Program-made: the position numbers and the translations under genes
Shown: positions 1 through 31,766 of the stretch, one piece after another
How the letters are laid out: each line of letters starts with the position of its first letter
How positions within the stretch are numbered: the stretch's first letter is position 1
Notes under the pieces: generated by a model
Told to the model about the DNA's origin: nothing
The model's input: only the letters and a program-made list of their open reading frames with translations
Database searches by the model: none
Source of the DNA: a virus
Strand: one strand, 5' to 3'
DNA: 31,766 nt
Virus record (IMG/VR): IMGVR_UViG_3300005939_000027
Span: 1 to 31,766 of that record

Positions 1-369
1 TTCTCTAACTTTATCTTCGGCGGAACCTAAACCTTTAAAGAAATCTCCTAATTTATCTTTAAGTCCTGTTCTTTCCTCTTTAGCAGCCTCTCGTTCCTTA
101 TCTAGTCGCTCTATTTCCCCTTGTCTGCGTTGTTCTTGTTCTTCAAGCCAAGTAGCAGGTGTCTTATCAAAAATGGTCTGTGCGGACTTAATATCACTTA
201 CTGGTTCTGGCACCTTTAATGCAGGTTGACTTAACCCTTCAACACTTGAAGTAATCTTTTTAAGTGCTTCGGTTATTCTTTCAATCGTTACAGGTTGTCC
301 GCCTGGTTTATAATTCGCTTCTCCAGGTTTGGGAACTGTGCCTGGATTCACATTTGTTTGTAAACTCAT
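1..369 (-). CDS. Partial virion-associated protein, N-terminal 123 residues
   Basis: An open frame runs from an ATG at 369 off the left edge without a stop. The visible 123 residues begin MSLQTNVNPGTVPKPGE. A Pro/Gly-rich head is followed by a charged helical stretch around residues 78-112 (WLEEQEQRRQGEIERLDKE) that should form a coiled coil, and then a Gly-containing segment. No catalytic motif is visible. Its place downstream of the tail-fibre genes suggests a tail, baseplate or ejection protein, or the start of a tape-measure-like protein, but this is inference. No SD precedes the ATG, and the upstream gene ends 2 bp away, so the two are probably co-transcribed. Confidence 0.75.
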   Translation of the reverse strand, partial: MSLQTNVNPGTVPKPGEANYKPGGQPVTIERITEALKKITSSVEGLSQPALKVPEPVSDIKSAQTIFDKTPATWLEEQEQRRQGEIERLDKEREAAKEERTGLKDKLGDFFKGLGSAEDKVRE

Positions 370-371
370 AT

Positions 372-680
372 TTATAATTCTGTTGTTGTTAGATTTCCGC
401 TAACATCAACTGTTACTTTCCAGGACACATTGTCTGGGTCTTTTAATACAACCCCACTATAGGGGTTTTGACTTTTACCTAATGTTTTATTATCTAAATC
501 TAAGTATTCTCTAATATGTTTTTGAAACTTTCCACCAGTAAACTGCATATCTTTTTCGGAGTCCATTTTGCGAACCAACTTGTCTATCGGTTGTTTATCT
601 ATCTTTATGGATAAGTCTTTAACCTTGTTTTCAAGTTGAACTAATCTGTTATTTGATTGTAATCTATTCTCTGAAATCAT
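372..680 (-). CDS. Small tail-region protein with N-terminal coiled coil
   Basis: A 102-residue protein. Residues 1-40 (RLVQLENKVKDLSIKID) form a likely coiled coil. The C-terminal half (GVVLKDPDNVSWKVTVDVSGNLTTTEL) is beta-rich; the ending DNVSWKVTVDVSGNLTT resembles short C-terminal segments common in phage structural proteins. It starts inside the last 17 bp of the 861-aa gene upstream, which suggests translational coupling. It could be a fibre-tip protein or a chaperone for the large protein. No specific family is recognised. Confidence 0.75.
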   Translation of the reverse strand: MISENRLQSNNRLVQLENKVKDLSIKIDKQPIDKLVRKMDSEKDMQFTGGKFQKHIREYLDLDNKTLGKSQNPYSGVVLKDPDNVSWKVTVDVSGNLTTTEL

Positions 681-3249
681 ATTCTATTTGAATTGGGAAT
701 AAGATACTTACTCCACATTCTATTGTTATTTCTATAATCATATTTGATACTCCTTGTTGTGGTGGATAAAGTTTAATAAACATTTCTGGGTAATCGTCTA
801 GTGTAATTTCATACTCATCAGACTCGTGTGTCTCATTGTCATAAAGAAACTTTACTTTAATAACTTCGTCTGCGACTAATTTTCTGCTTAAAGGAATAAT
901 AACTTCACTAACCTCAAATGGTTTGCCGAAACTTAAGATTTCGCTTCTCCAAATAGAGTCATAAGTTGTTCCTTTTTGATAAATGTCTGTGCTGTCGCAA
1001 AGCATTAACTTGCTGTCTAAATCATTTACTCTCATTGAACTAATCTGACTTGTTGTACTTGCTATGTTGTGTAAAGCAGGTGATAGTGCTTTTGAACCCC
1101 AAGCCCACACACAACCTCTTGTTTCTGGGTATGTTTGTGAACTTCCCCATAAAATCTTATTTCCGTTGGCGTCTATTGAACCTTGTAAGGGCATATACCC
1201 ATTATCTATGTATGTTATTGGCTCTACTGTTTCTCCACCAGAATAAGCATATAGTGAATAACCACTGTCATCTCCACCCCAGATATAAGGTGTTCCATTG
1301 TGTGAAAACAGTGCTGTTGTCTTTTGAAAAGGTAGTTTAATCTCTCTGTAAAAACTATCTGCGTAAGTATCCCATAAGAATAAAGCAGAGTTTCCATCTG
1401 TAGAATTGGCGGCAATCATTAAGTCTGTTCCAAGAGAAGTCATTGCTACAGGATTATATTTTAGAGGCAAGTCAAGTGCTAACGATTCAGAATTAAGATT
1501 AGCAATTCCACTTTGAACTGTTCCACTTACTACTCCTATTATTGTTGTTGCTTCTGCGAATATGTTTTCGCCGTCTATAAATGTTCCTACAATTCCAAAC
1601 AGGACTAATCCTTGTTCGTCTGTTGCAGTAGAAATTGTATCTATTTTAATAACACTTGCCATTGCGTTTGAGGTTTCTCCCCTTACTAAATCTCCTATTG
1701 AGAAAGAACCATCTGGCACACCGTCATCTTCAATATCAATAACACTTAGTCTGTCTGCCATATTTATTTTACCTATTGCACCACCTCTTTGTGTATCGCA
1801 GAAATATACTGCTCCATCATTATGAAAGTGCATTGTATGATTTGGTATCTCGTAACCTCCTATTGTTGGATATGTTTTATCTCCAAGTGATAAGAAAGCA
1901 AGTGAGTCGGTAGATATTGAAATCTTTGTATCAGACGCTTCTTCAAACCTGAAGTATGGATAGATATAAGAACCACTTGTTATATTTTTTATTCCTATTG
2001 GAGCTGCACCACTGCTAGCATTTTCGCCGAACATCCAAAAACTTAATACATCTCCATTTTTTAAATTTAAAGATGGGTGTAATTTTACTAGATATTTTGT
2101 CTTTATGTTTGTAAATTTACTTGCAGAAGCCCAAACTAATGTTTCTGCCCAGTATGTTGGTTTGTTAGAAGTCCAGTTTGAACTATCTGTAATGTCATTT
2201 CCATTAAGTCTAATATAACAACCTTCATAAATTGCATTCTCACCAGGATTATATATCTCAAACTCCATAGTTAGGTCTTCTGTTAGTTTTGTTTGGTCAG
2301 TTGATATTGTATATTCATAGGCTTTTGTGTAAGATTTAGATGTAACAGTATAAGCAGATGTAGAATTATCATAAACTATATCTTTTTTCCAAGTAGTTCT
2401 TTTGTCTATTAAGTATGTTCCTTCTTTTACACTTCCGTCTGACTCTCTAACAGTGAATGATTTACCTGCACCAGAAGTTTCTACTTCTAAAGTAACAGCA
2501 AAGTCGTCTGTTGTATAAAGTGCTTTATTTAGTGTAAACGCTTGTGTAGAAAACGCCGAACTTAAACCACTTGAATTAAGAGTAGCACTTGCTAATATAG
2601 CACCAGAGGGGTTGTGTATATCAACACTAAAATTAACTCCATCGTCTATTAGATAAGAAGTTGGTTCAATGTTTTGAATTGTTAGTTTTACATCGTAAGA
2701 AGTAGTACCTGTATCTTTTAAGTCAACTGAAATAGTATCAAATCTTGTTCGTAGGTTTTGTATTACTTGTGAATAGGCATCAGCAGAAGGTCTTGCAACA
2801 TCGGCAGTTACATTGATTTCATACTTACCTGCTTCTTCTGTATCTATTAAACCTGTCCACCAGTATTCCTGTAAAGAAGGACTTGATATTGGTCCGTATC
2901 TGTGTATGTCGGTATTAACAGCAATATAATAATAATTGTTGTAATATGTTAGTCCATTACCTTTTGAATTGTCAAAGGTGTAAAGTTCTGTTGTATCATA
3001 ACTTGTATCTACTTTACCAAACCTGCCACCAGCAGTGTAATAATAGACATCTGTATTATAGTCGTTCGGAGTAAGCCAAAGAACATTCTCCGCAGAACCA
3101 GAAACTTCTACATATCCTACAGGAGAAATCGCACCAGCAATTCTTCCGTTTATTTTTTCGTCTGGGTCTATCGCACAGGAGCCAAGATAACCTTCTGAAA
3201 AGTATGTTTGCGATATTCCGCCTATTGAGTTTATTGTGTATTTTGCCAT
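664..3249 (-). CDS. Large tail/baseplate structural protein (861 aa)
   Basis: An 861-residue, Ser/Thr/Tyr/Asn-rich protein dominated by predicted beta strands, with no signal peptide or membrane segment. The middle contains a segment of the type GDLVRGETSNAMASV, which resembles a small beta-module found in phage tail proteins. The second half has propeller-like blades with Trp/Gly turns (ALFLWDTYADSFYREI, TPYIWGGDDSGYSLYAYSG). The C-terminus (VIIPLSRKLVADEVIKVKFLYDNE) is also beta-rich. Size, composition and position after the fibre genes support a receptor-binding or distal tail role, though no family can be named. The start ATG at 3249 follows the repeated junction sequence at 3260-3330. 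No SD is present. Confidence 0.8.
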   Translation of the reverse strand: MAKYTINSIGGISQTYFSEGYLGSCAIDPDEKINGRIAGAISPVGYVEVSGSAENVLWLTPNDYNTDVYYYTAGGRFGKVDTSYDTTELYTFDNSKGNGLTYYNNYYYIAVNTDIHRYGPISSPSLQEYWWTGLIDTEEAGKYEINVTADVARPSADAYSQVIQNLRTRFDTISVDLKDTGTTSYDVKLTIQNIEPTSYLIDDGVNFSVDIHNPSGAILASATLNSSGLSSAFSTQAFTLNKALYTTDDFAVTLEVETSGAGKSFTVRESDGSVKEGTYLIDKRTTWKKDIVYDNSTSAYTVTSKSYTKAYEYTISTDQTKLTEDLTMEFEIYNPGENAIYEGCYIRLNGNDITDSSNWTSNKPTYWAETLVWASASKFTNIKTKYLVKLHPSLNLKNGDVLSFWMFGENASSGAAPIGIKNITSGSYIYPYFRFEEASDTKISISTDSLAFLSLGDKTYPTIGGYEIPNHTMHFHNDGAVYFCDTQRGGAIGKINMADRLSVIDIEDDGVPDGSFSIGDLVRGETSNAMASVIKIDTISTATDEQGLVLFGIVGTFIDGENIFAEATTIIGVVSGTVQSGIANLNSESLALDLPLKYNPVAMTSLGTDLMIAANSTDGNSALFLWDTYADSFYREIKLPFQKTTALFSHNGTPYIWGGDDSGYSLYAYSGGETVEPITYIDNGYMPLQGSIDANGNKILWGSSQTYPETRGCVWAWGSKALSPALHNIASTTSQISSMRVNDLDSKLMLCDSTDIYQKGTTYDSIWRSEILSFGKPFEVSEVIIPLSRKLVADEVIKVKFLYDNETHESDEYEITLDDYPEMFIKLYPPQQGVSNMIIEITIECGVSILFPIQIEYDFRE

Positions 3250-3259
3250 ATATTTATTT

Positions 3260-3330
3260 ATCTGCTATTGCCATATTTTAATTAAAAGATAAGTCCATAA
3301 TTATTGGTATAAGGATTATCAGGGTGTATT
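3260..3330. repeat. Tail-region junction repeat, copy A
   Basis: About 70 bp between the 180-aa and 861-aa genes is nearly identical to 4661-4742. The shared block includes TATCTGCTATT, then CCATATTTTAATTAAAAG and the following ATAAGTCCATAATTATTGG, and ends with CAGGGTGTATT. Differences are small insertions. Each copy lies immediately upstream of a structural gene's start on the minus strand. The repeat may be a shared 5' untranslated region, or a homologous joint left by exchange of fibre modules. Confidence 0.85.
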
Positions 3331-3347
3331 TCTTTTCCTAGTTTCAT
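3282..3347 (-). CDS. Tiny ORF in junction repeat A (21 aa)
   Basis: An ATG directly after the TAG stop of the 180-aa gene opens a 21-codon frame, MKLGKEIHPDNPYTNNYGLIF. The equivalent position in repeat B also has an ATG-started mini-ORF with a related start, but the two diverge in reading frame after the IHP(D/E) residues because of an indel. The frame shift argues against selection on the peptide. The ORF is more likely a remnant of a gene end, or a device that carries ribosomes toward the next start. Low confidence that it makes a functional product. Confidence 0.25.
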   Translation of the reverse strand: MKLGKEIHPDNPYTNNYGLIF

Positions 3348-3890
3348 CTAAGATAAGCCATTAACTGATTTGACCGAACCAATCCCCAACCCCATTATAG
3401 ATTTAATGTTTGCCTTTAATAATCCGTTATAAGATTTAAGATTTGCTGGACCTGCTGGTAATTCTTCATATACTTCAAATTCAAAACAATAATAATTAGT
3501 ATCTGGGTTGTTCCAATTTGCAATATACCATCTCCATTGTGTTGAAGATATTGCACTATCAAGATTAAAATCTAAGTTCATTGTACCAGACGAGTTTGCT
3601 ATTGTATCAATAGTATTCCAAGTATCATTTGCATAATACTGAATTACATAATTAAATGTAAGATTATATCCATATTGTACAAAACGAGTTGGAGATATGG
3701 CACGAAAAAATGTTAATGTTAATCCTCTACCATCATTATAGCTTGCAGGGGCACCGAGTGTTATCCCATAAGCTGTTCCACCCGTATTTCCATCATTTGC
3801 ATTACTTGCTTGAAATGTGTACCACTGTGTTGGACCTTGTCCAATAGTTGAAATAGTTCCATCCCTCATTAAATTTGGACCATAATCCAT
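3348..3890 (-). CDS. Tail-fibre accessory protein, discoidin-like beta-sandwich
   Basis: A 180-residue protein. Residues 1-145 have the look of a carbohydrate-binding beta-sandwich (F5/8 type C-like): aromatic-rich strands such as WYTFQASNANDGNTGG, YVIQYYANDTWNTIDTI and STQWRWYIANWNNPDTNYYCFEF. The C-terminal 30 residues carry the repeat SYNGLLKANIKSIMGLGIGSVKSVNGLS, a short module recurrent at the ends of phage and bacterial surface proteins. Glycan binding at the host surface is the likely role, inferred from the fold-like pattern only. It sits between the two junction repeats together with the 227-aa gene, so these two may have been inserted as a block. Confidence 0.7.
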   Translation of the reverse strand: MDYGPNLMRDGTISTIGQGPTQWYTFQASNANDGNTGGTAYGITLGAPASYNDGRGLTLTFFRAISPTRFVQYGYNLTFNYVIQYYANDTWNTIDTIANSSGTMNLDFNLDSAISSTQWRWYIANWNNPDTNYYCFEFEVYEELPAGPANLKSYNGLLKANIKSIMGLGIGSVKSVNGLS

Positions 3891-3935
3891 ATTTTGTGTT
3901 TTGTTAGTTAATAAAAATTTTAATATATGTCATAA

Positions 3936-4619
3936 TTAAACTTTGACGATATAGTCATTAGATGGATTAAATAATAAATCCTCAACTGTAATTGCGTATC
4001 CAACAATACGAATTGCGAAGTTTGCACTACTCGGCTGAGCTACGACTAAATCTCCTGCTGTATCGTGAAGATAAACTGGAGCACCTACTGTAAAATTAGG
4101 GAATCCAGCACTTCTAACCTTTCCATAAAGTAACATTTCAGAAGCAGCATCTGCATTACCTGCCACTAAACATATTCCTAATTGTGCTTTGAAGCCAACA
4201 TCTGTTCCGTCTAATATCCCATCTACTTTATCCCACTTACTATCACTCGCTAAGAAACAAACTTCTCCTAAAGCAGCAGTTGAACCTAATGTTACAGCGA
4301 TGACTATGCCTGACCATTTCTCATCTGCTGATAAAACTGCGTCTAATTTAATATCTGTTTCTCCGAGCTGAATATCTCCTGATAATGTGCCTCCTGCTAA
4401 TGGAAGTTTTGTTACATCTTCCGCTGGTGCTGCACTTGTCCAATCTGTTCCGTCTGACGTAAGAACCTTTCCATTGTCACCAGGAACTACACTTGGAACA
4501 TTTTTAGCATTCTTAATCGCTAATGCTGTGGCAAATTTAGCATCATCTTCTCCTACATCTAATTCCGTAGCTATTGCCTTAGAACTAGGTATAAATTTTA
4601 ATATGTCTGATAATATCAT
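3936..4619 (-). CDS. Tail-fibre module protein (227 aa) sharing a domain with the collagen-like fibre
   Basis: Residues 17-66 ([20 protein letters not shown], then [21 protein letters not shown] and SAA) nearly duplicate a segment of the 965-aa fibre. A short linker ending PLAGGTLSGDIQLGE leads to a C-terminal domain (KWSGIVIAVTLGSTAALGEV, SEMLLYGKVRSAGFPNFTVG, RIVGYAITVEDLLFNPSNDY) of a type common as a terminal fibre or capsid-decoration module. The ATG at 4619 follows junction repeat B and a short A/T leader without SD. The shared domain suggests it pairs with, or alternates with, the main fibre. Confidence 0.75.
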   Translation of the reverse strand: MILSDILKFIPSSKAIATELDVGEDDAKFATALAIKNAKNVPSVVPGDNGKVLTSDGTDWTSAAPAEDVTKLPLAGGTLSGDIQLGETDIKLDAVLSADEKWSGIVIAVTLGSTAALGEVCFLASDSKWDKVDGILDGTDVGFKAQLGICLVAGNADAASEMLLYGKVRSAGFPNFTVGAPVYLHDTAGDLVVAQPSSANFAIRIVGYAITVEDLLFNPSNDYIVKV

Positions 4620-4631
4620 AATTTTTATTAT

Positions 4632-4682
4632 TTAAATTATATCTTGAAATACTTTATTTTTATCTGCTATTTGTGTTGCCAT
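4632..4682 (-). pseudogene. Relic start of a fibre gene in junction repeat B
   Basis: An ATG opens a 16-residue frame, MATQIADKNKVFQDII, that stops just before the 227-aa gene. In repeat A the matching ATG gives only MAIADK. The main fibre gene also begins [10 protein letters not shown], so these may be truncated starts of the same type of gene, left when a fibre module was exchanged. This is a hypothesis from short sequence only. Confidence 0.3.
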
Positions 4683-4742
4683 ATTTTAATTAAAAGATAA
4701 GTCCATAATTATTGGTATAAGTATTATAAATTCAGGGTGTAT
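4661..4742. repeat. Tail-region junction repeat, copy B
   Basis: This is the second copy of the junction sequence at 3260-3330, upstream of the 227-aa gene. It differs by a few-base insertion in the ATTTGTGTTGCC part and by GTATTATAAATT in place of GGATTAT. It also contains the mini-ORF at 4686-4760, MKINDTIHPEFIILIPIIMDLSFN, whose ATG overlaps the TAA stop of the glycine-rich gene (TAATG). The two copies flank the 180-aa and 227-aa genes in direct orientation, which could allow deletion or swapping of that block by homologous recombination. Confidence 0.85.
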
Positions 4743-4759
4743 TGTATCGTTAATTTTCA

Positions 4760-5587
4760 TTAGAAGAACATAAAGAAGTTTCCTTTTGCGACTGGTGCTG
4801 CTACTACTGTAAAAGTTCCATTGCTTGTAAAAGTGTGTATTGTATCTGCACCGTCAGTAGTGATTGTTCCTCCTGTGCATTCGCCAAAATCTGCTGTTAT
4901 ATAACTAATAATTACTATTCCTGAACCACCATCTCCACCAGCAACACTTTCTCCTCCACCGCCACCGCCACCACCAGTATTTACAGTTCCATCTTGTCCT
5001 ACAGTAGTAGTATATCTACCATTTCCACCTCCGCCAGTACCACCTTCTGCTGGGTCTGATGAAGAAGAATGTGCAGCACCACCGCCTCCACCTGCATAAT
5101 AAACCGATGTTCCAGAAATAGAACTTGCTAATCCTACACCACCATTTCCAGGGTCAGGGTCACCACCAGTACCACCAACAGCATCAGCACCACCGCCACC
5201 AGCACCACTTCTATTTCCAGTTGTATCTCCACCTGCATTTCCACCAGTTTGTGATGTTCCACCTACTCCAGAACTAGCTTGTCCAGCACCGCCACCACTA
5301 CCACCTGCAAGCCCATTTGTATCTGGACCTTCAGCATCATATATACCGCCACCGCCACCACCAGTAGCTGTTATAGTACCAAAGACTGAATTTGTACCGT
5401 TACTACCTTTCGTATCAGTTGCACCAGCAGAACCCCCATCACCAACTGTTATTGAATATGCTTGAGCAGTTACTAAATATGCTGCATCTGTAAGAAATTC
5501 TCCAGCACCACCGCCACCAGCGTTTCCAATGTTTTCTCCTCCTCCACCAGCTCCTCCAGCTACTACTAATACTTTTACTGTACTCAT
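4760..5587 (-). CDS. Glycine-rich tail-fibre protein
   Basis: A 275-residue protein. It opens with MSTVKVLVVAGGAGGGG and then alternates poly-Gly stretches with short polar linkers through about residue 225, a composition typical of polyglycine-helix receptor-binding tips of phage fibres. The end, CTGGTITTDGADTIHTFTSNGTFTV, is the strand pair usually found at the C-terminus of this protein type. It should act extracellularly, at the tip of a fibre or as an adhesin. It is followed by the mini-ORF of repeat B through a TAATG overlap and lies downstream of the 59-aa gene. The Gly codons create C-rich tracts on the plus strand that are not CRISPR repeats. Confidence 0.85.
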   Translation of the reverse strand: MSTVKVLVVAGGAGGGGENIGNAGGGGAGEFLTDAAYLVTAQAYSITVGDGGSAGATDTKGSNGTNSVFGTITATGGGGGGIYDAEGPDTNGLAGGSGGGAGQASSGVGGTSQTGGNAGGDTTGNRSGAGGGGADAVGGTGGDPDPGNGGVGLASSISGTSVYYAGGGGGAAHSSSSDPAEGGTGGGGNGRYTTTVGQDGTVNTGGGGGGGGESVAGGDGGSGIVIISYITADFGECTGGTITTDGADTIHTFTSNGTFTVVAAPVAKGNFFMFF

Positions 5588-5588
5588 A

Positions 5589-5768
5589 TTATTTATCTAT
5601 CTCTTGCTCAATATCCTCAAGGGCTTTGAGCAAAAGTTCCTTAAATACTTCTAACTCTGTTTTAATATCTACTCTCAGTGTGAATTCTAAACTAATCATT
5701 CCTTTTGAATAGCTAAATTGTCGTCTTGTTATATGGTTTTCAGTTATCTTTTTTTTGAACATTTTCAT
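5589..5768 (-). CDS. Small protein between fibre genes (59 aa)
   Basis: The chosen start is the ATG at 5768, giving MKMFKKKITENHITRR. Longer starts would overlap the end of the fibre gene (stop at 5774-5776) and encode unrelated residues. The N-terminus is basic; residues 25-59 (ISLEFTLRVDIKTELEVFKELLLKALEDIEQEIDK) predict a strand followed by an acidic amphipathic helix. It may be a fibre-assembly chaperone given its place directly after the fibre gene, but no family is recognised. Confidence 0.65.
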   Translation of the reverse strand: MKMFKKKITENHITRRQFSYSKGMISLEFTLRVDIKTELEVFKELLLKALEDIEQEIDK

Positions 5769-5773
5769 TTTGT

Positions 5774-8671
5774 TTATGCTACAGCGATACATCGCCATTT
5801 ACTTGTTACTGTATTCCAGACAAATCCGACATCTAATCGTGCAGTGGTTACCGTTGTTGTTGGAAGTGCGACCGTTGATGCTTCAAAAGATGCCCCCCAA
5901 CTTATTGCTCTTGCAGCAGTTCCAGTTATTTGAATCCAAAGTTTCTGTCCTTGAGTAGGTGTTCCAGATAAATTAGTGGTCATTGAAGTAATCGCTTCTG
6001 CTTGTGCTGTTAATCCATACATATCTACATTATCTGTGTTTATTGTTGGTGTAGCATGAGAAGTAGTTCCATCATATCTGATAGTTACTCTCTTATTTGT
6101 AAAAGTGCTTACAGAACTTATTGTCGGCACTACTACACCCTCAACTGCTAATACTCCAGCGGCACTTCTTGAAAGGGTTGTATCTGAAGCGTGACCTAAA
6201 TCTATTGTTGTTGGTGTTAAAGCTGCTGGTAAATCTGCTGCTCCAATAGCTGCACTTATCCAATCTGTTCCATCAGAAGTAAGAACCTTTCCTGCTGTGC
6301 TTGGAACTACACTTGGAACATTATGTGAATCTTTAATTGCTAATGCTGTAGCGAACTTTGCATCATCTTCTCCTGTATCTAATTCTGCAGCTGTTGCTTT
6401 AACGGGTATTTCAGAAGTTTTTGCTAAACCACTATCTTCTATTGCTTTGGGAGTAGCAAACTTAGCATCGTCTGTTCCCGTGTCTATTTCTGCACCCGTT
6501 GCTTTAACTAATTGACTGCCAACTGGAAAAAAAGTATCTAATTTCCAACCAGTAGAATCACCTGTATAAACAAGTAAGAATGAAGCATCGTTTATGTCTA
6601 CAACTAAATTTTCCAATTCTCCCATTATTTTACTTCCATTCCTTGCAATAGTTAAATTATTAGTAGAAAAAGAACTTGTGCTATCTGAAATTCCAACAAC
6701 ATATCCTACATCTGGTATTACTGGTAAAGTTAAAGTCCAAGTATTTCCTGAAGTATCTGCTAAAATACCATCTCCATTCTCTGACGTGTATGTATTATTT
6801 TTAACTATCCAATCTACAGCACCACCTCCACCAGCAGCAGCTTGAAAAGTTGGAGCAGTACCAACACCATTAGAAGTTAAAACCTGTGTAGCATCTCCTG
6901 TTGCTACAACAGCTATTACACCAGCGGCATCCCAAGTAATTAAATTACCGTCTGTTCCATTTGCTAAACCACTGTAAGGTAATCCTGTGCAAGAAGTTAA
7001 AACACCTGCACTTGGTGTTCCAATATTAGGAGTTGTTAATGTAATTCCAGCCAAAGTTAAAGCAGCAGAAGTCCGATTAAGAGCCACAGAAGTCGTGCCG
7101 ATATAAGTTACATCAGCTTGATAAGCTAAAGTTCCAGTAACAGCTTGTAAAGTTGCTGTGTAAGAAGTAGCTGAAGCGTTAGCCGAAGCAATAGCTGTTG
7201 AACCAGTTGAAGAACCTTTAATCGCAAGTTTAATTGTATCAAAAGTTTTTAATCCAGTAACAGATTGAATATCTGCAAGAACCATATCGCCACCACCAGC
7301 TGGTGCTGCGAAAGTTCCATCGCCTCTAAGAAAGGTTGTTGTATTATTTGGTGGTGTTGGTACTGCTCCTCCTACTGTTGCACTCATAGCTGGTAAGTCA
7401 GAGTTTATTGCAATACTTGGAACTCCTGTTGTTGTTGTATTTTTTAATATGCCAGTTGCTAACCCTGCCATATTTGTAGCATTGATAGCCACAACAGTTA
7501 GTGCCCCTGAACCTGTAGCGTCTCCTGTATGTGTAGCATTAGTTACTTTATTTGTATTTGCAACTATTTCACCCCATTTAGCCGTTGTGAGCATTCCTGC
7601 GGCAGAAACTGTTGCTGCTGGAAGAGTGACATCATCTGCTCCACCATCTGAAGTGATTGCTACCGTATTTACTCCTACTGTTCCTACACTTAAAGCTGTG
7701 GAAACATTAGTATTCTTTGCTGTATTTGCTTCAATAGCCGTAATATGTGCTACTGTAGCGTGTCCTGCAACTGCGTTTGTAGCAGCAGGAATAGAAATAT
7801 CATAAGTTGTTTTAACTAAAGGAGAAGTAACGGTTGTGCTTTCTGTTGTCTTTGCGGTATTAGCACCTATAGCAGATAATTGAGTAGAAACTACAAAGTT
7901 ATCATCTACTGTTAAAGTTTTAGGTGTTGTTCCACCAGTTGCCGTAAATCCTATTGTTTCTTCTGTAATTCCTGTTCCAGTTTCACCCTGTATTCCTTGA
8001 ATACCCTGTTCACCAGTAGCACCAGTATCCCCAGTGTCACCAGTAATTCCTTGTATGCCTTGTATTCCTTGTATTCCTTGGTCTCCAGTCGCACCAGTCG
8101 CACCAACATCACCTCTTGGAATTGTAAAATCAAATATAGCAGCACTTGTAGAACCTGAGTTGACAACTGCAGCAGATGTTCCAGGTACTCCAGTAGTAGT
8201 AGTTCCAGCATCAGCGGTAGCAGCAGTTCCTATTTCACCTTGAATACCTTGAATGCCCTGTATGCCCTGTGCTCCCGTATCACCAGTTACACCTTGAATA
8301 CCTTGTGCTCCTGTATCTCCCTTTAAATCTATTTTAGCATTTGTTAATGTAACTGTATTGGTATCATCTTTTGTAAATACCATATCATCAACAACAAACG
8401 CTGCGGATGTAATAGAAGCTCCTGTTGCTCCTGTGTCGCCAGTTAATCCTGTGTCTCCAGTATCTCCTGTTAAACCTTGAATACCCTGAATACCCTGTGC
8501 TCCCGTATCTCCAGTCAATCCAGTATCTCCAGTTAAACCTGTATCTCCTTTGAACTCAGACCTTTTTGCTTTTTTAGTTTCGTCTGTTGCTGTATCAACA
8601 ACAGCTACCCAGTCATTATTTCCAACTGGTGTTAGCTCTGTGAAGTCAGTTATTTTTTTATCTGTTGCCAT
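5774..8671 (-). CDS. Collagen-like long tail fibre (965 aa)
   Basis: The N-terminus ([20 protein letters not shown]) is a virion-attachment type of head. Collagen-like Gly-X-Y runs occupy roughly residues 42-86, 118-147 and 187-233 ([19 protein letters not shown]), broken by short globular inserts. The remainder is Thr/Ala/Ser-rich beta structure with two repeats of the module (I/L)DTG(T/E)DDAKFAT..AI, and ends in a domain of the type [20 protein letters not shown] through [14 protein letters not shown] to CIAVA. Triple-helical shaft and globular tip imply a homotrimeric receptor-binding fibre. The module [10 protein letters not shown] is shared with the 227-aa protein. Leader without SD. Confidence 0.9.
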
Positions 8672-8703
8672 ATTTTTAAATGTCTCTTTATGATTTTATG
8701 ATT

Positions 8704-8895
8704 TTATGTTTTTGTTTTATATGACCAATTTGTAGAACTCTTTGTTTTATTAGACCATCTACTATCTCTGACAATAATCTTTCCGCCGTCTTGCGTAAGT
8801 ATATAAGCACCATTTTCCTGTAAAAGAAAACCTAACAGTTTCTCTCTTACTTTGTTTATAAATGTTGTTGCTTTTTTTATTTTATAAGTCCACAT
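8704..8895 (-). CDS. Small structural-region protein (63 aa)
   Basis: A basic 63-residue protein, MWTYKIKKATTFINKVREKL. The middle has LGFLLQENGAYILTQDGGKIIV, a repeated (L/I)LxQ(E/D)GG-type beta-hairpin seen in small phage tail-region proteins. The ATG lies inside the last codons of the glycosyltransferase gene (19 bp overlap), which suggests coupling. It is probably a small virion component; the function is unknown. Confidence 0.6.
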   Translation of the reverse strand: MWTYKIKKATTFINKVREKLLGFLLQENGAYILTQDGGKIIVRDSRWSNKTKSSTNWSYKTKT

Positions 8896-10022
8896 AATGC
8901 TTTTTCGTATTGTTTAACTACTTCTTTCATATCATATTTTGGAAAGAGTTGTTTGTACTGTTGTTTAGCGAGTTGATTTCTTAACTCCTTATTTTCTATT
9001 AACTCTTTAATTCCGTTATACCAATACTTATATTTATTTTTAACAGTATAGATAACATCTCTATAAGGGTCTTCTTCTGATGCTATTACTGCTGTTCCTG
9101 TTGCGGTATATTCTAAATACTTAATAATTGATTTTGATTTATCAAACTTGTGTCCTACTATTGGAATTAGTCCAATGTCTAAGTCTATTTCTTTTAATAC
9201 AGAAGCATACATTTCTGGCGGGTAAAAGGGAATATGTTTGAAGTTTTTTAACTTTCTTAACTTCTTATAAATGTTTAACTTCTGTGTGTTCATTGCAAGC
9301 ATTGCTTCTTTCGGTTCTCCTCTTTCTAAAATAAGGTTTGTTGAATAAGCGTCAGCATCCCACGGTCCAGCGGTTAATCCTTGTATAATGAACTCAAAAT
9401 CGTATTCTTCTTGAAGGTCGTGTATTGCTTGTAAAACAATGTCTAAATCTTCATAATGGTTTGCACCTCCTGTCCAGCCTATTCTTAATCCTTCTTTGTT
9501 CGGTCGTAGTTTAAACTTGTCTAAGTCTAAAGCGTTTGGAATAACTACTATATTCTTTTGTCCTGTTTCTTCTATAACAACTTCTTTCAATGCTTCTGTG
9601 CTTACAATAACTAAGTCTGCTTCTTTACACAATCCGCTAATATCACTTTTCATCTTCTTGCCATAGCCATCGTGTGCTGGGTTCAGTTCTGGTATGTTCC
9701 AAATATCATCGTCCATTTCATAAACTATCTTTCTTCCGTCTGATTTATGTTTCCATAAAGAACGAAATGGGTCTTGTGTATATGCTCTGGAATACATTAC
9801 AATGTCAGAATCTATCTCTGTATATTCGTGTTGCCCCATAACAACATATTCCATCTTGTGTCCTAATCTGTTCAAATGAATGAAGGGATTATTTATCCTT
9901 ACCTGAAAACAACCAACCTGAAACTCTGTAAAGTTGCTTAAAATATATGTGCAACTTATGTTATTCGTAGTTTTGCATTGCAGGTTTAATCCTGGTGTCG
10001 TAGTCTTTGTTTCTGTTTGCAT
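8877..10022 (-). CDS. GT4-like glycosyltransferase (GT-B fold)
   Basis: A 381-residue protein. After a leading segment, CTYILSNFTEFQVGCFQVRINNPFIHLNRLGH resembles the N-terminal Rossmann half of a GT-B enzyme. YEMDDDIWNIPELNP is an acidic motif often seen in phage-encoded glycosyltransferases. NAVxF-type spacing appears as IPNALDLDKF, and GWTGGANHYEDLDIVLQAI begins the donor-binding half, which ends with the EX7E-like SIIKYLEYTATGTAVIASEEDPY. It probably transfers a sugar to a host glycan or virion protein. The ATG at 10022 lies 62 bp inside the connector gene; the first 20 residues look atypical, but no ATG occurs closer to the domain, so this start is uncertain. Confidence 0.85.
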   Translation of the reverse strand: MQTETKTTTPGLNLQCKTTNNISCTYILSNFTEFQVGCFQVRINNPFIHLNRLGHKMEYVVMGQHEYTEIDSDIVMYSRAYTQDPFRSLWKHKSDGRKIVYEMDDDIWNIPELNPAHDGYGKKMKSDISGLCKEADLVIVSTEALKEVVIEETGQKNIVVIPNALDLDKFKLRPNKEGLRIGWTGGANHYEDLDIVLQAIHDLQEEYDFEFIIQGLTAGPWDADAYSTNLILERGEPKEAMLAMNTQKLNIYKKLRKLKNFKHIPFYPPEMYASVLKEIDLDIGLIPIVGHKFDKSKSIIKYLEYTATGTAVIASEEDPYRDVIYTVKNKYKYWYNGIKELIENKELRNQLAKQQYKQLFPKYDMKEVVKQYEKALCGLIK

Positions 10023-10635
10023 AAAACTTTCTTAATTTTATTTGAAGTTTTAGAAGTTCTCTCTCTATTTCGGCACGCTTTGTTGGATTACCTTTTGCTA
10101 TACACCAGTCTAATGCCGCACCAAGACTAATTATTCTGTGAAACTCTCTTTCAATTCTTGGCTCGTCTGTGCTTTCTGATAGTTGTGTAACTGATTTACT
10201 TACTGCTACTAAAAGTCCTTCGTCTGAACTATAACTTGGTGTTGGGTAAAGAATTAAAGACCTGCCTATTATATCGTAATAAGCTGGTGTTCCACTATTC
10301 CCTCTAAACTGCTCAAGACTATCTTTTATGTTGGCAGAATCTATTGAAACTAATTTGATATACTTTCCGTTTGAATCTTTTACTTCTACTCTTTCAACCT
10401 CTCTTGCGTCTGTCGGTATAGCATAGTTATCTTGTTCTGCTACTAATGCTGCAGTTCCTATCGGTAGTTCATCTATTCCTTCGTCAAACTGCCAATCAGC
10501 CGCAGAATCCCATATGTCTAAAACAGCAATATCATAATGTATATTAAGATTTCTTTTAATAGCAATGTCTGCATATTGTGCGGACACAGTGTTTGCCAAA
10601 AAAAGTGTATCGGCTTGAAGTTCTGCTAATGTCAT
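9961..10635 (-). CDS. Head-tail connector/adaptor protein
   Basis: A 224-residue protein directly downstream of the capsid gene. The N-terminus (MTLAELQADTLFLANTVSAQYADIAIKRNLNIHYD) is helical. It is followed by a beta segment (VAEQDNYAIPTDAREVERVEV, then YDIIGRSLILYPTPS) that is characteristic of phage head-completion or adaptor proteins with a YxLPxD(x)R-like turn. The C-terminal half is helical and basic (EREFHRIISLGAALDWCIAKGNP, RELLKLQIKLRKFYANRNKD). Position and pattern support a ring protein below the portal. The assignment is to functional class, not to a named orthologue. Confidence 0.75.
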   Translation of the reverse strand: MTLAELQADTLFLANTVSAQYADIAIKRNLNIHYDIAVLDIWDSAADWQFDEGIDELPIGTAALVAEQDNYAIPTDAREVERVEVKDSNGKYIKLVSIDSANIKDSLEQFRGNSGTPAYYDIIGRSLILYPTPSYSSDEGLLVAVSKSVTQLSESTDEPRIEREFHRIISLGAALDWCIAKGNPTKRAEIERELLKLQIKLRKFYANRNKDYDTRIKPAMQNYE

Positions 10636-10665
10636 TGTATTATTATTATTTTATAAAACCCTTAT

Positions 10666-10687
10666 CTTAGCCCCCGTAGGGACTAAG
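10666..10687 (-). promoter_or_regulatory. Intergenic UACG-tetraloop hairpin after the capsid gene
   Basis: In the leftward transcript this reads CUUAGUCCC-UACG-GGGGCUAAG: a 9-bp stem with one G-U pair, closed by a C(UACG)G tetraloop, which is an unusually stable loop class. Only a short T-run (GGGTTTTAT) follows several bases later, so it is a weak or partial terminator at best. It may stabilise the capsid message 3' end or reduce expression of the downstream connector. Confidence 0.75.
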
Positions 10688-10695
10688 GAAAGATT

Positions 10696-11595
10696 CTATG
10701 TAGTAATTTTTACTACTAGGTATCTTGATTTGCTTCTCAAAAATGCTTTCACACCAAATAGTATTGAAGAAACAAGGTTTTTACCGAGTTTATTCGCAAC
10801 ATCTTTGATTTGAACATTAGGAGAGGCTTGGATAACTGAGTGTATCATACCCTTTCTTCCAAAATAGTTGTAACCATCTGGTAGGTTGTTAGAGATATAA
10901 ACTTGGAAACCAAGGAATCCTCCTGCATAACCGTTGCGAAGTGTCGCATCAGCCACGCTGAATCCTTTTTCAGTTCCAACAAGTTCAATCAACATTGCAA
11001 CCTCTGGGGATGTAACCACGCACCAATCTCCTGCTTCCTCAACATTTTGTTTTCTAAGAGCTAATCTTGCGTTTGCGAACACATTGATAATGTTTGCAGT
11101 TGTCGCAGTAATAGCACCAGAAGCCAGATTTGTTGCAGCATGAGCAATTGGTACACCTGTTGATTCGTAGAACAGTCCTGATGCAGCGGCAGTAGTTTCA
11201 AGTAAAACTGCTGTATCAATAACATCTCTTAATTTGTATCCTGCATTGTCTGCAAGGTCAAGCATGTAAGAGTAGTTAGCTTGTAGTTCTTCAAAATCTT
11301 CGATGTAGTTAGCAACAAGATATGCTGTGTCAACTACTAGATTTTCATCTGTAGAAGATATATCTTGCGGTGCGAAAGTTCCACCTGCTGTGTGTGCTGA
11401 AGCAGCCGTTTCGGCAATATAAGGAAAGTGAATTGTATCACCTTTAGTTAATTTTGCACGAAATTGGTTGTTAGCAACAGCATCAGCAACTAGACCTTTT
11501 CTCAAAGGAACCTGCATCATGTCCGACCAAAAGGAAGGAACCATAGCAGATACTCCTGAGCCAGCGAAATTTGCTTTTGTTAAAGTTGTAGCCAT
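10696..11595 (-). CDS. Major capsid protein, HK97 fold
   Basis: A 299-residue protein starting MATTLTKANFAGSGVSAMVP. GDTIHFPYIAE and DTAYLVANYIEDFEELQANYSYMLDLADNAGYKLRDVIDTAVL match the beta-strand and spine-helix order of HK97-fold coat proteins, and WCVVTSPEVAMLIE with GGFLGFQVYISNNLPDGYNYFGRKGMIHSV marks the A-domain. It forms the icosahedral head. It follows the scaffold gene by 10 bp, as expected for phages with a separate scaffold and no protease; indeed no maturation protease is visible in the window. Leader is A-rich with no SD, and a stable hairpin follows the stop. Confidence 0.92.
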   Translation of the reverse strand: MATTLTKANFAGSGVSAMVPSFWSDMMQVPLRKGLVADAVANNQFRAKLTKGDTIHFPYIAETAASAHTAGGTFAPQDISSTDENLVVDTAYLVANYIEDFEELQANYSYMLDLADNAGYKLRDVIDTAVLLETTAAASGLFYESTGVPIAHAATNLASGAITATTANIINVFANARLALRKQNVEEAGDWCVVTSPEVAMLIELVGTEKGFSVADATLRNGYAGGFLGFQVYISNNLPDGYNYFGRKGMIHSVIQASPNVQIKDVANKLGKNLVSSILFGVKAFLRSKSRYLVVKITT

Positions 11596-11605
11596 TGTGT
11601 TTTAT

Positions 11606-12130
11606 CTACTTTTTTCTCATCCATTCTCTAAACTTATCTATAGCTTCATAATCACCTGCTTGAGTTGCCTCACGCAAAGTATCATTAGTCCACTCTTCAA
11701 AGCCTTTAGTGTCTGGAATTTGTTTAGTAGATGGTTCGGGCGTCTTTTCCGACCTTTGGAGTTTCTCCCGTTTTGCTTCTAAGAATAATTGAACATCTTC
11801 GTTGCTTATTGCTTCGGTAGGAGTTATGCCGAGAAACTTCGCTTGCTTGAAAATGTAATCAATTTCAGCAGGCGTGTAATCTTTCATAGCAACGACAGTT
11901 TTGGCTAGCTCAGAAGAGTCAGGTGTTTCACTAACCTTCGTTTGCTTTTGTAGAATTAACTTCTCAGCTTCTTCTACTTTAGCCCTCTGTTCGGCTTTTT
12001 TCGTCCTCTCAAAGAGCTGACGATTTTTAGCTTCGATGTCCTCTTTCGGAGTTTCCTCCGTTGTTTTTTCAGAAGTTTTCTCTTCATCACCGTTTTCAGA
12101 GTCGGTGGTCTCTAATTTTTCTTCTATCAT
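11606..12130 (-). CDS. Capsid scaffolding protein
   Basis: A 174-residue, highly charged protein. Residues 1-35 are acidic and low complexity (ENGDEEKTSEKTTEETPKED). Residues 35-70 are a coiled coil (NRQLFERTKKAEQRAKVEEAEKLI). A middle globular-like segment (YTPAEIDYIFKQAKFLGI) is followed by a charged linker and a basic C-terminal helix (YEAIDKFREWMRKK), which is where scaffolds usually bind coat protein. Position immediately upstream of the capsid gene supports an internal assembly scaffold that leaves or is lost before DNA packaging. Confidence 0.85.
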   Translation of the reverse strand: MIEEKLETTDSENGDEEKTSEKTTEETPKEDIEAKNRQLFERTKKAEQRAKVEEAEKLILQKQTKVSETPDSSELAKTVVAMKDYTPAEIDYIFKQAKFLGITPTEAISNEDVQLFLEAKREKLQRSEKTPEPSTKQIPDTKGFEEWTNDTLREATQAGDYEAIDKFREWMRKK

Positions 12131-12160
12131 TGGATTTTAAGGGATTCCTACCCTATTACT

Positions 12161-12391
12161 TTATAAATACTCGTTTATGGAAGGCTCAACCTCTTCCACT
12201 TTTGCTATTCTTTGTTTTAATTTTTCCATATACTTTACTGCAATCTCTCTACCTCTGACTTCTTGTAGTGTTGGTGCATCTCTTACTGTGTCTATCTTTT
12301 TAATCTGCTCGTCAATATATTGTGTTAAAGCAACACCATATATTCCTTTTGATATTTCGTCTAACTTTTCGTTTAAGTCTTTTTCAATCAT
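12161..12391 (-). CDS. Small helical protein next to portal (76 aa)
   Basis: A 76-residue, almost wholly helical, charged protein (MIEKDLNEKLDEISKGIYGVALTQYIDEQIKKIDTV). Its ATG overlaps the portal stop in an ATGA arrangement, so it is translationally coupled to portal. Small proteins of unknown role are common at this position. It could be a head-assembly or DNA-packaging accessory. No domain is recognised. Confidence 0.7.
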   Translation of the reverse strand: MIEKDLNEKLDEISKGIYGVALTQYIDEQIKKIDTVRDAPTLQEVRGREIAVKYMEKLKQRIAKVEEVEPSINEYL

Positions 12392-14130
12392 AGTCCAGGT
12401 TGCATTACTTGAGGCATACTAGGTGCTGAAATACCACCACCTTGTTGTGTTCTTTTCTCTATTGGTGTTTGTTGTGATTGTGCTTCTTCTGGTTCAATAT
12501 CGTTGATACTAATTCCTACTGCTTCAAGTTGTTTGCTAAATATCTTTCTCTTTACTGGGTCTGTTAATACTGTTGGGTCGGCTACCATTGTTTGAAGTAT
12601 CATTGCCATATTAGCAGCTTCTACTCTCAAATCTCTTTCTTGTCCTGTAATAACAATGTCTAATGAATACTTTAAGTCTTTGTAAAACTCTGCGGGAATT
12701 AGCGGTGAATCTTTACTTGCTTTCACTTTGTCTTTAATTACACTCTTCATCACATCAAATTGTATTGAGGTAGGTATTGTTTTCTTTTGAACAAGGAACT
12801 TAAACAGTTCAAGATTTGCTCTGGCATTAGTTTTAAGTTGATGCCATTTATCAAGGTCTTCTCCGACAAGTCTGATATAGTGTTCTCCTGTCTTTTTAAA
12901 CAGTGGAATAATATCATTAAAGATTAACTCTTTAACATCTGATGCTATGTTCTCTCTAATGTGTTCAAAGTATGAAGTAATCATCTGTGCTGCTAATTGT
13001 GCTGAACCAAGAGGTGTTCCTGCTGGCATTCTTTCTCCTCTAATAACATCATAGTTAAATGCTACTTGGTCTGCATTTCCAGCCCAACTTCTTTCCTCTT
13101 CAATAAATGCTGACAGGTTTCTTTCTTCTGTTGGAACTTTCTCAATTCTGTCCATCGCAGTAATAACTTGTCCTGTTTTAACATCTTTGATAAGATTCTT
13201 TTTAACATTATCATCTCTTGTTTGCCAGATGTTTAATCCAGCAACATAAGAAGATTTAACTCGTAAGTTTGTTATTTCGTTAGTTCTTAATTGTGGGTCA
13301 GATAGAAGTTCAACTCTACCTATTCCAAGCCAAGCACCTGGTATCTTTTCAAAATGGAAATCTCTGTAAGGGAACTCATCTCTTTTAATTTTAGTAGCGT
13401 CTAAAATAATACCTTTTGTGTTGGTTTCAATTCTGTCCATATACCTTGTGTCTGGCATATAAACAATATGTCTTGCGTAAGTATATTTGTTTTCATCTCC
13501 GCCGAACTCTGATTCTGGAACTTCACCATATCTTTCTAACACTCTTACATAAGGTCTTTTAGTTTCTCTCCACATTTTAACTGCTTCCTCAATGTTATCC
13601 CAAGGTTTCTTTCTCATCTCGTCAAGCGAGTAATAATGTTGCTCAATTGTATAAGAAGCATCTTTAAGTTTATCAGCAGCTTGTTCATTGATTAAGTTTC
13701 TCAAGTCTACGAAGTGTAAATTATCGCCGACAAGTTTCAAAACTACACTACCAAAAATCGGCAAGTCCATAAACATTCTGTTAAGAATCTTTGCGAACTG
13801 CTTTTCTTTCATCCAGTATTTGAAATCTCTATCCATTATCCACGCTTTAAGGTCATCTTGACCAGCAGCAGGAATAATCATTATATCGGCTGGTAAGAAC
13901 TTAATTGCTTTCGTTGAAGAATTGCAAGGGTTCTTTACAATGTTCTTGAAGTATTTTCTAAACCCTTCGCTGTCAAACTCTCCGTCTTTGAACTTTGAAT
14001 TATAAAGACGAATGATTTTTTCAATAACTTCTTTTTGATTTCTTACAAACCCTTCAATAACAAGAGCTGGATTTTGTTTGAAATCTTGAACTTCGTCCGC
14101 TATGATTTTATATATATTATTCGTAGTCAT
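12388..14130 (-). CDS. Portal protein
   Basis: A 580-residue protein immediately downstream of the large terminase (14 bp overlap) and upstream of the scaffold and capsid. Recognisable portal-like segments include VLERYGEVPESEFGG with the following ARHIVYMPDTRYMDR strand, GIGRVELLSDPQLRTNEITNLRVK (wing-to-stem helix), and QVAFNYDVIRGERMPAGTPLGSAQLAAQMITSYFEHIRENIA (stem and crown). The C-terminus is Gln/Pro-rich (SQQTPIEKRTQQGGGISAPS). It forms the dodecameric ring through which DNA enters the capsid. Functional class is secure from position and pattern together. Confidence 0.88.
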   Translation of the reverse strand: MTTNNIYKIIADEVQDFKQNPALVIEGFVRNQKEVIEKIIRLYNSKFKDGEFDSEGFRKYFKNIVKNPCNSSTKAIKFLPADIMIIPAAGQDDLKAWIMDRDFKYWMKEKQFAKILNRMFMDLPIFGSVVLKLVGDNLHFVDLRNLINEQAADKLKDASYTIEQHYYSLDEMRKKPWDNIEEAVKMWRETKRPYVRVLERYGEVPESEFGGDENKYTYARHIVYMPDTRYMDRIETNTKGIILDATKIKRDEFPYRDFHFEKIPGAWLGIGRVELLSDPQLRTNEITNLRVKSSYVAGLNIWQTRDDNVKKNLIKDVKTGQVITAMDRIEKVPTEERNLSAFIEEERSWAGNADQVAFNYDVIRGERMPAGTPLGSAQLAAQMITSYFEHIRENIASDVKELIFNDIIPLFKKTGEHYIRLVGEDLDKWHQLKTNARANLELFKFLVQKKTIPTSIQFDVMKSVIKDKVKASKDSPLIPAEFYKDLKYSLDIVITGQERDLRVEAANMAMILQTMVADPTVLTDPVKRKIFSKQLEAVGISINDIEPEEAQSQQTPIEKRTQQGGGISAPSMPQVMQPGL

Positions 14131-15385
14131 TGTGCTTTATTATGGTTTCTGTTTCTTCTACGTCTGATAGTTTATTCGGCTGTAATCCCCAAGTTGCTAG
14201 TGCTAATGATATAACCATATCATCGTGCCCACTTCTTGGTGCTGAATAATTATACTTTCCAGACGCTTCTAAAACTTTTACCTCGTATTTTTTTAACTCA
14301 TTTATAAGTATTTCGTTATTTGGTATCCTTATAACCCTTTGTTCGATAAAGATTATAAGTCTATCTATTAGTTGTTGTTTTGCTTTATGGCTGTATAGTG
14401 GGTATTCTTCTACAAACGCTTGTCGCATTAGGTCTGAAGCCACGCTATCTCCCATGCCCGTTGAATCTATTATTATTTTTGCGTTATTATATTTTTGTGA
14501 TAATGTTAAAATGCGTTGTTTTTGGTATGGATAATCAAGTTCTTTGAACCTGTCGAGATAAACTACCTTCTTGGTTGTTCTGTCCATTACAGTCAAAGCT
14601 GTGTAGTCTGTATGCCTTGCTATGTCCACTCCTAATATATATGCTGTTCCCAATACTGGTTCTGCCAAAGTATCGTCAACAATTAAGTCTATTCCTCTAA
14701 AAACTAATCCTGCTTCTGTTAAAAACTCTGCTTCGTATTCTTGTGCGAAAACCTTTTCTGGCAGACTCTCTCTTGCTTTATTATATTCTACTAAGTCAAA
14801 CAATGGGTTGTCAGAAGTCTTGAATTGAAACGCTGTGTGTTTTATTTGAAGTTCCAGGAACTTATCATAAAACCAATTTAATCCTCTTGGTGTTCCTATA
14901 TAAACAACTCTACCTTTTTGTTCGTGTGTTGTTGGCTTGATATATTGTTGCCAGATGTTCTCATCTACAAGTGCTGCTTCGTCTATTACTACTAAGTTAG
15001 TAGACCTACCAAGCATACCAGACCTTGCCTCACACGACTTTCCTTCAATAATACTTCCGTTAGTCAGCGTAAGTGTTGGAAATGGTTTCATCTGTATTCT
15101 GAAATGACTTGGGCTAATTACTTTTGAAAGAAATATAACTACCCTGTCAAACACTATTTTAGAAAGTTCATAAGAAGGTGCGGCTATCCATATTCTTCTA
15201 TCTCCTAAAAGTGCGTCTTTTACTATCTCATAAGCACAAGTATCACTTTTCCCAAATCTTCTTCCTGCACATATAATCTTCTCTCTTGCGTGGCAGTCTA
15301 TAATCTTTTTCTGACCACTGTGTGGAGTCCAACCAATCTTTTCTTGGAGTTTTAAATCGTTAATTACTTTTGGTTTTTCAATCAT
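14117..15385 (-). CDS. terL: Terminase large subunit
   Basis: A 422-residue DNA-packaging motor. The ATPase half has Walker A AGRRFGKSD (residues 40-48), Walker B LVVIDEAA (131-138) with the catalytic Glu, and the coupling motif GTPRG (164-168). The RNase H-like nuclease half has GVDIARHTDYTAL (Asp253), AKIIIDSTGMGDS (Asp306) and SGHDDMVISLALA (Asp387/Asp388), the expected three acidic sites. Length is typical. The start overlaps the LicD-like gene by 8 bp, so the glycan cassette is fused into the packaging operon. It cuts and pumps concatemeric DNA into procapsids through the portal. Confidence 0.96.
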   Translation of the reverse strand: MIEKPKVINDLKLQEKIGWTPHSGQKKIIDCHAREKIICAGRRFGKSDTCAYEIVKDALLGDRRIWIAAPSYELSKIVFDRVVIFLSKVISPSHFRIQMKPFPTLTLTNGSIIEGKSCEARSGMLGRSTNLVVIDEAALVDENIWQQYIKPTTHEQKGRVVYIGTPRGLNWFYDKFLELQIKHTAFQFKTSDNPLFDLVEYNKARESLPEKVFAQEYEAEFLTEAGLVFRGIDLIVDDTLAEPVLGTAYILGVDIARHTDYTALTVMDRTTKKVVYLDRFKELDYPYQKQRILTLSQKYNNAKIIIDSTGMGDSVASDLMRQAFVEEYPLYSHKAKQQLIDRLIIFIEQRVIRIPNNEILINELKKYEVKVLEASGKYNYSAPRSGHDDMVISLALATWGLQPNKLSDVEETETIIKHNDYE

Positions 15386-15944
15386 ATTTTATAAAGTATT
15401 TATTAGCGTAATCAAACCAATCTTTTTTCCCAGAAACTGGAGTTCTCCAATCATCATATCTTCCTGTAAGATAATCATCATATCTTTCAGGTATGTTGTA
15501 TCCAAGTAGTTTAATAGTTTTTAAGGTCCATCTCGGTCTGATAACAATTCCGTCACTTCCAAGGTGTAGAAAATCATCACCCCATATACCATAAAAGAAA
15601 CAGATGTCAAATATCACATTCGTCTTTTCGTGCATATAGGCTAACGACATTATTAAACCACCCCACTCTTGCATCTTAATAAGACGAAATCCTTTTGTTA
15701 AATAACTTTGATGAAGTGCATCTGTGTTCGGCTTGTATTCATCTTCCATCATTACATCTATGTCTAAGTCTAAATCGTGCGGAATTACTGTCTTATCTCT
15801 GACCATTCCAAGCAATGTTCCAAAACCAAGTTGCCAGTTGAAGTCTTTAAGTTCTTTTATCCCAGTATCAAGTGTTTCTTTCCAGTTTTTTCCATCTAAT
15901 GGTCCTGCTTTAAATGGATACAGTATTACTTTTGGTCTGGGCAT
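15378..15944 (-). CDS. LicD-like nucleotidyltransferase-fold glycan phospho-transferase
   Basis: A 188-residue protein with the LicD hallmark pair GTLLGMVRD (residues 42-50) and HDLDLDIDV (56-64), whose acidic residues bind metal, plus a later YDDWRTPVSGKKDW that matches the family's C-terminal signature. LicD proteins transfer phosphocholine or related groups from CDP-activated donors to cell-surface glycans. The gene overlaps the cytidylyltransferase by 35 bp, so donor synthesis and transfer are probably coupled. The acceptor and the transferred group cannot be read from sequence. It is shorter than cellular LicD proteins, but both motifs are intact. Confidence 0.85.
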   Translation of the reverse strand: MPRPKVILYPFKAGPLDGKNWKETLDTGIKELKDFNWQLGFGTLLGMVRDKTVIPHDLDLDIDVMMEDEYKPNTDALHQSYLTKGFRLIKMQEWGGLIMSLAYMHEKTNVIFDICFFYGIWGDDFLHLGSDGIVIRPRWTLKTIKLLGYNIPERYDDYLTGRYDDWRTPVSGKKDWFDYANKYFIKYD

Positions 15945-16338
15945 TTCTTAATTTTGTGCTGCTTATGTTGGGAACTCTGTCTTTATAAATAAGATAGATG
16001 TTATTTCTTTTCCAAAAACTTCTATCAACGCCACACCTCTTACTTGTTTTGCTAATATCCCAGTCATCTCCTGTAAGTCTGAAACAAGGTGCGTTGTCTA
16101 TCGCTATTTTTAAAGATTCAGATTCAGAGTTTACAATATAAACAGGGCAGTTAATAAAATCTTTTAATCCTTTAAGTCTTTCTTGTTCGGTCTGACTTGT
16201 TTTCTTTCCTAAAAGTTTAGAAAACTTATCGCCGTTAATTGTGATTATAATATCTTTACTAATTAACAGAGCAAACCTGATTAACTCTTTATGTCCTTCG
16301 TGTAATAAATCAAATGTTCCTGGAATAATTACCTGCAT
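15910..16338 (-). CDS. CTP-dependent cytidylyltransferase-like protein
   Basis: A 142-residue protein with the nucleotidyltransferase signature GTFDLLHEGH (residues 7-16, HxGH at 13-16) and the second motif ISSTKLR (125-131). This pair is typical of glycerol-3-phosphate, ethanolamine-phosphate and related cytidylyltransferases that make CDP-alcohols, though pantetheine-phosphate-type enzymes share the fold. The neighbouring LicD-like gene needs a CDP-activated donor, which favours the CDP-alcohol reading. It overlaps the upstream GT2 gene by 10 bp. Substrate is not determinable here. Confidence 0.85.
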   Translation of the reverse strand: MQVIIPGTFDLLHEGHKELIRFALLISKDIIITINGDKFSKLLGKKTSQTEQERLKGLKDFINCPVYIVNSESESLKIAIDNAPCFRLTGDDWDISKTSKRCGVDRSFWKRNNIYLIYKDRVPNISSTKLRNAQTKSNTVSI

Positions 16339-17039
16339 ACAAATGGATTAAAATAAAGTTGTCCTTCTGGAAGTTTAACTTTTGGGTGGTGTAGTCCTTC
16401 GTCTTTTGCTGCTCTATATTCTCCCATATCCCACTCCCCATTACCAGCGTGTATTCCAGTTATTGAAGGAATAATATAATTTATAAGTCCAGCATTTGCG
16501 GCTCTATCACTTATTTCAATATCTTCATCTCCATAAAGTCCATATGTTTCTATTAAAAATCCACACTTCTTGAATACTTCTCTACTGAAGATTCTTGGAC
16601 CTATTGCTCTACACACTATAACTTCCTTTCCATTTATAATTGACTTTGGTGTTGTGTATTCTAATGTTAAAATTGCATCCCACCTCTCAACCATTGTTGC
16701 CATTATACCTGTGCCTTCAATCGCTTTGCCATATTCTAACATTTCTGGCAACCAATTATCTGGCATTAAGAAATCATTTTCTAAATCTATAATCCAGTCT
16801 CCTCTACAAACAGCGTAAGCGGCGTTCTTTGACTTGCTAAGGCAATCGTTTGGTCTTTTAATGATTATGTCTGGGTTATACTTATCCCATAGTCTCTCCA
16901 CGCCATCTGTTGAACTATTGTCTATCCATATTAACTCTGGTCTTGTTGTTCCAAGTCTTGCCAGGTTGTGGTCCATAAACTGTTCTGTTAGTGGAGTTCG
17001 GTTATATGTACATACTACCCACGAAATAAGTTGCTCCAT
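16329..17039 (-). CDS. Family 2 glycosyltransferase
   Basis: A 236-residue GT-A enzyme. WVVCTYNRTPL at residues 7-17 is the nucleotide-binding start, ELIWIDNSSTDG is the usual first loop, DWIIDLENDFLMPDNWL holds the metal-binding acidic site (DLEND), and YGLYGDEDIEISDRAANAG resembles the catalytic-base ED motif. It should use an NDP-sugar and act in the cytoplasm. The C-terminus is short and has no membrane segment. It starts 25 bp inside the preceding transferase gene. Likely part of one pathway with the four neighbours. Confidence 0.87.
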   Translation of the reverse strand: MEQLISWVVCTYNRTPLTEQFMDHNLARLGTTRPELIWIDNSSTDGVERLWDKYNPDIIIKRPNDCLSKSKNAAYAVCRGDWIIDLENDFLMPDNWLPEMLEYGKAIEGTGIMATMVERWDAILTLEYTTPKSIINGKEVIVCRAIGPRIFSREVFKKCGFLIETYGLYGDEDIEISDRAANAGLINYIIPSITGIHAGNGEWDMGEYRAAKDEGLHHPKVKLPEGQLYFNPFVCR

Positions 17040-17893
17040 ATTCTTATAGGTTTATTAAATCCTTTAAATCTTCCACTAAACTTGACTTTTCTTACAAACT
17101 GCTTGTACATATCTGCGTAAGTGGTAGGTTTTATCTTTGCAATAGCAGTATCTACTACTTGACAGAACTTATCTTGATACTCGTTCATCTCTAATTCGTC
17201 TTCGGCATCTTCTTCTGAAATAATAAAGGTTTCGTGTTTAACAAACGGTTCCCCGTAAGTAATACAATCTCCTTTTTTCTTTACTATTGATTGAAATATG
17301 TATCCGCCAAATATGTCATCGTGTCTTTTAAAATTTCCTATGTTCGGTAGAAAGAATAATGCTGGTATTGCTTCTCTTCTAACAGCAACATTCATACCAG
17401 AAAATGGAACAAAAGAAGTTGATACACGAGTTCCAGTTATTTCTGGTTTGTTTGGCTCGTTTTTACTTCTATCCGCACCATTTATGTCAAGTACATTTGT
17501 CCAAAGACCTACATTTGCGACAACTCTCTTGTCTCTTGCTGAATAAGGAAAACCTCTTGGATAAAATCCTGTGTTTTCTAAAGGATTATCCCACAAACAA
17601 CCTTCTGTGTCCAGTGCATCAAGATGTTTATCTTGAAAATCTGGTTCAATCACACAATCTGAGTCAATAATAAAGACTATATCTGCTTTAGATTTGTAAA
17701 GAGCATAGTTTTTTGACGCAGAAGACTTGTGTAAATACTTAAAAAGCGGAAAGTCTCTGTAATCTAAAACCTCAAAAGGGTATTTATACTTACCACAAGA
17801 GTCATCTGTGATGTATAAATTACCTTCAAAGGTCTCTAATCCATTATTAAAGCTTTCTGTTGTCTCTATATGGACACAAGATACTAAATCCAT
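17015..17893 (-). CDS. RGP/UDP-arabinopyranose-mutase-like glycosyltransferase-fold protein
   Basis: A 292-residue GT-A-type protein. The acidic site is IVFIIDSDCVIEPDF. GFYPRGFPYSARDKR with the following VVANVGLWTNVLDINGADRS, and PFSGMNVAVRREAIPALFFLP with KRHDDIFGGYIFQSI, recall the reversibly glycosylated polypeptide family, which includes UDP-arabinopyranose mutases; relatives occur in phages. It might interconvert sugar-nucleotide ring forms or transfer sugar. It is 3 bp from the dehydratase gene. The fold is well supported and the exact reaction is not. Confidence 0.75.
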   Translation of the reverse strand: MDLVSCVHIETTESFNNGLETFEGNLYITDDSCGKYKYPFEVLDYRDFPLFKYLHKSSASKNYALYKSKADIVFIIDSDCVIEPDFQDKHLDALDTEGCLWDNPLENTGFYPRGFPYSARDKRVVANVGLWTNVLDINGADRSKNEPNKPEITGTRVSTSFVPFSGMNVAVRREAIPALFFLPNIGNFKRHDDIFGGYIFQSIVKKKGDCITYGEPFVKHETFIISEEDAEDELEMNEYQDKFCQVVDTAIAKIKPTTYADMYKQFVRKVKFSGRFKGFNKPIRIWSNLFRG

Positions 17894-17896
17894 ATT

Positions 17897-18916
17897 CTAT
17901 TCCAGCCAAATTTGACGATAAAGATACCATTGCACTACCTTCTCTAAGCTACTTCTAAAACTCTTTGGATATGAAAATCCTTCGCTTTCTAATAACTCTC
18001 CAGATAAACTATATCGTAAATCATGACCTGGTCTGCTGGAATGAAAATCCACCATTTCATATTCTAACTTCTTACCAAGTATATCGGCAATCATCTTTGC
18101 TAATGTAAGGTTGTCTACTTCCTCCTCCCCCACTATGTTATATTTACCTTGTTTTCCTGAACCGTCTAAACACTTACCATTCTCTGTTAAGAATAAAAGT
18201 GCGGCACATATATTTCTTGCGTGTAAGTAATGTCTTTGTCCTGCTCTCTTTTTATCTTCTGAAGCGTGAATAAACACCTTCTCTCCTTTCAACGCACACT
18301 TAATAACTAAAGGTATAAACTTCTCTGGATGTTGTCTTTCGCCGAAGATGTTCATCGAGTGTGTCACTATAATCGGCAACTTGTATGTGTTAGCAAACGC
18401 TAATGCAAACTCTTCTCCCCCCGCCTTTGATGCAGAGTACGGATTACCTGAGTTATATCTATCCCATTCTTTGTAGTCTACCCCGTCTGGTGCTGTTCCG
18501 AACACTTCATCCGTACTGAAATAAATAATTCTTTTTGGATTCATCTCTCGGCAGGCTTGTAAAAGATTAACAGTTCCAATTACATTGTCCATCGCAAATA
18601 ACCAAGGGTCTTCTATTGAACGGTCTACATGGCTTGATGCGGCTAAATGCCATACATAGTCTGCTTTAATCGGCACATTCAATGCAGATTTTAAATCCCA
18701 CCATAAGAAACTAACTCTGTTCTTTTCTTTTTCCCAGATGTCAATGTCTAATAAACGATGTAAGTTTCCAGACAAATCAAGTCTGTCTAATATAATAATA
18801 TCCCAGTCAGTGTTCTTTAACACCCCCTCTACCATATGAGAGCCGACAAAGCCTGCACCACCCGTAATCAATAAAACCTCTTTTTTAGTTGTTTGCCCTG
18901 GCATATATTCTTTCAT
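17897..18916 (-). CDS. NAD-dependent nucleotide-sugar 4,6-dehydratase-like enzyme
   Basis: A 339-residue extended short-chain dehydrogenase. The NAD-binding motif GGAGFVG lies at residues 19-25. STDEVFG holds the Thr-Asp-Glu triad (135-137) that marks sugar 4,6-dehydratases rather than simple epimerases, and Tyr160-x3-Lys164 (YSASK) completes the active site. Later segments (SMNIFGERQHPEKFIPLVI, GQRHYLHARNICAALLFL, YNIVGEEEVDNLTLAKMIADILGK) fit the family. It would make a 4-keto-6-deoxy sugar nucleotide, but no reductase or epimerase to finish the sugar is visible, so the phage may rely on host enzymes. First gene of the inserted glycan cassette. Confidence 0.88.
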   Translation of the reverse strand: MKEYMPGQTTKKEVLLITGGAGFVGSHMVEGVLKNTDWDIIILDRLDLSGNLHRLLDIDIWEKEKNRVSFLWWDLKSALNVPIKADYVWHLAASSHVDRSIEDPWLFAMDNVIGTVNLLQACREMNPKRIIYFSTDEVFGTAPDGVDYKEWDRYNSGNPYSASKAGGEEFALAFANTYKLPIIVTHSMNIFGERQHPEKFIPLVIKCALKGEKVFIHASEDKKRAGQRHYLHARNICAALLFLTENGKCLDGSGKQGKYNIVGEEEVDNLTLAKMIADILGKKLEYEMVDFHSSRPGHDLRYSLSGELLESEGFSYPKSFRSSLEKVVQWYLYRQIWLE

Positions 18917-18932
18917 AATTTGTCTATAATGT

Positions 18933-19319
18933 TTATTTTAGTTGTTTTGGTTCTTGCTCTTCGTAGTCGCCTTCTTCAAAAAGTTCTAGTATTTCGTCTT
19001 TAATACCTATCCCCCTACCTTCTTTTGGGTATCTTCCTTTAAGCTTAAAAAGTTCTTGTATCGCACGAATAGAGTTTTGGTCGGTTCCACCTTTAGAAAT
19101 ATCTACAAGGCGATTAGCCAGAGCAGAGTCGTCTATCTTATCAAGACACTTTAACCAAGACTTTGTTCCTGCTAACTTATATGCTTTAGCAGAAGAATGA
19201 GAATATCCTTTATCCAGCTGATACTGATACATGTTCATCTTCTCACCAGAAGTAGCCCTCTCCATGAACTCCTTAAACAATGCTTCTATTCTTTTTTCTG
19301 TTGTTCTTCCTTTAGCCAT
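18933..19319 (-). CDS. Probable terminase small subunit
   Basis: The ATG at 19319 is chosen because it overlaps the upstream stop as TGATG; an alternative GTG 12 bp upstream is less likely. The 128-residue protein has a helical N-terminus (GRTTEKRIEALFKEFMERAT), a helix-turn-helix-like segment (MNMYQYQLDKGYSHSSAKAYKLAGTKSW), a middle part (QNSIRAIQELFKLKGRYPKE) and an acidic tail (EILELFEEGDYEEQEPKQLK). This layout is that of small terminases: DNA-binding domain, oligomerisation helices and TerL-binding tail. In this window the large subunit is separated from it by five glycan genes. Confidence 0.75.
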   Translation of the reverse strand: MAKGRTTEKRIEALFKEFMERATSGEKMNMYQYQLDKGYSHSSAKAYKLAGTKSWLKCLDKIDDSALANRLVDISKGGTDQNSIRAIQELFKLKGRYPKEGRGIGIKDEILELFEEGDYEEQEPKQLK

Positions 19320-19513
19320 CACTTGAACCACACTATAATAGGATGAATAGCAGCTATAAGTCCAACCAAGATAAGTGTGTCAGTCCTTAGTCCAAGCAAA
19401 GATGGAAAGATTAAAACCGTAGCCATTCCAAAAACAAACGAGCTAAGTTTAATAAGCCCTATGTCTAAAGTGTGTATTTTTATTTTTCTAAATAGTTTAT
19501 GAGTCTTCTGCAT
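19319..19513 (-). CDS. Small two-helix membrane protein (holin-like), first gene of the left arm
   Basis: The ATG at 19513 gives a 64-residue protein: basic N-terminus (MQKTHKLFRKIKIH), membrane segment about residues 20-40 (LIKLSSFVFGMATVLIFPSLL), a short turn with Arg-Thr-Asp, and a second segment about 46-62 (TLILVGLIAAIHPIIVW). A longer TTG start at 19549 must be rejected because that TTG is the first base triplet of the promoter -35 box. The predicted transcription start is at about 19514, so the ATG would be at the very 5' end of the message. A two-helix topology suits a holin, but no lysis gene is adjacent. Confidence 0.65.
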   Translation of the reverse strand: MQKTHKLFRKIKIHTLDIGLIKLSSFVFGMATVLIFPSLLGLRTDTLILVGLIAAIHPIIVWFK

Positions 19514-19520
19514 TTGTGCA

Positions 19521-19549
19521 AGTATAACTTGTCCGCTGGCAGATGTCAA
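19521..19549 (-). promoter_or_regulatory. Leftward promoter for the packaging/structural arm
   Basis: Read on the minus strand: TTGACA (19549-19544), 17-bp spacer, TATACT (19526-19521). Start of transcription is expected near 19514-19513, which coincides with the ATG of the first gene. It is divergent from the structured-RNA promoter at 19667. It is the only strong leftward promoter I found near the head of the arm. Confidence 0.75.
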
Positions 19550-19666
19550 ATGTTGTCAACTTTAAAACGCCGAAAATGCTTACGATATACCTTATTTTAA
19601 GCACAAAAAGAACAGTTTTATGCTTTTAAAAAGAATATCTCACAGCGGAATAATAAGCTTCTGCTA
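19550..19666. other. Divergent promoter spacer
   Basis: About 117 bp with no ORF between the leftward and rightward promoters. It holds GTTGTCAAC, a small palindrome centred on a TTGTCAA core next to the leftward -35, and an imperfect hairpin from AAGCA (19599-19603) to TGCTT (19621-19625) around an A-tract/T-tract pair. These could bind a regulator of both promoters; nothing more specific can be said. Confidence 0.4.
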
Positions 19667-19694
19667 TTGACAAGATATGCGGTTCTGATATTAT
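19667..19694 (+). promoter_or_regulatory. Promoter of structured RNA copy 1
   Basis: TTGACA (19667-19672), 16-bp spacer, TGA followed by TATTAT (19689-19694), an extended -10. The expected first base, about 19701, is exactly the start of the 10-base arm AAGAGGTGCA of the terminal stem. The agreement of promoter and RNA boundary supports both calls. Confidence 0.85.
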
Positions 19695-19700
19695 GTAGTC

Positions 19701-19995
19701 AAGAGGTGCAGCACATACTAGTTAATAAGTGGCAGGGTACTGGCTTGTAGGTTTCCTTACAGCGACAAGTCTGGAATTGACCACTATAAATAAACGCCAA
19801 GCATACTAGTTTGCAGAATTCTAAATAAAGGGGTAAGGTTAAAACCTGAGGTATCACGGGTTCCCGACTCAACGGCTAACCAGACCAATGAGATAGGTGA
19901 TGTACTTAAACTCTACCAAGAGACAATGGCTAATAGAGTTGATAACTTTATTCCCCTAAGGGGTACTGGATTGTCATAACTATATTGCACCTCTT
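19701..19995 (+). ncRNA. Structured noncoding RNA, copy 1 (about 295 nt core)
   Basis: The ends AAGAGGTGCA (19701-19710) and TGCACCTCTT (19986-19995) are perfectly complementary. Inside, AGTGG (19728-19732) pairs with CCACT (19781-19785) around a variable hairpin; a hairpin GCA...TGC near 19801-19814 carries ACTAGT (19805-19810), which can pair with ACTAGT at 19717-19722 as a long-range contact. Further helices: AGGTTAAAACCT near 19835, CGGGTTCCCG near 19857, and AACTCTA...TAGAGTT near 19909-19943. No ORF is convincing. The core matches 25030-25222. No U-run follows the 3' arm, so the RNA may be processed or extend to the terminators at 20596-20665. It does not match tmRNA, and group I intron core motifs were not found. 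Confidence 0.8.
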
Positions 19996-20104
19996 ACAAG
20001 CTTATTAGTAAGTGTCTGCATGTAGTACGAGTGAGTGTATGTGTAGTATCATAATATATATCCCCCTCTCCTGTTCAACTCTCCCTACCCTCCCCCCGTC
20101 TATG
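19996..20104. other. Pyrimidine-rich tract downstream of RNA copy 1
   Basis: No gene. After the RNA's closing stem there is a short hairpin (CTTAC...GTAAG, 19993-20012), then from about 20061 to 20101 an almost purine-free C-rich run (TCCCCCTCTCCTG, CTCTCCCTACCCTCCCCCC). This stands out in an AT-rich genome. It directly precedes the palindrome array. It might be part of a replication origin, a primase or initiator site, or a loading site for a transcription factor. Function unknown. Confidence 0.5.
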
Positions 20105-20359
20105 TGTGGTCCACATTTGTGATTTACATTATGCGAAGTGTGGTCCACATAAAGTATTACCTTTAAGAAGTGTGTTGTTTGATGTTATGCGAAGTATGTG
20201 GTTGTGGGTTAGACAAAATGCTAATACAAGATACATTAAGACTACATTTACATTCATTTATGTGGTTCACATTACTATCTATTGCTTTTAATAGAATAAT
20301 ATCTTTCTTAGCTTAGTCTTTCTCTTCTATATTGTCTATTGTTTAATATGTGGTTCACA
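20105..20359. promoter_or_regulatory. Array of four TGTGGTYCACA palindromes
   Basis: TGTGGTCCACA lies at 20105-20115 and 20139-20149; TGTGGTTCACA at 20261-20271 and 20349-20359. The first two are perfect odd palindromes and the last two have one changed half-site base. A flanking ATGCGAAGT precedes the second and recurs at 20187-20195 next to a half-site ATGTGGT. A fifth perfect copy (TGTGGACCACA, the reverse complement) lies inside the lysozyme gene at 24113-24123. The form is that of dimeric regulator operators or origin iterons. No protein in the window can be assigned as the binder. Confidence 0.8.
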
Positions 20360-20595
20360 TTTCTTTAAGGCGCCGGATTTTTATAATATCATTTAACATT
20401 ATTTAACATCTTATAATACTTTAATTCTATTGTTGGCGTGTTTGCTATACTTTACCTCTTTTCTTACCGATAACATGCTTTTTGAGAATAAGGCATTTTA
20501 TTTATCGTTCTTATTTGCTCTCTAAGGCGTTTATATTCTCTTTTGGCATTGTAGTACCTTGACGGCTTCTGCTTTTGTATAAGTTTTTTTGTTTT
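20360..20595. other. Non-coding AT-rich spacer with one long hairpin
   Basis: No convincing gene. It includes a GGCGCC box near 20370 and a long imperfect hairpin in which CGATAA (20468-20473) pairs with TTATCG (20502-20507) and ATGCTT (20475-20480) pairs with AGGCAT (20491-20496). If the RNA promoter at 19667 reads through, this region would be the tail of a roughly 900-base transcript. Otherwise it is regulatory or origin DNA. Confidence 0.4.
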
Positions 20596-20614
20596 GCTCC
20601 GGTCCGGAGCTTTT
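20596..20614 (+). terminator. Rho-independent terminator 1 before early promoter
   Basis: GCTCCG-GTC-CGGAGC (20596-20610) is a perfect stem followed by TTTTCTCTT. It should stop rightward transcripts from the structured-RNA promoter before the early genes. The GC-rich stem is conspicuous in AT-rich surroundings. Confidence 0.75.
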
Positions 20615-20641
20615 CTCTTATTCTCTTATATTAAATCTATT

Positions 20642-20665
20642 CTCTGTTTAATGACAGAGTTTTTT
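20642..20665 (+). terminator. Rho-independent terminator 2 before early promoter
   Basis: CTCTGT (20642-20647) and ACAGAG (20654-20659) form a perfect 6-bp stem with loop TTAATG, followed by six T. It is in tandem with the terminator at 20596 and only 28 bp before the -35 of the first early promoter, so it insulates that promoter. Confidence 0.85.
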
Positions 20666-20692
20666 CTATTTGCTTGTTTATTGTTTTACCCC

Positions 20693-20721
20693 TTGACAAA
20701 CTTTCAAAAATAATATAGAAT
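20693..20721 (+). promoter_or_regulatory. First early promoter
   Basis: TTGACA (20693-20698), 17 bp, TAGAAT (20716-20721). The expected start is about 20728. The leader carries AAAGGTCG (20735-20742) followed by AATATAAAG, shared with two later leaders. It drives the 67-aa gene at 20776. Confidence 0.8.
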
Positions 20722-20775
20722 TCTAGTATAAGCAAAAGGTCGAATATAAAGCAACATAAAACTAAGTATAAAACT

Positions 20776-20979
20776 ATGAAACTAAAAGAAATCATTTTAG
20801 AATATAGTAAAGAAACAAAAGTTAAAATGCCATTTAATCGAAAGCAGATAGAAAAAGAAGGTTATAATATGACAATATTTTTACTTGAGTTGAAAAAGCG
20901 TTTAGAAAAAGCAGATGATATTAGGGCTAATAATAAAACATTAAAAAACTTTTTCATTGCTTGTGAAAAGTTAATGTAA
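20776..20979 (+). CDS. Early small protein (67 aa)
   Basis: First gene of the rightward arm, under its own strong promoter. The 67-residue basic, helical protein (MKLKEIILEYSKETKVKMPF) has a possible DNA-binding-like pattern: helix, basic turn (NRKQIEKEGYN), helix (TIFLLELKKRLEKADD), then a last helix. This is too weak to assign. First-expressed phage proteins often redirect host functions. There is no SD; the leader ends AAAACTATG. Confidence 0.7.
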   Translation: MKLKEIILEYSKETKVKMPFNRKQIEKEGYNMTIFLLELKKRLEKADDIRANNKTLKNFFIACEKLM

Positions 20980-20984
20980 AGGAC

Positions 20985-21012
20985 CTGACAAACTTTTGTA
21001 TATGTATATACT
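20985..21012 (+). promoter_or_regulatory. Early promoter 2
   Basis: CTGACA (20985-20990), 16 bp, TATACT (21007-21012), just after the 67-aa gene. The leader has AAAGGTCG at 21022-21029, the same motif as in promoters 1 and 3. It serves the gene at 21056. Confidence 0.7.
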
Positions 21013-21055
21013 TAAAGTAGTAAAGGTCGGACATTATAAACAATAGTTTAATAGA

Positions 21056-21283
21056 ATGTATAAACTCTATAAGAGAATAGGAGAAAGCTTTACAGAGGGA
21101 GAGGAGTTGATAGGAGATTTTGAGATCTTCAAAGAAGCACTAGCTTTTGGAGAGAAAAACATCTGCAAATCTGATTTTTATGAGCCGTTATCTGCAACCT
21201 TTACAGACGAGCCAGATTGCTTTTGGTTTTCTGATAACAAAGACCAGCAAGAAAGCTACAAAGGGAGAATAGTAAAGTTTTGA
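21056..21283 (+). CDS. Early small acidic protein (75 aa)
   Basis: A 75-residue acidic protein, MYKLYKRIGESFTEGEELIGDFEIFKEALAFGEKN, ending KGRIVKF. It may be a compact alpha/beta domain. Its own promoter and first-position timing suggest early takeover or host interaction; no family is recognised. The ATG has no SD. Confidence 0.65.
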   Translation: MYKLYKRIGESFTEGEELIGDFEIFKEALAFGEKNICKSDFYEPLSATFTDEPDCFWFSDNKDQQESYKGRIVKF

Positions 21284-21292
21284 CTTTTGCTT

Positions 21293-21346
21293 TTACCTCT
21301 TATGAAAATGGGAGGTAAGGTTGAGAAGTTAAAAGGCCGTACCTTT
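21293..21346 (+). promoter_or_regulatory. Leader hairpins before the 50-aa gene
   Basis: TTACCTC (21293-21299) pairs perfectly with GAGGTAA (21312-21318), hiding an SD-like GGAGGTAA. A second hairpin is AAAGG (21332-21336) with CCTTT (21342-21346) around CCGTA. The block GGAGGTAAGGTTGAGAAGTT followed by AAAAGG resembles GGAGGT...TGAGAAGTAAAAGG at 21935-21963. Neither hairpin has a U-run, so they are not plain terminators. Confidence 0.55.
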
Positions 21347-21368
21347 AAAAATATAATAGTTCAATAAT

Positions 21369-21521
21369 ATGTCCAAAGACATAACAAAAGAAGACTATCT
21401 AAATTATCTTGTAGATTGCAAGAAGTTTAGCAAAATAGAAGCAGAATACAAGTTTAATAAATATGGTCTAAAATGTATTAGCGAGGTGGAATTCTTAGAT
21501 TTTTACAAGTCTATAAAATAA
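21369..21521 (+). CDS. Small protein (50 aa)
   Basis: An ORF of 50 codons, MSKDITKEDYLNYLVDCKKF, with a helical, charged composition and two Cys. The ATG follows AATAAT, the window's usual leader form, and the stop is 4 bp from the next ATG. Unknown function; it is retained because of its tight spacing with the next gene. Confidence 0.6.
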   Translation: MSKDITKEDYLNYLVDCKKFSKIEAEYKFNKYGLKCISEVEFLDFYKSIK

Positions 21522-21525
21522 TAAT

Positions 21526-21687
21526 ATGAGTTATACAAAACAAACAAAACAAAGAAGGTTAGAAGAGAGAGGCGAGGCATTTAAGAAGGTAATGTTTTGG
21601 GTCGGTCTTACTACTTCGGTTTTTGCAATCTATTGTGCGGGATTTTTTATCCTTAGAGCCATAATACTTTTAGCAGAAATCATTTAA
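21526..21687 (+). CDS. Single-pass small membrane protein (53 aa)
   Basis: A 53-residue protein. Residues 1-21 are basic and polar (MSYTKQTKQRRLEERGEAFK). Residues 23-51 form one hydrophobic segment (MFWVGLTTSVFAIYCAGFFI) ending in LLAEII. By charge, the N-terminus should stay in the cytoplasm. It could be a superinfection-exclusion or lysis-related protein, but nothing specific supports either. Confidence 0.65.
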   Translation: MSYTKQTKQRRLEERGEAFKKVMFWVGLTTSVFAIYCAGFFILRAIILLAEII

Positions 21688-21706
21688 TAGTTAATAGTTT
21701 AATAAG

Positions 21707-21928
21707 ATGAATAACAGATATGTTACAAAAGCAAAAAATTTTACGTATGATATTAGTTTTACAGGTCTCAAGGGTTTAAGATGTTCTGTTAATAGAACAG
21801 TTTATGGTCCGGAAGGATATTATATTGCACACATGAGTAACAATTGGATTACTACGATTGACAAAGGAGAAAAGATGATTGAAGCAATCGAGGAATGTGT
21901 ACCATACACAAAATATCCTCTACACTAG
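21707..21928 (+). CDS. Small protein (73 aa)
   Basis: A 73-residue protein, MNNRYVTKAKNFTYDISFTG, with alternating strands (LRCSVNRTVYGPEGYYIAHM) and a final helix (GEKMIEAIEECVP). The likely fold is a small alpha/beta domain. It lies 19 bp after the membrane protein. No family is recognised. Confidence 0.65.
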   Translation: MNNRYVTKAKNFTYDISFTGLKGLRCSVNRTVYGPEGYYIAHMSNNWITTIDKGEKMIEAIEECVPYTKYPLH

Positions 21929-21932
21929 TATC

Positions 21933-21978
21933 GAGGAGGTTGACTTCAATGAGAAGTAAAAGGTTGAAGTATAACTAA
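21933..21978 (+). promoter_or_regulatory. Leader element with SD, 9-codon ORF and hairpin
   Basis: GAGGAGGT (21933-21940) lies about 9 bp before an ATG (21949) that opens MRSKRLKYN and stops at 21978. ACTTCAA (21943-21949) pairs perfectly with TTGAAGT (21964-21970), so the hairpin overlaps the mini-ORF's start. A short translated leader with a hairpin is the form of a translational attenuator. The following gene starts at 21988. This is speculative, but it is one of few strong SDs outside the 28.6-30.8 kb cassette. Confidence 0.4.
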
Positions 21979-21987
21979 ATAAATATT

Positions 21988-22209
21988 ATGATATATCAGC
22001 TTAATCGCCAGGAATTAAAGGCAAAAAAAGCAAGTGAATTTAAAGAAGGAGATGTTATTAAAACAGGGAGATATTATATTTTTATTAAATATGGTAAATA
22101 TGACACACCTGCTTTATGTTCTTATCACGAAAGAGATAACTTTTCTCCTTGTGGTTGTACTCCAGGAACCGACAGACCTTATTATATTGATAATTTTTTA
22201 AACAACTAA
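21988..22209 (+). CDS. Small protein with Cys pair (73 aa)
   Basis: A 73-residue protein, MIYQLNRQELKAKKASEFKEGDVIKTGRYYIFIKY, whose EFKEGDVI segment suggests a small beta-barrel. A later CSYHERDNFSPCGCTPG cluster could bind metal. The N-terminal half resembles SH3/KOW-like small domains in pattern only. Function unknown. Confidence 0.65.
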   Translation: MIYQLNRQELKAKKASEFKEGDVIKTGRYYIFIKYGKYDTPALCSYHERDNFSPCGCTPGTDRPYYIDNFLNN

Positions 22210-22231
22210 AAAATATGACTATTAGAAACAC

Positions 22232-22259
22232 TTGACAAATTATAGAAAAGGTATATACT
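22232..22259 (+). promoter_or_regulatory. Early promoter 3
   Basis: TTGACA (22232-22237), 16 bp, TATACT (22254-22259). The segment GTATATACTTAA is shared with promoter 2, and the leader carries AAAGGTCG at 22272-22279 followed by AATGTAAAG. It serves the 160-aa gene. Confidence 0.85.
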
Positions 22260-22299
22260 TAAGTTATAAATAAAGGTCGAATGTAAAGTTAATTAAACT

Positions 22300-22782
22300 A
22301 TGCAATTTAAAATAGGAGATAAAGTGAGGTGTTATTGTACAGATGGAGGAAGGCATGGTGTAACAGGAACTGTATCAAAAATAAAACAAGACAGATACAT
22401 TTTTTGTGATGATTGGAGTGATGGTCTATTAGCATTTATTTTGTGCGATGATTTAGAAATAGAAGAGTTATATAGTCGGCACACTATAAAATATGATAAA
22501 GGTGTACATTTCTGCACAGAATGTGGAAAAATAATACCAGGGAAATTAGTTGGTGCAGAGAATTACAAAAAAGTAGTTTGTATAGGAACGGAGCTGATTT
22601 CAATCTGTCCTTATTCCAAATTCAGTGCAAAAACTGGGAAAAGACAATATGTATATAAATATCGTTGTTCTAATTACAAAATCTTCAGCTCACATGCTAA
22701 TTTTTTGGTAGATGATGTAGTTACATTGAATAATTGGGGTGATGAGTTGTGTGATTGCATACATTATGGAAATTGGATTTAA
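22300..22782 (+). CDS. Cys-rich protein with SH3/KOW-like N-terminus (160 aa)
   Basis: The N-terminal part (MQFKIGDKVRCYCTDGGRHGVTGTVSKIKQD) has the GDKVR...GVTGTV spacing of a KOW/SH3-like barrel, as found in proteins that bind RNA polymerase or ribosomes. The middle has CTEC around residue 72 and a later CPYSKFSAKTGKRQYVYKYRC that may form a zinc site. The C-terminus repeats Cys (ELCDCIHYGNW). It could modulate transcription; this is inference from pattern only. Confidence 0.6.
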   Translation: MQFKIGDKVRCYCTDGGRHGVTGTVSKIKQDRYIFCDDWSDGLLAFILCDDLEIEELYSRHTIKYDKGVHFCTECGKIIPGKLVGAENYKKVVCIGTELISICPYSKFSAKTGKRQYVYKYRCSNYKIFSSHANFLVDDVVTLNNWGDELCDCIHYGNWI

Positions 22783-22812
22783 TAACTTAGGAAATGGCTA
22801 TAACTTTGAAAT

Positions 22813-23076
22813 ATGAAACTAAAAGAAATAGAAAAATTGGCTGAAAGTAATAAGCATCTATCTTCTTGGGAAATTAAGCAGGATATTTTGGACACTGAAG
22901 TCGAAATTGTTAACATGGAAATAGAAGCCAAGCATCTTGCCACTACTCCAATGGGAATGCGAGAAGCAAGATGGAATCATATGAGAGCTGACGCAAGAGA
23001 ATCTGGAATAAAAAATAGAAAGAAATTCATAGAGCAATTAAAGGCAATTTTAAGTTACAGAGAAAATTTCAACTAA
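22813..23076 (+). CDS. Small helical protein (87 aa)
   Basis: An 87-residue, charged, almost all-helical protein (MKLKEIEKLAESNKHLSSWEIKQDILDTEVEIVNMEIEA; later KNRKKFIEQLKAILSYRENF), likely a coiled coil. It is 1 bp from the next ATG, so the two are co-translated. Unknown function. Confidence 0.65.
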   Translation: MKLKEIEKLAESNKHLSSWEIKQDILDTEVEIVNMEIEAKHLATTPMGMREARWNHMRADARESGIKNRKKFIEQLKAILSYRENFN

Positions 23077-23077
23077 T

Positions 23078-23320
23078 ATGAAAACAAAAAAGGAAATAAG
23101 ACAACAAATAGCCGGGACAATACAATTTGCAATGTATTGTAAAAGAAATAATGCTGATTTAGATTTTGAGAAATTAAGCTACGAAAAAGCTGACCAAATC
23201 CTAAAATTATTCTCCCAACAAAAAAAAGAAATAGCGGAAGATGTAGAAAATATGAGAGCTAAAGCACATAATGGAAAAGATGTTTATAACGATTTGATAA
23301 AACTTCAAAAAAAATTATAA
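23078..23320 (+). CDS. Small charged helical protein (80 aa)
   Basis: An 80-residue protein, MKTKKEIRQQIAGTIQFAMY, with helices and a C-terminal basic end (NGKDVYNDLIKLQKKL). It follows the previous gene by 1 bp and precedes the next by 4 bp, forming a tight four-gene run to 23728. No domain is recognised. Confidence 0.65.
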   Translation: MKTKKEIRQQIAGTIQFAMYCKRNNADLDFEKLSYEKADQILKLFSQQKKEIAEDVENMRAKAHNGKDVYNDLIKLQKKL

Positions 23321-23324
23321 AACT

Positions 23325-23552
23325 ATGATATACGAAAAACAAGGGGAACTTTATTGCGAGTGTACTTGCGAGGACTTTATCTATCTTGATAACGAGATGG
23401 AAGAAGCAGAAGGCAATATCTATCTTATACAATGCGAGGAGTGCGGGGAGACTTGTCTTTATGACGAAGTACCTGACGAAGACGAGTATCAACACGAGTT
23501 GGACATATTACACACTGACGATTTTTATAGACATAATAAGCATTTACTATAA
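23325..23552 (+). CDS. Small acidic zinc-ribbon-like protein (75 aa)
   Basis: A very acidic 75-residue protein. CECTCEDFIYLDNEMEEAEG and CEECGETCLYDEVPDEDEY contain CxC and CxxC pairs that could form a zinc ribbon. Small acidic ribbon proteins in phages often bind host polymerases or nucleases; no specific partner is indicated. Leader lacks SD. Confidence 0.6.
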   Translation: MIYEKQGELYCECTCEDFIYLDNEMEEAEGNIYLIQCEECGETCLYDEVPDEDEYQHELDILHTDDFYRHNKHLL

Positions 23553-23557
23553 ACAAT

Positions 23558-23728
23558 ATGAAACTGACTAAAAAAGAAATCCTTACAGAAGCAATTAAAG
23601 ACAGCAGAAAGAGTCGTTATCCTCTAAGTCTGTCCGCTGTGGCAGAAGGCATTGAGAACGCTTTTAGTTGCGAGGAACTGCGTATTTTGTGCTTAAAATT
23701 GAAAGAATATGACGATGTTAGAAGGTAA
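23558..23728 (+). CDS. Small helical protein (56 aa)
   Basis: A 56-codon frame, MKLTKKEILTEAIKDSRKSR, ending EYDDVRR. The start MKLTKKEI resembles the 87- and 67-aa proteins (MKLKEI), as does the helical charge pattern; this may be distant kinship or bias. It ends the run of tightly spaced small genes; a strong promoter begins 17 bp after its stop. Confidence 0.55.
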   Translation: MKLTKKEILTEAIKDSRKSRYPLSLSAVAEGIENAFSCEELRILCLKLKEYDDVRR

Positions 23729-23744
23729 AAACCGAGATAAAAAG

Positions 23745-23773
23745 TTGACATATTCTAATAGTTTTGCTAAAAT
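23745..23773 (+). promoter_or_regulatory. Promoter immediately followed by a terminator
   Basis: TTGACA (23745-23750), 17 bp, extended -10 TGC-TAAAAT (23768-23773). Transcription should start near 23780, at the foot of the hairpin at 23783-23804. The next gene is the lysozyme-like gene at 23943. Confidence 0.85.
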
Positions 23774-23782
23774 GAAAAAACA

Positions 23783-23810
23783 GGGCTTGAACTTTTTTGA
23801 GTCCTTTTTT
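23783..23810 (+). terminator. Terminator/attenuator just after the lysozyme promoter
   Basis: GGGCTT (23783-23788) pairs with GAGTCC (23799-23804), including two G-U pairs, and six T follow. An A-run upstream can lengthen the stem. It would end the transcript after about 30 nt unless bypassed, so it may delay lysozyme expression. The stem is weak, so partial readthrough is likely. Confidence 0.65.
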
Positions 23811-23880
23811 ATTAACTAACTATATTTATTAACTAACTATTTAATTTATTGAACAGGTCAATTTACTAACTAATTAACTA
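23811..23880 (+). repeat. ATTAACTAACTAT direct repeats in the lysozyme leader
   Basis: ATTAACTAACTAT occurs at 23811-23823 and 23828-23840, and variants ACTAACTAATTAACTAATTA follow at about 23865-23884. The leader between the attenuator and the lysozyme ATG is therefore built of short tandem units around GAACAGGTCAATTTACT. These could be regulator-binding or simply unstructured RNA. There is no ORF in this gap. Confidence 0.5.
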
Positions 23881-23942
23881 ATTATTTTTAGAAGTTCCAC
23901 CACAGATAAACTTTCAGACTTGCAAGCCAAGAGTGGCAAACT

Positions 23943-24419
23943 ATGAAAAAAATAATCTTATTATCCTTTCTTTTAATCTCAGTAGTTTTGCTTTATAGGA
24001 CTGTGTTTAGCGAGGACGAAGAACCTATAAACTACTACAATGAAAGTGATATGTATGTCTACGCAGTAAGTCCGCCTTATTTTATTAAAAGCCAAACGCT
24101 AGGCAATAAAAATGTGGACCACATAATAGACGCTTACTATAATATAATAGCCCAATATGATTGGAACACAGACATTGCTTATGCGATTATGCTCTGTGAG
24201 AGCTCAGGCGATAGCGATGCTCATAACCTTACAGGAAGAACAAGGGATAACTCTCACGGACTATTTCAGATTAACCTTTATGGAAACCTTGTTAACAGCA
24301 GACCGACAGCAGATTGGCTGAGGATTCCAGCTAATAACATTTCCTTTGCTTTCTCATTATATGAAGCGAGAGGTTGGAAGCCGTGGAATAACTGCTATAA
24401 AGAGGTAAAAAGCCGTTAG
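23943..24419 (+). CDS. Membrane-anchored lysozyme/transglycosylase-like protein
   Basis: A 158-residue protein. Residues 4-18 (IILLSFLLISVVLLY) form a signal-anchor or uncleaved signal segment. The catalytic domain has AIMLCESSGDSDAHN with Glu86 as the expected general acid, then SHGLFQINLYGN (104-115), the usual S-x-GL-x-QI(N) motif of lytic transglycosylase/lysozyme folds, and a C-terminal AFSLYEARGWKPWNNC. It should cut peptidoglycan, as an endolysin with a signal-arrest-release-type anchor or as an entry/virion enzyme. It lies in the early arm rather than next to a holin. A TGTGGACCACA palindrome at 24113-24123 lies within the gene. Confidence 0.82.
   Translation: MKKIILLSFLLISVVLLYRTVFSEDEEPINYYNESDMYVYAVSPPYFIKSQTLGNKNVDHIIDAYYNIIAQYDWNTDIAYAIMLCESSGDSDAHNLTGRTRDNSHGLFQINLYGNLVNSRPTADWLRIPANNISFAFSLYEARGWKPWNNCYKEVKSR
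24113..24123. promoter_or_regulatory. Palindrome TGTGGACCACA inside the lysozyme gene
   Basis: A perfect copy of the element found four times at 20105-20359 (as the reverse complement), here encoding Asn-Val-Asp-His. An intragenic site for the same regulator would let it act as a roadblock on lysozyme transcription. A chance match to an 11-bp word in 32 kb is not excluded. Confidence 0.5.
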
Positions 24420-24440
24420 AAGCGAAGTTTAGCGACAAGG

Positions 24441-24462
24441 AGACCATGCAAATGGTCTTTTT
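24441..24462 (+). terminator. Rho-independent terminator after lysozyme gene
   Basis: AGACCAT (24441-24447), GCAA tetraloop, ATGGTCT (24452-24458), T-run to 24462. The loop is of the GNRA class. It should end the lysozyme transcript 22 bp after the stop. Confidence 0.9.
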
Positions 24463-24476
24463 GGTTGGTATAGCAT

Positions 24477-24505
24477 TTGACTTTTATTCTGTTATCTGAT
24501 ATTAT
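24477..24505 (+). promoter_or_regulatory. Promoter for the 126-aa gene
   Basis: TTGACT (24477-24482), 17 bp, extended -10 TGA-TATTAT (24500-24505). Expected start about 24512, so only ATGs after this can be used. Confidence 0.8.
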
Positions 24506-24533
24506 GTTTTCAAGGTTTAATAAAGTTAATAAT

Positions 24534-24914
24534 ATGATAATACCAGAGCTAAAAAAATATCCTTTAAGGTATCGTAAGATAGGAGGGTATAAATACTACT
24601 TCCCGAGACGAGGAGAGAGTTTAATACCACCGAGAATACTTCTTTTAATTTTTGGAACAGGGAATACTTTAGACTGGAAAGCAAAAACTCTGTCAGAAAA
24701 GGAAAGATATTATGAAAAGGTAATCCGTTGTAAGAGAAGGTATCCTGTTTGGAAAGTCTGTGAGTGTGAATTAGAACTTGTATTTATTGAGAAGAGTAGT
24801 CAGTTAAAGAAGCGATGCGAGTTCTGTGCTCATTCCCGCATTTCAGCAGGAAGTTATTCCGCTGGGAATTCTCAAATTAAGACTAAAAACACGAAAACGC
24901 TTGACAAGATTTGA
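24534..24914 (+). CDS. Unknown protein (126 aa) with C-terminal Cys cluster
   Basis: The ATG at 24534 is chosen because the promoter's start site (about 24512) rules out upstream ATGs, and because it follows AATAAT as elsewhere. The protein (MIIPELKKYPLRYRKIGGYK) is basic. CKRRYPVWKVCECELELVFI and KKRCEFCAHSRISAGSY contain Cys pairs that could bind zinc. It resembles no family I can name. The last codons (TLDKI) are made by the -35 box of the next promoter. Confidence 0.6.
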   Translation: MIIPELKKYPLRYRKIGGYKYYFPRRGESLIPPRILLLIFGTGNTLDWKAKTLSEKERYYEKVIRCKRRYPVWKVCECELELVFIEKSSQLKKRCEFCAHSRISAGSYSAGNSQIKTKNTKTLDKI

Positions 24915-24929
24915 TGTTTCTGATATATT
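24901..24929 (+). promoter_or_regulatory. Strong promoter upstream of a hairpin pair
   Basis: TTGACA (24901-24906), 17 bp, extended -10 TGA-TATATT (24924-24929). It overlaps the final codons and stop of the 126-aa gene. The start is expected near 24936, and the transcript meets a terminator about 70 nt later. Confidence 0.85.
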
Positions 24930-24963
24930 GGTTTTGTTCTTTAAAACAACATTAAACAATCGT

Positions 24964-25012
24964 CCATGACCACAGATAACGGCATCTACTGTCATGGAGG
25001 GTGCCGTTTTCT
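24964..25012 (+). terminator. Terminator with a mutually exclusive alternative hairpin
   Basis: AACGGCATCT (24978-24987) pairs with GGGTGCCGTT (24999-25008), two G-U pairs included, followed by a T-rich run: a strong terminator. CCATGAC (24964-24970) pairs perfectly with GTCATGG (24991-24997), which lies in the terminator's loop, so the two form alternative folds or a strained pseudoknot. This is the layout of a regulated attenuator, or of a small stable RNA of about 80 nt. Confidence 0.8.
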
Positions 25013-25029
25013 GTTTTATCATACTTTAT

Positions 25030-25222
25030 TATACTAGATATAATTGTGGCAGGGAGGGTAGACTTTCTATATTTATTTGACCACATTAAATAAAAGCCCC
25101 AGCATTCTAGTTATGCAGGAATAGATACTTGCAATGCCTGTGCTAGTAGGGTTAAATTACTAGCCAGAGTTGAGGTCCTAAAAAAGAAGCGGTAGCAGTG
25201 AGCCATTTCGCTGTCGTTTTTT
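25030..25222 (+). ncRNA. Structured noncoding RNA, copy 2 (about 190 nt)
   Basis: Shares with copy 1, in order: ATACTAG, TAA, GTGGCAGGG, TTGACCAC, AAATAAA, GCC, then the AGCAT..CTAGTT..TGCAG hairpin. Helix TGTGG (25045-25049) pairs with CCACA (25081-25085). Hairpin GCAT/ATGC (25102-25105 with 25113-25116) has a loop whose TCTAGT (25106-25111) can pair with ACTAGA (25033-25038). A copy-specific hairpin is GCTAGTA (25142-25148) with TACTAGC (25158-25164). It ends in a terminator: GCAGTGA (25195-25201) with TCGCTGT (25208-25214), then CG and six T. No own -35 is visible; it may be reached only by readthrough of the attenuator. Confidence 0.8.
25195..25222 (+). terminator. Terminator of RNA copy 2
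   Basis: GCAGTGA-GCCATT-TCGCTGT, a 7-bp stem with G-U pairs, is followed by CG and six T (25217-25222). It sets the 3' end of the second structured RNA. Confidence 0.8.
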
Positions 25223-25413
25223 CTACACATTTTTATGAGTAGTTTTTTGAGGAAATGAGGTATAATCTCTCCCAGAGACAAGGGAACAAAGAGATTTATT
25301 TAATAACCTTATGGGGGATTAACTAACCCATTACCTGTGATGGACTTGAATATCAAACAGACTTGATGAGTAAGAAAGAGTTCGTTGGCGGTCTGAAGAA
25401 ATAAATACGCTGG
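25223..25413 (+). other. Non-coding gap before the NinG-like gene
   Basis: No convincing ORF. Contains a TATAAT (25261-25266) without a good -35, and a hairpin in which ATGGG near 25312 pairs with CCCAT near 25328. A 12-codon frame (MSKKEFVGGLKK) at about 25366 lacks supporting signals. Possibly a leader of an upstream transcript. Confidence 0.35.
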
Positions 25414-25442
25414 TTGACAAATAAGGTTAATCGTGATAAACT
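25414..25442 (+). promoter_or_regulatory. Promoter for the NinG-like gene
   Basis: TTGACA (25414-25419), 17 bp, extended -10 TGA-TAAACT (25437-25442). Expected start about 25449, some 30 bp before the ATG at 25480. Confidence 0.8.
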
Positions 25443-25479
25443 CTTAGAACAAGCATAAACTATTTCTATAAACAATAAT

Positions 25480-25860
25480 ATGAAAAAAACACCAACACAA
25501 AAGCTGTTTGACAAGGCGTGGAAATTGTGCAGTGAGTATATCCGAAGAAGAGATTTCGGCGTTTGTTTTACCTGCAAGAAAAAACAAGATTATAAAACTA
25601 TGCACACTGGGCATTTTAGGCACGGCAAACATACTCCAATTTATTTTAACGAATACAACCTGCACTGCCAATGTGTTAGTTGTAATCTCTATCATAGTGG
25701 AAACAGAGACATCTATTTACGGAACATACAAAAGAAATATGGAATTAAAAAAGGTGATTGGCTTATAAGAGAAAGTTATAAGGTGCATAAATATACTCCC
25801 GCCGAATTAGAAAGAATAATTAAGAAATATACAAAACTACTTGCAGGGCTTGACAAATAA
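25480..25860 (+). CDS. NinG/Rap-like structure-specific nuclease
   Basis: A 126-residue protein matching the lambda NinG pattern: a basic helical start (QKLFDKAWKLCSEYIRRRD), a zinc-binding CFTCKKK, then TMHTGHFRHGKH with the nuclease histidines, and NLHCQCVSCNLYHSGN, which completes the Cys/His HNH-like core. A C-terminal helix (YTPAELERIIKKYTKLLAGL) follows. NinG is a recombination endonuclease acting at branched DNA, and fits with the ERF and exonuclease genes just downstream. It ends ...LDK because the next promoter's -35 covers its stop. Confidence 0.88.
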   Translation: MKKTPTQKLFDKAWKLCSEYIRRRDFGVCFTCKKKQDYKTMHTGHFRHGKHTPIYFNEYNLHCQCVSCNLYHSGNRDIYLRNIQKKYGIKKGDWLIRESYKVHKYTPAELERIIKKYTKLLAGLDK

Positions 25861-25877
25861 TTCATATTTGATATACT
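25850..25877 (+). promoter_or_regulatory. Promoter overlapping the NinG-like stop
   Basis: TTGACA (25850-25855), 16 bp, extended -10 TGA-TATACT (25872-25877). The -35 is within the codons Leu-Asp-Lys-stop. The start is expected near 25884 and the next gene begins at 25907. Confidence 0.88.
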
Positions 25878-25906
25878 TAAGATGTTAGAAAATAATAGAA
25901 CATAAT

Positions 25907-26197
25907 ATGAAAACAAGATACGAAGAAATATACAACATATACACAAAGCACCTGTTAGAGAAAGGAAAACCGCCAACTTATGCTTTTATAGGAAAAGAAC
26001 TTAATATAACCAGAGAGGGTGTAAGGTTCTTCTTAGTAGAAATGGAAAAAGCAGGTTATGTTATGAGGTTAAAAAAGAGTAGCATCTTTTGGTGCTTCTC
26101 GATTGAAAAGTTTTCCAAAAAGGAAATGCCAGAAATGTTTGAAGGAACTATGGATGCACTTAATAATTTAACAATAAGACAAACGCTTGACAAATAA
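25907..26197 (+). CDS. Winged helix-turn-helix DNA-binding protein
   Basis: A 96-residue protein. TRYEEIYNIYTKHLLEKGKPPTYAFIGKELNITREGVRFFLVEMEKAGYV gives helix, then a helix-turn-helix (IGKELN-ITRE-GVRFFLVEME) and a wing, resembling the LexA-type N-terminal DNA-binding domain. A C-terminal acidic helix replaces any protease or effector domain. Likely a phage regulator; it could bind the repeated promoters or the palindromes, but no operator can be assigned. It ends QTLDK, again because of the following promoter. Confidence 0.75.
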   Translation: MKTRYEEIYNIYTKHLLEKGKPPTYAFIGKELNITREGVRFFLVEMEKAGYVMRLKKSSIFWCFSIEKFSKKEMPEMFEGTMDALNNLTIRQTLDK

Positions 26198-26214
26198 TTT
26201 AGATTTGATATACT
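26187..26214 (+). promoter_or_regulatory. Promoter overlapping the winged-helix gene stop
   Basis: TTGACA (26187-26192), 16 bp, extended -10 TGA-TATACT (26209-26214), nearly identical to the promoter at 25850 through CTTGACAAATAATT and ATTTGATATACTTA. Start about 26221; the next ATG is at 26227, so the leader is only about 6 nt. Confidence 0.88.
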
Positions 26215-26226
26215 TATAATAAACAT

Positions 26227-26370
26227 ATGTCTAATTTACAAACTACAAAATATATAGAGCATTTAAAAGAAGAAGTAGAAGAACTCGGCGGCGATATTTC
26301 TATTAAAGGCTCTGAGATAGATATTATTAAACAACTAAAAGAACTACTATGCGAATTACAATCAAAGTAG
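26227..26370 (+). CDS. Small acidic coiled-coil protein (47 aa)
   Basis: A 47-codon frame, MSNLQTTKYIEHLKEEVEEL, with two amphipathic helices joined by GGDISIKGSE. Its ATG is about 6 nt after the predicted transcription start. It overlaps the next gene by 22 bp. Unknown function. Confidence 0.6.
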   Translation: MSNLQTTKYIEHLKEEVEELGGDISIKGSEIDIIKQLKELLCELQSK

Positions 26371-26687
26371 AATCATACGGCGAAATCTATCAAACATCAA
26401 CCACTAATCCTGAGATAGCAGAGATGCAACTACATAAATTTACTAGAATAGCACAAAGCGAAGCAACAGGAAAACAAAAAGAGTGTGATAAAGGTGCTGA
26501 GTGTAAAGAGTGTAACAAGTGGGAGAATATAGACCCTCCTGAATATGATAAAGACCTTGAAGATTTAGTTTTAGACGAAGCCGAGAAAATTAGAAAAATA
26601 CGTTGTTCTTTAAAATCAATAACCGAGAACATAAACTATGACGAAGAAGAAGAGAAGTTATTAAATAACATAAAAAAATATGACTGA
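26349..26687 (+). CDS. Unknown acidic protein with Cys motif (112 aa)
   Basis: A 112-residue protein. The N-terminal strand (MRITIKVESYGEIYQTSTTN) is followed by a Cys-rich segment (CDKGAECKECNKWEN) that might bind zinc, then an acidic helix (YDKDLEDLVLDEAEKIRKI). It overlaps the ERF gene by 8 bp, so it is probably an accessory of the recombination module. No family is recognised. Confidence 0.65.
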   Translation: MRITIKVESYGEIYQTSTTNPEIAEMQLHKFTRIAQSEATGKQKECDKGAECKECNKWENIDPPEYDKDLEDLVLDEAEKIRKIRCSLKSITENINYDEEEEKLLNNIKKYD

Positions 26688-27159
26688 AAAAATATACGGC
26701 GAAAGAAGCAAGATATTCCAAAAACTCTTTGACATCCAAAAAGATATTGGAGTGCTTAATAAGGAAGGAAAAAATACCTCACAAGGATACAATTATCTGT
26801 CTGACGAACAACTAACGCCGACAATTAAGAAACTCCTTGAGAAACACAAGGTTAGATTTAATCCTACAGGAATGGATATTATAGGAATTACTCCATCCCC
26901 AAAAGGAAATCAGTTAATCTTTAATGTTAGAGTTGGATATACTTTTGTAGACCTTGATAGCGGAGAAGAACTACAAGGGTCTGGGATAGGTTCAGGTGCT
27001 GACCCAACAGACAAAGGCATCTACAAAGCCATTACAGGTGCTATTAAATATGTCTTTATTAAGCAGTTCCTTATTCCTACACAAGACGACCCAGAAAATG
27101 ATAAAGAGTCTAAGGGTGAGTCTAAGAAGGAAAAAACAGTAGATGACTTCAACCTCTAA
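26680..27159 (+). CDS. erf: ERF-family single-strand annealing protein
   Basis: A 159-residue protein with the ERF core: GYNYLSDEQLTPTIKKLLEKH (residues 37-56) and GSGADPTDKGIYKAITGAIK then YVFIKQFLIPTQDDPEND (104-141). The strand-turn-helix order and the final charged tail ending VDDFNL (acidic tip, as in single-strand-binding partners) fit. ERF proteins anneal complementary strands and drive genome circularisation and homologous recombination. The paired exonuclease lies two genes downstream. Confidence 0.9.
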   Translation: MTEKIYGERSKIFQKLFDIQKDIGVLNKEGKNTSQGYNYLSDEQLTPTIKKLLEKHKVRFNPTGMDIIGITPSPKGNQLIFNVRVGYTFVDLDSGEELQGSGIGSGADPTDKGIYKAITGAIKYVFIKQFLIPTQDDPENDKESKGESKKEKTVDDFNL

Positions 27160-27190
27160 AAATAAATTTAATAACTAATAGTTAAAATCT

Positions 27191-27385
27191 ATGAAAGACA
27201 CTATGTTATTCATTCTGAGCATTCTTCTGAGCTTCTTCGGTCTTATAATCATACTATTTGTTCCTCTCATCGGTCTAAACGGCTGGGCATACAAAGATGT
27301 ATGCCAAGAGCAGGGAATTGACAACACTTGGAGATGTGGATTGGTGGCTCCTAATTTTGGACAGAAAATAATTATTGATTATTAA
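27191..27385 (+). CDS. Small exported or membrane protein (64 aa)
   Basis: A 64-residue protein. Residues 4-29 (TMLFILSILLSFFGLIIILF, then VPLIGL) form one hydrophobic segment. A short extracytoplasmic tail (YKDVCQEQGIDNTWRCGLVAPN) has two Cys that may pair. It sits between two recombination genes, suggesting an inserted accessory. Function unknown. Confidence 0.6.
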   Translation: MKDTMLFILSILLSFFGLIIILFVPLIGLNGWAYKDVCQEQGIDNTWRCGLVAPNFGQKIIIDY

Positions 27386-27401
27386 AAAACAAGGACAACC
27401 T

Positions 27402-28022
27402 ATGAACTTCGACAAAGCAACACATACATATTCTTTTAGAGGCGAGGGTTATACCTCTGTATCAGAATATCTTTTACAGTTCAAGCCAGAGTTCCCGAAA
27501 GAAAGAATAGCGACAGCAATGGCTAAACGAGACAAGAGAGATAAAGACGAGATTATAGACGAGTGGGAAACAAAAAGTTCTATTGCTTCTGACTACGGGA
27601 ACGCTGTCCATAACACTATAAAACTATGGGTCAGATACAAACAAGAGCCAAACGCACCTCACTTAAAAGAAGTTTTAGAGAAGTTTAAGAAGTTAAAATT
27701 AGGCACACTGTATTCAGAAGTTATTGTTTATTGCCCAGAACTTCTTATCGCAGGAACAGTAGATTTATTTCAAAAGGTCGGCAAACAAGTAAATATATTA
27801 GATATAAAGACATCAAATGACACTTCAAAAGAAAGAGGATACTTTCTAAAACCGTTAGACCATATACCTTTTTCAAAGGAAAACGAACACAAGTTGCAGG
27901 TAGGAATGTATAAGGAGTTATCTGAAAGGCGTGGAGTGAAGATAAAAGATACTTATATCTTATATTATGACGGAGAGTTTAAAAAAGTTAAAATACAAAC
28001 AATAAAAATAATAAAGCAATAA
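27402..28022 (+). CDS. PD-(D/E)XK exonuclease of the recombination module
   Basis: The ATG at 27402 is chosen over an upstream TTG that lies inside the previous gene. The 206-residue protein has GNAVHNTIKLW (residues 66-76), SEVIVY (Glu106), AGTVDLF (Asp121) and NILDIKTS (Asp134, Lys136), and then KLQVGMYKEL. This is the RecB/Cas4-like nuclease motif set. Next to an ERF annealing protein, it probably resects DNA ends, like lambda Exo with Beta. No Fe-S cysteine cluster is visible. The next gene starts 1 bp after its stop. Confidence 0.85.
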   Translation: MNFDKATHTYSFRGEGYTSVSEYLLQFKPEFPKERIATAMAKRDKRDKDEIIDEWETKSSIASDYGNAVHNTIKLWVRYKQEPNAPHLKEVLEKFKKLKLGTLYSEVIVYCPELLIAGTVDLFQKVGKQVNILDIKTSNDTSKERGYFLKPLDHIPFSKENEHKLQVGMYKELSERRGVKIKDTYILYYDGEFKKVKIQTIKIIKQ

Positions 28023-28023
28023 T

Positions 28024-28338
28024 ATGATAGAAAAAATATACCCAAAAGGGATGTTCTTTGACCGACCACACGAGAACGCACCAGACTTTATTAAAGGAAA
28101 GGTTGCAATCAAGGTAGATGAATTCATTGAGTTCGCAAAAGAACACAAGAACGAAGCAGGTTATATCAATCTTGACCTCTTAAAAAGCCAACACGGAAAA
28201 CTCTATTTTCAGTTAAACACTTTTAAGAAAGAAGTACCAGAAGATTTTAAGGACAAGTCGGAACACATGGATTTCAATGAAACCCACAGACCAAATTGGG
28301 AACCACCAGTTGAAGATATGAATAAAGAACTGTTCTAA
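28024..28338 (+). CDS. Recombination-module protein of unknown function (104 aa)
   Basis: A 104-residue protein beginning MIEKIYPKGMFFDRPHENAPDFIKGKVAIKVDEFIEFAKEHK, a segment I associate with small conserved proteins next to phage single-strand-binding or annealing genes. It is followed by LYFQLNTFKKEVPEDF and a Pro/acidic tail (RPNWEPPVEDMNKELF). It could be a single-strand DNA-binding accessory. Its TAA overlaps the next ATG (TAATG). Confidence 0.65.
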   Translation: MIEKIYPKGMFFDRPHENAPDFIKGKVAIKVDEFIEFAKEHKNEAGYINLDLLKSQHGKLYFQLNTFKKEVPEDFKDKSEHMDFNETHRPNWEPPVEDMNKELF

Positions 28339-28529
28339 TGAATACAATGAAAATCAACACAAGGTTCTTAAAAATCAGTTCAAAGCATGAGATAGAGAAG
28401 TCCCCAGAAATGGGAGAAGATATGACAGTTGTAGTAATGGGAGAGATAGTAAAGATTGACTACCTCAATAATCAGGATAATACTGTGAACGCTGTTTATA
28501 CACTAAAAGCAAGAGACATTCAATTATAG
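28338..28529 (+). CDS. Small beta-barrel-like protein (63 aa)
   Basis: A 63-residue protein, with ATGs at 28338 and 28347 both possible; the first overlaps the previous stop. The alternating strands (MKINTRFLKISSKHEIEK, MTVVVMGEIVKIDYLNNQDN, NAVYTLKARDIQL) resemble a small OB- or SH3-like barrel. Unknown function; likely part of the recombination operon, of which it is the last gene. Confidence 0.55.
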   Translation: MNTMKINTRFLKISSKHEIEKSPEMGEDMTVVVMGEIVKIDYLNNQDNTVNAVYTLKARDIQL

Positions 28530-28531
28530 GC

Positions 28532-28560
28532 TTGACATTTAGGAAGTAATTTGTTATCAT
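28532..28560 (+). promoter_or_regulatory. Promoter of the SD-rich cassette
   Basis: TTGACA (28532-28537), 17 bp, extended -10 TGT-TATCAT (28555-28560). Start about 28567. The leader holds AAAGGAGG (28583-28590), a strong SD, for a GTG start 8 bp later. Confidence 0.75.
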
Positions 28561-28598
28561 TATAATAGCACATTAACAATTGAAAGGAGGCGAGAAAA

Positions 28599-28847
28599 GT
28601 GAAGCACGAATACAGTGAACACCATGCCGTCCCGCAAAGTCGCGGAAACTACGACAAGAAAGTTTTACTCCCCAAGAAGTTCCACCAACTTTGGCACGCC
28701 TTGTTTAATAACCTTTATGATATAGAGATAGAGAATTTCATAATGGATATTAACTGGCGAATGAAGACCAAGCAAAAGATTACCGCAGAAGAGATTGAAG
28801 ATTTAAAAACTAAAATCAAGAAAGGAGAACATTATTTAAGGAGATGA
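28599..28847 (+). CDS. Small HNH-like protein (82 aa)
   Basis: The start is GTG, fixed by GGAGG 8 bp upstream. The protein begins MKHEYSEHHAVPQSRGN, followed by KKVLLPKKFHQLWHALFNNLYD. The HH-x-P-x-SRG...K-x-x-H-x-x-WH-x-LF spacing matches a small HNH-type family whose histidines would bind metal. The residues usually forming the nuclease core (HH, N, H) are present, but the protein is much shorter than typical HNH enzymes. It may nick DNA or only bind nucleic acid. First gene of the cassette. Confidence 0.65.
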   Translation: MKHEYSEHHAVPQSRGNYDKKVLLPKKFHQLWHALFNNLYDIEIENFIMDINWRMKTKQKITAEEIEDLKTKIKKGEHYLRR

Positions 28848-28851
28848 GGAA

Positions 28852-29007
28852 ATGCAATATCTTATCTACGGAGAAATCTTTGAAATGTGGACTTGGGAAA
28901 TCGGCAAAAAGTTCTACAAGTTCGGAATAGTTTATCGTGCTATTCCAACAAAAGACAAAGATAGGTTTCTTATTAAGATAAAAAAAATTCATATTGAGGA
29001 GGTGTAA
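28852..29007 (+). CDS. Small protein (51 aa)
   Basis: A 51-codon frame, MQYLIYGEIFEMWTWEIGKK, basic and beta-rich, ending IKKIHIEEV. AAGGAGATGAGGAA immediately precedes the ATG, and its last codons contain GAGGAGGTG, the SD of the next gene. Unknown function. Confidence 0.6.
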   Translation: MQYLIYGEIFEMWTWEIGKKFYKFGIVYRAIPTKDKDRFLIKIKKIHIEEV

Positions 29008-29009
29008 TA

Positions 29010-29318
29010 ATGGCAAAGGTAATTATGATAGACTGTGATAATACCCTTACCAAAGAAACTTGTTGGACTTACGAAGAATGCTTGAACGCCGAACCAAGGC
29101 AAGATGTTGTTGATAAGGTAAACTCTCTGGTCAATGTATGGATAATCGTATACACCGCCAGAGCAGATGAGCTTATTCCAGCAACAATCAAATGGTTACG
29201 GAAGCATAATGTCAAATACCACGCTATCTCCAACATCAAGATACCAGCAGATTACTATGTCGATGATAAGAATGTTTCCATAGACCAATTCCTCGAAGGA
29301 GGGATTCCAGATGGATAA
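29010..29318 (+). CDS. HAD-superfamily phosphatase-like protein (102 aa)
   Basis: A compact HAD core: IDCDNTLT (nucleophile Asp8, acid Asp10), YTARADEL (motif II Thr), a conserved WLRKHNVKYHAIS, and YYVDDKNVSIDQF (motif IV Asp pair). No cap domain is visible. Such small HADs in phages often act as 3'-phosphatases or nucleotide phosphatases. Its C-terminal GGIPDG is encoded by the SD of the next gene, and the stop overlaps the next ATG by 8 bp. Confidence 0.82.
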   Translation: MAKVIMIDCDNTLTKETCWTYEECLNAEPRQDVVDKVNSLVNVWIIVYTARADELIPATIKWLRKHNVKYHAISNIKIPADYYVDDKNVSIDQFLEGGIPDG

Positions 29319-29499
29319 GTTTGAAAGGTTGTTCTTCCATTTAAGGGAAGAGATTAAAGGCTATCGTGAGGCAGGAATTAACTGCCAAGAACTGTGGTTG
29401 GTAATAGACTATGTTCGTGTAGCCGAGAAAGCTTATAAGGATTTCAAAAAGAAAACAGGTATTCTCGGTATTCACAAAGGAGGAGTTCCCCGTGGATAG
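29311..29499 (+). CDS. Tandem paralogue 1 (62 aa)
   Basis: A helical 62-residue protein, MDKFERLFFHLREEIKGYRE, with a Lys/Arg-rich middle (AEKAYKDFKKKTGILGIHKGG). It is clearly homologous to the next ORF: matching positions include MD(K/R)FE, LFF, L(R/K)EE, AEKAY, DFK and TGI. It starts inside the last codons of the HAD gene by ATGGATAA and ends in the SD for its paralogue. Function unknown. Confidence 0.7.
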   Translation: MDKFERLFFHLREEIKGYREAGINCQELWLVIDYVRVAEKAYKDFKKKTGILGIHKGGVPRG

Positions 29500-29704
29500 A
29501 TTTGAAAGTTTATTTTTCCAGTTAAAGGAAGAAATGGAAGAGTATGCGAAAGTAGGTGTTCACGGCAGAGAGTTCTGGGAACTCGGGCAGTCTATTGCGA
29601 AAGCCGAAAAGGCTTACATAGACTTTAAACGGCGAACGGGAATACGAGGCATTTATAAAGGAGGTAATTCTAATGAGAATGTATCCAAATACAAAAGAAG
29701 TTAA
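29492..29704 (+). CDS. Tandem paralogue 2 (70 aa)
   Basis: It uses a GTG start (VDRFESLFFQLKEEMEEYAK by reading, Met in translation), fixed by AAAGGAGGAG upstream. It overlaps its neighbour by 8 bp (GTGGATAG), exactly as its paralogue overlaps the HAD gene, so the duplicated unit (181 bp) included the coupling signal. The C-terminus extends past IYKGG with NSNENVSKYKRS, which runs into the metallophosphoesterase gene. Function unknown. Confidence 0.7.
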   Translation: MDRFESLFFQLKEEMEEYAKVGVHGREFWELGQSIAKAEKAYIDFKRRTGIRGIYKGGNSNENVSKYKRS

Positions 29705-30752
29705 TGGAAGGGTAATGTGTCCAGAGTGCAACAAAGACTTCTCTGACAGAAGTGGTTTTAGATACCACTGGAACCACAATCACGCTGTTGCACAGAAAAA
29801 GAAAGACATTATATTAAATGTCAAAGAAATCGCACAACAGGTGGTAGATACTCTTCCAAAACTCAAAAGACTTGACCCTCCTCAAATCAGGAAAGGGGAT
29901 TTGAAACCAGAGTCTTGGGTTCTTGAACTGTCAGATTGGCACTACGGACAACTCGTGAAAGCGGTTGAAGTAGGAGGACTTTCTGAATACAGTCCTTGTA
30001 TCGCAAGAAAAAGGTTATCCCTTTTGGCTGAAAAGATAATAAGGTTTCTTGAATACCACCCTAACAAACCCCATGAGTTAGTTATTACTTGTCTTGGGGA
30101 CATGGTAGATGGTTCAATCCTTCGTGGAAACCAGCAGTCTAACATTGAGTTCGGTGTGTGTAAGCAAGTCATTGAAGCAGTGGAAATCTTAGCAGACTTC
30201 ATTATTATATTAACAGGATACTTCCCTAAAATCCGTTTCTACGGGGTTTATGGAAACCATGCCAGACTAACACCTAATCCAAAAGACGCCCCTCCACAAG
30301 AGAACTTTGACTTACTAACATATCACTTTATGAAGCAAAGACTGCTTGGGCTAAAAGATATTCTAATAGAATATACCGAAGCCCAGCATATGATTGTAGC
30401 AATTAACAATCATAATTTCTGGCTAGACCACGGAGATACCGTTAGAGGTTGGGCAGGATACCCTTATTATGGTGCTGACCGCCAAAAGAACAACATCCAA
30501 GCAATTCTCGGAATGTTCTCTGAAAAAGCAGATTATATGCTTATGGGACATCATCATCGTCTTGGTTTCTTTAACAACATTATAGCCAACGGCTCTTTTG
30601 TTGGGGGAGATTTATTCTCTATCGGAAAGTTAAGACGAATGGGAATTGCTGAACAGTTCTTGTTTGGGGTCAATGAAAAGCACGGCGTGGTTTGGACAAG
30701 ACCAATTAAGTTATCCGAACCAGTAAGAGAACAGGTTAAGATTTATCGATAG
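29673..30752 (+). CDS. Zinc-finger metallophosphoesterase (359 aa)
   Basis: The ATG at 29673 is fixed by GGAGGT 6 bp upstream. Residues 16-37 form a C2H2-like finger (Cys16, Cys19, His32, His37). The calcineurin-like core follows: SDWHYG (Asp88, His90), LGDMVDGS (142-146), YGNHARLT (GNH 194-196), DHGDT (252-256) and MGHHHRLG (292-297), with DxH, GDxxD, GNHxx and GHxH motifs all intact. The arrangement suggests a DNA-directed nuclease or phosphatase, with the finger giving DNA binding. It may work with the recombination genes, or act as a counter-defence enzyme; the sequence does not decide. Confidence 0.9.
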   Translation: MRMYPNTKEVNGRVMCPECNKDFSDRSGFRYHWNHNHAVAQKKKDIILNVKEIAQQVVDTLPKLKRLDPPQIRKGDLKPESWVLELSDWHYGQLVKAVEVGGLSEYSPCIARKRLSLLAEKIIRFLEYHPNKPHELVITCLGDMVDGSILRGNQQSNIEFGVCKQVIEAVEILADFIIILTGYFPKIRFYGVYGNHARLTPNPKDAPPQENFDLLTYHFMKQRLLGLKDILIEYTEAQHMIVAINNHNFWLDHGDTVRGWAGYPYYGADRQKNNIQAILGMFSEKADYMLMGHHHRLGFFNNIIANGSFVGGDLFSIGKLRRMGIAEQFLFGVNEKHGVVWTRPIKLSEPVREQVKIYR

Positions 30753-30763
30753 CTTCCTAATAG

Positions 30764-30785
30764 CCTAGTACACTAGGAACTAGGA
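30764..30785. repeat. Palindrome and tandem ACTAGGA repeat after the cassette
   Basis: CCTAGT-AC-ACTAGG (30764-30777) is a perfect inverted repeat, and ACTAGGA occurs twice in tandem (30772-30778, 30779-30785). It lies just after the metallophosphoesterase stop. It could be a regulator site or a recombination joint; no attachment-site partner was found. Confidence 0.5.
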
Positions 30786-30814
30786 ACCTGAATGAAGTTC
30801 TTTCAAAGGTTTAA

Positions 30815-30879
30815 AGAGAGCAATCCAAAACCCACCGAGTTTATCGGACTATTAAAAGGGGTTGCTCTCTCCTTTTCTT
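30815..30879 (+). terminator. Terminator closing the SD-rich cassette
   Basis: AGAGAGCAA (30815-30823) pairs perfectly with TTGCTCTCT (30862-30870), followed by CCTTTTCTT. Inside it an additional hairpin CCGA/TCGG (30835-30848) and AACCC/GGGTT provide competing pairings. The long, branched stem ends the transcript begun at 28532. Confidence 0.75.
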
Positions 30880-30880
30880 A

Positions 30881-30902
30881 TACTACCTGTTAATAGGTAG
30901 TA
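30881..30902 (+). promoter_or_regulatory. Hairpin one base before the start codon at 30904
   Basis: TACTACCT (30881-30888) and AGGTAGTA (30895-30902) form a perfect 8-bp stem with loop GTTAAT, ending one base before the ATG. No U-run follows. It may restrict ribosome access or be a protein-binding palindrome; the gene has no SD. Confidence 0.65.
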
Positions 30903-30903
30903 A

Positions 30904-31356
30904 ATGAAACAAAAGCACATACTTTGTAAGCATTGTAAAAAAGATGTAAAGTATTATAATAAAATTATGCAAGCATTTTTAGAATACTGTCCAAAATGTA
31001 GAGTGAATAAAGGATTACACAATGATTGTCCAGATAATAAATTAATAAATAATATGAAAACAAACGAGAAAATAAAATGGGCAAAATTATTTCATAATAC
31101 TTATGAAGAATTAGCACCTTCTTTCGGATATGAAACAAGAGAAGATACCAAAGAGTTTGACCCTGAAAGTAAAAATGGGAAGTTGATGTTAGAAGTTTGT
31201 AGTAGAGTTCTCTCTCAACAAAAACAAGAGATAATGGAGGGATTAGAAAGAAAAATTACATTTAAAGAAGCATTAAAAATTAGAGGTCTTTTCTTTCAAG
31301 GGTATCAACGGAGAGATAATGAAATACATAAACTCAAACAAAAACTAAATAAATAA
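30904..31356 (+). CDS. Unknown protein with N-terminal zinc-ribbon-like motif (150 aa)
   Basis: A 150-residue protein. CKHCKKDV (Cys8, Cys11) and EYCPKCRVN (Cys29, Cys32) form a likely zinc ribbon. The rest, from an internal Met about residue 51 (MKTNEKIKWAKLFHNTYEEL, then APSFGYETREDTKEFDPESKNGKLMLEVC), is a segment I associate with conserved small phage proteins. The ribbon and this domain may be a fusion, or the gene may really begin at the internal Met. No SD is present at either site. Function unknown. Confidence 0.65.
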   Translation: MKQKHILCKHCKKDVKYYNKIMQAFLEYCPKCRVNKGLHNDCPDNKLINNMKTNEKIKWAKLFHNTYEELAPSFGYETREDTKEFDPESKNGKLMLEVCSRVLSQQKQEIMEGLERKITFKEALKIRGLFFQGYQRRDNEIHKLKQKLNK

Positions 31357-31357
31357 T

Positions 31358-31766
31358 ATGCAACTACAAAATCAAGTTAGTTCATTAGAATTTTCTAAAA
31401 AATTAAAAGAGTTGGGAGTGAAGCAGGAGAGTTTATTTTATTGGATTAAACTTTATGATGGAACAATTATTTTAAATCACTCATTGATGAGAGAGCATTC
31501 TGTGGCAGGTGATTTATATCAGCAATTTCCTTCTGTCAAATCTAATAAGTATTCCGCCTTCACAGTAGCTGAATTAGGAGAGATGTTGCCAAGAGACTAT
31601 ATGTCATTTCATAATAGTATTGGTAAATGGTTTTGCGAAGATTTGGACACTTTTATCCAACCAGAATATAAAGCTAATGATTATAACACCGAAGCAGACG
31701 CCAGAGCCAAAATGTTAATTTATTTAATAGAGAATAAAGTAATAGATGTAATAATAATAATAATAT
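31358..31766 (+). CDS. Partial conserved phage protein (136+ residues)
   Basis: The ATG at 31358 follows AAATAAT; no stop occurs before the window end. The protein starts MQLQNQVSSLEFSKKLKELG with a following VKQESLFYWIKLYDGT, a pattern I associate with small conserved phage proteins near recombination genes. The last visible codons are repeated ATA (poly-Ile) in an ATA/AAT run at 31748-31766, which may be a low-complexity assembly edge rather than real sequence. Function unknown. Confidence 0.6.
   Translation, partial: MQLQNQVSSLEFSKKLKELGVKQESLFYWIKLYDGTIILNHSLMREHSVAGDLYQQFPSVKSNKYSAFTVAELGEMLPRDYMSFHNSIGKWFCEDLDTFIQPEYKANDYNTEADARAKMLIYLIENKVIDVIIIII

Follow-up and report, generated by a model that had tools for sequence, protein, structure and literature searches.

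Two copies of a candidate pseudoknotted RNA in one phage genome and a homologue in a second phage

Phage HK022 carries two related structured RNAs, the put RNAs, one of them near the start of an early transcript, and put RNA modifies RNA polymerase. Other structured noncoding RNAs with pseudoknots, GOLLD and ROOL, occur in phages and prophages; a ROOL example is 659 nt long, and lengths above 800 nt are common among GOLLDs, which often lie near tRNA islands (PMC12286853). Here we describe an element present twice in a virus record of 31,766 bases (the window; GC 35.6%, without an end repeat) and once in a different phage. Like GOLLD and ROOL, it appears to be a structured phage RNA with a pseudoknot, but it measures 289-295 nt across the three sequences as against ~660 to >800 nt, the Rfam covariance models of GOLLD and ROOL do not match it, and ARAGORN found no tRNA or tmRNA in the window or in G001, tRNA neighbours being frequent rather than invariable for those classes. 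As with put, a single phage has a related pair of candidate structured RNAs, and one of the pair lies close to where an early transcript would start; the element differs in having a conserved 3' domain past a terminator-like hairpin and no evident dependent downstream gene.

The left arm of the window (minus strand) carries genes for tail, capsid, portal-like, terminase and sugar modification proteins, and the right arm (plus strand) small early genes followed by those for an SLT lysozyme, NinG, ERF and a PDDEXK exonuclease. Copy 1 sits where the two arms diverge and copy 2 directly upstream of NinG; a search for relatives of the gene upstream of copy 2 returned none. According to the original prediction the copies share an ordered set of sequence blocks, and these are indeed present in the claimed order at 19715-19820 and 25031-25122, with the same CCAC-to-GCC spacing (NNN AAATAAA N GCC). 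Both copies have a core of ~90 nt that runs through ACTAG[W], GTGGCAGGG, a variable hairpin, TTGACCAC, AAATAAA, GCC and a hairpin with a [W]CTAG[W] loop (Table 1). The pattern GTGGCAGGN{17,47}TGACCACN{2,6}AAATAAA occurs in the window at these two places only, which none of 100 shuffles equals, and TTGACCACNNNAAATAAANGCC, with up to 3 mismatches allowed, likewise finds only copies 1 and 2 within the window. By blastn, the only significant match to copy 1 elsewhere in the window is 25077-25118, with 83% identity over 42 nt and an E of 5e-5.

Table 1 Positions in the window of the two copies and of their predicted parts.
Feature	Position	Strand	Remark
Copy 1 unit, 295 nt	19701..19995	+	Bounded by a perfect 10-bp end stem
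Copy 1 predicted pseudoknot 5' strand, ACTAGT	19717..19722	+	
Copy 1 stem P2, A-GTGG-CAG ... TTG-(A)-CCAC-T	19728..19785	+	Variable apical hairpin
Copy 1 invariant AAATAAA N GCC	19788..19798	+	
Copy 1 hairpin P3	19801..19814	+	Loop ACTAGT (19805-19810), predicted pseudoknot 3' strand
Copy 1 3' hairpin, AACTCT A CCA AGAGACAA TGG CTAAT AGAGTT	19909..19940	+	
Promoter-like site before copy 2, TTGACA-17-TATATT	24901..24929	+	11/12 consensus matches
Copy 2 unit, 292 nt	25030..25321	+	Extent from alignment to L154:16514-16802
Copy 2 predicted pseudoknot 5' strand, ACTAGA	25033..25038	+	
Copy 2 stem P2	25045..25085	+	
Copy 2 invariant AAATAAA N GCC	25088..25098	+	
Copy 2 hairpin P3	25102..25116	+	Loop TCTAGT (25106-25111), predicted pseudoknot 3' strand
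Terminator-like hairpin, AAAAAAGAAGCGGTAGCAGTG...CATTTCGCTGTCGTTTTTT	25180..25222	+	L136 has a near-identical hairpin; copy 1 lacks it
Hairpin H4, CTAC/GTAG	25223..25242	+	L136 CCAA/TTGG; copy 1 CTA/TAG only
Copy 2 3' hairpin, ATCTCT CCC AGAGACAA GGG ... AGAGAT	25265..25295	+	

An IMG/VR scan for a pattern drawn from the core's 3' half identified an independent homologue in contig 3300027784_000002 (L136), which belongs to another phage with a gpA-type terminase and an SU10-type portal. Its terminase, portal and capsid families differ from those of the window phage, and the proteins common to both, NinG (59%), HNH (48%), HTH (37%) and SLT (36%), are only ~36-59% identical. The pattern scan also gave a sister contig (L001/L003) near-identical to the window (33 mismatches in 20,143 bases), in which copy 1 is unchanged by inspection; a TerL search returned two near-identical contigs and one 25% relative. 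Copy 2 aligns to L136 with 70% identity across 306 alignment columns (E 2.1e-22) and the flanks do not align, giving sharp edges on both sides, while copy 1 matches the L136 contig in two blastn pieces, 19776-19819 and 19905-19942. From these alignments the unit is ~290 nt in each case. Copy 2 had been predicted to end at a terminator-like hairpin (25195-25214 plus T6); since similarity to L136 runs on to ~25321, this 'terminator' at 25222 lies inside the unit. The perfect 10-bp stem that closes copy 1 is real (19701-19710 with 19986-19995), a perfect helix of at least 10 bp between equivalent segments arising in 55 of 20,000 random placements, but as a feature shared by the copies it did not hold up: copy 2 has none of note, and the corresponding position in L136 offers 7 Watson-Crick pairs and one G-T, where 7 bp arises by chance in ~7% of placements. 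That the closing stem is not conserved counts against a shared structured RNA.

Of the other two sequences, L136 is the nearer to copy 2, an indication that the duplication is older than the split between the phages, or that copy 1 has been evolving faster; no second copy was found in the L136 contig with search filters off. The presence of two copies in the window and a third in a different phage, with sharp homology edges, could also reflect a small mobile repeat without coding function, maintained by transposition alone. We regard this as very improbable, given that the core blocks and pairings were kept while the rest of copy 1 diverged, that no transposase was recognised among the scanned proteins, and that copy 2 and L136 are similarly placed near the recombination module.

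All three sequences follow the order of a putative pseudoknot core, a variable middle with a hairpin, and a 3' hairpin with a AGAGANAA loop; in copy 2 and L136 the last is preceded by a nearly identical terminator-like hairpin and by a small hairpin with T6 after it. As modelled, the core fits an H-type pseudoknot in which the loop of P3 forms base pairs with the 5' ACTAG[W] strand. The strand and loop read ACTAGT/ACTAGT in copy 1, ACTAGA/TCTAGT in copy 2 and TCTAGA/TCTAGA in L136, so that both outer pseudoknot pairs have changed on both sides. Further matched changes are seen at the base of P2 (A-U to U-A) and in the 3' hairpin (A-U to U-A and A-U to C-G). Altogether, compensatory changes between independent homologues, as expected of a structured RNA, are found at 8 of the 31 proposed pairs in the three sequences, with 2 of 93 cells unpaired. 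Some of the helices were picked by eye, with knowledge of the sequences, and H4, whose left strands were paired by hand because MAFFT offsets them, accounts for three of the eight double-changed pairs. On unadjusted MAFFT alignments of copy 2 and L136, RNAalifold gives a z of about -3.4, reached by none of 300 shuffles, and a covariance model built from copy 2 and L136 only recovers the held-out copy 1 with E 4.2e-9, the next match having E 0.3. By minimum free energy of the single sequences alone, the full copy 2 unit shows modestly unusual stability (z -2.05), copy 1 does not (z -0.5) and L136 folds no better than its shuffles (z +0.5). The alignment gaps (lengths 8, 6, 8, 2, 2, 2) break the reading frame, and no protein frame is conserved. 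We rejected a protein-coding reading of the short open frames over the 3' hairpin, because copy 1 and L136 differ in the frame that these take with respect to the motif.

The same loops leave room for a variant of the RNA reading in which the CTAG loops pair between molecules, as a kissing dimer, instead of forming an intramolecular pseudoknot. In copy 1 (ACTAGT) and L136 (TCTAGA) the loop sequence is palindromic over 6 nt, and palindrome-switching loops support dimers in GOLLD and OLE (PMC12286853). The copy 2 loop TCTAGT, however, is not a 6-nt palindrome, yet it can pair along its whole length with the copy 2 5' strand ACTAGA, making the dimer a decidedly unlikely variant.

A rather doubtful alternative to an RNA is an element acting at the DNA level, for instance a site for recombination or packaging, or a portion of a replication origin, that folds as single-stranded DNA. 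Copy 1 adjoins ~0.7 kb of apparently noncoding DNA (20000-20690) with four TGTGGNNCACA palindromes at 20105-20359, and the cumulative GC skew has its minimum near 20 kb, but the turn in skew coincides with divergent transcription and no iteron-like repeats were noticed beside copy 2. For the full copy 2/L136 alignment the plus strand also gives the better fold signal, the minus strand having a z of -2.0 that 8 of 300 shuffles reach. Between the strands there is little difference in score for the 3' part (A5) or for the core on its own (A9). Finally, one proposed pair is G-U in all three sequences and another changes from G-C to G-U in L136, which also counts against a DNA-level element.

Several observations concern the surrounding region. 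The window holds five operator-like TGTGGNNCACA sites, at 20105-20359 and 24113 (8 strand matches vs 0.14 expected), located in the noncoding region after copy 1 and, for one, inside the lysozyme gene; they are also present in the sister contig. The stretch 20000-20690, which lacks a convincing gene, contains a tract rich in C and T near 20060 as well as terminator-like hairpins at 20596 and 20642, and is possibly a regulatory or origin region. A motif, AAAGGTCGNA, lies just 3' of several early promoters in both phages (window 20735, 21022 and 22272; L154 16900) as a shared leader motif. Upstream of the SLT lysozyme gene, window 23748-23813 has a TTGACA promoter and, within ~45 nt, a terminator-like hairpin, a layout reminiscent of the lambda late promoter.

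Searches against known RNA classes support the view that the element is unrecognised. No Rfam covariance model gave a family match, the only weak match being GIR1 at 11.2 bits vs a cut-off of 100, and the group I intron models gave none up to E 10. The element is similar in size to a group I intron, CAGAGACAA in its 3' loop resembles the R segment, and copy 1 has by inspection a possible P7-like pairing (GACAAT/ATTGTC), but this pairing is missing in copy 2 and L136. By the tests run there is no match to a known intron or repeat class, and the predicted conserved, unrecognised structured RNA is supported by the homologue in a different phage, the matched pair changes and the absence of an Rfam match. 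The copy 2 unit has no blastn match in GenBank phages; that of L136 has a single one there (31 nt, E 0.1) and none in PLSDB plasmids. A broader IMG/VR pattern scan yielded no further true homologue, all its new matches being rejected as chance; L005-L007 were also judged to be chance matches. In bacterial genome contigs nearly all the matches listed were a ribosomal protein L35 reading frame of Comamonadaceae and were likewise rejected. Model R1 had no match among 400 genomes from the phylum of G003 (Chloroflexi-titled) or among 395 from that of G004 (Saprospiraceae-titled), negatives that would be informative only for a phylum known to include the host. Nothing usable came from a literature search on put RNA and on the phage RNAs of Patescibacteria.

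Upstream of each of the three copies is a promoter-like site that matches the consensus at 11-12 of 12 bases, suggesting that each copy is transcribed. That of copy 1, as originally proposed, is real (TTGACA-16-TATTAT, 19667..19694, plus strand, 11/12 matches) and lies 7 nt from the unit, the distance being ~100-160 nt for copy 2 and L136. A 'TATAAT' in the linker of copy 2 and L136 was rejected as a promoter, as its start would fall downstream of the pseudoknot strand. The main difficulties for this view are terminator-like hairpins: one between promoter and unit in L136 (10242-10268), to which an inverted repeat in the copy 2 leader is similar, and the internal one, which, if working, should cut off the 3' domain. 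The copy 2 leader (24958-25012) has interleaved inverted repeats, CCATGAC/GTCATGG and ACGGCA/TGCCGT, then a T-rich stretch, and could form alternative hairpins or a pseudoknot. In L136 a 41-codon open frame (10131-10256), between promoter and RNA unit, ends in the terminator-like hairpin.

The elements might instead control transcription in cis, with the core as a sensor or an RNA-polymerase-modifying element and the hairpin plus T6 as an attenuator toward the recombination genes. The core-then-terminator layout of copy 2 and L136, the NinG or Gp157/PDDEXK genes downstream of both, and the position of copy 1 at the start of the rightward region directly after a promoter would all suit this. 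Nevertheless, the next genes have TTGACA promoter-like sites of their own (window 25414 and 20693; L136 10620), the terminator is followed by a 3' domain that is itself conserved, and copy 1 lacks such a terminator and is ~780 nt from the first convincing ORF. We consider cis control unlikely, and because each following gene has its own promoter-like site we prefer action in trans.

The reading we favour, and hold to be somewhat probable, is that copies 1 and 2 are paralogues of one structured phage RNA, ~290 nt long, forming noncoding units of their own on the plus strand and acting in trans. Each would be transcribed from a sigma-70-type promoter. The 5' domain would fold into an H-type pseudoknot between the ACTAG[W] strand and the 7-nt P3 loop, enclosing P2 and the A-rich AAATAAA-N-GCC strand; the 3' domain would be a hairpin presenting the conserved AGAGANAA loop, with a variable middle between them. 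Through the pseudoknot and this loop, the RNA may bind a phage or host partner. We see about an even chance that it represents an undescribed class of pseudoknotted phage noncoding RNA, with two paralogous genes in one phage, that is found in phages with different head modules and acts in trans during infection. Since three sequences from two phage lineages are at hand, it is a strong candidate rather than an established class. Few large structured RNAs of phages are described and their function is mostly obscure, and the present element is compact, with a clear and testable candidate pseudoknot. Because phages that differ in their structural modules have both conserved it, selection seems to act on the RNA and not on a neighbouring protein. 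Most likely the element belongs to a new and rare family of phage RNAs that acts as RNA.

Follow-up and report, generated by a model that had tools for sequence, protein, structure and literature searches.

A duplicated noncoding element of about 290 bases in a phage genome, probably a structured RNA

Phage HK022 carries two structured RNAs per genome, putL and putR, which are similar to each other in sequence and each of which lies after a promoter and before terminators (PMC9378689). The put RNAs modify RNA polymerase in cis (PMC9378689). They are about 70 nt long, consist of two stem-loops, and bind the zinc-binding domain of the RNA polymerase β′ subunit. The pistol ribozyme is an RNA that cleaves itself at a G-U junction. 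Its catalytic core has A32, G40, and G42 as conserved bases (PMC6154101). The catalogue of structured noncoding RNAs from uncultivated phages is still thin.

The window, here the whole stretch of 31,766 nucleotides that was analysed (IMG/VR record IMGVR_UViG_3300005939_000027), contains a duplicated noncoding element of about 290 bases on the plus strand of a phage genome, and the probability that it is a structured RNA is estimated at roughly 0.85. Copy 1 occupies 19701–19995 (295 bases) and copy 2 occupies 25030–25321 (292 bases). A third copy of 289 bases occurs in the contig IMGVR_UViG_3300027784_000002 (41,206 bases, hereafter L064), whose possibly incomplete record yielded one copy, and these three are the only distinct sequences known. 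Similar to the put RNAs, the window element has two copies per genome, downstream of promoters and ahead of terminator-like hairpins. In contrast to put, its 5′ domain (domain A) is a predicted pseudoknot within a unit of about 290 nt. A blastn search against phages found no put-like sequence similarity, and the predicted architecture is unlike that of put.

The region described in the first-pass annotation is domain A, which is thus the 5′ part of a larger noncoding unit. Domain A consists of a hairpin (P1) inside a 6-bp long-range contact (X), and a second hairpin, domain B, lies in the 3′ part. Both ends are common to copy 1 and copy 2, and the middle part of copy 1 is unlike the middle of copy 2 and L064. 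The open reading frames inside the unit are short, and the alignment of copy 2 with L064 contains many indels that are not divisible by three; both were counted for an RNA rather than a coding reading. In the same alignment no frame is conserved across the unit. A tRNA and tmRNA search of the window found none. Rfam searches of both copies and L064, run at the gathering score and again with permissive filters up to E 10, gave only chance-level matches below the cut-off, and with no Rfam family matching its sequence the element appears to belong to no known RNA family.

In copy 1, domain A extends over 19717–19816 and is homologous to 25033–25118 in copy 2 and to 10273–10351 in L064. Local alignment of the two window copies scores 56.5, and the best of 500 dinucleotide-preserving shuffles reached 42.5. 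The predicted contact X of copy 1 joins ACTAGT (19717–19722) to ACTAGT (19805–19810), and helix P1 joins AGTGG (19728–19732) to CCACT (19781–19785). In copy 2, on the same strand, X is ACTAGA/TCTAGT (25033–25038/25106–25111) and P1 is TGTGG/CCACA (25045–25049/25081–25085), while L064 has TCTAGA/TCTAGA in X and AGTGG/TCACT in P1. The conserved order on the 5′ side is the X strand (ACTAGW/TCTAGA), about six A/U bases, GTGG of P1, an invariant CAG, and GG. On the 3′ side it continues with a loop of variable length, the 3′ strand of P1, UAAAUAAA, GCC, and a hairpin GCA(U)...(A)UGC around the 3′ strand of X. The near-invariant single-stranded core, made of CAGGG, UUGA, UAAAUAAA, GCC, and AGC, encircles the variable loop. 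Folding of copy 1 and L064 extends P1 by the invariant CAG (19733–19735) and UUG (19777–19779), with A19780 bulged.

Between copies 1 and 2, the outer pair of P1 changes from A-U to U-A and the inner end pair of X from U-A to A-U. Both double changes, and the copy 1 letters and positions (19717–19810), are as the first-pass annotation had described them, and its second copy is here placed at 25033–25111. That annotation regarded these changes in two copies as enough to establish selection on pairing in both helices, which was too strong. All the changes sit at terminal A-U pairs, and the two-copy evidence is for this reason suggestive (column permutation with copies 1 and 2 alone, P=0.0018). 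In addition, the X boxes are near-palindromes of CTAG, so that a reading of them as direct repeats or operators would give identical boxes too.

The third homologue strengthens the claim of selection. In L064 the outer pair of X is doubly changed (A-U to U-A), so that both end pairs of X show double changes among the three sequences, and P1 has a consistent change from G-C to G-U that keeps the pairing. Across the three sequences, 33 of 33 cells of X and P1 hold standard pairs, with double changes at three pairs and a one-sided change at one more. Seven of the 12 variable core columns fall in X and P1, and none of them breaks a pair. When the partner strands are slid by one to three columns, pairing over the whole structure drops to 25–40% and no double change is seen. 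The joint permutation over three sequences gives P of about 5e-6 when core columns of the same base are permuted and about 0.008 when shuffling is confined to the helices, and both values are rough with n=3. For the counting alignment, copies 1 and 2 had their variable P1 loop shortened by hand to align the flanks, and the helices were left unaltered. In its 3′ half, the pattern that found L064 prescribed CTAG and AGCA, so conservation there partly reflects search selection; the discriminating end pairs and helix P1 were not fixed by it. Three near relatives of the window phage (L003, L005, and L007) add no covariation because they are identical in the region. Overall, the pairing record supports the view that X and P1 are kept paired by selection.

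The same boxes could also act as DNA. Here, the CTAG boxes would be duplicated operator-like or recombination sites, and their complementarity would come from the palindromic CTAG itself. Copy 1 (CATACTAGTT) and L064 (ATTCTAGATAT) do have the same box twice, as direct repeats that extend beyond the contact. However, copy 2 decides between RNA pairing and a direct repeat because its boxes, ACTAGA and TCTAGT, are exact complements and yet are neither identical nor palindromic. Moreover, P1, which is itself not palindromic, also covaries, and the surrounding single-stranded core is conserved. A DNA-level element is accordingly rated as improbable.

The 3′ strand of X sits in a loop of 7–8 bases closed by GCA(U)/(A)UGC. 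This hairpin (HP) lies at 19801–19814 in copy 1, with GCA/TGC as its stem, and at 25102–25105/25113–25116 in copy 2, and it makes domain A a candidate loop pseudoknot, as first proposed from copies 1 and 2. The geometry fits that proposal, but the closing hairpin is invariant across the three sequences and shows no covariation, and folding alone gives it a probability of 0.04–0.11 and prefers contact X over it. A loop pseudoknot in domain A is thus plausible as a structural model. Energy folding of the isolated domain assigns X a probability of about 0.9 in L064 and copy 2 but about 0.1 in copy 1. For P1 the values are 0.95 (copy 1), 0.74 (L064), and 0.14 (copy 2).

Domain A resembles ribozymes in part. 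Similar to the genuine pistols (RF02679) of Microbacterium phage Camille and Curtobacterium phage Ayka, it has in the same order a P1 hairpin, AGGG in the loop, an AUAAAUA linker directly 3′ of P1, and AGCCC followed by AAGC, the last being present in copy 1 and L064. In contrast to pistol, the three sequences have just two or three bases between UAAAUA and GCC, too few for a P2 strand. All three carry A where pistol has G42, an insert widens the P1 loop, the AAG before CC is missing from copy 1, and the element has the extra 5′ contact X. The pistol model had no match at E ≤ 10 in the window, L064, or L005 records; two real phage pistols score 36 and 62 bits with it. Those pistol ribozymes are intergenic and unannotated in their records, at positions 301–359 for Camille (L104, near the cut-off) and 299–378 for Ayka (L105). 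Twister ribozymes (RF02684 and relatives) contain strings such as AUAAxAGUGGxAGGG and CCCAAGC, which the element shares. However, the twister strand order does not fit the element, there is no P4 around CCCAAGC, and the twister-P5 model RF02684 gave no candidates in the window or the L064 record, even at E 10. A self-cleaving ribozyme related to pistol or twister would therefore be a doubtful identification. The missing P2, the A in place of G42, the larger P1 loop, and the silence of both models keep the element from being filed as a ribozyme.

Scans of IMG/VR with core patterns gave real matches only in the near-identical contig IMGVR_UViG_3300022868_000119 and in L064, the one true new member. 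The window and the L064 record have significant DNA similarity only at 25030–25321 (292 bases, 70% identity over 306 columns, E 2e-22) and in domain A of copy 1. Among 25 window proteins compared, four have recognisable relatives in L064, at 36–63% identity, and none is structural: an SLT-type lysozyme, NinG, and the products of two small genes at 25907 (winged-helix-like) and 28599. The noncoding element is the best-conserved DNA between these two dissimilar phages. Among GTDB species genomes, a pattern scan gave 32 matches, all of them due to chance on inspection. Similarly, blastn of the RNA and of T2 and domain B against phages and plasmids returned chance matches only, and the T2 pattern was found in none of 380 genomes from the phylum of a Nomurabacteria MAG. 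A window phosphoesterase-like protein has remote relatives only, in 3 of 380 genomes of that phylum. Covariance model R1 was searched against two draws of about 380 genomes each, from the phylum and the class of the same MAG, and a single candidate at E 0.003 was rejected as low-complexity and expected by chance.

Upstream of copy 1, a plus-strand sigma-70-type promoter, TTGACA-16-TATTAT, lies at 19667–19694 (11/12 in the consensus scan, with TG before the -10 hexamer and an inferred start site). Copy 1 is closed by a terminal helix of 10–11 bp between AAGAGGTGCAG (19701–19711) and TTGCACCTCTT (19985–19995), and none of 200 shuffles was as good. The same helix was not found in copy 2, where shuffles were as good in 90% of cases, and it is weak and not significant in L064. 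Domain B forms a hairpin at 19909–19940 in copy 1 (AACTCTA CCA AGAGACAA TGG CTAA TAGAGTT) and at 25264–25296 in copy 2 (AATCTCT CCC AGAGACAA GGG AACAA AGAGATT). The fold is the same in the three copies, and the stem changes on both sides between copies. Copy 1 lacks T2, T3, and a terminator at its own end. Two tandem terminator-like sites follow on the plus strand at 20596–20659 (20596–20610 and 20642–20659) in the terminator scan. The noncoding stretch after copy 1 also contains the palindrome TGTGGTYCACA four times (20105–20115, 20139–20149, 20261–20271, and 20349–20359). A second repeat, TTATGCGAAGTRTG, occurs in this stretch at about 20129 and 20187, and together these repeats have the look of operators or origin iterons.

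Copy 2 is preceded by the plus-strand promoter TTGACA-17-TATATT at 24901–24929 (11/12 consensus). The promoters at 19667, 24477, and 24901 share an extended -10 (TCTGATATTAT or TCTGATATATT) and likely form a common phage promoter class. Directly before domain A is T1 (24979–25018), a terminator-like hairpin ACGGCA/TGCCGT with a T-rich tail, and the T1 found at this position in L064 is a different one. The leader at 24962–25018 contains interleaved complementary pairs, CCATGAC/GTCATGG and ACGGCA/TGCCGT, which could be an attenuator or a pseudoknot. It also contains TGACCACA, which equals the 3′ strand of P1 plus its left flank. An ORF of 23 codons (MTTDNGIYCHGGCRFLFYHTLLY) spans 24966–25037, and its TAG stop codon falls within ACTAGA, a contact strand in copy 2. 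A perfect -10-like TATAAT is present between X and P1 in copy 2 (25039–25044) and L064 (10279–10284) and is absent in copy 1. HK022 putL carries a -10-like sequence, which is thought to cause sigma-dependent pausing (PMC9378689).

Two further hairpins follow domain A within copy 2. T2 (25180–25222) resembles a bidirectional terminator, matches in the terminator scan, and is near-identical in L064 (10417–10460), with predicted hairpin energies of -13.9 and -12.6 kcal/mol. It lies about 65–70 bases after domain A in copy 2 and L064 and falls within the conserved unit. Together with T6, T2 is conserved nearly letter for letter, far beyond what a terminator needs. T3 (25223–25248), identified from the alignment, is a small hairpin with CTAC/GTAG (CCAA/TTGG in L064) followed by T6; its helix is weak and is not predicted by folding of the excerpt.

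The position downstream of promoters and ahead of terminator-like hairpins, the duplication within one genome, the near-invariant unpaired core, and the conservation above that of coding DNA together point to an RNA that may act on host machinery. By analogy with the put RNAs of HK022, its closest counterpart in function, the element could, as a tentative best guess, be a cis-acting regulator of transcription that works as nascent RNA. The strong promoters immediately before the copies (19667 and 24901) would drive its transcription, and domain A would fold into a compact pseudoknot and bind the transcription machinery or a regulator. Domain A would then decide the passage through terminator-like hairpins, namely T2 and T3 in copy 2 and L064 and the sites at 20596 and 20642 after copy 1. 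In favor of this proposal, each window copy has a strong promoter-like site ahead of domain A, and terminator-like hairpins follow. On the other hand, T1 precedes the element in copy 2 and L064, T2 is inside the unit, and terminator-like sites in the region overall are no more frequent than in shuffles. Readthrough is also not needed for the downstream genes because they have their own promoters in the promoter scan, at 25414 in the window and 10620 in L064.

Almost as likely as the put-like regulator is a stand-alone trans-acting RNA of about 290 bases with a host or phage partner, such as a host RNA or protein. T2 and T3 would then be internal hairpins or the 3′ end of the RNA. The unit is discrete with similar lengths in its three copies, copy 1 has the terminal helix and its own strong promoter, and the element is conserved above all else between the two phages. 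In contrast, the terminal helix is not retained beyond copy 1 at any significant strength, copy 1 has no terminator to end such an RNA, and its middle part departs from that of the others.

A riboswitch-like leader, in which domain A would sense a ligand or protein and control the formation of T2, is rather unlikely. The near-invariant pseudoknot core, the variable loop, and the spacing of T2 behind domain A in copy 2 and L064 are consistent with an aptamer and attenuator. However, T2 is missing from copy 1, the linker between domain A and T2 is not conserved, no conserved alternative pairing was seen, and no Rfam riboswitch matches.

The three sequences, the two covarying helices, and the near-invariant core are enough to design direct tests. 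With a fairly small chance, the element may represent a new class of phage RNA, in which a P1 hairpin is enclosed by a loop-anchored 6-bp contact. Its members would either modify the host's transcription machinery by RNA alone or be catalytic RNAs of a new kind, and they would be common to phages with almost no shared genes. That the best-conserved DNA between two such phages is noncoding implies strong constraint, which probably acts by way of a host partner that both share.

Follow-up and report, generated by a model that had tools for sequence, protein, structure and literature searches.

Six neighbouring genes with strong Shine-Dalgarno sequences in a phage genome whose other genes have SD-less leaders

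Two start grammars were found on one phage genome: six neighbouring genes (the cassette) carry strong Shine-Dalgarno (SD) sequences, and the remaining genes follow A-rich leaders without them. Islands of the same kind are present in related phages, where the SDs are conserved between orthologues. On balance, we think it probable that these islands are accessory operons, themselves probably acquired, which continue to initiate through SD pairing in a host capable of reading either start mode; acquisition and the reading of both modes by the host ribosomes are what we infer from these observations.

Results

Two classes of start in the window

The window is the whole of virus record IMGVR_UViG_3300005939_000027, a linear and possibly incomplete contig of 31,766 bases. 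Its minus strand encodes the terminase, portal, major capsid, a collagen-like tail fibre, glycosyltransferases, and a nucleotide-sugar epimerase, and its plus strand encodes small genes together with the recombination genes ERF, NinG, and a PD-(D/E)XK nuclease. The two near-identical contigs (L002 and L003), one of which comes from metagenome 3300025698 of Ace Lake, Antarctica (PMC8542988), stop at window position ~24265 or earlier, short of the cassette, which is known from one contig only. Comparison with these two contigs also brought to notice a 51-aa segment, common at 80% identity to a 227-aa protein (3936-4619) and the collagen-like tail fibre (5774-8671). Amid the packaging genes, a cluster at 15378-18916 holds LicD-like and cytidylyltransferase-like genes, two glycosyltransferases, and an epimerase showing 55% identity with that of Synechococcus phage ACG-2014f. 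A AAAGGTCG-like element was seen 20-40 bases 5' of several early start codons (20735, 21022, 21332, 21959, and 22272); its placement is striking, and a genome-wide count gave no excess over chance.

For each gene, the pairing of its leader with the 16S rRNA tail was scored. A preliminary description of this DNA had held that the genes from 28599 to 30752 all have strong SDs, that some of them start with GTG, and that nearly all other genes follow SD-less A/T-rich leaders, and the scores agreed with it throughout. The six cassette genes had SD matches of 7-8 nt with duplex energies of -11.3 to -16.1 kcal/mol, and two of them (28599 and 29492) had GTG starts (Table 1). All 45 non-cassette genes had matches of 4 nt or less and no energy below -4.8 kcal/mol. 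When SD strength was compared between the block and the rest of the full record, strong SDs were present in 6/6 cassette genes and nowhere else (Fisher p ~6e-8, run as 6/6 versus 0/44), and the edge was sharp at both ends of the cassette. Because the chance rate of a cassette-grade SD site was about 1% per gene (14/1360 in mock windows in relatives), six neighbouring genes with strong SDs are not a chance occurrence. Several cassette SDs fall within the 3' end of the preceding gene and are there translated as KGG or EGG. Among 41 non-cassette leaders, A(-3) and A(-5) were each found in 78% and U(-1) in 76%, and C(-1) never occurred; U(-1) was present in 0/6 cassette leaders versus 31/41 of the rest (p=0.0007). 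The A-rich, U(-1) leader style was also seen in contigs G002, G003, and L144.

Table 1. Features of the cassette and its surroundings (SD match length in nt; duplex energy in kcal/mol)
Feature	Coordinates	Strand	Start	SD match	Energy	Remarks
Sigma70-type promoter, TTGACA-N17-TATCAT	28532..28560	+				Promoter scan
82-aa HHxxPxSRG...FHxxWHxLF protein, HNH-like by eye	28599..28847	+	GTG	7	-13.6	SD AAGGAGG
51-aa protein	28852..29007	+	ATG	7	-11.3	SD TAAGGAG
102-aa predicted HAD-superfamily phosphatase, polynucleotide kinase-phosphatase/EcbF-like	29010..29318	+	ATG	8	-16.1	SD AGGAGGTG
62-aa small protein, tandem duplication copy 1	29311..29499	+	ATG	7	-13.2	SD AAGGAGG; overlaps both neighbours
70-aa small protein, tandem duplication copy 2	29492..29704	+	GTG	7	-11.6	SD AAGGAGG
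359-aa predicted metallophosphoesterase, Mre11/PolD DP1-like	29673..30752	+	ATG	8	-13.0	SD AAGGAGGT
Terminator-like stem-loop, 12-bp stem AGAGAGCAATCC / GGGGTTGCTCTCT, long loop, T-rich tail	~30815..30880	+				Region 30753-30890, z=-3.2
Two right-flank genes in SD-less leader style	30904..31765	+				Start scoring
Other sigma70-type sites	19549(-), 20693, 22232, 23745, 24901, 25414, 25850, 26187					Same type as cassette promoter; 11/12 matches at 19549(-), 20693, 22232, 23745, 24901, 25850, 26187

Promoters, terminator, and contig integrity

The cassette had been credited with its own promoter and terminator. Both are present, the second as a terminator-like stem that is absent from the list of a simple terminator scan, but the promoter is like others of the phage and is no mark of the cassette: several promoters of the TTGACA-N16/17-TATA type are found elsewhere in the contig, and exact TTGACA-N16-18-TATA(A/C)T sites numbered 4 in the phage versus 0.13 expected. 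Over the phage family, sigma70-like promoters were enriched (99 versus 52.7 expected) and those of the Bacteroidota type were not (69 versus 67.7 expected), which makes a host from the Bacteroidota improbable. The Bacteroidota are the best-known SD-less group; they were first considered as hosts on account of the SD-less leaders and became improbable on promoter type. Patescibacteria may be a plausible candidate.

The restriction of the cassette to a single contig, beyond the point where the near-identical contigs stop, would also be expected of an assembly chimera in which a foreign fragment was misjoined into the phage contig. However, two misjoins would be required, because to the right of the cassette the genes are again SD-less and phage-like in style; moreover, the promoter of the cassette is of the same kind as those elsewhere in the phage, and comparable islands are present in phages from other metagenomes. 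We therefore regard a chimera as very unlikely.

Predicted products of the cassette

From its predicted products, the six-gene operon would be a DNA/nucleotide-processing set. The 82-aa protein had no Pfam, PHROG, or NCBIfam family above the cut-off, and showed 44% identity over 48 aa with the product of an SD-less gene in portal-family relatives G021 and G023; the 51-aa protein had no family match in the family searches. The HAD protein had the DxDx(T/V) motif I as MIDCDNT, an acidic motif IV as VDDKN, and family-level matches to phrog_1238 (2e-18) and phrog_415 (3e-7), the match to TIGR01689 (3e-6) being below the cut-off. The two duplicated small proteins were 50% identical to each other, and no relatives of the duplicated protein were found in the viral collection. 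The metallophosphoesterase matched phrog_284 (3e-42) and PF00149; its identity with the closest relatives among those found was approximately 25-34%. Its motifs DxH, GD, GNH, HGD, and GHxH were all present and showed little or no variation when 6 to 37 sequences were aligned, and its N-terminus had a CxxC...HxxxxH zinc-finger-like segment. The predicted structure (pLDDT 83.7) showed a calcineurin-like fold, for which the best PDB matches were PolD DP1 (E 3e-8) and Mre11 (E 6e-7), with TM scores of 0.4-0.5.

Origin of the cassette

The cassette was likely, though not provenly, acquired from elsewhere. A comparison of codon usage between the block and the rest of the phage, which the preliminary description had proposed, showed the cassette to be atypical and farther from the rest than any equal-sized gene block (0/36). 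The shift was mainly in C-ending codons, which were raised for Phe, Tyr, Asn, Ile, and Thr, with GCC, TCC, and CCC also up; the dinucleotide composition was ordinary (12/88). The rise for these first five amino acids is also seen in highly expressed genes in many bacteria and would fit a native strong-expression module whose SDs and codons were selected for high output. However, no SD precedes the structural genes, the major capsid among them, whose products are needed in the largest amounts, and the accompanying rise of GCC, TCC, and CCC points to composition rather than optimisation; such a module is extremely unlikely.

The cassette flanks shared no direct repeat longer than 7 bp that would mark an insertion, and family searches found no integrase or transposase among the six genes; on both counts the cassette lacks the marks of a mobile element. 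In other viral contigs there was no match to the whole cassette or to its first gene and no relative of the left-flank gene, and searches of the viral collection found neither a donor of the cassette nor a relative covering the site. Two profile scans of genome contigs for the HHxxPxSRG family, made with degenerate query alignments composed partly of self-written bait sequences, confirmed nothing, and an Rfam search gave no match. In a metallophosphoesterase tree, the window protein stood on a long branch next to a clade in which most of the phages are SD-poor. The recent acquisition put forward in the preliminary description is favoured by the atypical codon usage and by finding the cassette in no other viral record. 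As a full account it falls short, given the ordinary dinucleotides, the missing flanking repeats and donor, the phage-type promoter, and the related phages, in which SD islands mostly have native codon usage and SDs that are still strong.

SD islands in related phages

The portal search gave 61 related loci, which were SD-poor throughout. The survey set consisted of portal-family contigs with 1360 called genes, most records being fragments and the window's own cassette being included in the counts; genes were called as simple open reading frames, the best start being chosen among several, and this inflates SD and mock counts alike. SDs at or below -7 kcal/mol showed no excess (111 versus 106 in mock windows), whereas those at or below -14 kcal/mol numbered 10 versus 1 and were mainly clustered in short islands. 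The islands of G002 and G034 have three genes each, including a trypsin-like protease, and that of G013 has four tiny genes, two of them with zinc-ribbon cysteines; G020 (HNH) and G025 have single strong-SD genes. Four-gene islands are present in each of G003 and G033, a neighbouring lineage that shares the metallophosphoesterase and in which neither portal nor terminase could be matched convincingly. Single-gene strong SDs that overlapped an upstream coding sequence or were oddly spaced (L194-L196, G026) were not taken as islands. The cargo differs from island to island, and the relatives' SDs are as strong as -18 kcal/mol. In G002/G034 and G003/G033 the island lies directly 3' of the metallophosphoesterase gene, itself SD-less there, a proximity that is partly a search artefact because the first such islands were found through that gene.

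Some further features were noted in these contigs. A perfect 9-bp hairpin stands just 5' of the island at ~23995-24020 in G002 and ~23025-23050 in G034 (GGGGAGGGA/TCCCTCCCC versus GGGGAGAGA/TCTCTCCCC), with one compensatory change. The lone strong-SD gene of G025 (11489-12019, L280), GNAT-like by eye, lies within an SD-less nonulosonate (sialic-acid-type) synthesis-like cluster, which also holds an HAD gene distantly related to that of the cassette. In L142 (4016-5581), an internal TTG with the SD AAAGGAGGTGA (-17.5 kcal/mol) in a long SD-less frame may be an internal start.

Conservation of island SDs

Conservation was measured in the relatives' islands. The island proteases of G002 and G034 are 65% identical, and four-fold sites differ at 47% of those compared; the three SD cores agree at 28/30 positions (P 2e-6 to 2e-4 at neutral identities of 0.53-0.64, which were taken from four-fold sites and may be affected by selection and alignment choice). 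These P values are somewhat generous, because the 10-nt cores were picked knowing that they were SDs. In both pairs of related phages (G002/G034 and G003/G033), orthologous island genes retain their SDs despite diverged third-codon positions. When codon usage was ranked against null blocks, the proportion at least as far as the island was 42/49 in G034, 8/45 in G003, and 7/40 in G033, all native, 4/50 in G002, which is borderline, and 1/37 in G013 and 0/36 in the window, which are unusual. Islands of seemingly different age all have strong SDs and are therefore unlike expected leftovers. Island SDs are probably read and selected, because orthologues keep them after synonymous divergence, mostly with native codons.

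These results bear on the reading in which the cassette arrived recently and its SDs are inert leftovers of an SD-using donor. The atypical codon usage and the lack of a relative with the same cassette in the viral collection are consistent with it, but the relatives' SDs outlast synonymous divergence where codon usage is native, and the cassette genes have no alternative leader (U(-1) in 0/6), so that if the SD were disregarded, nothing evident would mark their starts. We consider inert leftovers distinctly improbable.

The same conservation would also suit a dedicated translational class. In Flavobacterium johnsoniae, the genome of which is otherwise SD-less, rpsU (bS21) is translated by bS21-lacking ribosomes (McNutt et al. 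2023, PMC9976891). By this precedent of exceptional SDs read by specialised ribosomes, the strong-SD genes would form a regulon switched on by ribosomes with an exposed 16S tail, and selection would keep the two modes separate, enabling the two sets of genes within one cell to differ in the timing of their expression or in the ribosomes that translate them. SDs that reach -18 kcal/mol in relatives and are kept after codon amelioration fit this reading, which is nonetheless unlikely: bS21 (PF01165) was found in 0/29 records, mostly fragments, with the control positive in 6 genomes; the family's promoters are sigma70-like and not Bacteroidota-like by the counts given above; the varied island cargo fits accessory genes better than a regulon; and several cassette SDs are just -11 to -13 kcal/mol. 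If true, a specialised-ribosome switch would be more exciting than plain dual-mode reading.

Discussion

In the account that we prefer, that of accessory operons in a host reading both start modes, core genes would start without an SD, from unstructured leaders that are rich in A and carry A(-3) and U(-1), and the accessory operon genes would start by strong pairing of the SD with the 16S rRNA tail. The operon was most likely taken from an SD-using gene pool and would be transcribed from a phage-type sigma70 promoter. The host ribosomes would retain a readable anti-SD, and the SDs would persist because these ribosomes still read them, the SD serving as the start signal of genes without an A-rich leader. 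SD-less lineages retain the anti-SD in 16S rRNA; phages with both start modes would offer natural matched pairs for testing SD reading in SD-less cells. SD islands may also serve as a simple sequence mark for locating accessory cargo in uncultivated phages.

Compared with phage phrog_284 metallophosphoesterases of the Mre11/PolD-DP1-like type, the cassette protein has all metal-binding motifs, the predicted fold, and the phage setting in common, and differs in its additional N-terminal zinc-finger-like segment. The extended SD of rpsU in SD-less Bacteroidota, with energies of -14 to -21 kcal/mol, belongs to a single gene and is conserved across species (PMC9976891). The phage islands resemble it in having exceptionally strong SDs on a few genes of an otherwise SD-less genome, but they are multi-gene phage operons with varied cargo rather than one host gene, no bS21 gene was found in the 29 possibly incomplete records, and the promoters are unlike those of Bacteroidota. 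Like phage morons and other accessory cassettes, the cassette is compact, with its own promoter and terminator, variable cargo, and atypical codon usage; unlike morons, its initiation mode differs from that of the rest of the phage, and the SD persists in islands with native codons.
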